Position numbers and translations under genes: made by a program. 64,000 bases of DNA. Origin: Suillus spraguei (Eukaryota > Basidiomycota > Agaricomycetes > Boletales > Suillaceae). The stretch spans positions 1 to 64,000 of the forward strand of contig JABCPU010000337.1 of assembly GCA_016800925.1 (NCBI GenBank), read 5' to 3'. Of this stretch, positions 1 to 64,000 are shown piece by piece. Under the pieces are notes generated by a model that saw only the letters and a program-made list of their open reading frames with translations, made no database searches and was not told the origin of the DNA. How positions within the stretch are numbered: position 1 is the first letter of the stretch; the number at the start of each line of letters is the position of its first letter.

Positions 1-3000
1 TTGATCAATCGCGACGTGTGCCATCTCACATTTCAACACAGGTATTGCATCCCGATGGACGAAGCAAGCAGATCTTTCACCGCAGGCGAATTCAAATTTT
101 TCTCCCAGTGTGACACAGGAAGCAGTAAGCGACTATAGTTGATGTTCAACTGATGCGCAAACTCACAATCGTCAGTCCCTGTGATAGTATTATTTACCAA
201 GTTCGATGCCTTCTACGACGTCGCCTACGGAGAGCTAAAATCAAAGGGAAAATCAATAAAAGACGCTCGAGCACTGGCCCCGACACACGCCGAGAAGTCA
301 TTTGCTAATGGGCCGCAATTGGAGTTTCTCAAGGGTGTTCGGTGGCCTCCAAAATGCCATGTATGCCTTCCCAGTAAGCTAAATGATAGTCAAATTGCGA
401 TGGGTAATGACCATTGATCCATTAGACATGGACAAGGATGATGCAGATTGTGGACCACTCATCGAACGCACAGCTGGAACTCTGGATAGCGACGTGCTTC
501 AGCGATTATTCGTCTCAACGCAGCAGATCAACTTGGAGCTCTGCATGAAATATGCAGTTGAGTAGTAACTACCCATCGTCTCATTTACCTCGCCACAAGC
601 GTTGACGACTGATATCGTCTAGCATACTGCGTTACCTCTTGCAAACCAGCTGAGACAACTGAGAGATTGCATGAGCGTTGATAGCCAGATGCAGTATCTG
701 GTTTCCACATATTTCTGTAAGATTATCAGAAATTTGAAGGTCGTTCTCATTTATGTTTTGGGCGTTTACTTGCAGATGGTATGTTGATTAATCCCATGGA
801 GTTATGCTGATCCAAGTCCTTTGCCCACTCTTCGCAGGTGTGAGTGTGTCGATCCTCCTTCGAGCTCGAGCGATGCTGATCCAAGTCCTTGCCCACTCTT
901 CGCAGTATGTGAGTGTGTCGATCCTCCTTCGAGCTCGAGCGATGCTGATCCAAGTCCTTGCCACTCTTCGCAGGATGTGAGTGTGTCGATCCTCCTTCGA
1001 GCTCGAGCGATGCTGATCCAAGTCCTTGCCCACTCTTCGCAGGATGTGAGTGTGTCGATCCTCCTTCGAGCTCGAGCGATGCTGATCCAAGTCCTTGCCC
1101 ACTCTTCGCAGGCTGTGAGTGTGTCGATCCTCCTTCGAGCTCGAGCGATGCTGATCCAAGTCCTTGCCCACTCTTCGCAGGCTGTGAGTGTGTCGATCCT
1201 CCTTCGAGCTCGAGCGATGCTGATCCAAGTCCTTGCCCACTCTTCGCAGACTGTGAGTGTGTCGATCCTCCTTCGAGCTCGAGCGATGCTGATCCAAGTC
1301 CTTGCCCACTCTTCGCAGACTGTGAGTGTGTCGATCCTCCTTCGAGCTCGAGCGATGCTGATCCAAGTCCTTGCCCACTCTTCGCAGACTGTGAGTGTGT
1401 CGATCCTCCTTCGAGCTCGAGCGATGTTGATCCAAGTCCTTGCCCACTCTTCGCAGCTGTGAGTGTGTCGATCCTCCTTCGAGCTCGAGCGATGCTGATC
1501 CAAGTCCTTGCCCACTCTTCGCAGGTGTGAGTGTGTCGATCCTCCTTCGAGCTCGAGCGATGCTGATCCAAGTCCTTGCCCACTCTTCGCAGGCTGTGAG
1601 TGTGTCGATCCTCCTTCGAGCTCGAGCGATGCTGATCCAAGTCCTTGCCCACTCTTTCGCAGGCTGTGAGTGTGTCGATCCTCCTTCGAGCTCGAGCGAT
1701 GCTGATCCAAGTCCTTGCCCACTCTTCGCAGGCTGTGAGTGTGTCAATCCTCCTTGGAGCTCGAGCCGTTCTCAATCAAGCCATCTCCCGTTTGTTGATA
1801 GGATGTGAGTGAGCCCATCATTTATTAAGTGTAAGAATTTCTGACTCAAGCAATCGACGATCTCTCGGCAGGAGTCAGTACATTGATCTTCTACCGACCT
1901 TGAGCCACTCACAGAACAAATCATTGATCTCTTGACAGCTTGTGAGTGTGATCATTTTCTGCCGACTTCCTATCTTCCTCATTGATGTGCTCCCTGATCT
2001 ATTGTCAGGGTGTGAGTGTATTGATTCTCCGTCGCCCTGACGCTATGGTCTATACTGACCGAAAACATTGCTGCTTCGTTAACAGCTTGTGAGTTGGTCC
2101 ATCCAGTATTGAACTCGAATCATACTGACTGACGCGTTGCCCATCCATTGACAGAGTGTAAGCACAATGATCCGCAGTCGAATTGGAGTATCACTGGACC
2201 AATGACATTGCCGATTCCCATTGACAGCACGTGAGTAGTGTTCATCTACGGTTGAGCTCAAGTGTCGCTGATCGATTGACAGGTGGTGAGTCTCTTCACA
2301 CCAATCGAGCGTCAGCCTTGCTCACCAATCCCAATCCCATGGCTCATCTACTCACAGCATGTTAGTGTGCTGATCTTCTGTTGAGTTTGAGTTTTGCTTA
2401 CTACTGAAATCGCACGTCCCTCAACAGTGTGTGAGTTTTTTTATCTTAGAGTCTTGCTTGCAAACGATATCGCTGATCCATCAATAGGAGGTTGGTTTCT
2501 TTATCCTCCTTTGACTTTGGGCCCATGCTGAATGAAGATGCTACACATTGGCAGAAAGTGAGTGTATCGATCCTCAGCAGAGTGGACGAATTTTCAATTT
2601 CCATCATTGTTTGACCAGATTTCTCGGGAACAGTGCGCAGACATGCAGTCTAGGTTACTCTCTGTGGTGTGTCTAATTAGTCACAAATTGTACACATTTC
2701 TCATGTTGCGAATGTGCCAGGTCTCTGGCTCAACACCCTCGGAGACCGATGTTCAACTCATTTCTGGTGAATTTCGAGGCTACGTTGCGACGAACCTGCT
2801 TATTATCGATCATTTAGCCGCTGCCATTATCTTTGAACACTCTTTCTACATTTCGACAAGCGACGCTATCTTCCGGACAGCCAGAAGTCTGTTCCTTCTT
2901 TTAATGTCGCTCTCGAGCGGTACATTGCGTCTCCGCATGCCGCTGCTGTGAGGGAAGCTGTGAGGTTGCCGTCCACACATGCCAAGGAAACTCGTTTACT

Positions 3001-3223
3001 TGGAAAGCCAAACTACTATTTGGACGCTTCCATAAGAAGGAAAACAATCTGTTCGTGACTCTCAAGACGAGTTGGCCAGCAGAATCGTTGAAATCATTCT
3101 AGAGCATCGCCTGTGTATGTTTAGCTGTTATGTCCTGGCAGTAATCCCGCTGATCTGCTTGTCTTCAGCAAGACCTTAACGTCGGGCGATGCGACTGATG
3201 TTCCGGTTCGGAGTGGAGCTTAG
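1..3223 (+). CDS. G-domain (P-loop GTPase) protein, 5'-partial, interrupted by a tandem intron array
   Basis: This is the 3' part of a basidiomycete G-domain protein; the Walker A half lies before the window. Exons 42-124, 176-373 and 426 to about 556-565 read in frame across GT-AG introns. They give YCIPMDEASRSFTAGE, a G4-type TKFD, a HVCLPNMD segment and LFVSTQQINLELCMKYA. An open stretch at 623-778 may be a further exon. The gene then enters the intron array (776-2618). After it the C-terminal helical region of the same family resumes: AAIIFEHSFYIS (about 2818-2854), FNVALERYIAS, DELASRIVEIILEHRL (ending at 3112), an intron 3113-3168, and a last exon ending at TAG 3221-3223. The EHSFY and FNVALERY parts are in different frames without an obvious intron, so there may be a small frameshift. 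Family assignment is from recalled conserved motifs. Exon boundaries between 556 and 2818 are uncertain. Confidence 0.72.
838..1801 (+). repeat. 69-bp minisatellite, 14 copies, each unit an intron-like module
   Basis: Near-identical 69 bp units begin about every 68-70 bp (donor GTGAGT at 840, 909, 977, 1046, 1115, 1184 and so on to 1735). Each runs from GTGAGTGTGTCGATCC, through a GCTGATCC branch-point-like motif, to a pyrimidine-rich end TTCGCAG. Two or three bases (TAT, GAT, GCT, ACT, CT, GT) separate one TTCGCAG from the next GTGAGT. The unit is therefore a complete 66 nt intron plus one codon. The last copy (1735-1801) is already diverged. The unit contains the palindrome GAGCTC. Open frames on both strands across the array are by-products of the repeat. 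Confidence 0.97.
1802..2618 (+). other. Diverged continuation of the tandem intron array, with single-codon spacers
   Basis: Intron-like units continue but their bodies no longer align well. The signals persist: introns at about 1805-1871, 1874-1938, 1942-2008, 2012-2085, 2089-2154, 2158-2227, 2231-2282, 2286-2357, 2361-2427, 2431-2487, 2491-2554, and one starting at 2558 that probably ends near 2618. Donors are GTGAGT, GTAAGC, GTTAGT, GTCAGT or GTTGGT. Acceptors are CAG or TAG. Most units contain CTGAC, CTGAT, CTGAA or CTCAC near the 3' end. The spacers are GAT, GA, CTT, GGT, CTT, AGT, CAC, GTG, CAT, TGT, GAG and AAA. None of the 3-nt spacers is a stop codon. Splicing itself is inferred. Confidence 0.8.
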
Positions 3224-4600
3224 GTGTGGATGCAGGTTACTTGAAAGGTCTGTCGAGGTAGATTCAGGATGTGGAACTGTACGAAATGGTTGTATAATCA
3301 CGCAACTTCGTCTGGTATGGCGTATATGTGTTTGGAGAATGTTGGTCGTCCTCAGTCGAGATAGTGACGAGAGCTACCGCATTTGATGTACCTCTCATGT
3401 ATCCGCGGTCCAATTCCAAGTACATCAAGGTTGAGTTAGTCCCTGTTTCAACCTGCACCACTTTCGTTATGGTCATTTTAACCTTATAAAACTCTATGTA
3501 GATACATGAACTCAAACGTTCCTGAGAACATCGCTGACTCCAGCTGGTTGCATGATGAATGAGATCCTGAAAAGACCTGGCTGTGAGCGGAAGATGGCCT
3601 TCAAACTCGATAGACTTTGACACACGTTGATTTTCAGGGACAGCGTGCGATGTGCATCATGATATGATCATGGCTCTGAGTTATGAAGGTTTGAGGTTTT
3701 ACAAACTGGTTGCATTATTCAATATAAATTCAGTATTGGCCCCTGCGTGACAGTCAAAACCCATTCTCACTCTTACTCATATGATATCGTGCGGATCATA
3801 TTCTGGAATCAAGATGTGTCTTCTCAAGAAACCGATAGACGACGTCATCGTGGAACAAAGGATAAACCGACTTACACAGTACCTTATAGCGTGCCTTGTG
3901 AAATGTGAGCGCATCAAAGTATAACGACTGAATACTGTATCCAGGAGCCTGCCGCCAGCGACCGACGACAAGGACTCCATTACTTAGTGTCAGGATCCTG
4001 GTGTGTAGTTCAAGATATCGACGACATTGTCGATCCTCCTGAGGTTCGAGTTGTGCTGGGACATAAGAGCTATTGGTAGTGAGCGCATTGATTCGCACTC
4101 GCACCATGCTGAGATTCTCGGAAAGGAGGCATTGTTGCGACTGTCCTCATAAGTCAGACACACAGCGGAGGGACAGTCAAGTCTGCCTTGAAAATTGTGA
4201 GTTGACTTGTCGGAGTTTCGATGCAGTCCTCGGCCTCCTCGGTATTGCTCCCTTTCTTGGAGCATCCAACCTCTGCTACATTCCTCGCCCCAATCGATCA
4301 ATTCACGTATTATATCACATTTGATGTGCCCGACTTTCATCATGCTTACTTGTGTCTTATTTATTCTCATACGGTACGCTTTATCCTCATTCCATCATAT
4401 AATTTTCGTCTACTTACTAGAGGAAGAATGATGGTCATATGGAGAAGGTTTGGCACATAGTGATCCTCTGACCTGGGTAAGTATGGGTAAGCTTCCGAAA
4501 ATTTTGGTACCCGCAGGTCAGGTGTGGGTATCAGGTCAACCCCGGATGTCATACCCTACCTATGAAATTCCATATCATATCCCACCTATGAACTTTGAAG
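3224..4600. other. Intergenic, no supported gene
   Basis: Several short frames occur on both strands (for example minus-strand frames at 3264-3623, 3796-4107 and 3990-4370), but none shows a recognisable domain, a good exon structure or a homopolymer-free coding pattern. At about 4545-4595 there is a short imperfect direct repeat containing ACCTATGAA upstream of the secreted-peptide promoter. Confidence 0.5.
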
Positions 4601-4603
4601 AGA

Positions 4604-4610
4604 TATAAAA
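4604..4610 (+). promoter_or_regulatory. TATA box of the secreted repeat protein gene
   Basis: TATAAAA lies 69 bp upstream of the ATG at 4679, which is the usual distance for a fungal TATA-driven gene with a short 5' UTR. Nothing comparable stands before most other genes here. Confidence 0.6.
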
Positions 4611-4678
4611 CCTGCTTGAATATTCTAATGCAATCCATCAGCAAAGTACTGTAACCAGTTGCATCTCTTAACTCAGAC

Positions 4679-4972
4679 ATGAAGCTGTCTCTTATCTTCA
4701 GCATGCTCGCATCTATCGTGGTTCTTGCCACGGCGTGCCCCACACAAGACACTATTGCAAAACGTTCCAGTGAGTATTCATGACTTCATTGCCATGCTAA
4801 GGTTGATAAGTGCAACTTGCTGCCAGATGTGGAGAAGCGCAAGGAACATGACTCTAATCTTTTCAATTACAGTGAATATGATGAGCAGACGCGCGAGGAA
4901 CATGATTTCGGTCTCTTCAATTACAATGGATATGACGAGCAGAAGTATGAGGAACATGACGCCAATCTTTGA
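4679..4972 (+). CDS. Small secreted Kex2-type repeat protein (78 aa)
   Basis: Two exons, 4679-4769 and 4827-4972, flank a 57 nt intron (GTGAGT...CCAG). The product starts with a clear signal peptide (MKLSLIFSMLASIVVLATA, then CP). Two dibasic KR sites follow, at residues 28-29 and about 34-35. After the second come 18-residue repeats that begin KEHD or EEHD and contain LFNYxxYDEQ: two full copies and a third cut after EEHDANL by TGA. The architecture (signal peptide, KR sites, acidic Tyr-rich repeats) is that of fungal Kex2-processed repeat proteins, which release peptides in the secretory pathway. The second repeat junction is TR and the third KY, so only the first two cleavage sites are canonical. 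No CaaX box is present, so it is not a classical basidiomycete pheromone precursor. The function is unknown. Confidence 0.72.
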
Positions 4973-5148
4973 TTATGATGGGTAGTGAACTTGACACCAG
5001 GCACTACGCAGGTGAGCTAGCCATAGTATGTCTTATTTATGCGGAATTCATTTGTTGTTCTAGGTCTGGCGTCACTCCAGCCTTACCCGAAAGTCACTTG
5101 AATTACTGAGAGCCATAGCCTCGATGCTCTCATCCATAGTTCTCTGGG

Positions 5149-5574
5149 ATGCCTCGCTCTTCACCATCCCCTGGGATGACCCGACACTCCCACACAAATG
5201 CATATCAGACGCAGTCACGACGGGCATCTTCAAACCTCCAAACGTCGGTACTCAAACTACATTCAAGGCACCCACAGACGACGTCCGCACTGGTTCCTTC
5301 GCTCATAGCTGCTCAGGCAACTGGCCCGCTTAGGGCACCTATCGCCCTCACCGTCAATACGCTCGAGCCTAGTTCGAATACCCTTACCAATGAGAACCCT
5401 GTGCTACGTGTCCGCTTAACACTCCCGCATCGTGCGCTAAGATTGCAGTGGCTCAAATACCAATTTGTGGCTGCGCGCCAGAACGCTGTGACACTTGGAA
5501 GCACGGAAAAAGAGAAGGTGGAGTGGGGAGAGGAGGATGTGGCACGTGCGTTTGCAGAGTTTTTGGAGAACTAA
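5149..5574 (+). CDS. Hypothetical open frame, possible 3' exon
   Basis: An open frame of 141 codons. The last 75 residues (charged, amphipathic, ending VEWGEEDVARAFAEFLEN) look more protein-like than the Ser/Thr-rich first half, so the true product may be an exon of a longer or decayed gene. I do not recognise a domain. The secreted repeat protein gene ends 176 bp upstream on the same strand. A second overlapping frame at 5124-5333 is probably a shadow. Confidence 0.3.
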   Translation: MPRSSPSPGMTRHSHTNAYQTQSRRASSNLQTSVLKLHSRHPQTTSALVPSLIAAQATGPLRAPIALTVNTLEPSSNTLTNENPVLRVRLTLPHRALRLQWLKYQFVAARQNAVTLGSTEKEKVEWGEEDVARAFAEFLEN

Positions 5575-8500
5575 GTGTTGTGACTTGCACGTAAATGTTT
5601 AAACAAGAACCTCAGATTTAGAATCAGTGTTCCGTGGTCTCTCATATCATCAGACACTCCCCTTGGTCATTAATTCCAAGAAAACGACCCATCACTGGCA
5701 TAATTGTCGCGAAAATCAAAGATTACATCATGAATGTATACTAATCGGGGTGGACAGCAGATCCGGGCAACTATCTTTTCTTGGGCGGGAGGAACGTCTT
5801 TGAGTACGCCTCCTTGTTAATCTATGAACTGGGTTAGTCCAACAACTACATACAGCAATGCAGTCCGCGAGCCCGAACTTGCCGAAAGCTACGCTTTTTG
5901 GCTGCGCGATGCGTGGCGGATATGCTGGCGATCCTTATGTGGATGAGTGACGAGGTCCGGGCTCATTTAGGCACAGCTCGGGCTGGCAGCTGCGGGGTGT
6001 TCTGCTTTCATAAAGAACCAGCGGTTGAGGGACGTAGAAGTGAAGGTGGAAGAATGGTGGGTCCGTATTGTGTTGTTTCTCCACTGCTACTGACGACAAT
6101 TATCGTACCACATAGACAACTGTCATCTTATCATCTAATTCATGAACGTGGTATGATTCGTGGAGTTTGGTGTGCTCTGTATCGTCAGGCTGTGCGCCCG
6201 GCTCTGGCACCCTCCAATCCTGGATCCGCCACTGTTTACAATGGAAACTATGGAAGTTAAATAGGCCAAGGTCATTCAAATGTTCCTCCTGCCCCGCAGC
6301 AGTCTCGTCCTATAAGTCAAGCACGTAGCGAACACTGCCAAATCCACCCCCACCAGTTACCTCGCGCAGTCCAAGCGCTCCGGGAACAACACCAAATAAG
6401 CCACATGATAAGATATCACGCCGGGCCATGTCGGACATTTGGATACGCACAAGGCCGTCAGAACTGTGTGCATCTCGGTTGGCATGCCAGAGATGGAGGT
6501 GCATGCGCGTTGCGAGGATTGCGAGGATTATGAACTGGACACTGTACGTGGGCGTGCATTTCAGGTATCATTAGTAGGAATACCCAGCAGGATGTGGAGG
6601 TGCGTACACTTGCAATATGTCATTGTATGAGTACTTGTGCACGAAACATCAATGGTTCCATCATAAAAGGTATTTGGAAGATACACGCACATCGAGGAGT
6701 AGTGATACGAATACGTTCGCTACTGAGAACACTTCAGGAAAGAGGATAAGCATGGTAAAACGGCGCATGCGAGTGTTAACTCACAAAAACCACATATATA
6801 ATAGAATATGTTATGTTTCAGCAGGACAACGTATAAATGACTTGAGTTTATCTTCCAGCTTTGTATAGCGCGTACGATCGTGAGAATCATAAGTCCTGAA
6901 GTATCTGTCAGCATGTGCTTGTTGTACGTGCGTATGCTGCTTGTCACCCACCCAATTCAAGTGCAGAAAGGAGAAGATATGGTATGAAGAGCTGGATACT
7001 ACCCGAGCTCCAGTAGCAACCTGTGATACCCGGGATCACGCTAGTTGCATCTGTGAAAGTGAACAGAATGTTTCAGTGGTTATGGAATACCAAGGGGGAA
7101 TTTAGAGCGCGTACATGTTGCGGAACCAGCTGTAGTGGCGAAGGTAACGCCAACGGATACTCCGATGATAGTCTAGCTGATGCATCTACTACCATATTTG
7201 TGTGAATGAGCCCATTTGGGACTCACGGGAACAGTGATCAGCATGGCTACGACCAAGATTCTATTGTTGTTCCAGAGCGCACATGTTCTGAGGATGAAAA
7301 AGCCTGGATAAACAAAATTAGGAACATACATATCTTAGGAGGAAGGACATACACTCGGAGCTAACGGCCGATATTAAGACAAGAGCTGTGAAAGGAAAGT
7401 GCTAGTCTCGGCGAGTGACGTGCACACATGAATGTACCATGTACATACCTGAGCTAATATTGGACAACAACCGGCATTTCTAGCAACATCATGCAGTAAG
7501 TCGTTCATGGTCACTAACTCTCTATAGTATCACATACATCTATGTTATCATTCGGGCTAAGGCCCACTGAAGAATAAGTGTTAATTCGTCATCGAGGTGA
7601 TGCGTGCCGGAGCGGAACGTACTGTATAGAACTTCAGTGAGGAGGAGAAAGGGGATATATCGCGTAACAATATAAAGGGCTTTCACCTTGCTCCAGTTCG
7701 ATTGAAGCAAAAACGTCCACTTTGCACAGCAAATTATGGATATCAAAACCGAGGTGTATCACGGAACGGGTGCATTACCTCTTCATGAAGTGAAGATGCA
7801 TAATCATAGATCTAGGTGAGCAAGTTTAACAGCGGACGCAAATAGGTCAGAATAAGCCTACCCAGAATGTAGCCATCGATACTGAAGCGTGTTAGGGCAA
7901 AGAATAAGGGGTTCAGATAGTACGCACCGAACATGTACTGGTGGAACATAGGTTGTCAAGTATTATTCGCTCTCGTATCGACAAAGAGACGCACCCCAAC
8001 GGACTGCAAGCTCCTCGCTGCTGCGATATCGTCAGGCGAATACTCCATCTAGAGGTTGTACACTGGAATAGTCTCAGCAAGTGATGAGAAAATGGTCAAT
8101 GACGGAACGCACATTAAATATAATACGTACAGTTATATATGTAATGGCAGGTATGATGTGCACTGTGGTGCAGGATATAACAGAGGTCAAAAAATATGTT
8201 CCATACAGCTTCTTATCTCCTGTGAATGAGCGGTGATGTTATAGATACCGGGATATGGATCAGGCTTAGCTTGTGATGGAGCACTTCACTGTCGTCAGTG
8301 AACTGACGAACATCATTGAAATTGATATAGCAACAATCTTCAAAGTATTTGGCCTCACATAGTAGGAACGGACCCTCAAGCCTAGGATACTTGCCACTGA
8401 ATGGCCAAATAAAATTCTATGCCAGATCTCGGAGGGGCAAATTGTTACAGCTTTATGTAGACCAGATTTCATTTTCTGCGCTTTGCCGCAGTTTGCCGCT

Positions 8501-8869
8501 ATTTTCATATCGATAGGCCGAAAAAATACGCGGAGCGAAACCAAACAGAGGCGCTCCATGCTAGCTACTTTTGCAAATCTTGAACCTAACTTGGACTTGT
8601 GGGCAGTGAGGAATCATCACGCACTGACCTGGGATCAGCCGCACATGGTGGTGGTTATTAGGTGACTGTACGCATAGCTTACGCAGCATGACGCCGATTG
8701 GACACTGCGTGTTATTTATGCTTATTTTGACCTAACGTGTACTTATACCAGACATCAGGCTCATGTACCAATTACCGTTCTTTACTCCCGTTCAATCACA
8801 TACGCTCATCCACATTTACACCGTCTGATCTCGAACTTAGTGTTTCTACGCTCGGGTGGTTTCCAGTGA
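5575..8869. other. Gene-poor stretch, nothing recognised
   Basis: About 3.3 kb with only short, unconvincing frames on both strands (such as 5898-6260 plus and 8266-8559 minus). No domain, tandem repeat, LTR or TIR could be made out by eye. It may be old transposon-derived sequence. Confidence 0.5.
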
Positions 8870-8924
8870 CCTTGTCAAGCGAATGAAGCCCTTGCATGGC
8901 GAGGGCTTCATTTGCTTGACAAGG
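8870..8924. repeat. Inverted repeat, 23-bp arms with a 9-nt loop
   Basis: The arms at 8870-8892 and 8902-8924 (starting CCTTGTCAAGC and ending GCTTGACAAGG) are reverse complements at 22 of 23 positions, with a 9 nt loop at 8893-8901. It would form a strong hairpin. It lies in gene-poor DNA about 440 bp before the LINE fragment. It could be a tiny MITE, a small-RNA precursor or a recombination relic. Confidence 0.85.
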
Positions 8925-9307
8925 TAAGTTTTGCTCACCATCAAATGGGCTCCGCTTAGTTTCTGCAACCCTAGCATTTTCGCGAGACTGCCGTCTCTTC
9001 ATCTCCGTCGAAAACAATAGTTTTGGGATCATTTGACAATGTTGATCTATCTGGGTACATAATCAGTCTATTCGGTGGTATAAAATCCTGCTAGTGAGGG
9101 GTGAGTCACTGCATCGATCATCTCTCTCAATCGCTTCTTGGACCCGGACCAGGTGGCACCCCGACTAGGACCCCGGAACTCGACCACCAAAGCAGCGCGC
9201 AACTGCGCACAGGACGCCAAAAGGCGGCCCCAAGAGCCCCAAACAACACAAGCACCCATCAATGAGACCCCAAGCATCAAAAAAAAAACACCAACCACCC
9301 AAGAAAC

Positions 9308-10036
9308 ATGGCCCCGATGAACACACCAAACCCACCAACTGCATCCCAGTCGACAAGAATGAACAATTGCAAAACAACAGCAAACAAACCTCTACTGTCC
9401 ATCAGTAAATCTAACGAAGACCATGCACTAGGAACAGGCATAAGAATGGATGTAAACTCGATCAACTCAGCAAGAAAGATTCTTGCTACTCATGGGCTGA
9501 TACTACCGACGGCAGGCAACATGCTACAGCCCATAGCAACAGCCCTATTCGAGTTCAGCATATCAGCCAATCTAGGAGCGACTCACATCGATATACTCCG
9601 CGCAATGGCCTTCGTTCTGCTTGAGATCGACAGGGAGATAGACGTACAAGGTATTGTTCAGAAGATCCAAGCCCTAATGGGAGGACCGGTCGCCACACTG
9701 GATGAGAAGGTAGAGGAATTAGAGAAAACAATAGAAAAGCACAAGTCAGCATTGGAATACACAGCAACAGAGGTAAGCAAACAACTCAACTCAGCCGTAC
9801 TAAACATTGCACAGGCATCCGAGAATGCTACCGCGGTCAGAAACAACACCCCAACCTCGCACAGAGACGTCACCGAACAGAGAGGCCAGAGATCATACGC
9901 AGCTGCAACCAAGGATGGAATTCCGACTCCCTTAGTCAAGGTCCTCGCCAGAAGCGAAGCTCAAGCGCGTCAGATACTTATAGAAAGACGCTCACCGAAC
10001 TTCACTAACATGCTAATCAACCTCACAGAAATTCAG
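9308..10036 (+). pseudogene. LINE ORF1 (Gag-like) fragment, truncated by an LTR element
   Basis: An open frame reads a Gag-like ORF1 of the type found in basidiomycete non-LTR retrotransposons. It has a low-complexity N-terminus and a helical region with a probable coiled coil (LDEKVEELEKTIEKHKSAL). This is followed by a SYAAATKDG segment and the family's C-terminal signature (LARSEAQARQILIE, about 50 residues from the break). The reading frame is cut at 10036, where the gypsy LTR begins; the last 11 codons of the open frame are LTR sequence. No endonuclease or reverse transcriptase of this LINE is found on the far side of the LTR element. Assignment is from recalled family features. Confidence 0.65.
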
Positions 10037-10508
10037 TGTTACGAACTGGGATGGCGTCACCAGCGACAGTGAAAAGACACAGACGGTCTGCTGGGAGTTC
10101 TTACAATGTCCAGATAAGGACAAGGTGAAAGTACAAGGAACGCGTTCCGAGTACGATCAAGGTTAGCCTCAAAGACAAGTCTAAGAGGTATCCGCGAGAA
10201 TAGAGACTAAGGCTAAGGAGTGCTTAGACTTAGAGACGATTCAAAACGACTTAGGTTGGAGCCTAAGTGAAGGAGATTCCAGGTAAAACCCAGTAAGATT
10301 AAAGTAAGGAATCTACTACAAGTACACTGTGCTTAAATAGGCCAATATGTGCGCACAGACCAAGAAGGGTGTGAGAATATACGTGCGTATCCAAAGAAGG
10401 AAGGCAACTATAGTACAGATGCGTTGAGCATATGAGTCAGAGTCGTGTTATGTAATATACACGGTAAATGAAGTAAGAAAATGAATAGGGGCACGTACGA
10501 TTGTAACA
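10037..10508 (-). repeat. LTR (3' LTR in element orientation)
   Basis: 472 bp, running TGTTACGAACTGG to CGATTGTAACA on the plus strand. It is homologous over its full length to 17124-17598 and, inverted, to 18282-18755. Confidence 0.95.
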
Positions 10509-10511
10509 TTA

Positions 10512-10521
10512 CCCCCTTTTT
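10512..10521 (-). other. Polypurine tract of the gypsy element
   Basis: The minus strand reads AAAAAGGGGG and then TAA directly before the LTR end, which is the position where plus-strand DNA synthesis is primed in LTR elements. It also confirms minus orientation of the element. Confidence 0.75.
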
Positions 10522-10540
10522 ACATGTAAAGTCACCGACT

Positions 10541-12076
10541 TTACTCACTTTGATTCACATAGTAAATGGGGTCATCGCTAAACTCGTAGTCTTCATCAGC
10601 AAACGACCCACTCATCATATACTTGGCTTCTTCAAGACCAGCGCGACGCTTAGAATCCTTCTTCTTTTCTCTTTGAATACGTTCATCGTCAAGTTGCTTT
10701 TCCCAAGCACGAAGTGCGTCGTAGAATCCCTCATCTTTCCAAGTTAACTCGAAGGGAGGAGGCCCAACTCGGTGGGGCAGTAGAGGGATAAATGAGTGGG
10801 CGACCAATATCTGCAAACCTTGCACTGATATTCCGCACAGTTCTTTTGACGATGTCCTAGTAATCCACAGACGCGGCATTTCATGTTCTCGTCGGGTTAG
10901 AAGAGACTTTGCGTAAGGGGACGGGGTAATGATAGGCGTGGGACTAGTGGATCTGGCGCGCTTCTTTCCCTTTTCTTCGTCATACGTTTTAAGGCAAGGG
11001 TGTTAGCCGCTTAAGTTGCGCTTGCTGAGCGGGGACAATGTGTATGCTGACATGGGAAGATCCGGAGTAACTTCTCGTTCGGCAGCCGCAAGGAGTTCGG
11101 TGGATGAAGAGGGAGAAGTAATGCCGAAGTCTTTTACTAAGACCGGTGAAACGGGATCCATAGGACCGAATGACGATGGAATAGACATAGGGGGTGTATA
11201 TGAAGATCGCGGAGTCGAGGACCTAGTGTTACCAACTCAGTGGCAGAGATACCTAGTAGTTTAGCGGCCTCAACTGGTCTTCTGTGCATGGTTCATACAG
11301 CCATGCGGGTGTCATGAGAGACTGTAATAGGGGGCGGTGAGGTTGGTCGTTGAATTGGAGATGGGGTTCGTGGAGAGGCAAGATCATTTTGCGTCTGCTG
11401 TAGATCGGTAATAGCTTCTTCCACTAGGTTTCTAGCTGCTCTTGTTTCAGTGACTGACTGTTGAATGGTTTCGACGACTTTGTTTGTAAGTTGTCCGATC
11501 TCTTGGACAGCAGTGTATAAGCCAGTAAAGGCTCAAGACTAGAATAACGCGTGAAGAAGAGGGTGCTGGGATAGGAAGTGGCGTATCTTCCTGCGGAGAG
11601 GGAGGTCGAGCAACACCTGCTCGACGTCGGCAATGATGTGAATAGCTTCTTCAACATCATTCTTAAAGGAATCGGGAAGCAGCAACATAGCGTAAGCACG
11701 AATGCGTTTTTGAAGATGAAGGAAGCGGTGACGGAGAGTAATTTCCGTTGTTTCTTTGGCAGTGGCTTCAATGAGGGCTGCAATACGAATGATGTTGACG
11801 ATGAGGAGGGCAGGGAAGGCGCCTCTTTCAGTGAGGATTCTTTCGATTTCGAGGGCATGTCCCTCGCAGAGAATGGCGGCTTCGATGTAAGAGGATTATC
11901 AATTTCAGCGGTAAGGGTTCCGTATCGTTCAGTTTCAGAGTCGGAGTCATTGGTGGCAGCGACGACGGGTGTGATGTAAGCAGTGGGGAAAGACATTTCA
12001 AAAGGTAGTTAATCAAGTGCTGACGCGAGTTGATTGACTGGGAATAATCAGAGGGCGTGTTGCTTCTTATAAGCAT
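10541..12076 (-). pseudogene. Third ORF of the gypsy element, with a double zinc knuckle
   Basis: Between the chromodomain end of pol and the 3' LTR lies about 1.5 kb of further coding-like sequence in the element's orientation, in broken frames. The N-terminal part (frames 11424-11996 and 11828-12076) is Ser/Thr- and Glu-rich. Near 10884-10760 one frame reads two CCHC knuckles in a row: CRVCGLLGHRQKNC (CX2CX4HX4C), then CKVCRYWSPTHLSLYC (CX2CX6HX4C). The C-terminus is acidic and Lys/Arg-rich. Standard Ty3 elements have only the Gag knuckle, which this element also has at about 16130-16200, so this is a separate nucleic-acid-binding product. Its role is unknown. Confidence 0.6.
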
Positions 12077-12096
12077 TCAGATTCGAGCGGAGTTCT

Positions 12097-14904
12097 TCAA
12101 GTTCTTTTCTGGGAGCCATTCGTTATCTCCCGATGATATCCTTTCCAGAAACAAGATAACGTCGGCGATTGCCGGTTCCTTTGTGAGAAAGAATGCTTCG
12201 ATTTCATATTCTTCTTCTTCTTCGATGATGTCAGGTGGTGGTTCAGGGAAGTTCGGCCGTGTACGTCTGTTTCGCTATAGGATGATAAGACAGAAGCATG
12301 GAACGTGGGTGAATCTTCCACTGCGGAGGAGTTGAGTGTGAACGTGATGGGAGATAAGACATCGATGATCGGGAAAGGTCCGTATCGTTTCGGGCAGTTT
12401 CCTTGATGGGAGTTTAAGTCTAAGATTAGCGGCAGATAGCCAAACCTTATCTCCGATCTTCCATGGGATGTACTTATCTCCTCGGGATCGTTCGGCCATT
12501 GTCTGCATTGCAATGTTATGACAGGCGATTGCTTCTTCTCTTATCTTCTGCAGAGATCGTACTCGATCTTCTGCTGCGGGGACTGATGAATCAGGGATGA
12601 GATGAGGGATAGCCGTGGTTCATATCCCATCATCAAATAAAAGGGTGATGCATTCCTTGCATCGTGTTTTCGGTGGTTGTGGACGAATTCAGCGATTGGT
12701 AGATGTTCTACCCAATCTTCGGGTTGTTACGGCAGTAAATGCGGAGGTATGTTTCAAGTTCTTGATTAGCCTTTCGTTTGACCATCAGTCTGTGGGTGGT
12801 AAGCCGTGGATGGAGCGATGACGTAGTCGAGAAGTCGGGCAAGTTCCTTTGAGAAGCGAGATAGGAATTGCGGTCCTCGATCCGAGATACTTTGTCATGG
12901 AGTCCAAATCGTCGGTAAACATGTTTTAAAAATAGCTTGCCACACCTTCTGACGTGATGGTTTTCAAACAAGGGATAATAATTACCCCCTTCGTAAGGCC
13001 ATGGTCTACCACGACCATGATACTGTCAAAGCCTCCAGAGACGGGGAGGTCAGTGATAAGATCAACGAGACTGGGAGAACGGGCGAACAGCCGAGAGGAA
13101 TAGGCGGAGCGGGGTCGAACGGGATGAGTATCCGCTTTCATTTGCTGACAAAGGGCGCAACCCTCAACGTATTTCCGAATATAAGAGCCCATTGCAGGCC
13201 ACCAGCTTCCGTTTGACGAGTTCTTCAGTTTTGAATCTACCGGGTGTCCCGCGGTAGGATGATCATGATACCTTTTCAGGATATCGGAGCGATGCGCCGG
13301 TGGAATATAGCGCGATTCTTAAAATAGAGGACGTTCTCCTCAATCTTCCAATCAGAGAGTGCCGATTCATAGGGGAAGGCACACGCCATCAAGGGCATCA
13401 GATGCCGTTTGAAGACAGGGTCGTCGAGGGGTCAGAGGATGATAGCACATCCTTCAAGTCGGTGTCAATAAGACGAACGAATAGAGCGTCAGGGAGGAGG
13501 GTCTGGTCCTCGTTATCGTCTTTGCCGAGTCATAGTCAGGCCGGCGGGATAGTGCATCAGGTACTGCTAATTTAGTACCTGCAACGTGATGCAGTTCGAT
13601 GTCATAATAGACAAAATCAATTGCCAACGTGCTTGGCGACGGGTAAGCTTCTGTGCACTTCTAAAGTACAGAAGGTTCTTTGGTCGGTGAATACCAGGAC
13701 GGGGTGTGGGTTTCCTTCGAGATAATGACGCCATTCGTTCAATGCCCGGATCACGGCAAGGAGTTCCCGATCAAAGATCTGGTAATTGCGTTCTGCAGGG
13801 TTCAAGACTGTGAAGATATGCACAGGGTGATAAACACCATTTTCATCAGTCTGTAAAGAACTCCGCCAGTTGCTACAAGCGAAGCATCGGTAGCAATAGC
13901 AAATTGTCGGGAGGGATCAGGATTACGGAGTACCGGTTGGGAAGTGAAGCGTCGTTTCAGTTCTTCGAAGGTGTCCATACATTCGGTTGACCATTCAAAG
14001 GCCTTATCTTTCTTTGTCAATCGATAAGGGGTCTGGCGATGTCAGAATAGTGGGAAATGAACGTGCGTAGAAGTTGCAAAAACCGAGGAATGACCGAACA
14101 TCTTTTACAGATTTCGGGATTGGCCATTCGGAGATTCCCTTGGTCTTGGCGGTATCCATAGCAACTTGTCCGGGGCGAATTATCATTCCGAGGTATTCCA
14201 CTTCTTCTGCATCGAAGGTACATTTCTCCGGTTTCAAGAACAAGTGTTCTTTCGTATTTTCATCAAAACTCGTCTGGTCCGTTCCGGTGTTCTGCCATTG
14301 TCGTAGAGAAAATCAGATATCGTCCATATAGATAACCATCCATCCTTCATTGATTTCTTGTTGAAAGGTGCGATTCATGTATGCTTGAAAGTTGCTGGGG
14401 AATTGCAAAGGCCAAGAACATGACGTTCGGTTCAAAGAGGCCGAATTCCGTGGTAAAAGCAGCTTTCCACCTATCATCAGGATGGATGCGAATGTTGTTA
14501 TAACCGGACCGGATATCCATTTTCGTAAAGAACTGTGCGTTATGAAGACGTGCGACAAGGGAAATAGGGAGTGGGAGCGGATATGCGTTCTTGACTGTCC
14601 AATCATTGATGTAGCGATAATCTTGACAGGGACGCAGTTCACCGCTCTTCTTTCCCACGAAGAAGAAGCCACTGGCTTGAGGTGACTTCGATTCTGAGAT
14701 AAAGCCTTTCGCAACGTTTTCATCGATAAACGTTTTGACAGCAGCGCGTTCTTTTTCCGATAGCGGGTAAACCTTAGACGTACGAGGAATAAAACCGGGT
14801 TTGGTGTCGATCCGATGATCGATACCAGGGCGTTCAGGGGGTAGTTTGTTCAGTCCGTCTTTAGCAAAGACGTCTGCGAAGTCGTGCAAATAATCCGGGA
14901 CCAA
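12097..14904 (-). pseudogene. gypsy pol: reverse transcriptase, RNase H, integrase, chromodomain (broken)
   Basis: From right to left, RT begins at 14904 (DYLHDFADVFAKDGLNKLP; later KMDIRSGYNNIRIHPDD). It shifts frame near 14395 and shows the catalytic YMDDI just above 14316, followed by a stop. The next block (about 14243-14004) contains FLKPEKCTFDAEEVEYLGMI. RNase H remnants lie at 13823-13617 ([20 protein letters not shown]). The integrase zinc-finger remnant and core occur at 13192-12926 (CALCQQMK, LITDLPVSGGFDSIMVVVD). The GPY-like segment and a chromodomain-like end (SHKGTGNRRRYLVS, in shifted frame) lie at 12513-12097. This order is that of chromoviruses. Multiple frameshifts exclude a functional polyprotein. 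Confidence 0.88.
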
Positions 14905-15239
14905 TTCTTCGAAGGATTTCTTTTTCTTTTCCTTCTCGTCCGTAGCGAATTCCTGAGCTTTGTTACTGTATTTCGGAGGAGGAGTGGAATTGAAGATAGG
15001 GAGGGTTGTTCAAGTGAGAAGTTCCATCACGTGTCAAGGGTGTATCCATGGATACTTCTTCTATGATCCTCATGCTAATCCCGTCGGTATCATATTCCAC
15101 AAGAAATTCTCCTTCTCCTAGTTCATAAGAGGAAATTTCGCGCACTTCTGGAGCATGCCAGACGTCGTGCATGGTGTCAAATTGGTCATCATCTCGGTTG
15201 GGATCAACGAGGGACGGGTTCTTCTTATCAGGGATTTCT

Positions 15240-16093
15240 TCAATCGAAGCTGAAAGAGTTTTCGGGGGAACGAAGAATTGGAAGTTTTGGTACATTGGTG
15301 TCTCGTCCTGGGAGTTCTTCTTCTGTTTTCCTCTTTCCGTGTTTCTGTTCTTCTATTGGCCGTTGCTCAATAGGTTCTTGTCCAACCCGATGCTCGGGTT
15401 CAGATTCATTCTTGCGCTTCTCTGCGCGGGGAATCGGTGATACTGCTCGCGCAGTTGTACACGTGGAGTGGGTTCTACAGTACGTGGAGTCGTACTTCTG
15501 TTCTGGGTCTTCTGGAGCATCAGCGGAGAAGCGATGAATGGTTTCGGGAGTCGGGAATGTTGCCATTTGGTATGATGTTTGAATAGTCGGGGCAACCCGT
15601 TCTTTCTTGGTCTTATCCAGATCAATTTCGATCTCGTCTGATTTGTCTGTCCGTGAAAGGACAAGCGTTTCAGCAGCCCAATCTATAATTGGGTTCATTG
15701 CTCGTAACCAAGGAATTCCAAGGAGGATTTGATCTCTCCTTCCGAGTTTGGTGATATTGAATTTTCCATACATGGTTCGATCGTCAATCTTGACCACAAG
15801 GAGGCAGTAATGCGTGATTGGCCTCCTTTTATGAGAGTTCCATCTGCCGTTGTAACTCGAAATGGTTCCTTGAGTTTTCGTCGTGTGATTTGATGGAGTT
15901 TCACAAACTCTTCTGAGATGAATGTTCCTGCTGCTCCGGAATCGATAACAGCAGTAGTGTCGACGGATTTCAAACGAGTACGCGAGTGGAGGGTGATTGG
16001 GACACGAAGTTCTTTTCTTTCACCTACAGCGCGTACAAGTCTTAGTATTACATTGGGAGAAACATACATCGAGTCTTTGTTTCTCCACATCAA
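15240..16093 (-). pseudogene. gypsy aspartic protease region
   Basis: The frame 15695-16093 contains the protease signature AVIDSGAAGTFIS. After a shift, 15240-15797 continues with LLGIPWLRAMNPIIDW, the conserved segment following the protease in Ty3 elements, and then a Lys/Glu-rich linker to RT. The protease acts as a homodimer on the Gag-Pol precursor. Here it is split by a frameshift near 15800. Confidence 0.85.
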
Positions 16094-16925
16094 AAATCCT
16101 GCACAACCCGTCGTACAGTCTCTTCATCTTCTTCTTCCCCTTTGACTTCGGTTTGCCGGAGCGGGGTCTTCTTCTTTCTATCAGGACAATTATGGATGCG
16201 GTGTCCTGTCTTTCTGCATCCGAAGCATTGCCCTTTCTTCATGCATTCGGATCTTTCCATGTCGGAGATTCGATCTACGACCATTGCGTTGGAATCACGG
16301 TTCGGAATATACCGTGCATTCCCATAGTTCTTCTTCTTCTGTTGTGGAACATGACGTGTCCTCATGGCGTTAAGCCGATGATGGGCGTTGTCAATAGCAA
16401 CGCATTGCAACACAACATCTCTGAATATCTCGGAGACATCTCCCGTATTGAAAAGCTTGTGAGGATACCCCAATTAAGACCGTCTTGGAAGAACTGGATC
16501 TTCGTCGCGTTATCGGTGATATGAGCCTTGGCTGCAAGTGCCTCAAAGTCGGCGACGTAGGTGTGAAGATCTCCAGTTCCTTGTTTGAGATCTCTAAGAC
16601 GTGTAAGTGCGGTCATCCTGGTATCCACTGGTTCGAATGCTTCTTTGAAGCTCTTCATAAAATCCACCATCGTCCCATAACCAACTTTTTGTCCCGAAGT
16701 GTCGGTAGATTGGGCGTGTTCAAGGAATTGTTCCTTCCAAGACTTGGCATTCTTCTCGGTCATGAAGGATGTTATGTAGATGATCTTCTGTTTGTCGGTG
16801 GTGTAAAGCTTTTCATTGATGTCAAAGTGCAGATTGCACGACTGGATAAACTCACGAGAGTTATCACGATCTCCATCAAAACCAATCGGTTGACCGATCT
16901 TGTATTCGAATTCTTTGGTCGACAT
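16090..16925 (-). pseudogene. gypsy gag with CCHC zinc knuckle, frameshifted
   Basis: Starts at 16925 (MSTKEFEYKIGQPIGF). It contains the retrotransposon Gag core with FMKSFKEAFEPVDTRMTALTRL and LKQGTGDLHTYVADFEALA. At about 16465 the frame changes in a run of four G. The continuation (16473-16090) carries the knuckle CFGCRKTGHRIHNC. The start lies about 200 bp inside the right LTR, as expected for the 5' leader. Confidence 0.88.
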
Positions 16926-17123
16926 GGTCGATGATTCTTCTGATGAGTTATACTTTCTCGGTGCCTACACGCGCTGTCTTGCTGTCCGTCAGGGCTTTCT
17001 TCTGTCAGAGGGCTTCTCTTGACAATCTGCTCAGCGTACGCGTACGCTAGTCTGCTGATCTAAGCAATCAGGGTTCAGGGTCGAAGACTGGATAGTCGAC
17101 GATCAAAATCGACTTTAATCTTT

Positions 17124-17598
17124 TGTTACGAACTGGGGTGGCGTCACCAGCGACAGTGAAAAGACACAGGCGGTCTGCTGGGAGTTCTTACAATGTTCAA
17201 AAGAGAACAAGGTGAAAGTACAAGGAACGTGTTCCGAGTACGATCAAGGGTTCAGCCTCAAAGACAAGTCTAAGAGGTATCCGCGAGAATAGAGACTAAG
17301 GCTAAGGAGTGCTTAGACTTAGAGACGATTCAAGACGACTTAGGTTGGAGACCTAAGCGAAGGAGATTCCAGGTAAAACCCAGTAAGATTAAAGTAGGGA
17401 ATCTACTACAAGTACACTGTGCTTAAATAGGCCAATATGTGCGCACAGACCAAGCGATACGTGAGAAAGTAAGTGCGTATCCAAATAAGGAAGGCAACTA
17501 TAGTACAGATGCGTTGAGCATATGAGTCAGAGTCATGTACATGATATACAAGTAAGAAGGTAAGGAGAAAATGAATAGGGGCACGTACGATTGTAACA
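17124..17598 (-). repeat. LTR (5' LTR in element orientation)
   Basis: 475 bp with the same TGTTAC...GTAACA ends as the left LTR. Several substitutions and small indels separate the two (for example near 17200), which indicates age. Confidence 0.95.
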
Positions 17599-17805
17599 TA
17601 AAGTGAAGTTTCTACTACAAGTACAACGTGCTTAAATAGGTCAATATGTGCACACGGACCAAGAGAGGCGTGAGAAAGTAAGTGCGTATCCTAATAAGGA
17701 AGGCAACTATAGTACAGATGCGTTGAGCATATGAGTCAGAGTCATGTTACATAACATACAAGTAAAGGAAGTAGAAAATGAATAGGGGCACGTACGATTG
17801 TAACA
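17599..17805 (-). repeat. Truncated LTR fragment in tandem with the full LTR
   Basis: The last roughly 200 bp of the same LTR (from TCTACTACAAGTAC to GATTGTAACA) directly follow the full LTR in the same orientation. It abuts KDZ transposase coding sequence at 17806. This suggests a second insertion or unequal recombination between LTRs. Confidence 0.9.
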
Positions 17806-19403
17806 CTCGCTGCATGAGGAAGTCTCACACAGCGTGTTAATCTCATCAGGAATGGAGATCGAGGACCAGCAGTAAGTTTCGCTTGTCAAAGTTTCATATA
17901 TATGTTGAGGCTATTTTGCAGGTGTCGGCTTGCGAGAGATATCAAGCTTCTGGGAGGGCATCCAACTGACTTACAGTGCATGAAGCTTCAAGAACAGGGC
18001 AACATTTTACGACACAAAATAGAACAATGGAGCAAGGTCCAACTTTTGTACATGCCGGTCATCGCTCGCCTTCACGCATCGGATATGCCAACAAGCAGGA
18101 CCCATTTGACTGAAGAGAAGGCTCACGAGATCGAACTGTTGCTTTCCTCCAAGATCTACGGAGATGCAACAGACCCAGTGCATCAATGTGATGCCACGCT
18201 GAGTCACTATGAGTGGGAGCTTCGCAGGGCCCAAGCATATGATGCGCTGGATGACCTCCGACATCACCTGCGCCTACGCACTGTTACAATCGTACGTGCC
18301 CCTATTCATTTTCTGCTTCATTTACCTTGTATATTACGTAACATGACTCTGACTCATATGCTCAACGCATCTGTACTATAGTTGCCTTCCTTATTTGGAT
18401 ACGCACTTACATTCTCACGTATCGCTTGGCCTGTGCGCACATATTGGCCTATTTAAGCACAGTGTACTTGTAGTAGATTCTCTACTTTAATCTTACTGGG
18501 TTTTACCTGGAATCTCCTTCGCTTAGGTCTCCAACCTAAGTCGTCTTGAATCGTCTCTAAGTCTAAGCACTCCTTAGCCTTAGTCTCTATTCTCGCGGAT
18601 ACCTCTTAGACTTGTCTTTGAGGCTGAACCCTTGATCGTACTCGGAACACGTTCCTTGTACTTTCACCTTGTTCTCTTTTGAACATTGTAAGAACTCCCA
18701 GCAGACCGTCTGTGTCTTTTCACTGTCGCTGGTGACGCCACCCCAGTTCGTAACACGCACACATCTTTACAAGTTCAAAGATACCCATATTCATGGCCAG
18801 CGAGCTAACACACGCGCGTCAGCCATTATTGACAAAGTCAAGATGAATGTGTCCGTTGCTGCTGCAAGGTATCACAGAGCATGGTCTGCACTCAAACATC
18901 TCTCCCCTGCTCTGTCTCGCACTATGTGGAAGGAGGAGTTCCTGAAACTGGAGAATGACGACATCCGCGGAATGTCGCAAGGCAAGCCAGGCCAATCGTC
19001 TGGCAACCGTACATTGTCCTGGATATGGAAGGCACACGGCATAGCTAGTGATGCTCCTGAAGGGGAGACGGTGCTCAATGAATGTAGGTCATGTTTTCTT
19101 TTATTATTTTGCAATTGCTGATACCTAGATATTACTAGCATTAAGAATTGAATGGTGCAAGTCTCGTGCACGAGCTATGCGTTGGGTCGAGGAGGTGCAA
19201 CTTCTTCAAGAGGAGATGAGGCGTTCGCGGCATACCTCTTGTGGCATGCTATGTGGTGGGATGCGCAAGCAGATCGTCGCGCAGGGCTCATGCTTGCGGA
19301 GGTTGAAGGTATCAGAGGATATGCAAAGCATCAGGCAGCCATGCGGCGGGATCTCCATGATACATTCCTTACAAAGTGGGGTGCCATGAATGGCACTTTT
19401 TAA
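17806..19403 (+). pseudogene. KDZ (Kyakuja-Dileera-Zisupton) transposase, C-terminal remnant
   Basis: Coding sequence resumes right after the truncated LTR. It reads SLHEEVSHSVLISSGMEIED, an intron of about 51 nt ending TTTTGCAG, then RLARDIKLLGGHPTD. The conserved KDZ C-terminal segments follow: LTEEKAHEIELLL, LRRAQAYDALDDLRHHLR, LYKFKDTHIHGQRANTRA, NRTLSWIWKAHG, and IEWCKSRARAMRWVEEV after an intron starting near 19084. A solo LTR (18282-18755) splits it inside LRLRT/HLYKF. Near 19223-19230 the frame shifts, then reads AYLLWHAMWWDAQADRRAG to a stop at 19401-19403. The catalytic N-terminal part is absent. The LTR flank, the insertion and the frameshift make it non-functional. Family assignment is from recalled motifs. 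Confidence 0.75.
18282..18755 (+). repeat. Solo LTR of the same gypsy family, inverted, with 5-bp duplication
   Basis: 474 bp running TGTTACAATCG to AGTTCGTAACA, the reverse complement of the other LTRs. It is flanked on both sides by CGCAC (18277-18281 and 18756-18760). Removing the LTR and one CGCAC restores the KDZ reading frame, so this is a clean insertion later reduced to a solo LTR. Confidence 0.96.
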
Positions 19404-19678
19404 TATAAACTGTGATCTATTTACAATATTCTGACGAAGCAATCAAATTCATTGGTGACGCACTCCGGTCCTAAAAATACTAACATTTCCAGTACAGTCC
19501 TAAAATACAACATTTCCAGTAGCATCGAGATCACAAGAGAGATCCCGATCTTTGGAACCACTGAGGCATCGTGCCTGGTATCATTCGAGTGACATGGGTG
19601 ATGTGCTGTTGAGGACATTAAGCTTCATGAAGCTTCATGTTGGTAGCTCAGAAACAAACTTACAAAACGTACTGTGTA
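19404..19678. other. Short spacer with a small tandem duplication
   Basis: Around 19470-19520 the motif ACATTTCCAGTA, preceded by a TCCTAAAA-type segment, occurs twice. No gene is visible. Confidence 0.5.
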
Positions 19679-20311
19679 TTATTGGACATGGTTAAGCATC
19701 ACCCTGCCATGAACAGGTGCAAATTTGTGATACATGAGGTGTTGGTGTACTTCCTTTCGGTCTTGCGACCAGTTTTTGAGTATTTCATTTGTTCGTTCAA
19801 GGTTAGGAGAGAGCGGTTCATACTTCCTGCTTTTAAATGCTGCCTCAATCGACGAGTAGTCAAACTTTGAATGTTTATGAGCAGGTTCTCCTGGCTTGAC
19901 TGTCCCTGCTCTGCTCCTATTCTCAAGTATAGGGGTTTCTTCATCAACAAGTGCCGGTTCATCTGAACACACTCTTTGATTCCCTGTTGATATGTTGCTG
20001 GGATGTATGACTTCTGCTTTGACTTCATCAAGCATGGCAATATATGGTCCTGCAACTGCTGATACTCGCTGTCCAGGTAACAGTTCTTCTGAAATGGTCT
20101 CAATGAGTCCAACGTTGGCATCAAGTTTGCTGATGCGAGAACGTCTGTAGTCATCAATGTAGGCGAGACAGGCCATTGCCAAAATTTGTTGGGGTGTATG
20201 CACTGTGATAACGTTGGTCTGAGATGTATTCCCAGATGTTGTTGGTCCTGTGGCTGTAAACGATCCTGAAGTTTCAGTCGCTTTTGACGATGCGCCGGCA
20301 TTGTTGGACAT
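19679..20311 (-). CDS. Transposon-associated hypothetical protein (210 aa)
   Basis: An uninterrupted frame. It has a Ser/Thr-rich N-terminus, a helical middle (PQQILAMACLAYIDDYRRSR, SKLDAN) and a C-terminal segment with LSPNLERTNEILKNWSQDRK. This layout resembles an abundant, repetitive Agaricomycete protein that often lies in transposon-rich regions and may act as a Gag-like factor, but I cannot assign a family firmly. The frame ends at 19679 within the text of that domain, so it may be cut short. It is on the opposite strand to the KDZ remnant. Confidence 0.45.
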   Translation of the reverse strand: MSNNAGASSKATETSGSFTATGPTTSGNTSQTNVITVHTPQQILAMACLAYIDDYRRSRISKLDANVGLIETISEELLPGQRVSAVAGPYIAMLDEVKAEVIHPSNISTGNQRVCSDEPALVDEETPILENRSRAGTVKPGEPAHKHSKFDYSSIEAAFKSRKYEPLSPNLERTNEILKNWSQDRKEVHQHLMYHKFAPVHGRVMLNHVQ

Positions 20312-20840
20312 GAGTGTGAACGATCAAATCAAGGATTTATTTTTTTAAGCTTAAAAAACGCAGTTGAGCAGATAGTGCTTTGCGAAAGCAAAAACGATGA
20401 CGGGAAATCTTAGCTCATCAGTAGATATATATATATACTGATAAAGGGGCCTCATGTGTAAGCCGCGGAGGCTGAGTCATGAATAAGATTTGACCGGTGT
20501 CGCGAATTGATTCAACTTGGTCAAACTTAGTTAAACCACGGAAAATGAACAGCGGCATCGCGGCACGACTTCCTTAAATGGTTTTTATTATTCTATTCTC
20601 GTTTATTCCGCATTATTTGAGCCTACGGATAGTACACCCAGTATGGTTCTTTCTGCTAAATATATATGTCATAGGTTTGTTCAAGTTTGCGTTCAGCAGT
20701 GCAACTTGACTTGACAAACATTGCCTCAAGCAGCTGTGCTTGAGGCTGGGTGTACTTGGTAATTATATCGGATTGTTTCCGCAAAACACAGGACCCTTGC
20801 CCAAACGCTGATCTTTCTTCCCTTCAACTACTACTACTCA
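20312..20840. other. Intergenic region upstream of the NLR gene
   Basis: Contains an AT dinucleotide run near 20426-20437 and the perfect short hairpin at 20723-20746. It presumably holds the promoter of the NLR gene starting at 20841. No TATA box is obvious. Confidence 0.5.
20723..20746. repeat. Perfect 10-bp inverted repeat
   Basis: GCCTCAAGCA, loop GCTG, TGCTTGAGGC. It lies about 95 bp upstream of the NLR start codon and could be a regulatory palindrome. Confidence 0.8.
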
Positions 20841-23800
20841 ATGACGAAACGCAAGTCATCGAGGAATTCCACTCAAGAAACCCACACATTTAGCCAGACG
20901 GCAACCTCTGATGGAAGCTCGGTACGTAGTAACTCATGAGGATCACTTAGTCACTCTGACTCATCGACGCATCCTTCTTCTAGCACCAACCCCGTAAAAA
21001 AACCCGTCAGGAGGTTGAGGGCGGTATGCACAACTCAAGGATCACTGTGAGTCCATAAGCATCTGCAATGAATCTCCTAGAATACAACTAAGATTATTAT
21101 AAGCGCTCGGAGGATTCTCGCAGTCTCGGTTCTGTTTCCCCGTACGCCTATCATGAACATGCTTCATCGACCCCGAATCCCGAGGTAGGTTCTCATATAT
21201 ATCCTCTAGTTTTGCGTTCTCTAAATGCTGGTGGTCGGCAGGTTCAGGCTGCTACGTCCGATATAGAAATGGAGGATGATACTGAATTGGCGCTTCAGGA
21301 TGCTCAAGAGCCTGTAACATGCATGGATCCAATTTCGGGGCCTGCATTGACCGATTCTGTTGGCCAAGACGCACAAGCGAGTTCCCGTACTACAGGCAAG
21401 CTCCAGGACAGACATCTCAAACCTCTCAAGACATTCGACTGCATTATTGGCAAGATTACTGATGTATATAAGTCCTCTTCTCGACTTAGAACCAAACTGA
21501 TTCTATTTCAACAGGTACATCCATATGCAAAAATGGCACTGGGCGTATTATCTCGTGCAGCCAAAGTATACTTCCTTTCTTTCTCCTCTCCCGCTTGTAC
21601 TCAGCAATCATCTTTGCAGATTATTCTAGCTGAGGCGGATTGCGACGCGGCGGTACGCAAACTTCTCCGGAAGTTGTGTCAAGTCTACGGCTTCATAACA
21701 CATGAGGAGATACTTAGCAAAATCTTGTCGATGCACGTTATCCTTGGCAAGATTTCTCAACAGACCCGTGAATGCGCCCATTTTATTAAACATTATTCGA
21801 AGACAAAGAAAATTTGTGAGTCTTACAAGCTGTTACGCTCCGTACCGTCTCAAGCTTATACCATCATCAATAGGGAGCACACATAATAAGAACGTCATCT
21901 CGGAAACGGACGATGCGATCAAAGAGTACATTGACGTATTCGATAGGCTCATAGAAAACTTCCGGAACCAGGTTACCCGCGACGTAGCCATACACGTCCA
22001 CCGTACGGGTAAGGATCCAGACGTGCTCGTGATTTCATATATATTTATACCTTTTCAGAAGAAATATTGGACCTCACCGGTATGACCTATGCAGAAGGCG
22101 CAGGACTAGACACCAAAAAACAATGCCTTCAAGGGACGCGCACGGAAATCCTTTCCGAGATCACGGATTGGGTCAACAGCACCGCGGACAACGTTCCATG
22201 CGTGCTGTGGCTATTTGGCCCTGCAGGCAAGGGCAAATCGGCCATCGCTCACACCATCACCGAGTGGTTCGAAGACGTGGGAGGGCTTGGTTCGTGTTAC
22301 TGTTTTGATCGCCAGCGAGAAGCAGATCGTCGGCATGAAAAGATATTTTCCACGATTGCCCACGACCTAGCTGACCGCGACCCGGCGATGAGGCGGGCAT
22401 TGGTAGATGTAGTGAAGATCGCGAATTCCCTCAAGAAAACGACGGATATCATCCAGCAATGGCAGAAGCTTCTTATTAAACCACTGGAGAAGTCATGTGG
22501 GTCGACTGAGGAACCCATCGTGATCGTGATCGATGCGCTGGATGAGAGCGGTGGAGTAGAGACACGAAGAGACCTCCTCCGTATTCTGGCTGGGAAGCAC
22601 CCAAATCCCGCCGTTCCCAAAATCACAGACCTCTCAGCCAACTTACGCTTCATCGTTACCTCTCGCCCGCTTGGTGACATCACAGACGAATTTCATGGTG
22701 TTCAGCATATTCGACGGATGTCGATGGATGATATTCCACTAGCACTCGCAAAGCGCGACATTCATGCTTACGTATCCAGGGAGCTGGAAGGGCTGCATTT
22801 CCAGGACAACAAGTTTGAAGTCCTCGCTGAGAAAGCTGATGGACTTTTCGAGTGGGCGCGTCTCGCCTGCAGATACATCAAAGAGTCCTATATAGGACTA
22901 TCTCCAACTGATTGCTACGAGGCTGTGGTGTCACGCGATCCTTCCAAGAGAAGCATGCTGTTGCACAGTATGTATCACCTGATTTTAACAGGTATCATGC
23001 CTGTGGATACATCTACCCATGCCCAGCATTCACACAACTCACGTTCAACGGCGCTAGCGAGATTCCGCTCGGTGATGGGACAAATACTATGCGCAGCTGA
23101 ACCCCTTCCTTTAGCTTCCCTGAACGCTATGAGGCGCCATTTTCCAATAGGAGAGGACATTTTCGACGTCAACTTTGTATTAAAAAGAATGGGCTCCCTC
23201 CTGAGCGGTACCACAGACGCGGATTCCCTAATCCAACCCCTTCATGCATCCTTCCGCGATTTCTTAACGGATAAAACATCAAGTGGAAAGTTTTTCGTCG
23301 ACCTGTCAAAGGCGCGACGCGACCTTACATTCGCGTCACTTCGAGTGATGGAACACGGTCTTCGGTTCAATATCTGTGATTTAAAGTCGTCATATCTACC
23401 TAATAGCGAAGATCCTGGGCTGCCAGAACGAGTGCAAAAATGCATCCCCCCACATCTGTCATATTCATCCCGGTTTTGGACTTCGCATGTACAAACGACA
23501 GTCTTCGATAAGGAGCTCGCGAAAGAAGTGAAATCGTTTTTCGACCACGAGCGGGTGTTTTTCTGGCTAGAGTCACTCGCCCTAATCAAGGCGCTCAACG
23601 GTGCAGTTCCTGCCCTTCCGCTCATTGCACAGTGGTTGAAGGTGAACACACTGCTACTAGGCTTTAGATAAAGCGCTCATGGACAGCTACAGGGCCATCC
23701 GAAATTCATAGATGTCTCATCGACTGCAATGGACGTACAGAGGTTCATCCAAGTCTTTGGCGGGATGATTTTACACAGCACGCCACATCTCTATGTATCA

Positions 23801-26114
23801 GCACTCCCATTTACGCCTGCCAAGTCTCCGCTATCGAGAAAGTTTTCTACACGATTTCCAAGTATTCTTCGTGTGGCATCTGGACGTGATATGAACTGGC
23901 CGGCTGTTGAGACCGTGCTCAGTGGGCACACTTCCTCAGTTAACTCGGTGTCGTTCTCGCCGGATGGCACTCGCATCGTCACTGGTTCTTCTGATAAGAC
24001 TGTTCGGCTGTGGAACGCAGCGACAGGGGAGCCATTCGGGGAGCCCTTGCGGGGGCACACAGATGAAGTTAACTCAGTCTCATTCTCACCGGACGGTGCC
24101 CGCATCGTCACTGGTTCAATGGATAGGACTGTTCGGCAGTGGAATGCAGCGACAGGGGAGCCATTCGGGGAGCCCTTGCGGGGGCACACTGATTCAGTTT
24201 TCTCGGTCTCGTTCTCACCGGACGGTGTCCGCATCGTCACTGGTTCAAGGGATAAGACTGTTCGGCTGTGGAATGCAGCGACAGGGGAGCCAGTCGGTCA
24301 GCCCTTGTGGGGGCATACTGAGCCAGTTAAGTCGGTTTCGTTCTCACCGGATGGCGCTCGTATCACCAGTGGTTCTCCGGATGAGACTATTCGGCTGTGG
24401 AATGCAGCGACAGGGGAGCCAGTCGGGGAGCCCTTGCGGGGGCACACTTCTTCAGTTTCCTCGGTCTCGTTCTCACCAGACGGCACTCGCATCGTCAGTG
24501 GTTCTGCGGATGGGACTGTTCGATCGTGGAACGCAGCGATAGAGAAGCCAGTCGATGAGCCCTTGTGTGGGCAAGCTCTTCCAGTTACCTCAGTCTCATT
24601 CTCGCCAGACGGCACTCGCATCGTCACTGGTTTTTCGGATGGCACTGTTCAGCTGTGGAACGCAGCGACGAGGGAGCTAGTCGGTGCGCCCTTGCGGGGG
24701 CACACTCAGTTAGTTACATCGGTCTCATTCTCACCGGACGGCACTCGCATCGCCACTAGTTCGGAGGATAAGACTGTTCGGCTGTGGAATGCAGCGATGA
24801 GGGAGCCAGTCGGTCAGTCCTTGTGGGGGCATTCTGAGCCAGTTATGTCGGTCTCGTTCTCACCGGATGGCGCTCGTATTGCCACTGGTTCTTCAGATGA
24901 GACTGTTCGGCTGTGGAATGCAGCGACAGGGGAGCCAGTCGGTGAGCCCTTGCGGGGGCACACTGCTCCAGTTTCCTCGGTCTCGTTCTCGCCAGACGGC
25001 ACTCGCATCGTCAGTGGTTCTACGGATGGGACTGTTCAATTGTGGAATGCAGTGACAGAGGAGCCAGTCAATGAGCCCTTGTGGGGGCACGCTCATTCAG
25101 TTACCTCGGTCTCGTTCTCGCCAGACGGCACTCGCATTGTCACTGGTTTTTTGGATGGCACTGTTCGGCTGTGGAACGCAGCGACGAGGGAGCCAGTCGG
25201 GGAGCCCTTGCGGGGGCACACTGATTCAGTTGACTCGGTCTCGTTCTCGCCGGACGGCGCTCGCATCGTCAGTGGTTCGGAGGATCACACTGTCCGGCTG
25301 TGGAATGCAGCGACGGGCGAGCCAGTTGGTGAGCCCTTGTGGGGGCATACCAATTCAGTTGAGTCGGTCTCGTTCTCGCCGGACGGCGCTCGCATCGTCA
25401 GTGGTTCTTGGGATCAGACTGTTCGGCTGTGGAATGCAGCGACAGGGGAGCCAGTCAGTGAGCCCTTGCGGGGCCACACTAACGCAGTTGTGTCGGTCTC
25501 GTTCTCGCCAGATGGCACTCGCATTGTCACTGGTTCTTTGGATAAGACTGTTCGGCTATGGGATGCAGCAACAGGCGAGCCGGTCGGTGAGCCCTTGCAG
25601 GGCCACACTGCATGGGTTAGCTCGGTCTCGTTCTCGCCGGACGGCACTCGCATAGTCAGTGGTTCATATGATAGCACTGTTCGGCTGTGGAATTGTGAAC
25701 CTCGTGCGATGGAGACCACCACTACTATGCCATTGAACACTTGCAATAATCACCTTATTCGCTTCTCACCCCACTCCGTCCATGCGCTACGCAACATTTC
25801 TGAGTTGATGGATGGTGTATCCCATGACTACCACAGTACGACCCTCTTTTTCCTGGATAGTGACAGTGGATGGGTGATAGGACCCAAACATCGGCTGTTA
25901 TTCTGGGTACCACCCGCTTCTCGACACCTATTGTATAGCCCTGCAACTGCATTAGTAATACCCAGCGGAGGCCCTGAACTTGATTTGAGCCGCATGGCAC
26001 ATGGAGAACGCTGGCAACAGTGTCGAAAGCGGTGAGTTGTCAAAGCCCTTCCTGTTCCTCGCACCTACTAAAATCATCACCTGCAGTCCTTGGCACTGGA
26101 TGATCCTACTGTAG
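20841..26114 (+). CDS. NACHT-WD40 NLR-like STAND receptor (about 1594 aa)
   Basis: Ten exons join in frame: 20841-20921, 20984-21046, 21104-21184, 21242-21463, 21515-21565, 21620-21815, 21874-22008, 22059-23641, 23687-26031 and 26087-26114. The N-terminal helical region (HPYAKMALGVLSRAAK, then REcahFI-type helices) matches the effector-side domain of mushroom NWD proteins. The NACHT domain follows: Walker A GPAGKGKS at about residue 330, Walker B IVIVIDALDE at about 430, and TSRP sensor. WD40 repeats span residues about 884-1485: 14 units of exactly 43 aa (129 bp), a number that fits two seven-blade propellers. A conserved roughly 110-residue C-terminal block follows (FSPHxVHALRN, DSGWVIGPKHRLLFWVPP). 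Such proteins act as intracellular nonself receptors, with repeats under concerted, diversifying evolution. The ligand is unknown. Confidence 0.93.
23924..25729 (+). repeat. 14 tandem WD40 repeats, 129 bp each
   Basis: Units start every 129 bp from 23924 to 25601, each [31 protein letters not shown]. Variation is concentrated in a few positions per unit (the two residues after GHT, the residue before D, and the one after D). Units 3-6 (24182-24697) and 7-10 (24698-25213) are matching blocks, so there is a 516 bp higher-order duplication. Confidence 0.97.
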
Positions 26115-27452
26115 TGGCCGATCCTTTGTGGAGTTTTTTTTTCAGATATGACTTGAATGTGACATGGACAGTGGATCGTACTTTGTACATTAGATTCTAT
26201 AGTCTATAGGTACCCAGCATCCAGTCAGAATTCAATAGATGAGTTTGATGCTGTACATTCATTCTGCGCCATCCGTACAAGCAGCTAGCAGGAATGATTC
26301 TCTTCGGATTGTCCTTCCAAGAGCACTGTGCTTTTGTCTTTCAGTTCAGATAAAGAGTTACGGCGCGCAGGCCCAAGATGCGGTAAGGCCAATGAGTTTA
26401 TTACAGCTGCTTGAGAAGAAATGTGACTCGTGGCGTATGAGTCACGATATTTGAAATAAGTGGAAGTGTCCTGGCATGAAATAATTGCAATAATTATGGT
26501 GTATGATGAGGGTCGCCGCGTGCCGGGTGAGCTGTAGCAGTTAATACAACAGTCCTAGTGGTCCCTTTTCGCATTGGGATGGAGAGAGAATAGCAAACGA
26601 TGGAGGTCTGGGATAAGCGAGGCATCCATCAAGGCCATGACTTAGTACTTCAATTTTATATGTATACTCTACTTTGGCTATTTTAGCAATGACGTAGCGA
26701 TCTCCCTTTGCCTTGGCATGGTAGCCATGAGTTGACTTGAGTCTTGGCATTAAGGGTGCGATGCCTGCAGTCGTAAGACGATAACTAGACCTTGCGGCCT
26801 CTATGCGGGAAATTTTCGTTCGGTCTTAAGCATCATCTCGAACCCAAGGGAAGTCCAACGAGAGCTATGAGGCCTGAGGGCAGGTAGGTACCACTGAAGT
26901 CGTGCGTATGTCAAGTTTTCAAATTAGCATTGTCAGTACTAGTAACGAACCGAATGATTCTCACCTCTGAACTGTGTACAACTTCTACAAGTATGAACCA
27001 TTCAAATCCTGCCATTTTACTCTCACGCGCACTTGATTACAGTCAAAGAAGCCCTCGACGATCTATCACTATCCGTCATACCCATCCGAGTCACTATCTG
27101 CGCACCAACAGGGCACTCCTCATCCAATCCAAGAAAGCTTCTACGAGTGCTGCCCCCAAAAAAGTGTATCACTATCTAGCATGGAGGACCTCGACTACTG
27201 CGTTTGTTCCGCCTGTCATTGCATTAGCCCTCGCAGGATGTCCCTCTATCCTAAACTAAACCATGACCCCGATCACTCACTCACACTGCAGACACAAGCT
27301 CTCCAACTACACAGCCTTCATGGGATTCAGCCAAACATACATACATCCAACGGCTCCTTGCGGGGACATGGACGTTGAAGAGGTTAGGGAGCTCATTAAA
27401 AGGAGCCTTTCAGAGAAAGGAATACAGATCGTGATGGGGGCCCGGGGCAGTC
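26115..27452. other. Intergenic region between the two NLR copies
   Basis: Short frames only (such as 26930-27259 and 27181-27378 plus). None shows NACHT or WD40 similarity, so the N-terminal part of the second copy was not found here. Confidence 0.5.
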
Positions 27453-28097
27453 ATGGCAGGTTTATCGCTACTCATCGTGCGTCCCCTTGCCTCCAAAATA
27501 GGCCCTTTTATTCACATGATATACAAGTTTGATGCTCACGATGACGATGTCATTGACGTTCACTTTTCACGCGCATACAATAAGCCAGTCCGTGAGCGCT
27601 TGCGGGGGCACACTAGTTCAGTTCAATCAGTCTCATTCTCCCCGGATGGCACTCGCATCATCACTGGTTCGTCGGATGAGACTGTTCGGCTATGGGATAC
27701 AGCGACGAGACAGCCATCACAACAGTGCGCCTGGTCAGATCATCCAGCATTCTCGTATGAGCGTCACGCGATCCAGGCCATCACTACTACGCCATTAAAT
27801 AGTTGGAATAATCACTTCATTCGCTTCTCACCCCACCCCATCCATACGCTGCGCAACAATTCTCAGTTAATGGAGGGAGCATCCCACGATCACCGTAGTC
27901 CGACCCCCTTTGTCCTGAATCGTGACAGTGGATGGATGGTAGGACCCAAACATTGGCTGTCATTCTGGGTGCCACCCGCTTCTCGACACTCATTTTATAG
28001 CGCTGGAATTGCATTAGTGATACCCAGAGGAGGTCCTGAGCTTGATTTGAGCCGCGTGGCACATGAGCAGCACTGGCAACAGTGCCGAGAAGAGTGA
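27453..28097 (+). pseudogene. Collapsed NLR paralogue: one WD40 repeat plus C-terminal block
   Basis: From about 27595 the frame reads a single WD40 unit ([15 protein letters not shown]...DETVRLWD). It then reads the same C-terminal block as the NLR upstream ([44 protein letters not shown]). The 3' intron donor GTGAGT at 28094 corresponds to that at 26032 in the full gene. About 14 WD repeats and the whole NACHT half are missing. It is either the scar of a tandem duplication that lost its repeats by recombination, or a small gene with its own start near 27453. I favour a remnant. Confidence 0.75.
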
Positions 28098-28433
28098 GTC
28101 TCTTACAAGCTCTTTCCGTTCCTCGCACTTAGTGAAACCAGCAGTTGCAGGCCTTAGTACCGCAATGATCATATTCTGGTGAACGATCCTTTATGATGAT
28201 TTTTTTTTCAGATATACATGCGTAGTCTAAGTAAGGAGGTAGAACATTGTACTACAATATAGAAGCAAACAACCTAGTGGCTGACTGGTCAACGCTCACA
28301 ATTGGCCAATCGTTTGCGCCTGTGCAGTGTGGCCTAAAGTTGGAATTGCAGAATACGTATAGGTCGATCGCAAATCACCCCTGTCTGTTCATATTCTAAA
28401 GATTGATAGCAACTCCTGGCAGAAAATACGAGT

Positions 28434-30067
28434 TCAGTCTACAGTTGCATCTTGGCAATCCAAGACTGCGAAAGATCTGAGATGTCGGAGATAGTCCCGG
28501 ACCTCGTGCCACATGTTCGCATGGTTGGAATCCAAGGGACTGTGGTAAATATTGTCGAGGCAAGGGAAGATAGAGAGGATGATACGAGCGACGGCTTTTG
28601 TATCCACTACCTCAGCAGAGCGCACATCCAATAGTCGTAGGGATGTATGTCGGAGTGACTCCACTGTAGGGTCGACGTCAATATTCACAGTGTCTACCAA
28701 CATTCTGAGCTCTTCCAAATGGGGACATTGATGGAGCGCTGCGAGTAGTCCGCGGAATGTAACGGTAGCCTGATGATGATTTCCGTCTTTTAATGACAGA
28801 GAGCGGAGGTGTGGCCAACATGACATGGCTTCCAAAAGACGGTCGTTGTCAAGGTGGGTGCAGCAACAAGGAAATTGGAGCTCCAAGGTTCGGAGCTCCG
28901 GACAATAACAGAATTGCGTGATTGCTATCCAAGAGTTGTCCAGGTCCTGAACTTCCGAATGGTAGGAGAATACCCTAATAATCTCAAGGGTCTGGCGTGC
29001 TTTACACTGGGACATGGCATGAAAAAGCCGCTCAGCGTCCGCCCAAGGCAATATAACGATAAACAGCTCGAGATTTTTCAGCGGAGGGAATTCTGAGTGT
29101 TGCATGAGTTTTGTGATGTATGCAGCGGTGTGTGCTTCGACAAAAAAGCTGTGATATTGAGAAAGGGTCCAAAAGTGATCTCGTTGAGGTTTGATGGGAA
29201 AGGGACCTCACTATTGAGGTCCGACAGTGACTCGGAAGGGGCTTGATTATCATTGTAAATCGTGACTCTGAGAAGGGTAGGGAGGTTCGACAGGTGCTTC
29301 CATGCTGCCCAGTCGAGGGGTGGACAAGACAGAGTTATGAGCCACTTGCACAAACGAACACTGTCAGATAATATGGACATCTTATCTGCTATGGGGCCAC
29401 TGGTGCGCAGCACGGATAAATGTTCGAGAGCAGCACACCGGGTCACAATCAATTTTAGGTTCGAATCAATGACCCATGGGACACAACGACGCAGGGTAGG
29501 AGACAGGAATAGATGCAGGTGTCTAGTCGGACATGCAATGACTAGAAGTAAGGACGTGAATAACGACTGCAGTCTGGGAAACATGCATGTCTCTACGGGG
29601 AGGACTGAGAGAAGGCGAAAATCATGGGGTAGGTCGACATGTATTGAGCGTACACGGGAAGCGTGACGCAAGAATTGACAAGCTTCATTCGCCGATAATG
29701 GTTCGGTATCACCAAAGTAGGAGCAGGAAGAGTTATACCAGATGCGCTGTATTCAGGTGCTTGATGAGATACCACTACCAGTGTACGAAAGGAAATAAAC
29801 AGAACGTGCACTCACCTCTGCACAGTATATTATTGGATGCAACCTTGTTACACAACCTAGTAGTGGATCCAATCCATCGATGTTAGCCCAAAGTTCATTC
29901 ATCGCGGGTTCGTAGAATGTTCTACACGTTGTTGCGAGTGCTGCAAGGGATGTCCGCACAAATGACACCTTGTCATATGACTTCATCATTGGGTTCTGCC
30001 AGTCGATTGTATTGACATGCTTGAATATCTCTAGGAGGATTTCACAAACAAGGAGAGCCCGATGCAT
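28434..30067 (-). pseudogene. F-box-like/LRR protein, paralogue A, frameshifted
   Basis: Exon 1 is 29816-30067 (MHRALLVCEILLEIFKHV, an F-box-like helix pair, then LAALATTCRTFYEPAMNELW). Exon 2 is 28434-29746, with an intron (GTGAGT...ACAG) at the same place and phase as in paralogues B and C. The rest is a chain of degenerate leucine-rich repeats (LRTLELQFP, LRSLSLKDG, LEELRMLVD). In the run of six A at 29142-29147 the reading frame changes. Comparison with B shows that one base is missing there, so the protein would stop after FLNITAF plus about 23 aberrant residues. F-box proteins of this type are substrate adaptors of SCF ubiquitin ligases; the target is unknown. A Harbinger transposon lies 4 bp upstream of the ATG. 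Confidence 0.8.
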
Positions 30068-30248
30068 TAACGGTTCTCAAAGTCAAACCTAGAAAGAAAT
30101 TCTCAGCCAAAATTTGCGAATTCGGATGCTGCCGGTACGGCAGCTTTCGAACTCCGGTATGCCCTGCCTGCTCGTCGTTGTCATTGGCGTCGATGGTGGT
30201 CAAGCTCCAATCTGATCCTTAATCGCTGTGTTAAGAACACCCTGTATC

Positions 30249-31865
30249 ATGTCACGCACAAGTCAAAGAGGTCGAGGTGGTGGAGTCCGAGGCAATACAT
30301 CCACTAGTGTGGACACTGGGAAGAAATGTACTATTCATTGGGAGGGGGTCCGTGGTGCTCGTACTGAACGCTTACTTGCCTGGTGCAAGGAAAATGAAGA
30401 TGCCCGCATCAAGCTTTTCTCTGATTCAGCAAAGGATGCCAAGGAGCAAGGTCGGAAGAAGAAGCAGAGCGGTAGTTCAAGAGATGTCGTCTATTTGCAG
30501 GTTGCACAAGCTGTATTTTCGAATGATGAAGATCCAGAGGTTCAACGACTCTTCAAGGAGGACCCTAAGGCATTTATCAAACCTGTCTCAACTCGTTTTG
30601 GCACGTAAGTATTCAGTTCTTGCATCATCTGTCTACTAGAATCACTGATAAGATGTTTCAGACTCCGGAAAAAATACAATGAGTTTAATAAGGACCTCAA
30701 GCAGTCAGGAGCAGGAAAGACATATGCAGAGCTTCAAGAGGATCCAAAGATGAAGTCGTTGATCGGTAAGTCTCTGCTGCGTTGATTTGCGCATGTCTTA
30801 ATCATGTCTCCATCAGATACAAGGCTTGAGAAATTTCCCTGGTGGCCTGAGCTTCATGGCTGGTGGCGGACCAATCCAGCCTTCAATCATGCCTTCTCTA
30901 CTGCAGATGCAGGGCAAGACTTTGCCTCTGCTGCATTGGAACATTTTAATATTTCAAAACCACCGGCTACAGGTGACGATGACGCTCATGCAGACGATGA
31001 TCCTGAGGATGGAGAAATAGTTGAGATTAATAGTCACACTATGGACAATGGTGTGACGGATGATATGATTGTTGACCAGCCCCCCTGCATAGCATCACTC
31101 CAGCCATCGCCACTATTACCTTCGGACCATAGTCCTAGCAACACGCCGGATTCATTCTCACTGGTCCCATTGCCACAGTGGTACCAACGACCCCAGCTCC
31201 CTCCCATCTCAACCTCTGACGCACTTGGCCCAGGCATGATATCATTAAACTCTCCTGAACACTCGCCGGTAGCCAAAAAAAACCCAGTCGACAATTCACT
31301 GTCTTTTTTTTCCGATTACAAGGAGTCTTCACCCAGTCGTCAGTCTACGCCCATTGACTCAGAGGACTCAGATATTGGTGCCAGCCGAGCACTACAGTCT
31401 CTTCGTGTCAGTTCACTCAAGGGAAGTCGTGAAAGTTCACCTTCTCTTGCTACAAAACAGTCTCGTCCATCTCCTTCAAGTGCATCTCAGTGTCCCCCCT
31501 CATCATCACGCAAACGCCCTGGCAGCAGTACTCTTGACCAGACCACAGAAAGGATGTCCCAAACGGCAGAATCTCTGATGCTGCACCTTGATAGCAAACG
31601 TGAGGTTCGTGCCGAGCATGAACGCTATAAACGCATGAAGCTCGAGAGCGAAATATGGGCTCGTGATCTCAAGGCCCGCAGTGCTCGTGATGAGCGGGAG
31701 CATGCAATGCGTCTTGCTGAACAAGATCATCACCACCAACAGGAGAGGATGACTCGGCAAATGGAGATTGCAAGAATTGAACTCGAGCTGTCTCATGCAC
31801 GTCGAGAAGAGGAGGAGGCTCGGATTCGTCGTATTGCTATGGAGCGTGGTTTTGATCAAAGCTGA
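30249..31865 (+). CDS. Harbinger-associated Myb/SANT-like DNA-binding protein (502 aa)
   Basis: Exons 30249-30604, 30662-30765 and 30817-31865 join in frame to 502 codons plus stop. Residues about 1-190 form a Trp-rich trihelix/SANT-like region (HWEGVRGARTERLLAWCKE, LRKKYNEFNKDLKQSG, FPWWPELHGWW). A long acidic and Ser/Pro-rich linker follows. The C-terminus is a charged coiled coil (about residues 410-500, KREVRAEHERYKRMKLESE and onward). In Harbinger elements such a protein binds the transposon ends and brings the transposase to the nucleus. The gene is convergent with the transposase inside the same TIRs, which supports this role. Confidence 0.82.
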
Positions 31866-31950
31866 AGTAGGTTTGTACCGTGTCATCTTGCAACTGTTCA
31901 TTTAGAAATATGAGTGGTACTTTCTCGAGAAAATCTCAAGCATGATTGCT

Positions 31951-32179
31951 ACAGGTTTGCGCAAATTTCCCTCGTTGGGTACTAAAGAAGATGAAGAGCT
32001 TCTAATTGACGACCATAAATACTACAGGTTTGCGCAAATTTCCCTCGTTGGGTACTAAAGAAGAGGAAGAGCTTCTAATTGATGACCATAAATACTACAG
32101 GTTTGCGCAAATTTCCCTCGTTGGGTACTAAAGAAGAGGAAGAGCTTCTAATTGACAATCCTAAATGCTACAGGTTTGC
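31951..32179. repeat. 73-bp tandem repeat, three copies plus start of a fourth
   Basis: Units begin ACAGGTTTGCGC at 31951, 32024, 32097 and 32170, spaced exactly 73 bp with few mismatches. It fills the 3' space between the two convergent Harbinger genes. Confidence 0.95.
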
Positions 32180-32193
32180 GCCATATATACTTG

Positions 32194-33829
32194 CTAATTC
32201 CTTTGCGCCAACGAGGAAAGCAACCGTGTCTTTAACGTGTTGCGAAAATCCTGCCCCACACTTCCAATGTAAGTTTGATCACCTACTGCACCACCGCCCT
32301 CTCGCTGATCATCCTCTCCTGCATCAGCGTCAGCACCAGTTTGCCTTGGCCTCCGAGGTTCTTCATAGAAGCGGACATTTGAGTTCTCATGGTTTAATTT
32401 TTCCTCAATTTCGACGATTAAATTGTGCAGAACGAAGCATGAACGGATCCACATGTTTGCGTAGTCGAGGTCCTTCTGGCTTTGGATTGGGATGCGAAGC
32501 TCCCGCAGGGATTGAAACCGGCCTTTGATAGAGCCGAAAAAATGTTCTGAACGAACACGAACCTAGACATTGGGTGAGGACTACTAATATATATTGCCAT
32601 TGATACTCACCGTCGACAGGTTAGTATTGAATATCTTTTGGTCTGGCGTCAAGCTCCCTCCTGGTGGCCGTTTGTATGGTGGCACACACCAGGTTCGTGC
32701 AGCATATGCCGAGTCGGCCCACAACCACTCTCCTGCACCAAAAAATGACTCAGGGTTCCGGGAAACCCTCGTTCGTGCAAATACGTTTGAGTCATGAAGA
32801 CTTCCAGGTACGCCGATGACATAGTCCACAATACGAAGGTTATGAGGGAATATAACGACCTTTTAAATTGTAAGTTACTGTGCTGCACACCGAACTGATA
32901 CTTACCTGTGCTGTCAAAGAGTAGTCCGAATTTTTGTCAAAGAAACCCTCCCCATGCCAACCAGGTTTTTCATGTAAGGGGGATGGAGTCCCATCTACAC
33001 AAAGAAAACCTCCACGCCACTCATGACATGTTTTTCTTTCTACATAGGCTTTCGCTCGCTCTCGTTCAACTTGGTCCTCGTGGTCAAGCGGATCAAAATG
33101 AATGGCTCGGTCATGAAGCTGCAACAGCGCAATCATCACGCGTTTGTAGCAGTTATAGACGGTCCCTACGGACACTCCGGCCCAGTCAGAAATGTCTTCA
33201 GTAGTTGCTGCATTGCCATAATGGCCGACACCATTGAGAAAGACAGCGAGCTGAACTGCGACGGGAAGTTGGGGATTGTTTGAGTTGTTATGGAAGATAG
33301 GGTGCCCTTGGATTAACTTCGTAAGTTCGGCAAATATGTCTGCATCAACGCGAAGCTTGCGTCGAAATTTGTCAGTTGAGAACAGAGCCCACTCCTCCAG
33401 CAAGTGTAGCTGAGGAGCGCGACTCAGACGTGGACGGACAGTAAGGACCCGACATTTCTCCACCTCATCATGCAATGCACCGATTGCGTCAACGAACTGT
33501 GTAAAAACTCGTTCACACATGTCTGGGATATCATGTGATAGGACGCTCGAGTATGCTGTTGAGAGTGATACAAGGGAATTGATTGACGAGGCAGATGTGA
33601 CCGATGAGGTAGGGGATTCAGGCCATGCTGGTGATGCTGTCCGTATGCTGATATCAGACCCACTATGACCACTGGCAGTGTCGCTGATCTCTGATGAGTC
33701 CTCCTCCTCATCTACTAGTAGTTCATCTACCATAAACTCAACTAACTCCATGTATCGCGCGATAGTAAGGTCATGACTAGTTTGTTTGAGGCTGCGAAGG
33801 AGCCTTGAACGATCGGATTCCCGAGGCAT
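32194..33829 (-). CDS. PIF/Harbinger DDE transposase (513 aa)
   Basis: Exons 32906-33829, 32611-32859 and 32194-32562 join in frame. The N-terminus is acidic and Ser-rich. A helix-turn-helix-like region comes at about residues 210-235 (TTEDISDWAGVSVGTVYNCY). The DDE_Tnp_4 catalytic core follows: first D in FLCVDGTPSPLHEKPGW, second D in GVPGSLHDSNVF, then WADSAYAARTWCVPPYKRP, and the E in RSEHFFGSIKGRF. All three catalytic residues are present and no frameshift is visible, so it may still be active. It cuts and pastes the element with the help of the Myb-like partner. Confidence 0.92.
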
Positions 33830-33984
33830 AATGATATTGAAAGATGGTGTCGCAGACTGCAGTAGATGATGACGGTCTGAGTATAAGGTTAGGGTTAATG
33901 TGTCAGCGTCGGAGCCTCAATTAACCGGCAAATTCCAAAATGCTCAACGTTTGAAATTTCTATACGAAGTTAACTTTGAGAACC

Positions 33985-34457
33985 ACTATTATTACCTCAT
34001 GTTGGAGTATTGGATAGCTACCTCCTTTTGTCGTGGAAGTCTCAGATTTCAAAACGAACACGCAGAAAAGAAACCACGGGTATTTTGTCGTCTCAGCGGA
34101 TTGATCATTCTCTTTTCTAAGAATCAGCAATTGAAACAACGCCGGGATGAAGAATGCACGTCATGGCCCAAATACCAAGAACATCGATGCTAGGTTATCC
34201 AATACACTAAATCTGTTCACTGGGCCATCCATTACTGGTAATGAAGTTCTAGTTGCCGGGATGGTCAATCCATCATTCGCTTTCGCAAGTCGCGTACTAT
34301 GGAAAGACTACCTTAATCTGACTGCGACAGAGATTAGGGTCGTATTCAACTGTAAAAGGCTTCCTGGTAACAATAATACGTAGTAGGGTCATGACTGTTG
34401 GCTCTGCCGCAGTAACTGCGACTCCTCCTGTATCTTTGAAATAAACACGTCATAAGT
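33985..34457. other. Spacer between the Harbinger element and TDP1
   Basis: No gene recognised. A 97-codon frame from 33900 overlaps the transposon end and is unlikely to be real. The left part may be displaced promoter sequence of F-box paralogue A. Confidence 0.45.
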
Positions 34458-36874
34458 TTATGCGCACCTACATACAACGATTGGACCTACCCAAGGTCTA
34501 TCCTGTCCACTCACATACTTCCTCGCCGGACGCTTGAAGCACGATACACTCTCCACGTCCTTCGCATTGTAAAGAGGGAAAACAATTCCCAACTCATAGT
34601 TGACCACCTGGCGAACGACGGGCCATCAGGAAAGCTTTATGAAAGAAAGTCTGAATGACTGACATTGAGCACTGGGTTGAACCCAGAGCCAGAAAGCGTT
34701 CCCCATGCTGAGGGTGTGAAATTATGTGAGCCAACATAAGCCCAGCCAATTGGGTCGTCTTGAATTTCGATGTCGTCGGATTCAGGCTCAGTTTCGCTAT
34801 CAGACGACTCGTTTCCTTTTCCCTTTGACTGATTGCTTGTTTCAAATATCGATTTCTTAGGCCGGTAGGTTGCAATAATCATCTAAGAACCGAATGGGTT
34901 AGAGATTTACAGGTGTACTTGCACTGACACACCTTGGTGTGCATCAGCACTCGTCCGCCAGTACTATTCGAGTCATGAAATAGCTCTCGAGGAAATTTTG
35001 ATGCTTCCCACTGGTTCGTGCGGCAAAACATGGTTCCACCTCCCTGTCAATCGTTTTGAGAAATATTCAAAAGTGATCGCCGAGGATCCACGACCAACCT
35101 GTTCGCCAAGAACGCTATCATGCACAGTCTTCAAGCTGGGGAAGACAATTTTCACCGGCGGCCAAGACAACTTGGCACGTTTGCTTTTGGGTTCGTCTAG
35201 CCAGTCTTCAGCTGATTCTCCACGTGCTGACCAGTAGAATTCGTTTATCCACTGGGTCGAGTAAGTTCCTATACTCGAACCCTACACAGTATGAATCCTT
35301 CTGCAGTAGAATTGAAGCAATTGGATATACCTGAGACTCGATAACGAGGTCCTTAGCAGCCTTTCCCTTTCCGGTACGAAGCCCCATGTCACGGACGGCC
35401 TTCATCAGCCTGGTATGGCCAGTCACGACGACATCCGGCCATCCTTCATGTTTACCGGCAATGGAGGGAACAAGTTTAACCTTTACTTTTGACCAATCCC
35501 ACTTCATTCGTAAGTCGCCGATAGTTTGAAGAGGAAGATTTGGGTGCTGTGAGATTAGATCAGTAGTGTAACAAATGACATTCCTAACATGACTGACGTC
35601 GTTTGCCAGCATGTTCGCAAGCGCTGGTCGAATGTTGACAGCGCGCAAGACATTTTGCATGATTGAAGGGAAGTCATCGATGGCCTTGAGATCGTGCGAG
35701 ATCGGATCAGATCGCGGCGGTAGATCTTGCAACCAAACGGCCTGTCAAAATGTTCAAGAACTCTCTTGCACTGAGTGCGGACTCACATTCTCGATATCGC
35801 GCCAATCATGATCAACCAAGTTGGCAGTGGATATGACTACGCGAAGCCGTCCAGTCTTGTAGAATAACTTCAGAGAAATTTGGTTAGTGTTGGGTAATGA
35901 TCCAAAATGGACTCACAAGCATGAACTAGAGTCAATAAAGTCAGCAGGGTTTTTTATCTGCTGCATCAATAAACCTACTTTCATATGCTGGCAACCTCGC
36001 CCATTGCGGAGAAAAGGAACAGTCATAACCCAGTTTGGAAGAATATTCTTGATGGTTGGTTGACCTGACTGATCAGACTGGGCCACGATAATCACTGGAG
36101 TAGAGGGCGCAAAGAATTCATATATCCAAGAGATAGACGTCGCGTACGATGCTATGATAGCAAAGGATATATCAGATTTCTGAAGAGCTGCAATATCACG
36201 CATCATAAACAAAGAACACAAGAGAACCAACACGTACCAAACCCAGTACCTCTGTGAGGCGAAAAGTGGACTTCCCATCTTGACGAGGTTGACAATGCTT
36301 GTTGGCTGTTGGGCGTAGTTCGCCATTCCAGAACAGTTGTTCAGAAGTCGGTATGTGGTTTATAGCAGTAGTACTGGCGGATCGCGAACTTGCAGACGAG
36401 CTTGATAGAATACTAGATGACGAAGCAGAAGCAAGGTTCGCTCGACTGTTAGCATGTATTTCAGAGGAGGGGATGCGTTGCCTCTTTGCGGGGGGTGATA
36501 TACGACCTCCATCATCTGTATTCTGCCCATGCACCCTCTTCAGCCTCTGGAGGCGTTCTTTCTCCATCTGTGCACGTTCGGACAAAAAGCTTGCTGCTGG
36601 GGTACTCCGAGCGCTCTGAGATATAGACTCAGGATTATGAACGGATTGCGTTGTAGCCCGAGAAGATTCGGTCTTGGACGCTTGTATTGCCTGTAGCAGC
36701 TCAGATTGAAAACGATCGTCGTCATCGTCCTCTGAATCACTGATTGAGATAGCCCTCGAAGATGATGCGTTGACCTGGGACTCTTGGAGACTTAAAGCAA
36801 GCGCTCTGATTCATCTGGTAAGAAACCATAAAAATTCTGATGGAGACAACTGACCTTTCTAAATCTTCGTCCAT
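34458..36874 (-). CDS. TDP1: Tyrosyl-DNA phosphodiesterase 1 with N-terminal UIM
   Basis: Tdp1 removes stalled topoisomerase I peptides from DNA 3' ends. It reads from ATG 36872-36874 through many short introns to a stop at 34458-34460. The N-terminus is a ubiquitin-interacting motif (DEDLERALALSLQES, joined across the first intron, exon 1 being 36855-36874). A second UIM-like helix and a Ser-rich linker follow. The catalytic region has TFRLTEVLG, KSDISFAIIASYATSISW, the first HKD-type motif GCQHMK, RLRVVISTANLVDHDWRDIE, and the second, HTK with GSHNFTPSAWG. The last exon (34458-34607) supplies NYELGIVFPL. Between GCQHMK and LFYKTGRL lies a 9-nt exon (35917-35925, encoding FML) that restores the conserved motif. 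It lies between F-box paralogues on the same strand. Confidence 0.92.
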
Positions 36875-37201
36875 GTGCGCACTACGGATCTGGTTCTGCG
36901 GCAGGTAGGTAATTATAATCGAGTTTGAAGTCGAGACAATGGCACCTGGGAGTCGGACCGCGTCTCAGTGCAAAAATGCACGTGATTTACACGTGACATT
37001 TCTAGTCCAACGCGGTAGGGCTTAAGGTTCACCACAACCAAAGTCTTGTGTCGCAGTCAACACTCTGTTTCAAATGCTGGTCAATGGTATATAACCCTGT
37101 CGTTCGACACTCGGTATTCAAAGTTCGACTCCGATATGCGAGGCGCGCCACCACGGTGATGTATTACTACTAATATTTGTCTCTTTCCCAAGTCTCTGGC
37201 C
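36875..37201. other. Intergenic, upstream of TDP1
   Basis: Presumed promoter region. Nothing specific is recognised; a GTTCGACTCC box near 37123 was considered as a tRNA B box and rejected. Confidence 0.45.
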
Positions 37202-37546
37202 ATGGCACAATATTGGTCCCGACCAACTGCCCAGTTCCGCATACTACTCTCTCACTGGGGGCCGTTGTATCCTTACAATCTCTGCTGCAGTGCTGTCCCA
37301 CATGCTATCTATAACATGTCCGTGGAATCTCGTGAGCATGTTCCACGCGGCATCACCTCTGCAGAAATACCTCGCACACAACAAGTGTTTTTCGACAAGG
37401 TTGCTTCTACAGACATCTCGCATATGGTTGTCAACAAAATTTACGGAATGGCTCACAGTCGACGACTCATTTTAGATACTCAAAGTGTCGCCACTGATCT
37501 CATCTACAATCACTCACTGACGTGTTTCTACACGATTCGTACGTGA
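37202..37546 (+). CDS. Hypothetical protein (114 aa)
   Basis: An open frame beginning with a good fungal start context (GGCCATGGC). The product has no recognised domain, signal peptide or membrane segment. It contains EIPRTQQVFFDKVASTDIS in the middle. It may be a single-exon gene or a chance frame; nearby genes give no hint. Confidence 0.3.
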   Translation: MAQYWSRPTAQFRILLSHWGPLYPYNLCCSAVPHAIYNMSVESREHVPRGITSAEIPRTQQVFFDKVASTDISHMVVNKIYGMAHSRRLILDTQSVATDLIYNHSLTCFYTIRT

Positions 37547-38250
37547 CGTTTATCCTTATACCCGATACTAATCTACGCCCTCAACTATTCGCACTCAACG
37601 GCGCCAGTACAACTTATATGTTAAATGTACTCACACATCCCGATGTTTCATCAAAAAGTACTCACTCTCGTCTCCGTCATCTAAAGTTGGCTTGGCAAGT
37701 TGCATAACATCCGAGCTCAGTAGAGTATTTCATGACTTCCAGCGGGGGCCCATTTTTTATCATTGCCAATGGATTCAGACTCCTTGTCGTCAAAGTCAGA
37801 CACATCAATGAACGACGTGTGAAGCGAACTGGAATTCATGACAAAATAATATGATCGAGGCATGTGCATGTAGCATCCTGAACTCCAGAGCTCGAATCTC
37901 GGACTCCCTAGTCACCGAAATTATTGAGGTCGAAGGACCCTGGTGAAATGCATACTTGCGATAAGTACGACCGTTAAAGGTACTTATATTTAAACACGGT
38001 TCGGTATTGACAGGTGCAGATGCCGGACCATTGTGCAGTAGGATGGAAACTAATTTTCAAATTCCCAGACATTCTACGGGGCGTACTACGACGATAGGTG
38101 AGAGCTGGTTGTACGAATAATAAATTCCGAGTCAATTACACGTCTAGGCTTGAGTTACGTTGCTCATCCTGACCTCCTACACCCACACCCTAAGTATGAA
38201 GACATTGGACGCAAACCAGGATAATCGCTGAACAAGCATGTATAATGAGC
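37547..38250. other. Intergenic, nothing recognised
   Basis: Only short frames. It lies 3' of F-box paralogue B. Confidence 0.5.
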
Positions 38251-39807
38251 TCAGCACCCTGTGATACGGCGGTCAAGGACCGCAGAAGACTTGAGAGATA
38301 GGAGACGTTTATTGACCTCCCGCCATGCGTACCAGATGTGGTGTGCACCAGAGCCGTAGATGACGCACTCGACAGAAGGAAGCATAGAGAAGAGGATGTA
38401 AGCGACAGCATCTCGATCCGCTACGTGAGACGAGCGCACGTCCAATGTTTGGAGAGATGTATGTTGAAACGACTCGGCCTGAGGATCGATGTCGATATTC
38501 AGAGCGTCTATTAATATGTGCAGCGTATGCAATTGGGGAGATTGACGCAGCGCTGTGAACAATCCGCTGAATGTGATGGTAGCTGAGCAAAGTTGTGAGT
38601 CTTCCAATTTAAGAGAGCGGATGTGCGGCCAACTTGACATGGCTCTCAACAGTAGGTGGTTGTCAAGTCGAAAGCAGCAATGAGGAAAAGCAAGCTGCAG
38701 AGTTCGGAGTTGCGTGAAATCAAGAAATTGGGTGATTAGTGTCGGAGAGTTGTCCAAAGGCTCCAGAACTCCTTGACCACGGGACAAAATTTCAATATGT
38801 TGAAGGGTCTGGCATGTCGTGCACTGTGATAGTGCATGAAAAAGCTGCTCGGCATCTTCCCAGGGCAAAAAACGGGCGATCATTTTGAACTCTTTCAGTG
38901 AGGGGAATGTTGAGTTGCGCATGACTGCAATGACGTATGAAGCCGTGGTTAGATGGAAAGAAAGAGATGTGATGTTGAGGAAACGTGTGAAAACGAAGTT
39001 GTCCGTGTCCAACGGGCAAAGGACTTCGCCACAAATCGCTACTGAGAGAAGGGTGGGGAGGTTCGATAGGTGCTCCCATGCTGCCCAGTCGAGAGGTGGG
39101 CAATACAGGGTTACAAGCTGCTTGCACAGACGGATACCGTCAGATAGCAGGGACAGCTCGTTCGTTGTGCTCGGGCAGGGAACTTTGACGGTTAAATCCT
39201 CCAAACTAGTGCAACAAGTCACAATTAATTTCAGATCGGGATGGATGAGCGATAGGAAACAGCGACGCAGTGTTGGGGACAGGAAAAGATATAAGTATTC
39301 AGTTGGATGTGGAACCATTGATAACGACAGTAATTTCGGGAATATCAAGGTCTCGATGGGAAGGACTGAAAGAAGGTGAAAATGGTTGTCGAAGGGGATT
39401 TGCAATGAGCGCACACGGTGGGCGTGACGCATAAATTGATGGACTTCATGTTCGCACAATGGATTGATGCCTTCTGAGTACCAAGAAGAATACTGCGTTC
39501 AGACACCCAGTGAGCTAAAGAACGAAATAACATGAATAGAACGTGACTAGTCCGCACTAACCCTTCCAGCATGATGATATATCATGGGATGTAGCCTCGT
39601 TACACAACCGAGCAGTGGTACTATCCCATGCATTTCAGCCCAAAGCAAGTCCATTGCAGGCTCGTAGAAGGTTTTGCATGTCGTTGCAAGCGTCGCAAGG
39701 GATTTCCGAGTCAATAATATCCCGCCATACGATAACGGGTCCAGGATTGTATTGACATGGGCGAATATATCCAGAAGGATTTCAGAAACAAGCAAAGCGC
39801 GATGCAT
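38251..39807 (-). CDS. F-box-like/LRR protein, paralogue B (495 aa)
   Basis: Exon 1 is 39562-39807 and exon 2 is 38251-39492, joined by a phase-0 intron (GTTAGT...GCAG). The N-terminal F-box-like segment reads MHRALLVSEILLDIFAHV, then LATLATTCKTFYEPAMDLLW and a conserved GCVTRLHPMIY. The C-terminal 400 residues are degenerate LRRs (HRVRSLQIP, LLSLSMVP, LEDLTVKVP, LRTLQLAFPH, IRSLKLED, LHTLHILID, LQTLDVRSS). Architecture, intron position and orientation are the same as in paralogues A and C. This suggests an SCF ubiquitin ligase adaptor of a family expanded in mushrooms. No defects are seen. Confidence 0.85.
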
Positions 39808-40475
39808 CGGTGGTACGTCAATGGAGTAGGTTTAGCGCAGAGAGTCCTGCACAGCATGAACACGAAGGCTTTATCTTCGTAAGTGCCGGTGACGACTTTG
39901 AGCAGAAGCGAACAGAATACGATATCTAGGGTCAAATTTAAAGCATCGGTTCAGTGACATGTAGCTCATGCTGGATGCCCTGATTTCTGGTCTATTTCCC
40001 AGCCTATCCTCCTGCAGGGAAAATTCAGCCCGTGCAGTGTGCAGTGTGCACGTTGTCCTGAGTTTAATGGGTCCAACCTGATTAGTGCGCGTCTCTGGAA
40101 AGTCCCGTGCACAAGTGACTATAATTAATAATTTAATAATTAGATATCATCATCACCATTTTTAGCTCCGAGTTCTCAAAGTTTTGATCGCTTCCGTCTT
40201 CAGCTCGACTCTACACGACACTAGTGAACTTCCATACCTCTCATCTATTACATTATTCAACAGTGCGTATGCAGGTGACATTGGAAGGCACGAGATAGAT
40301 ATCTAAGGACGGAACCTTCGATCCATCCCGCAGAAGCAATTCGTGTCAACCTCCCGTGTTCCAGAGCTCCCCGTGCCCCACATAGACTCGTGACCAGACC
40401 GTCTGTAGTCACCAGTCTACCACATGTGATCGCTCCTTTTCTCCTAACTTGATACTCATCTGTTCTTGAACCACC
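39808..40475. other. Intergenic between F-box B and a small ORF
   Basis: Presumed promoter of paralogue B (read leftward). A low-complexity TAATTTAATAATTAG stretch lies near 40127-40143. No other feature is recognised. Confidence 0.45.
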
Positions 40476-40823
40476 ATGGCTTCTGCGTGTTCTTTTCACG
40501 GCATTGTGGGTACCCACTCCTTACACGTTGGAGCCGAAACAGGGGTTTTGGAAGATGAGATGAATGGGTTTATGCCGGCCTCCGTTGATTCGCAGGACAG
40601 CATTAGAGACCTTCCTGTCTCCATCTTCACTTTTACCTACCGCAACGTTCCTCCTCTAGTCGATGCTATCTGCGATTCAGTCCCAGCGAAACCGCATGTT
40701 CTTCGTCGGGGGTGGACCAGGAAGAGCGAAGACTTTGATGGTGAACGTCGATACTGCGTGCAGGGCACCATCATCGGAAATAATGCCCTGTTGCAACAGC
40801 GTATAAATGCAGTTTATATCTGA
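40476..40823 (+). CDS. Hypothetical protein (115 aa)
   Basis: A single open frame with a strong start context (ACCACCATGG). It encodes a soluble protein with several Cys and no recognised domain (SQDSIRDLPVSIFTFTYRNV, KPHVLRRGWTRK). A downstream frame from 40859 could be another exon, but no convincing splice pair was found. It sits between two F-box paralogues on the opposite strand. Confidence 0.35.
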   Translation: MASACSFHGIVGTHSLHVGAETGVLEDEMNGFMPASVDSQDSIRDLPVSIFTFTYRNVPPLVDAICDSVPAKPHVLRRGWTRKSEDFDGERRYCVQGTIIGNNALLQQRINAVYI

Positions 40824-41378
40824 CATTCTCACAGCGCAAACCTGCAGATCTTATTCGAAATGCAACAGCCGCATCATCATGACATGCCTACAGCAAATAA
40901 AGCTGCATGGGAGTGCATCAAAGATCTATGTCGTCGAATCATAAATGTCTACAATAAACCTCTTTCGGCGGCATTCCAACATTGGCTTCGCTGACTTTCG
41001 CCCATAGTGAGCGGAGTAAGTGAAGTCGCATCCTTAGTTGCATGTGCCACGATTCACAAATGTCTCCGCTGTGGGAATTCATGGCTATATTCACTCCCTG
41101 CCTTTCAATCCAGCGCGTTCAAGCTAGACTATCAATATCGCAAGCAGTTTCCCTTATACGGCCTGTATGCGACGACATTCAACGTTATTGTGATTCAGGC
41201 TAGAAAACGAGTGGAGCGCTTGCGCTAAGTAAAACATGGGTTTCCGAGAGTAGTAATGTTATGGAGTCACAGTAGCATAGGAGATATATGAGGCCAGAAA
41301 AAGAGAAGTGCGATGATGATGATGATGATGATGATTATCAGGACTGTACAACTCCAGAAAAATTCACTAGTCCGTGTC
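40824..41378. other. Intergenic, nothing recognised
   Basis: 3' side of F-box C. It contains only a short plus-strand frame (41007-41228) and a GAT microsatellite. Confidence 0.5.
41312..41335. repeat. (GAT)8 microsatellite
   Basis: Eight uninterrupted GAT units, 44 bp beyond the stop codon of F-box paralogue C. Confidence 0.95.
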
Positions 41379-42967
41379 CTACTCAGACTCGGGGCTTTGT
41401 GGCTCGCGGCCGTTGAAAATATTGAGATGCATATTGACCTCGTCCCACTGCGTCTGAGAGTACATCGCGATGGCGAATGAACCCCATGGGGCTCGCGGGT
41501 CGGTGACTTCGTCAATATGAGGGAACATGGAGAAGAGGATGCGAGCAACAGCCTCAGGATCCGCTACACGAGATCGGGTCAAGTTTAATGATTCCAGGGT
41601 GGTGTGTTGAAATGACTCGGCTGTAGGATCGATATCGATTCTCACAGCGTCCATTGACATGTCCAACCTACGCAAGGAGGGACATCGAGGAAGCGCTGTG
41701 AGTAGTCCGCGGAATGTGATAGTGGGTACTGTGTCCTCGTCTACTAATTCCAACGAACATATATATGGCCAACTTTCTATGGCTTCCAAAAGAAGGTTGT
41801 TATCAAGGTTAAAACAGCAATGAGAAAAGTCGAGCTGCAGGGTTCGAAGCTGGTTGAAACAAAAGAATTGTGTGATCACTGTCAAAGAACCGCCCGAGGG
41901 CTCCCCAACTGTTGGACCAGCGGAGGTTATATCAATGTGTTTGAGGCTCTGAACTGCCTTGCACTGGGACAGCGCGCGACAAAGTTGCTCGGCCTCTGCC
42001 CAAGGTAAAACACTAACTTTCATTACAAATTCTTGTAGCACGGGGAGTTCTGAGTGTTGGATGATTGCGATAGTGTATCCAGCCGTATTTACATAGAAAA
42101 AAAGACCTGTGAGGTTGCGGAAAGGTGGGAAGTTGGGGGTATCCAGACCCAAAGGCCAGTGAGAGCCCCCGCGCGGCTCGCTAATCTCCACCGTGAGGAG
42201 GCTAGGGAGGTTGGAAATGTGCTTCCACGCCGCCCAGTCAAGAGGTGGGCAACACAGAGTTGCAAGCTGCTTGCACAAGCGGACGCTGTTAGACAGCAAG
42301 GGTAGGTCATCTGCTATGCAATCATCGAAGGGCCCGATGGACAAGGGCTCGACGGACAAGTGCTCCAAAGCAGCGAAACGGGTCGCGATATATTTTAAAT
42401 CCGGATAAATAACCGATAGGTTGCACCGGCGCAGCGTAGTGGATAAGAATAGATGCAAGTGTTTAGCGTGAAGACGATCGACGATAAAGGATAATGAAAA
42501 CAGACTGGGAAAAATGCATGTCTCGATGGGGAGATTTGCGAAAAGGTGAAAATGTTTGCTGCTTGTTAAATGCAACGAGCGAACACGGGTAGCGTGGCGT
42601 AGAAATTGACGGGTCTCATGCTCAGATAAAGGTTCAATGTCTTGAGAGGACCAGAGGTACTGCGTTGAGAATCGAGATGTTTGGTGAGTCAGCAAATGAA
42701 AGAGCATGACGAGTCTGCACTGACGATTTTGGAGTTATGATATATGATTGGATGCAGCCGCGTTACACAGCCTAGCAGTGGTACTATTCCATGCATGTCA
42801 GCCCAAAGTAAATCCATGGCGGGCTCGTGAAAGGGTTTGCATGTCCTTGCAAGCGCTGCAAGGGATTTCCAACCCAATGGCTTTGGGTGATATGACGATG
42901 AAAATAATTTATCGACATGCGAGAATATGTTCAGGAGGATTTCGCAGACGAACAGAGCTTTATGCAT
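41379..42967 (-). CDS. F-box-like/LRR protein, paralogue C (507 aa)
   Basis: Exon 1 is 42725-42967 and exon 2 is 41379-42659, with a phase-0 intron at the same position as in A and B. The N-terminus reads MHKALFVCEILLNIFSHV, then LAALARTCKPFHEPAMDLLW and GCVTRLHPIIY. Degenerate LRRs follow (TRVRSLHLT, LEHLSVEPLS, LRTLQLDFSH, ICSLELVDE, LRRLDMSMD, LESLNLTRS). An acidic tail ends SPESE. The three copies share LSQCK-type and QLRTLQL-type segments almost word for word, so they arose by local duplication. This copy is intact. Confidence 0.87.
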
Positions 42968-43127
42968 TGATCAGTTGGATGTTTGCCAAGATATCGATTC
43001 GATGATTCGATGATAAGATGTAGTAGTATCACATGACTCACCCAAATAGATCCAAACAACAGGGTGGACTCGCTCAATTTTTAGTATTTATTACAAGAGG
43101 CATAATCGCGACGTAAGTAAAAGGAAA

Positions 43128-44656
43128 CTACAAATGTGGGATAAACTTGGTCCATGCTACTGTATCGTATACGCCAGAAGGAAGTGATCGTAAGCTCTTC
43201 AACATAAGTCCAATTAGTATAATACGTACAACAGCATATGTGAAAAATAAAAATAAAAACGCGATGATATTGGCAACATTGTTCAAATCATTCACCCAAA
43301 AGACGTAGCTATACAGTAGAAAAATGGATACCGGCATGAATACTATTCCAAGCGAAGTTGCACGCCATAGTATCTTATCTGTGTACCCCTGAAACAAAAC
43401 ATTCCAGCCCAGACAATGTATACCTCCAAATATTGCCCCAGTGAAACATCCAATGAAAAGTAAAGTGATATAATGACGGTGGTAGGCACTGTCCTCGTCA
43501 TAGCCGCCCACAGACGGAACCCGACGTGAATGGACGGCACGGGGGGATTTGAATAAGCGGCCCATAAGACTGAGAAGGGGGTAAGTGTAAGTGAGCACAA
43601 GGTCAATCCAGTCTTTAGACGAGAATATTGCATCTATTTTGCTAGAGTGCAGACGAATCAGAACAATTTCAAGCAAAAATATTGACAACATACTCGTAGG
43701 CTAAATCACTTGGCAGAGAGGCAGTTGCTTTCCAATAAACGGCATGAGGGCGCCCTGCGTCCTTAGGCTTCTTCCACCAAAAGCCATAGGCAATACCAGT
43801 GAGGACAGCTACAGCAAGGGTGTCGAGTTCAAGCAGTGTTATCGGAAGATTTTGAACGTAACGGGCGACAAGCTGAACGACAAACCACATCAGCTGAAGA
43901 ACGGCGATGCCTTTAGATAATGCGTCGCCCTTGCTTCGATCTTTGATGTCTGCCTCCGCGATGACGGGCATGTCCACGAAGCCCTCATGAACAAAGTGCT
44001 CAAGCTCTTTGGGTGTAAGAGTGGCTCGCGGCTTGCCATTGACGTAGAGCATGAATCCACCCATCCATGCGAAGAAACCATGTGTTACTGTCCATCCTGC
44101 GAGACATTCATTGAACGAAATTAGTTACCACACTAAAGGGCCAAACATGCAACCAACTTGTAAAATCGCAACCTGCAACCTGCGGAGCGCTCAAATATGG
44201 ACCGTTCCTTCTATCTGATTTTGTAATTTCACCGAGCAACGTAGCTGTAGTTTCTCCTATATCTGAATGGTCGTTGCAGGCCTGGTGAAATTGCGCACCA
44301 AAGGCATCGTTGAAGGCCTTTGCAGTGTCACAAGCGCTTAAAAACTGTATTGTAGCCCAGATAATCATGAGTTCTGGGGAGACAAACGCCGCTATCATGA
44401 AGCCTAGGCGACGAGAGGAAACAATGAATTTTCCCTCGTCCAGACCCGGGATGTTTGGGTGAACTGCAGTCCATGTGCATGCGAATAAAGTAGCAGTACA
44501 ACTCCAGATGATGTCCCAAAAGGTTCTGGTGTTACTGCAGGATGAAGGGGCACTGTCATCGAGTGTAGTGATACTGGTTCCATTGAGGCTCGGCAGTGAG
44601 GAGTAAACAAACGGGATGTATAACAGTAATAGGATAGTCAAGGGTAAGAGGGTCAT
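43128..44656 (-). CDS. Polytopic membrane protein, Agaricomycete family of unknown function
   Basis: Three exons are suggested: about 44108-44656, 43694-44096 and 43128-43641 (last intron GTATGT...CTCTAG, phase 2). The N-terminus is a hydrophobic signal or anchor (MTLLPLTILLLLYIPFVYSS). Family-typical segments follow: FWDIIWSCTATLFACTWTAVHPNIP, RRLGFMIAAFVSPELMIIWA (each a membrane segment), then WTVTHGFFAWMGGF, IKDRSKGDALSKGIAVLQLMW and LLELDTLAVAVLTGIAYGFWW. At least three further hydrophobic helices follow in the last exon. The first splice junction is uncertain. These proteins are numerous in mushroom genomes and uncharacterised; no catalytic motif is visible. Confidence 0.75.
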
Positions 44657-45806
44657 TATGAAGTTGCGGGCATACGTTTCAATTTGTTCCTCTCTTTAAA
44701 GAGTGCGGTCGCGCATGTAACAAGCCAGGATCAGCTGTAAAGGCCTCATGCCTCGAGGAGAGCCGCCACTGGTCCAGCGTCCCAGGGAATCTACGATGAT
44801 GATGGTACACGTTTATCACATGCGAGAAGGCTGCGCAATGTTCAATGAAAGCTAACTTAGTGTCCTCCATGGATGATGAGGACAATGGAACATTAGGCTG
44901 AACAAATAAGATCCCAATCATTGCGCTCTTCTATGGTGAACGATAGGTTACTTGCCGCGACTTATTTTGAAGTCCGACCAATGTTTACTATACACCCCTA
45001 TTCACGATGGTCCTGTTCCATGAATCACACATATGTTCTACGCCAGTCTGCGGCTAATCTGCTTGCCGTGCTTACTGAGATCCGCAGCTGCCAGCGAGTG
45101 TTACTATTAGTATTACAACATTAGTGGTGAATGAATCTAACCTTCGGATTTCTTCCCTGAGCTCCATCACCAAAAGTCCAAAGCTCAGATAAGGTATGCT
45201 CAGGTCTTATCATCCGATATCAGCCTCACCACATGCACCATGGCCTATCAGCCCAGACTAGCCCCAGGCCATTTCAGACGGCCAGATCATGAAACTGAAT
45301 TTTGCTATTTGACCATCAGCTTTGCATCATAACGGACATGTGGCCTAAGCAATTTCCGCCACCTTATAATGGCTTATTGCGGTGGATTGGTATATACATA
45401 CGAAACGCCGCCAGAGCTCGCTGTCCACCGCGTCATGCTGTGTTATTTGGTTCTGTGCCATCGTTCGCTGTGCTTATCCTCCTGTTTCTTGACTCTTTGT
45501 ATACTAATATTGTGGCGACTTCGACCTGCCTATGTACACAGGTCCATCGAGAGTGAGAATTCGAAGAGACGCGCTGTATCTATTTGCGAGACACAGGCCT
45601 GAATTGCTATTTATCGTGTCCTTGTTATTAGTAAGCATGTATCATGCTAGTAGTACATGACATACACCGAATGTGAGAGTGAATCAGGAAAGAATTCAAC
45701 GAGACAGCGATGAAGTGAATGCATAAATTTGCACATTGTATAAGCATGACAGAAACGAACTATGTAAATGAAGATACTTGCAGAACTGCACTGAGCAGGT
45801 TACATA
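44657..45806. other. Intergenic between divergently transcribed membrane protein genes
   Basis: Divergent promoter region of the genes at 43128-44656 (minus) and 45807-48128 (plus). Short frames such as 44679-44921 minus and 45302-45556 plus are not convincing. Confidence 0.45.
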
Positions 45807-48128
45807 ATGATGCGGGTCTCTCTTCCTTTAGTAGCTGCGGTGGTAGTCTTCTTTCTGCCACACTTAGGGTTGTCAGACACAGACTCGACTTTCACTGCGT
45901 GACATCAGGTCACCGACCCGAAAATGATGAAAGCTGTCAGGCTGGCCGTCTGGATTACAATTTTCAAGCCATCGCATTTCATGATTTAAGAACTAAGACG
46001 TATGGTACGTACCTTTCATTTTTACATCAAATTTTAGCCAAAGCTCTGGTAGCTCAGCGCCAGGCGCGCATATCGTGACGCCCGACCTTACCATGCCCAT
46101 ATATCGTATGCCGTTCTTTGCCATTGCTCCCCACAACCGTAATCGCAGAGCGGATTCTAACTTGATTCTGGGACAAAACGGACAACCGTCAATCGTGAAT
46201 CCAGATCTTCCAGCAGGACCTGGAGATGCTTCATTCTACCCCCAAGGCAGCCGCAGGCCGGAATATATGCCACTGCCGACCACTCAGATCACTCCTGACC
46301 CTATCAGTGCAACCGGAATGCAGACAGGAGGCCAGTTTACACAGTCTCAGACGTTGATCACTACTGTTCCTGCCTTGGCAATGACCTCTGCTACTGCAAC
46401 TGACACAATATCCTCATTGCTCAGCAGCGCGACTCCAAGTTCCTCAGTTTCATCACAGACACGCACCACCGCTAGCACTCCCTCCAACACCTCAAGAAGT
46501 ACCAGCACATCCACTAGTCCAACAACACTCGTCTCTCCCGCTTCCATGCATACGTCCAAAACAGAGCTCTCTGCCCCGTTCTACGTTGCGATTATCCTGG
46601 GCACTGTCTGTGTCGTTGCTTGTTGTCTGACATTCTTGGCATGGTGGATGCGTTCGCGCGCATCAGCACGGAAGACGCGAGACGACGACGAACTTTGGAC
46701 AGCGAGGGATATACTCGGAGACGGCCCCAAGTCCAGCCTGCAGGTGCACACCCCGCACGAGGAGTCTGAGTTCTACCTCCCTGCATCTCTCGTCCGGAGA
46801 AATACGGGCGATCCTTTTTCCAGTCCCGTGAACACACCGACGGCTGCGAATTTCTACAAAACCTATGATCGGGCACCAGGGTACAATCCCTCAAGAACGG
46901 TGGCTGGCGATGTCTACCCGCCTATGGAGCAACGACGACCTGCATTTGCGAATTGCGCAAGCGCATTCAGCGTACAAGAGAGCCCGCGCACGCTGGGTCG
47001 GCTGCAGGTAGCAAATATTGCCCCTGGCGATATGACGTCTGGTGATGAGTCAAGCCACGGTGGCCCGATGTTTCACAGCACAAGGGTAGCCGAGTTGGGT
47101 CCACCGCGGAGCGCTGTCCAGTATCCCACGCAAAGTTTCCTCCCGCCGGAAGGAGATGGTCTACCCCAATTTCTCCCCTCGCCGGGCCATGCTCAGCGCA
47201 CGCCCCGAGAGAGTTTACGACCAGTGATGGAACATACACCAGGCATCGACCCCGGGGACTGGCATAACATACCACTCCCTGACGAGGCTGAACCCACGAC
47301 CGAATAGTAAACGAACACCCACCCCCGGAGGGTTGGGCCTCCGCCCTCAAGTCCAACTTCATGACCGCCTTCAGCGCTGTTGCTGGCAACCGCGCATCAC
47401 GCCAATCCACATACGAGGAAAACGACATTCCGCTGGGGTCTGCAAAAGACCATTGGCTACAGCAAATTCCAAATCCCGAATACGACGTACCTCTCGCTAA
47501 TCACGATCCACCGCCATACTCTACAAAGTCTCAGCTGCACGATGACTCCTCAAATGGTTTGCGCTTCCATGGGCTGGGTGGCTATCCTCGAGACCGAGTT
47601 TCCCGCCCCGGCGTATCACAATCGAGTCTGGCTTCCAACGATAGCCAGGTAACACTTCGCGCAGGCATGACACCCGCGTGGACACAGGAGTCCCGCATAC
47701 CACTGAAACACAACGCAGCTCCTATCGGTCTAGCAAAGGATAAGAGCCGTGTCTCGCACGCCAGCTCCAGTAGCGTTTACACCTCTGAGTCTGCTGCTGC
47801 TGCCACAGCGAACATGAAGAACTACGGGTATGGGTTTACACAGTCACACCAGGCGCTTTCTTCCAGTGACGTTCCCAAGTCGCGCACGAATACAATACAT
47901 TCTGAACAATCCAAAATGTCGTCGCGAAAAAGGGGTGGGCAGCGGAGACGTTCAAGGCCTAAACCGATTCGGCATGAATCATCGTCCGCATCTTCTATGA
48001 TATCTTTTGGATCAGACTTGTTACGTCCACCTCAGTCTGGTCATCTATCCGGGAGAGAGAGTATGGCAAGGAAAGCCCTGTTGGAAAGAAGACGGAAAAT
48101 GATGATGTACGAACCTTTGGATGAATAG
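45807..48128 (+). CDS. Single-pass membrane protein with Ser/Thr-rich ectodomain
   Basis: The main exon runs to 47306 and joins 47375-48128 through an intron (GTAAAC...TTCAG). Upstream, ATG 45807 begins a strong signal peptide (MMRVSLPLVAAVVVFFLPHL). Two short introns could connect it through AGRLDYNFQAIAFHDL to APGAHIVTPDLTMPIYRM at 46058. If this is wrong, translation would begin at 46093 without a signal. The ectodomain is Ser/Thr-rich (likely O-glycosylated, roughly 46340-46570). One membrane helix (FYVAIILGTVCVVACCLTFL) follows at about 46580-46640. The cytosolic tail of about 450 residues is low in complexity, with Ser/Pro clusters, and ends in a basic Arg-rich region. The layout is that of fungal wall or surface sensors, but no WSC or other named domain is seen. 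Confidence 0.75.
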
Positions 48129-48323
48129 CCTTTATCGATACCCAAGAGGATGGAAATGATTTAGAATTTGTCGTCCAGTGTTATTACAAAAGATGTATAA
48201 ACAAGTTGTCGAGACCGTGATATATATATAACGAAGTAAATAAGTATTGGGAAACGAGAAAAGTGATAACTTGAACATGAGGTCTATTGTGTCTGGACAT
48301 GGCACATGTTCCTTCGGTCTATA

Positions 48324-51250
48324 TCACTTGGCCTTGGCAGCCATCTATAACGACAACGTCAGAAGGTGTAAATGTCACATGAATTGAACGCACCAGGTTG
48401 AGAGCAGAACCTGCTTTGAACCACTCGATTTGACCCTCATTGAAGGAGTGAGCAAGAGGAATTTCCTGCAAGATTACCACATTAGCGCCACAAAAAGCTA
48501 TTACAGGATCCAGGAACTTACATCCTTGCTACCATCTGCATGCTTGGCAACAAGAGTCAAGTTCTTTCCAGGGGCGAAAGTGTCCAGGCCCACGATGTCA
48601 ACCTTGTCGCTGGGCTGAACCTTGTCGTAGTCCTCAGGGTTGGCGAAAGTAAGAGCAAGCATGCCCTGCTTCTTCAAGTTCGTCTCGTGGATACGAGCAA
48701 AAGACCGGGTAATGATGGCAAGACCACCAAGGTAGCGGGGCTCAAGGGCAGCGTGCTCGCGAGATGAACCTTCACCATAGTTAGAGTCACCAACAACGAC
48801 CCACTTGATACCCTTGTCGCGGTAGTAAGCAGCAGTCTGGGGAACTGGACCATATTCGCCGGTGAGCTGGTTCTTGATCTTGTTTGCCTCGCCGTTCTCA
48901 GCGTTGATTGCACCGATTAAACAGTTTTCTATCCTAGGGTTAGATGGAAGTCTAGAGAATTATCGGATAAGATGCCTTACGCGAAATGTTCTCAAGGTGA
49001 CCGCGGTACTTAAGCCAGGGACCACCAGCAGATATGTGGTCAGTGGCTAGACACGTAAATGAGACGCAGTGCGAGGACCCAAAATTGAGCTTCACTTACT
49101 GCACTTGCCCTTCACCTTGATCAGAACGGGGAGGTCAGTCGGGGTCTTGCCATCCCAAGGCGTGAAGGGTTGGAGAAGTTGAAGACGGTCGCTCTTATCG
49201 TCAACTGCAACTGCAACACTAGCACGGTCTGCAGGAGGAGGCTGGAAGGTGTTCTGGCCGGGGTCATAACCACGAGGAGGAAGTTCGTTGCCAGTAGGGT
49301 CTGAGAACTTGAAGGGCTTGCCATCAGAACCAATGAGGGTGTCCGAAACCGGGTTGAAAGTGAGGTCACCAGCGAAGGCCATTGCGGTCACAATGTCCGG
49401 AGAGGCGACGAAAGCGTGGGTAGCGGGGTTAGCATCGTTACGGCCGGTAAAGTTACGGTTGTAGGAGGTGATAACTAAAAATCACCGGTTGGAAAATGTA
49501 ATACGATAACACAAAAACGCACTTGAGTTAACCTCGCCCTTCTTAACGTCTTGCCTATCCCATTGACCGATGCAAGGACCGCATGCATTAGCCAGCACGA
49601 GACCGCCGACCTTTTCGAAAGCACCGATTTGACCGTCACGCTCAATGGTAGCACGAACTTGCTCAGAACCAGGGGTGATTGTGAACTTGCTCTTGACATC
49701 AAGACCATGTTCGGCAGCTTCACGGGCAATGGAAGCAGAGCGTGACATGTCCTCATATGAAGAGTTAGTGCAAGAACCGATGAGAGCAACCTTGAGTTCC
49801 TGGGGCCAGTTGTTCTTCTTGACCTCCTCTGCAAACTTTGAGAGCGGGGTAGCAAGATCAGGAGTGAAGGGACCGTTAATGTGAGGCTCGAGCTCTGAGA
49901 GGTTCTGAGCATAAAACATCAGTCCGGACGAGGAGGAGATTAACGACATTACAAACAATCTCGATAACCTGGTCGTACTCGGAGGCCTCATCAGCCTTAA
50001 GGTTGTGTGAGAAGCGCTGAGCGTATTGAGCAATCTCGGAACGCTTAGTAGCGTTGAGGTAGTCAACCATACGACGGTTGAAGGGGAAAAGCGAGGTAGT
50101 TGCACCAATTTCCGCACCCATGTTACAGATAGTGGCCATACCCGTGCAGGACAATGACTCGACACCAGAGCCGTAGTATTCAACGATAGCACCAGTTCCA
50201 CCCTTGACAGTAAGAATGCCAGCGACCTTTAGGATGACGTCTACGAGCAGTTAACGATGCAAGAAGAATCAATTCGAGAACACACGCACCCTTGGGCGTA
50301 GTCCAGCCTGCAATCTTGCCAGTAAGCTTTACGCCAATAACATTAGGGCACTTCAATTCCCAAGGAATATCCGCCATGACGTCAACAGCATCGGCGCCTC
50401 CAACACCACAAGCAACCATACCCAAACCACCCGCATTAGGTGTGTGAGAATCGGTACCAATCATGAGTCCACCAGGGAATGCGTAGTTTTCCAAAATAAT
50501 TTGATGAATGATACCAGAGCCTGGCTTCCAGAATCCAAGGCCATACTGCAAACCAATGAGCAAATACAAAAGACCCAAAGTTACAAACAACCGACTTTCG
50601 CTGTTGCCGTAGCCAAGAAATCGTACACCTCCTTGTTGAGATCGACAGCACGTGCCAAATCCTTCACACCACCGACTTGAGCTTCAATCAAGTGGTCACA
50701 GTGAACCGTAGTTGGAACAGCTGCTGTGTCCATGTTTGCGGACATGAATTGTAACAGAGCCATCTATGATTACGTCAGCGGGGAGATATACTAGTGACGT
50801 TATGAGCGGACCTGGGCAGTAGCGTCCTGACAAGCCACGCGCTAACGATAAGGACAGAGGAATTCAGCGATTATCCCGAGCACAAGATAAACGTTAGACA
50901 TACGTCAGGGCGGAGCTTAAGGTAGCTTGTGCCTCGGACAATGTCCTGGTTATGAGGATCATCCAAGTGTCCGTACACTATCTTTTCCGACAAAGTAAGT
51001 GGCCGCTGAAGCCTGCGAACCAGATAGTCATTAGCAGCCAGATTATGAATCGATTAAATGGTCATGATCACCTGTCACGGACGATGGCGAGGTTGTCCTC
51101 AATACGCTGATAGTTTATGTATGCGCCCTTCTCCAGGAGCGACATTGGGACTTTGGTATCACCAATTCTTGGGGCGGCAGTGGCCATCCCTGCGGCCAGC
51201 CGCTGCAGCGAGCGTACCGCATCGCGCGTTGAGGAAGAGAGGATAGGCAT
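48324..51250 (-). CDS. ACO1: Aconitate hydratase, mitochondrial
   Basis: Aconitase interconverts citrate and isocitrate in the TCA cycle. Start ATG is 51248-51250, with an Arg/Ser-rich mitochondrial presequence ([19 protein letters not shown]). The gene has many short introns. Seen in order: [52 protein letters not shown], the 4Fe-4S cysteines in [11 protein letters not shown] and [37 protein letters not shown], and the swivel-domain [19 protein letters not shown]. The last intron (GTGCGT...TTATAG) joins SALNL to MAAKAK and the TGA at 48324-48326, the usual fungal C-terminus. All active-site motifs are intact. It is a single-copy core gene. Confidence 0.97.
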
Positions 51251-51854
51251 CGTCGAAAAGACCGACGAGCAACTGTGTGCGGACAAGCAAGTTTGAAGAA
51301 AAGCGTGAGCCCGGCAATTCGCGCTCCGAAAGTTGCCAATTTATGCTTGTGATTCATAGGAGCTTGACAGCCAATCACAGCAATATCTATTTGTAAAACT
51401 ATTCCCGCTACGGCCGAATCACTTACCGCTTTTGATAGCGATTGCCGTCGTTCTTCACTCAACAAGCCGCTCTTCCGCCGAGTGTTCTGGTCCGGACCAA
51501 CCCTGAGAATCACAGGTTTCAGACACATATAGTACTAGGTCCTTCAACAGCATTTAACATCACCGACACGCCGACGAACCATCTTCCTTCAACTTAATTG
51601 CCGTCGGAGGCCGTCGCACGATCATAGTATGGGAGTGCCCTCCAACCATTACGCTTCATGCTGTGAGAGCTTCGCCAGAATAACCACGAGGTAAGGTCCC
51701 TTGCAGTACACTGGCAGTTGTGGCCGCCGCACTCACCTCGGCCCTTCCACGCCCAATGGTTACCGTGATACTAGGCACACACTGACAGTATGACCGACAT
51801 CTCCGATGATTCATGAGCGCCAGTTCTTCGACGTAATGACCAGTAGAAAACTAA
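51251..51854. other. Intergenic, aconitase promoter side
   Basis: Region between the aconitase start and the 3' end of the importin gene, both on the minus strand. It should hold the aconitase promoter. A minus-strand frame at 51115-51528 is not in the aconitase frame and is probably chance. Confidence 0.45.
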
Positions 51855-54800
51855 TCAAATAACAGAAGCATATCCAAAGCTAGTACCTTCCAGGCCTCGA
51901 GCAACAAGTGTAAACTGCTGTGCTGCTTCCCTCGTTTTCTTCGGCGATCGAGATCTACTCGTAATCAGTACAGGAAGCTCTATATGACCAGCACGACAAA
52001 CCCAATGATAGCTTTTACGAAAATTCGCTTCGCCTCCGGGTTTGCCTTTGACTGCACAAAGTCATCCTGTACCCATGTCAGACTTCCTCAGAGAGCAACA
52101 ATCAATGCATACCGCAAACAAGATATCATTCATCCACGTTCTTGTCTCTGCGGGGAACTTGGATGCTATTACGGATAGCAGCTCGATCAAATTCTGCGTC
52201 GCGGATCTTGGCGCCACACCTGCGAAGCCACACAAAATGGCTCGTAGGATCGACCGACCATGCCCTTGGATTAGCATAGAACTTGCATCCCCTAGTTCAT
52301 CACTACTGGCTGTGCGCCTTATGAGCGTTTCCTGACATCAACAAGTGAGAAATGGTAATATCAGCACAAAATCTCAACTACCAGAAAAGTGCATGTTGCA
52401 ACAAGGGAATATCGTTCTTGTAGCGACAATGAAGTCACAGCGCACTGCATCAACGCGTCGAGGGCGCCGGGTGGTAGCCGATAAAACCCCACAAGGAAAT
52501 GCTTTGCAGTCTGATTGTTTTCAATTAGCCTTGCATTGGGTCTCTAATTCTACATCCGGTACTCACGGTATCCATGCATCCGAAGAATGCCTGCACGATG
52601 TCAGGATTCTAAAACAATAAATTATCAGGACTCTTGTTCAAACAAGGACGCAAGGCACACCCACAGCTTCCATCGCCCCAGGCTGTCCCAGTACTCCAAG
52701 CGATGCTTCAAGCAATACTGGCAGCAGAGTCGAGATCACCCCCAGTGCCTCAGGACTCGGTGTGGATTTAAGCGTCGAAGTTGAAAACAATATTGGCGGA
52801 TCAAGCTGTATGACAAGCATAGTTGCTAAAGACAGCCATACAGCCGTCAGTTGCCTCTGGCATGCAAGACATATGATTTCAAAAATCGGAGCTGCAGGAA
52901 GTGAAAGCAGGGTGATATCCGAAGGCAAGGAAGTTATCGAACGGAAAAAGTCACTCAATGCCTTGTTCAGTGTCAGTCGAATAATGCGTAGAAATACACT
53001 GAAACATACATCTGAGACACCAGCATCCGTGGACCAGCATGTTGTTACATTTCTTATCGTGTTGAACAGATCTTCACGAACTTTCACCATCGTGTAGTCG
53101 TCACGTGCTCGTTGTAGGCGCTCAGCCTCGGCTCTCTCTTCGGGCGATTCGTCAAGGATAAGCAACGAGTCTTGCGTGCGTGTAAGACCTTTGGCTACCC
53201 CCGATAATGTCTGAAGCTGGGAAATGATGATGATACGAGTTTCGTCCACAAGCTGCAGAAGGCAAAACAACTCAATCGAGGAAACAGTGTCTAGCTCGAT
53301 ACGAACCTGAGAAGAAATATGCAGTGCTTGTGCCAGTTTTTCGATTACTGGGCTAACAATTGCCTGAATAGGTGGAATTTCCTCTTCAGGAGGTAATGCT
53401 TGTATTACACTTGCGATTGATTGAAGAACCTTGCTCTTTTCCGTATCCTGGGCATGTTTACATGTTAGTGAAGATACAGTCATGCATGAATTTCACGCAC
53501 CGGGATGTCACTCAATCCAGCATGCAGCTCCGCAAACGCTCCAATATGAGGCGCAAGCGCACCGCGGTTAGCATCGCACAGATCACGAAGGGCATTTGCA
53601 GCCGGCAGGCACAATGCAGGCTCTGGTAGAGCAGCGACGACATAAGAAATGGCGTTCATCAGAAGAGACGGAGTTGATGTGGATATTGGTATTTTGGGCT
53701 GGATTGTGAACCATGTTGAGTATGCCGCTGGACACTGAAGATTAGGAAGACAGTCAAAAGCCGTGTCAATACTCCTACCAATCAAGCCAAGCATGGTCCT
53801 ACGTATTCGATCCTGACCTGAAGTTGGCAAACGACCCAGCACATCAGGTCCAAACAGCCGAGCGAGAAAGTGGTTATCTTCCAGCGGTACCGCTTCTTGA
53901 ATTGACATGATACAGTGCAACGTGGCTTCAATTTCCTTGTAGTATGCATTAAATGAGCATCATATAGACCGAAAGAAGCGCCTACCTCCCATCCTTGTGA
54001 TCCATTCGGTTGTGCAAAGCGCTTTTGCATGTCCTCAAGGAAGTACCCCAGCATGTCATTTCGCAGTATGTAATATCTGAGGATGAATCAACATAAAACA
54101 CAAGCATGTCGATCATCTTATTCACGCATTGATCAGGGTATCGCCGACATCCCTCCGATATCTGGAATTTGTCAATGCCATGCGAATTGATGAACATTGC
54201 TCTCGCTCACACTTGAAACCTGTCGACTTCATCTACAAAGCAGTTCGTTTCAGCAGAAGACAAGTAGATGGGATATAAATCTATTACCTTTTGCCCAGTA
54301 ACTGAGAGTACGCTGATCTGGCCACGTCACTTTCCTTCTCAGTATCTCCACAAGCTGAACATACACCGCATTCACAATGGCCCATTGCTCCTTTTCCTTG
54401 ACATTGAGAAGCGAAGGTATGCCGTCTTCATCCTCATCTTGATCTTCGTACTCTACACTCCACAACGACTCCTGAAAGAGGTACCAAAAGCCAAGAGTCA
54501 TCTCGCTCGCCTCTTCGTCGACACCGTAATAACCCGGAAGTCCAGTATATTTCAAAAGGAGGTGCAAGAACTTCTGCACAAAGTAGGCGCGCCGGTAGGG
54601 TGTTCCGGGTATGGGTTTTAACGATGTGATGTTGGAGGCGAAATACATGGTAGAGTGGTCTCCCAAGGCAACCAGTAATTTGCAAAGTGAATGAGACACA
54701 CCATCAACTGAACCGGCTGGATTTGTAGATAACAGTGAGCAATCATCAAATGAACATTTGCAACCACCGAGGCTCACCACGATCTCCATAGCCATCAAGC

Positions 54801-55911
54801 CAAGCCAGAAGCGGCTCCGTCAAGGTACCTGTACCCGCACCTCCAGCCAACGAAGACCTCGTCATGATCTCCTGTAAAACATCAGAAGCCGCTGAGAAAG
54901 TTGATTCGTTGAATCCGGAGTCTGGTGCAGGCGTCATTATTGTGATCAGTAGTGGAATAATGGGTGTGATGTCACTTGTAACGCGGTAAGTTGAAATTTG
55001 AGCAATATATAAGAAAACATTACTTGGCCCGTAATATGTATATCCATGCTTGGAAGCACTTGAGTGCGGATTGTAGTTCAGACAATATGAGAGTCGGTCG
55101 AGTGATAGATGTTATTACAGCTTGGATGACCATCGGAGAAGCGTCCAGAAGAGACTGGTGCATTTGCATCCTGAAACGAAATTGGTGATGATGCAGGGTG
55201 ATTCTGGCCGTCGCACTCACTTACTGGACCCTAGAAGGTCGGCCGTTTCGACCTCTTCAGCGACTATAGTAAGGAAGGCAAGGAGTTGTTCTGGAGGCAT
55301 GCCAGAGGAAGAGAGAGAATTGACTGCCGATACTATCCAGTCTGGCCACCTTGAGGGGGAGCCCGGCGCAATGCGGAGCGCAAGTGATGTGATCTGTCAA
55401 TGATTACTAGATAGACTTGAATCTAGAGCTTGCACTTACTGCGACAAAGAGCTTGCGGCATACTACCTTGCCCTTGCCGGTCAATATCGAATGCGAGGTG
55501 AGCTTGAGTAGTAAGTCTCGTAGATGTTCGGCGTTTTCTTCAGGAAATGAATCCCTGCAGCAATAGCAGTTGATCGCTACCATTGAAAGGAGGAGAGGGC
55601 AGAGCACTTACCAATCGCGCATGATCTTAACCTGCGCAGTATGCGCGCCAAAGAATTGGACATTTGGGTCTGGATGTTCGAGGAAAGGTATGATCAACCC
55701 CCATGCCTCAGGCCGTCTTTGAATCTCGACCAGCTCTTGCTGAATTCGCCGTTGATCTACCTGAGCATGTGTACTGGAGTATGCTTGCTGTATCAACTGT
55801 GAAAGTGTCGTAAGAAATCTCCCCGAAAAAGTACAGATTTGAAGTACGTACTTGAGCTGCTTGTTGCACGTCAGGAGGAGATAAATGTGGGAGGAAATTT
55901 GCGGATGACAT
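51855..55911 (-). CDS. Importin-13-like karyopherin (importin-beta superfamily)
   Basis: A large HEAT-repeat nuclear transport receptor carried on more than ten exons. The probable start is 55909-55911 (MSSANFLPHLSP; an in-frame ATG at 55923 is possible). The N-terminal importin-beta region reads VQQAAQLIQQAYSSTHAQVD, then AWGLIIPFLEHPDPNVQFFG and AHTAQVKIMRDW. Later come KVVCRKLFVAITSLA, LGFWYLFQESLWSVEYED (the IPO13/TNPO3 signature stretch), LPNLQCPAAYSTWFTIQPK and NPDIVQAFFGCMDT, then ALMQCAVTSLSLQERYSL. The end is ARGLEGTSFGYASVI with the stop at 51855-51857. It most resembles importin-13/transportin-3 (Pdr6/Kap122-type) receptors, which carry cargo through the pore under control of Ran. 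No defects are seen. The exon list was read only in part. Confidence 0.88.
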
Positions 55912-56438
55912 TGCATTGCACATGAAAAGATTTAAAGTGATTCAAGGAAGTCGGTAACAACTGCCAATGTGATAAACTTCACTGGCAGATTAATGGAAGA
56001 GAACGGTGGCGGCGGCGGGTCTATTTCAAGGACTGGATCGGGTGAGACAAGCAATACATGTTCTTATTAGTCAACGTTCCGAACGTTTCAACTTGTTTCA
56101 GCATGTCATTGCCGCTCCATGTTTGTATTCTAGGAATTTAGGGATTACGCTGCGTCGCAGGTCAGAGAGTTGAATTTAAATAACATGCAATCTGCTAAAT
56201 AAAAAGAATCATTCAGATCTGCTCGGGCCTGAGGACCACGAGTAAATTTTGCTCTTTGGCGATACTGAAATTTCACGACCCGACGCTCGGACTTCGGCGT
56301 ACGCGAATTTTTTCACTAGTTCAACGCTTGATTCGTGTCCATACTGTACTACTCATAATATACCAATTTTAGGTCGCCAGTGCAGACCGCGACAAAAGTT
56401 CAAGCAATTATATTTTATATTTTAGTACTTACTCCACG
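55912..56438. other. Divergent promoter region of importin-13-like and KRR1 genes
   Basis: About 530 bp between divergent core genes. No clear TATA box serves either gene; an AT-rich TATTTTATATTTTAG lies just before the KRR1 start. Confidence 0.5.
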
Positions 56439-57993
<1,555 letters not shown>

Positions 57994-58238
57994 GCGCAAT
58001 GGACTGCCTGTATCTCCCTGGTGAGTTTTGATGTCAATCCTAACATCCGCTGACTCGCATTCCTGCGCTTTCAGAGGTTGATGTGTCTTTCCGACCAAAA
58101 AACCGTGCGTTGTTACACGCATTTGGATCACTGTGATTGTCCACCTCGCGAGGGTCGTGATGTGTATTACGTCAAATATCGGATAGCAATATAAGCACAC
58201 GTCTGTAGCATGTGAATACATCACACATACATGGAATA

Positions 58239-60757
58239 CTACTCGTCGTTCGTCTCCACTTCCACAAGCCTGGCGTGCCCCTCATGCACCGTTTCGTCGA
58301 GAGCAATCGAGGGCAGGGTGTTTGTACCATCCAGAGCGGTCAATAGCTGCTTGTATGTATGCAGTTTCGGACCCGCCTCGGACTCCTCCATGGCCTTGAT
58401 GGTTTCTCTTACAGTCTGAAGAGCCGGGCGCCTCGCATTCAACCGGCAGTGGCACTCGACAAGCAACTCTTTACAGCGCAGCTGAAAGATCTTGCCACAG
58501 TATTCTATCTGATGTTGCAGAACTTCAAGAATTGGGACGGCTGCGGAGTACTCCTCCGCCTCCACCAGCGAGTAGCACTGGTCGAGGGAGCTGCGCTCGC
58601 GGTGATGGGTAAATTCGGAGCACCCGAACTGGTAAATGGCTTGGGAATATAGGTCGATAGCCTTCGCAGGTGGAAGAAGCTGGGCGAGATGGTATTGACA
58701 GAATGCGACGTCAAGATTCCGTCCCAGAAGCTCATAAAAATCAATGGCTTTCTTCAGCCAATCGAGAAGTTGGGGGCAAAGGGCAACCCCCTTGAGGATT
58801 GCTTCTCTGATTCCACAGACCTTGATATATTCTACAGGTATCCTGCCTTGAGTAGCCGACAGAATGACGGACTGGAATGCAGTCTTATAGCATGTTGCTG
58901 CCATCTCGAAGTCCCTGAAGACTTCGAATTTAAGGGCCAATTTGACCATCGACTGCACCGATATTTTAGAATAGAAGTCGCAAAGGATCAGCCCGTATCC
59001 ATCCTCCAAATCCTTGAAGAGAGTACGAGCCTCCGCGACCAGCAGATCTCGTTCTTTGGTGTCTTTCGACAATCGAGCAAGTGTCAGGAGATTGTGTGCA
59101 TGGCCCCGCTTTCCAGTTTCGCTGCTCAGAGTTGACAAGCGTGCGCGCGCGTACTCTGCCGCTTGTTTCCACTCTCCCTCATTCCCGTGCACAGCCCCAC
59201 GAGCAGCGGACTCAGTCCGGAGAACACGGCATTCCATCTCGCCTACAACACTAGCATCGTCCTTGGAGGTGCTGAAGAGGGCCTCTGCTCTCGCAAGCAG
59301 CTCAGCAGCCTCTAAAAACATACTGTTGTATCGGATTTCCCCCTCGGTTTGGAGGGCGTAAGGAAGGAGATGCATCTTTTTCCTCTCTGCGACTTCCACA
59401 ACCTTAGCTGCTAATTTCAAAGAGGGTTTCACTGCACATCGTGGCTTCAAGAACTGCAAGGCAGCTTCGACCGCGATAGGGGAGTCAATGTCGAGGAAGG
59501 TAAAGAGAATATTCTCAGTATTGATCTTCTGGTTCATGAACTGCTGAACATTTTGAAGGAAGTTGGGCGTCCCGGGACGAAGACTTCCCTTCATTTCGAT
59601 GAGTGCGATGAGCTTTTGAAGGAGGATATCTTGGGTTTGGGGATCCAATGTGGAAGTACGAGCGGCGTATTCTCGGAGGGGTCTCGATAGGACGAGATGG
59701 TCACCAGGCTCGCTGTCGAAGTATGCTAAAGCTGACATCTGTTTACAAACCGAGGTGAATGTATCCACAGGTAATTCGACCAGTGTCTGCAATTGGTTTT
59801 GTGACATGCCTCCGGGCAGCACGGCAAGGAAACGGAATACATGGAGTGCATGATGATCAAGCCTGTCCTCTGGCGGATATGCACGAATAGATTCTTCCAA
59901 AGATTTGACATCGTGATCAATTCGCGTCCCCGAAAGATTGCTATGTGGATCGTCAACAATGCGGACCAAGTCCTTGAGCTGAAGCCGACTCCGGTATGCG
60001 AGATCGGCAAGGGTCATGATATATTGGGGTATCCCCCGAACACGTATCAAGAGTTTGTCCAGTGCGTCTCGCTGAAGGGGGACTGGGTAAACTGATTGGA
60101 AAAGATATCGCGCCATCTCTAGAGAGAGAGGTTTCAGCTGCAAGAACCACTCTATCTCGCGAGGCGGAGCGGACGTCCAGCCAATGATGGTCAAAACAAG
60201 TACGAGCTTGTCAATGGTTGAGAGTGACTTGATAACCGCATCCGCGAATGATTTATCGAGAGCGTAAAGGTGGTCCAAATCATCGAGCACGATAACTCGA
60301 CGTACGACAGCAAGCCGTCGGATCGCAGTGACCAGTGTCTCTAACTGGGCTTCGCGCGCAAATGGGGAAAATTCGGTATGCGGAACACCCATCTCCCTGG
60401 CCAAAATTTCAAGAAAATTTGATGTGTTGGTGAGGACGCGACAATCGATCCAGCAACGACGACGAAAGGTGGCGGAAACAGATGGGTCATGGATTGCTTG
60501 GAGGACGAGCACCGACTTTCCAATCCCGTGGCCACCTGTACAAGCGATACAGGAATGTGGCCGATTGGGATCGATGAGTTCTTCGATAACGGATGCCAAT
60601 TCCTGTTGCCGAATATGTTCTACCAACCATGGGTACAACTTTCTAGTCCATCTTAAGCAGTGATACTGAAGGAACTGTCCCAGACTCACGGAACGTTTGA
60701 GCCCTCGGCGGTAGTGTAGGTGAACATACTCGGTATCAGGGAGAAGAAACGCGATGC
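58239..60757 (-). CDS. STAND NTPase with TPR-like repeats
   Basis: A long open exon of about 840 codons. An NTPase core has Walker A GGHGIGKSVLVLQAI at about residue 73, Walker B RRVIVLDDLDHLYALD, a sensor-like LTIIGWTSAP, and a winged-helix region (HVFRFLAVLPGGMSQNQL). The C-terminal half is helical, with TPR-like units (EAAELLARAEALFSTSKDD, EWKQAAEYARARLSTLS, AKAIDLYSQAIYQFG). This is the layout of NB-ARC/NACHT-TPR receptors used by fungi in nonself recognition or signalling. The exon probably begins after an acceptor at 60758-60760 (ACAG before GCATCGCG). The frame enters VSLGQFLQYHC from upstream, so GTG at 60689 is not the start. The first exon with the ATG was not identified. Confidence 0.8.
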
Positions 60758-61103
60758 CTGTGTTGTCAGTAAGTCACACTCCGTTGGTTCAATACTAGGA
60801 AACCTGCTGACCATTGACATTTCAGATAAGGGGGAAAGTCAAGTTTGAATATCAGGAAGTCTGTTGTACTGGAGGGTCGTTAGTCCAGTGGGGCCATAAG
60901 TATATATATATCACTCAGCCTTCCTGTGGTCTATTCTTGGTATTATAGATATACATGGCGAGGTCGTGGCAGTACAGAATCAAGGAGAATTCTGCCATCT
61001 CGTTGTAGACTTGTGACCGGTCTGTCTATTGGTATGAGGCAAACCATCTATAGACTGGTAAATCTGGATTTGAATTTGGATAGTCCACTGAATGATACAA
61101 GTA
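60758..61103. other. 5' region of the STAND gene
   Basis: Probably holds the first exon or exons of the STAND gene (a minus-strand ATG-TCA-ATG occurs near 60820-60830, but no clean splice junction was found) and its promoter. Confidence 0.4.
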
Positions 61104-62115
61104 TAGGGCTGCTCAATTCTTGCCAAGGCTCAGTTCGCGGGCTAAGCCCAGACCTATCATTAAAAAGGTCCACGCATGCTGACGGCAAGCATAGCACAAC
61201 ACAGTTGAACTTTATCTCGCAGGGCAAGCGCATAGGAATCGCGACTGCGCTCAGGGCCTCAGGCTGGACGACAATTCGGACGTTAATCTTGATGAGCTTG
61301 CTAACGATAGTGACATTGTCTGTCTGGATTGCTCATGGCAGCTCTCGAATATCGATCCCTTGCTGTGCCATCTATTACCAGTGATGGTTCACGAGGACTA
61401 TACAATCAGATTGCTCGGTGCAAAGACTTGTTTTCATGCTGCTTACAGAGTCCTGATCGTGAATTTTGACACTATCATGCGGTGCTTAGACAGCCTAGTA
61501 CTAGTGTAGTCTTCTGAATCAATGATTTTTTCGTCAACTTTCAATTAGTAAATCTGAGTCAGTCGAGACACCTTTAATGACAGGCTGGTTGCAAAAACCA
61601 GAAGATAATCTAAATTTTACACTGACAGGAACCAAACCACAAGTTGCGACATGTGAAGTATCAGCTTGGACGTTTTGTCTGCCCGCTATAAGTTTGCAGT
61701 GGTAGTACAAATGAAGCATTGAGAATACAGGAGGGTGGCACTGGGAGTACTGCTTGAAGCTGGTGAGTTGCACGGCTGCGAACGTGCAAGCTAGAGCCTA
61801 GTGATAATGTAAATCATTAGTCTGATCATCATGCATTATGAACGAGCTACACTTACAGCAAGGAAAGCTTATGCATACTCGTCAGACCCCAAAGATACTT
61901 GAAGCAGCTATTCAGCTCGCGCTCGCGCTATTCGAACGAGACATACCTGCACTGGGCCGCTAGCGATGGTTCCTCGTCAAACAACTTTGGATGATCAACA
62001 GAACAGAGTGCGTGTTATTTGTGAGTATTGACGGCCGGGTGCCGAACGTTAAGCGGGTGACAGGTGAACTCAGCTGGGCTGAGCCCGAACTGAGCCCAAG
62101 AATTGAGCAGTCCTA
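61104..62115. mobile_element. Non-autonomous TIR element (about 1.0 kb)
   Basis: The left end (61104) reads TAGGGCTGCTCAATTCTTG and the inverted right end (62115) TAGGACTGCTCAATTCTTG. After a 4 nt indel both continue GGCTCAGTTC and then GGGCTxAGCCC, giving TIRs of about 45 bp. The interior has no transposase-like frame. No clear target-site duplication was found. The superfamily is uncertain. Confidence 0.75.
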
Positions 62116-63142
62116 ATGATAATCTCCGTTCAAGTAGTGGCATAGTTTATCCATCATAATGTATCTGCATTTACTGCCTGAAGGTGAGTATATGTGCACT
62201 GCTTGTGTGTTGAGTCCCTGCCTAGCCCTCAGGCTGCTCATCATGCAACTACAGTGATGACAGGGAGTTTTTGGTAGGTGCATGATACTGGCGGTGCCAT
62301 TGGATATCCCACTCCCAGATGGTGTGTGGTATTGGCTTATGAGCTGAATCCTGATGGTAAAATGCCTATAGCCCATTCTCAAGTGGTGTGTGATTCATCT
62401 TTTGTGTGATCCATCTTTTGTGTTATTTCACTGCCATTGATGGTACCATGGCCAGGTCCCGCTCTCAGTTGTGCATCCTCTTATCTTTTGAGCTGGATTC
62501 CTGATGCTGAAGGTGTCATGGAAATGTCTTGCTCTCAGAGGGTGCCTGATTTTGACGCTGAAGGTGCTTGCTTGTGACATTGTCATGTTCTAACTGCGAC
62601 TTTTAGCCGGATCATGAAGATGAGGGTCGGTTGGACACCAGGTTATGATCTCGTGAGTATTATGAAGGAGTACTGATACACCGAGATCAACATAGCAACA
62701 CATACCTCTACAAGGTCTGGGCACGAGCCATTGACGGCCCACTGTAACCGCTTCGAACTCCAGTGCTTTTCAGTTCATTGATATCCTGCTACTTTGATGG
62801 TGGTGAACCAGGTTTCTCATCGCAGTGCATTACAATGCTTTGTACTCTCGTGATGACATACAATGTTAGAGTTTATCTGCTCATCTCCGCATGACATGCA
62901 ATGTCTGAACACCAAGACTAGATCAAGGAAATACTGTAGGAATAAGCGAGGTTGTGGCAGTGGTGCACAATGGCTCGGTCAACTGAGGTGCCGGCGGTCG
63001 TGGACAAGACATACCCGTCCGCGATGCTGTTCCCACCGCCTTCCTCAAACTCACTCTTATATTCCGTTTATTTCTCTCCGAGTCGGATGTCTATGTGTGG
63101 CAGCAATCACTCAATACATTTCTTGTCGATTGTCGTAAAAAA
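62116..63142. other. Gene-free stretch with degenerate repeats
   Basis: No gene is visible. The part at about 62285-62580 is built of decayed tandem units (see separate entry). The rest is unremarkable. Confidence 0.5.
62285..62580. repeat. Degenerate minisatellite
   Basis: Loose units of roughly 50-85 bp recur, each starting GGTRCCAT or GGTRTCATGG-like, followed by a CTCTCAG or CTCCCAG block, GGTGTGTG or GGTGCCTG, and a CTGATGCTGAA or CTGAATCCTGAT end. Four or five units can be recognised by eye. Confidence 0.5.
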
Positions 63143-64000
63143 CTACATCTTGGAAAGGTCAGAATCAATCTGCAACTTGTGCACCCCTGCTCGCTCTTCA
63201 TTCATGCTCTCGCCACGGTACTTCCGGCCAATTCGAGCCAAATCTCTACGCTTCCTCTTCATACCGCTCTTGTCAACCGCAAACGCAAGCAGACGAATAA
63301 ATAAGTAGAGCACTGCAGTACTTTCGATCGCTGTCCAGAAGCCCTGTTCACGGGAAGAGACAAGCCAAAGAGGGACCACAGAAAGAAACATTAGATGATC
63401 GGTAGATATAGCGTCAATGGATATGACGAGCGGTGCGGATGCGAATTGAGGAGATGTTAGCACCAAAAGGATACCCAATGCATAAGGTATTGTGCCGATC
63501 ATTACTGTGCCCGCCCACACCCTATCACAAAAACATCCAATGACTCCGGCGGATGCCACAAGCTGTACCGAAGACCAGCCTGAGGTCTGGCGCATCAAAC
63601 CATGGGTTGTATCGGGTGGGGCAGAAAACAAGCTAAAGATGAAACAAGTGTAATGCGATGAAATGAATCCTAGAATGACGAACACGAGTCCGAGGAATAT
63701 GCTCCATGTTTGCAGAGCGTTGGGTTGCAGATTGTCCTGATCCAAAGTGTCGGCTCTCACCGTATCGTGAAGTAATATAATGTTTGTAAAACCTGGTTCA
63801 CGTTTGACAAATTCGGGCACCAGACTTCCCTTCTTTTTGGAAGTGGACGTGGGGTGGAATGTTTGGAATAATAAGTGATGTGAAATAGTCTGGCGCAGCT
63901 GACGAATACAGAAGCAAAGATTCCCGACGCCGGTGAATTGTGTTGGGTTGGTGAAGCAGATACGTTCCGCGTCAGCGAGGTGTAACAACACTCTTTCCAG
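63143..64000 (-). CDS. Multi-pass membrane protein, 5' end beyond the window
   Basis: An open frame from the window edge to a stop at 63143. After a hydrophilic start it has at least four hydrophobic segments: WSIFLGLVFVILGFISSHYT, VQLVASAGVIGCFC, MIGTIPYALGILLVLTSP, and a long one around FLSVVPLWLVSS and TAVLYLFIRLLAFAV. A basic cytosolic tail follows (KSGMKRKRRDLARIGRKYRG). I do not recognise the family. The ATG at 63989-63991 may be internal, because the frame stays open to the edge. Confidence 0.55.
   Translation of the reverse strand: MERVLLHLADAERICFTNPTQFTGVGNLCFCIRQLRQTISHHLLFQTFHPTSTSKKKGSLVPEFVKREPGFTNIILLHDTVRADTLDQDNLQPNALQTWSIFLGLVFVILGFISSHYTCFIFSLFSAPPDTTHGLMRQTSGWSSVQLVASAGVIGCFCDRVWAGTVMIGTIPYALGILLVLTSPQFASAPLVISIDAISTDHLMFLSVVPLWLVSSREQGFWTAIESTAVLYLFIRLLAFAVDKSGMKRKRRDLARIGRKYRGESMNEERAGVHKLQIDSDLSKM

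Follow-up and report, generated by a model that had tools for sequence, protein, structure and literature searches.

Tandem arrays of near-identical introns separated by single codons in a GTPase family of Suillus spraguei: putative one-codon microexons and a hypervariable protein tract

The window analyzed here, a stretch of 64,000 nucleotides, is the start of contig C522 in the genome (86.2 Mb, 1256 contigs) of Suillus spraguei, an ectomycorrhizal relative of the boletes. The contig start truncates a gene on the forward strand whose conventional exons code for a portion of a P-loop GTPase; the paralogues start like MDPSEIRKKIDRFRVLVIGRANAGKTT, and GRANAGKTT (the P loop, GxxxxGKT) is present in paralogues and relatives. 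Based on sequence and on a homologous stretch at other loci, the first exon that we could place in the G domain lies at 42..124 (YCIPMDEA...), and it is followed by exons at 176..373 (PVIVLFTKFDA..., the G4 region), at 426..564 (MDKDDADCGPLIERTAGTL...), and at 623..716 (ending ...WFPHIS), the last one upstream of an unusual array. Beyond the array lie the exon SRLLSV (2649..2666), in a frame matching ...MQSRLFSV of the relative's protein P0002, an exon at 2721..2766 (VSGS...VQLIS) placed by sequence and by-eye comparison, and one or more exons for C-terminal helices at 2818..3112, the end being approximate. The array therefore falls after the G domain and before the C-terminal helices. When the homologous locus L015 was spliced by hand, the conventional part of the protein came to about 466 residues with the G domain first, and the sole match in a Pfam scan was MMR_HSR1, a family of TRAFAC/EngB-like GTPases, at 21.5 bits, just under the cut-off of 21.9. 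Two other tandem repeats were noted in the window: one of 129 bp at 23924-25693 (about 13.7 copies, 82% match), with a unit that is WD40-like by eye and may belong to a further repeat gene of NWD type evolving in concert, and one of 73 bp at 31949-32181 (3.2 copies, 95% match).

An initial annotation had described a tandem array of units, each an intron plus one codon, inside this GTPase gene, and that description was borne out by the sequence itself, by Tandem Repeats Finder (TRF; period 69, 14 copies, 97% match, 804-1766), and by the chain of splice sites. Following splice sites from the exon that ends at 716, we find 27 predicted microexons from 776 to 2557, separated by introns of about 66 nt (range, 52 to 74 nt). 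They are ATG (776..778), GT (838..839), TAT (906..908), GAT (974..976 and 1043..1045), GCT (1112..1114 and 1181..1183), ACT (1250..1252, 1319..1321, and 1388..1390), CT (1457..1458), GT (1525..1526), GCT (1593..1595, 1663..1665, and 1732..1734), GAT (1802..1804), GA (1872..1873, donor GTCAGT; a full codon for E in L009, L012 to L015, and L017), CTT (1939..1941), GGT (2009..2011), CTT (2086..2088), AGT (2155..2157, donor GTAAGC), CAC (2228..2230), GTG (2283..2285), CAT (2358..2360, donor GTTAGT), TGT (2428..2430), GAG (2488..2490, donor GTTGGT), and AAA (2555..2557), all on the forward strand, with 91 nt between the last microexon and the exon at 2649. The earlier count of about 26 units at 776..2618 thus becomes the ATG plus 26 more exons, with the array ending near 2640, and the spacers are single codons in 23 cases and 2 nt long in the other four (838, 1457, 1525, and 1872). 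The array has two parts. About the first 14 units are near identical, and the stretch at 804..1766 is homogenized, with near-identical 66-nt introns around differing codons; from 1767 to 2648 the intron interiors have diverged strongly, and these units still keep an AG acceptor, a spacer of 3 nt (once 2 nt), and a GT donor. The conventional exons of this copy, those at 623..716 and 2818..3112 among them, carry about five single-base indels that recur in comparison with at least four of five paralogues, and the window copy may be broken or poorly polished. Given its 2-nt exons and frameshifting indels, the argument that follows rests on the family and not on this copy.

How widespread are such arrays? 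A 321-base array query gave 217 matches in the genome, on at least 32 contigs among the matches listed. Across 20 fetched loci and the window (L025 yielding no chain and L024 a spurious one only), chains of at least five junctions contained 501 acceptor-to-donor gaps, and although gaps of 0 to 9 nt were allowed, 479 of the 501 were exactly 3 nt. The longest array found is that of L011 on C392, where four chains list 84 junctions in all. We also searched the genome for two successive junctions with the pattern GTGAGTN{45,75}CAG(NNN)GTGAGTN{45,75}CAG(NNN)GTGAGT, counting places that overlap along arrays. The 3-nt spacer was found at 251 places (90 + 161), a 4-nt spacer (NNNN) at none, and a 2-nt spacer (NN) at four, two of them within these arrays; the reversed pattern, as a control, was found nowhere in the genome. 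Chance or a simple satellite is ruled out by this specificity, at 251 : 0 : 4 for 3-, 4-, and 2-nt spacers.

At the GTPase loci the array occupies one common position. In the stretches fetched from distant GTPase paralogues on C360, C814, and C622, where the frames look degraded, no junction chain was found. The other copies, at the loci examined, adjoin a transposase-like frame or sit in dispersed repeats, and none lies inside another gene. At L023 (2601-3600, reverse orientation), a short array with TCT codons lies directly beside a frame that by eye is transposase-like, of Tc1/mariner type; the arrays at L024, L026, L034, and L035 are related to it, the copies being about 94 to 95% alike over 850 to 900 bases among the matches listed, and it seems that a mobile element captured the array in L023 and its relatives. 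A diverged array recurs in similar dispersed copies (L028 to L031 and L036) on C435, C339, C599, and C326, with similar matches on C136, C936, C630, C515, and C567; among 15 matches on these nine contigs, best candidates only, the GTPase exon was absent.

Within an array the introns are alike and the codons are not. In 11 of 13 arrays the core introns are 0 to 7% different from one another, and in L019 and L021, with five units apiece, the difference is 13%; these figures cover only 3-nt exons with modal-length introns within eight differences of the consensus, and codon positions 1 and 2 differ in about 25 to 80% of unit pairs. Even where two units have identical introns, their codons differ in 75 to 86% of pairs, in the ten arrays with at least six such pairs. 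L018, for example, has 24 identical introns out of 29 and uses four codons, AGA (10), GAC (8), TTT (7), and GAA (4). The array is a trait of the GTPase family at many loci, and its variable part is the codons rather than the introns. When codons were followed across 11 loci, 321 of 332 exons had 3 nt, a figure biased by a scoring that favors 3-nt exons, so that the 3-nt claim rests on the chain counts and the genome-wide pattern counts. The third base was T in 241 of the 321 followed codons, and none of the 53 that end in A or G was a stop. This procedure lost the ATG and/or GAG exon at some loci, ended prematurely in L010, L011, and L014, lacked an anchor in L016, L019, L021, and L033, and gave no path in L022.

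In L011, which codon a unit carries depends on how the preceding intron ends. All 13 CGT codons are preceded by a 74/75-nt intron carrying a small duplication, versus 2 of 61 other codons, and wherever CTT comes after a 66-nt intron (six of six cases), position 62 is a T. Five other variable intron sites in L011 showed no linkage to the following codon, except position 12, weakly (p = 0.04). Judging by this linkage, the units act like cassettes, with recombination taking place inside the intron.

The initial annotation offered an alternative, a single large intron that starts at 779, runs to about 2648, and contains the array as a minisatellite whose inner splice sites are ignored. Minisatellites within introns are common, skipping every array codon would not itself shift the frame, and the deposited S. 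spraguei model P0006, which like P0088 and P0095 is 257 to 260 amino acids long, ends before the array. Set against this are the exact 3-nt spacing, the intron length of 52 to 74 nt in the window, and the way in which the diverged units have changed. Over ten of these units (1935-2560), the window and L015 differ at 2 of 97 splice-site columns, 116 of 483 interior columns, and 14 of 30 codon columns (Fisher's test, 2e-8 for splice sites versus interiors and 0.009 for codons versus interiors). The corresponding figures are 3/97, 118/481, and 15/30 against L014 and 1/97, 19/497, and 7/30 against L027, where the codon excess over interiors has p = 0.0003 and the splice-site deficit is without significance (0.22). 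Overall, the inner splice sites are 8 to 12 times less diverged than the interiors against L014, L015, and L017 and 2 to 3 times less against L016 and L022. An excess of codon over intron change was not significant in four of the eight tested comparisons (L017, 0.06; L022, 0.6; L012, 0.7; L014/L015, 0.56). Twelve comparisons were computed, and the eight that were tested mostly share the window sequence and hence are not independent; window/L011, L015/L017, L014/L022, and L011/L015 stood outside the significance tests, and L033 was dropped from the tail alignment. One cell entered the tests as 58 in place of 59, with negligible effect. As far as sequence goes, the diverged units show the mark of spliceosomal introns, a conserved GT..AG around a drifting interior, and constraint on some 20 inner splice sites is not what one large intron would predict. 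We consider that explanation very improbable.

A further point against a single large intron comes from the proteins of relatives, which have a tract at this site. Protein searches returned proteins from jgi and lgn contigs of 1.0 to 2.6 kb, on which the frames run uninterrupted for as many as 543 codons. Such frames would be improbable for a genomic copy with many introns, and we have therefore taken these short contigs to be apparent transcripts. P0002 (543 amino acids, from an 1848-bp contig) carries the tract WFPHIWARYYYDDVRDLDVLDLLRDLDVLLLLKREKLDRSDCEKMQSRLF, within the longer stretch WFPHIWARYYYDDVRDLDVLDLLRDLDVLLLLKREKLDRSDCEKMQSRLFSV; the first 26 residues that follow WFPHIW consist exclusively of A, R, Y, D, V, and L, the predicted residues, since all six belong to the S. 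spraguei codon set and most are among its commonest. P0121 is similar to P0002 on either side (64/79 and 91/100 identical), but its tract is another one. The pair P0061 and P0131, identical at 99 of 100 positions upstream, likewise differs in the tract; they look like paralogues, as their C-terminal flanks differ too (72/100 identical). The tracts of P0138 and P0148 are YHLEYHHREEEEYHHHHHYLEYEEYL and NRNWLNDWRDDTDNNWTWWRNWGDRND, and because P0138 has its closest named relative in Gymnopus, the one-codon arrangement may extend beyond Suillus.

We examined 22 of the 23 listed jgi/lgn proteins (P0054 was left out), of which three were without the motif and three ended too soon. Among the 16 that reach at least 20 residues past the motif, 14 have a low-complexity 20-residue stretch with an entropy below that of at least 99.6% of N-terminal windows, in a test that sets a minimum over windows against single windows. 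P0074 and P0221, the other two, show no unusual tract, and the low-complexity stretches of P0139 and P0217 are not array-like by eye. Taken together, these proteins support the view that the array codons are used in frame; that each tract codon has an exon of its own is a prediction. The reading of the initial annotation, with a GTPase context, units of an intron plus one codon, and a gain of one residue per unit, is supported; the inner splice sites are constrained, and the relatives have in-frame tracts. As for the deposited annotations, other Suillus models (P0036, P0049, and perhaps P0128) seem by eye to have intron repeats translated, and the array region is probably misannotated widely in public gene models, which seem either to stop before the array, as P0006 does, or to translate its introns.

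Could a single gene yield many different tracts, any donor joining any later acceptor in frame? The near-identical donors and acceptors would permit this, and 3-nt units make each skip frame-neutral. Partly spliced forms also seem to occur. In P0130 the P0030 tract is extended by 17 residues that start with Ala-Ser and end with Gln (A-S ... Y-Q), which could be a retained 51-nt intron with a GCAAGT start and a CAG end, and P0035 and P0012 end in VSFF and VSFLILL, as expected of read-through into GTGAGT introns; such forms also speak for splicing of the array and against a single large intron. However, among the proteins read there was no isoform pair differing by skipped codons, and P0061 and P0131 are paralogue-like in their C-terminal flanks. 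Such an isoform library strikes us as unlikely.

Near-identical tandem units are difficult to assemble, and the question arises whether the arrays are an assembly artefact. Contigs C432 and C888 each carry two neighboring array genes about 10 kb apart and look like two haplotypes. Between them, L019 and L021 are 99.4% identical and share all 39 listed codons. L018 and L020 have flanks that are 96% (upstream) and 98% (downstream) identical and contain 30 versus 14 units in different order, with a TTG codon found in only one of the two; a comparison of array length, which had been suggested at the outset, thus shows that apparent alleles differ. L012 and L013 are 98.7% identical and agree at 30 of 35 core codons. 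Their internal indels fall on exons in five of nine events by reading of the alignment (a script mask flagged two), a higher proportion than the exons' share of the length. This points to errors in the consensus or to genuine frameshifts; where repeats are nearly the same and only their codons differ, the consensus may have been affected. The exon-centered indels and the 2-nt exons thus hint at consensus errors, but the agreement between apparent haplotype contigs and the derivation of the relatives' proteins from other assemblies make it scarcely credible that the arrays as such are artefactual.

In total, we regard it as highly probable, on sequence grounds, that these are real one-codon spliceosomal microexons encoding a hypervariable tract in a Suillus GTPase family, shaped by unit exchange and by selection on the codons. 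In this model, the pre-mRNA would contain up to dozens of introns of fungal size, each definable alone; removal of the introns of about 66 nt would join the single codons without loss of frame, giving a flexible tract that follows the G domain and precedes the C-terminal helices. The machinery at a donor and that at the acceptor just 3 nt before it would not be expected to fit side by side, and we thus posit that splicing probably proceeds by intron definition, with the introns removed sequentially. The same argument has been made for the 1-nt exon of APC11 (PMC4674806). At the level of DNA, the 69-bp unit would serve as a cassette, with unequal exchange homogenizing the introns and altering the number and order of units, and selection would maintain codon diversity, such that the tract becomes hypervariable among paralogues and alleles.

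The selective part of this model deserves separate scrutiny. It is conceivable that the codons are spliced in and their variety is unselected, arising by local mutation or under relaxed constraint in a tract that is a tolerated spacer. In keeping with this, part of the tract is modeled with some of the lowest confidence in the structure, the exon-over-intron excess is significant in only four of eight comparisons, and the L012/L013 indels also cluster at exons by reading of the alignment. Yet exchange should homogenize the codons too, and they are near saturation beside identical introns; no stops occur among the followed codons; and the splice sites and the 3-nt length are still constrained. 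On balance, we think unselected variety improbable and favor a tract whose codons are under diversifying selection. What would such a tract be for? A role in recognizing non-self or a binding partner is plausible, although we would put it at somewhat under an even chance. More speculatively, and with little expectation that it is right, one could imagine a generator with two levels, unit exchange among alleles and paralogues in DNA and unit skipping without loss of frame in RNA, in which the introns are the scaffold and the codons the payload, serving self/non-self recognition in the mycelium.

If the one-codon exons are real, the spliceosome handles up to about 84 consecutive exons of one codon, far below the size presumed to be definable, and an intron can serve as the repeat unit for diversifying a protein. 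This would apparently be a new route to a hypervariable protein region, by homogenized introns with varied single codons. It may also explain why many of the listed Suillus "GTP-binding protein" models have just 257 to 260 residues, as well as those that translate intron-like repeats. The array makes the use and the order of splice sites 3 nt apart testable.

Among known systems, several resemble these arrays in part. The exons of micro-exon genes (MEGs) and bicycle genes are larger and each different, and their introns are unrelated; in MEGs, by definition, the product is secreted and microexons account for the bulk of its coding sequence. At the sequence level, the Suillus genes have many internal exons of a few nucleotides in multiples of three, as MEGs do, whereas their tract is at most about 84 codons beside some 466 conventional residues. 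What the MEGs of schistosomes and the bicycle genes of aphids share with them is many small exons and rapidly evolving proteins (PMC9168663); here, by contrast, each exon is one codon and the introns are near-identical tandem copies. Splicing of tiny exons has precedents in the single-nucleotide exon of Arabidopsis APC11 (PMC4674806) and a microexon of the 1- to 3-nt class in Drosophila homothorax (PMC7392893), but those are isolated and conserved, with neither hypervariability nor arrays. Introners and stwintrons are likewise spliceosomal introns of which a genome has many near-identical copies. Those copies have moved to different sites or lie nested, unlike the Suillus introns, which lie head to tail at one position in one gene family, and a word look-up in the introner paper PMC9860276 gave neither "tandem" nor "arrays". 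A 2024 article states that functional microexons were undescribed in filamentous fungi and that fungal experiments on them had been done only in fission yeast (PMC11121469), and our searches of open-licence PMC papers showed no report of one-codon exon arrays. The alignment rows for Irga6/Irgb10 and septin/EngB G domains, which bundle G domains, showed 10% and 16% identity. We know of no such arrays in IRG or septin/EngB GTPases.

The closest working analogue is the HNWD family (het-d/het-e/het-r) of Podospora, whose genes act in allorecognition. In HNWD genes the repeats undergo concerted evolution, four codons per repeat are under diversifying selection, and repeat number is polymorphic (PMC1805685). 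The Suillus arrays would work alike, with homogenized repeats, few diversified codons, and variable repeat number, without being members: a Pfam scan of the hand-spliced L015 protein gave no match to a NACHT or WD domain. The difference lies in what is repeated. In HNWD genes it is a coding WD40 unit, whereas in Suillus it is an intron that is homogenized and a single codon that varies.
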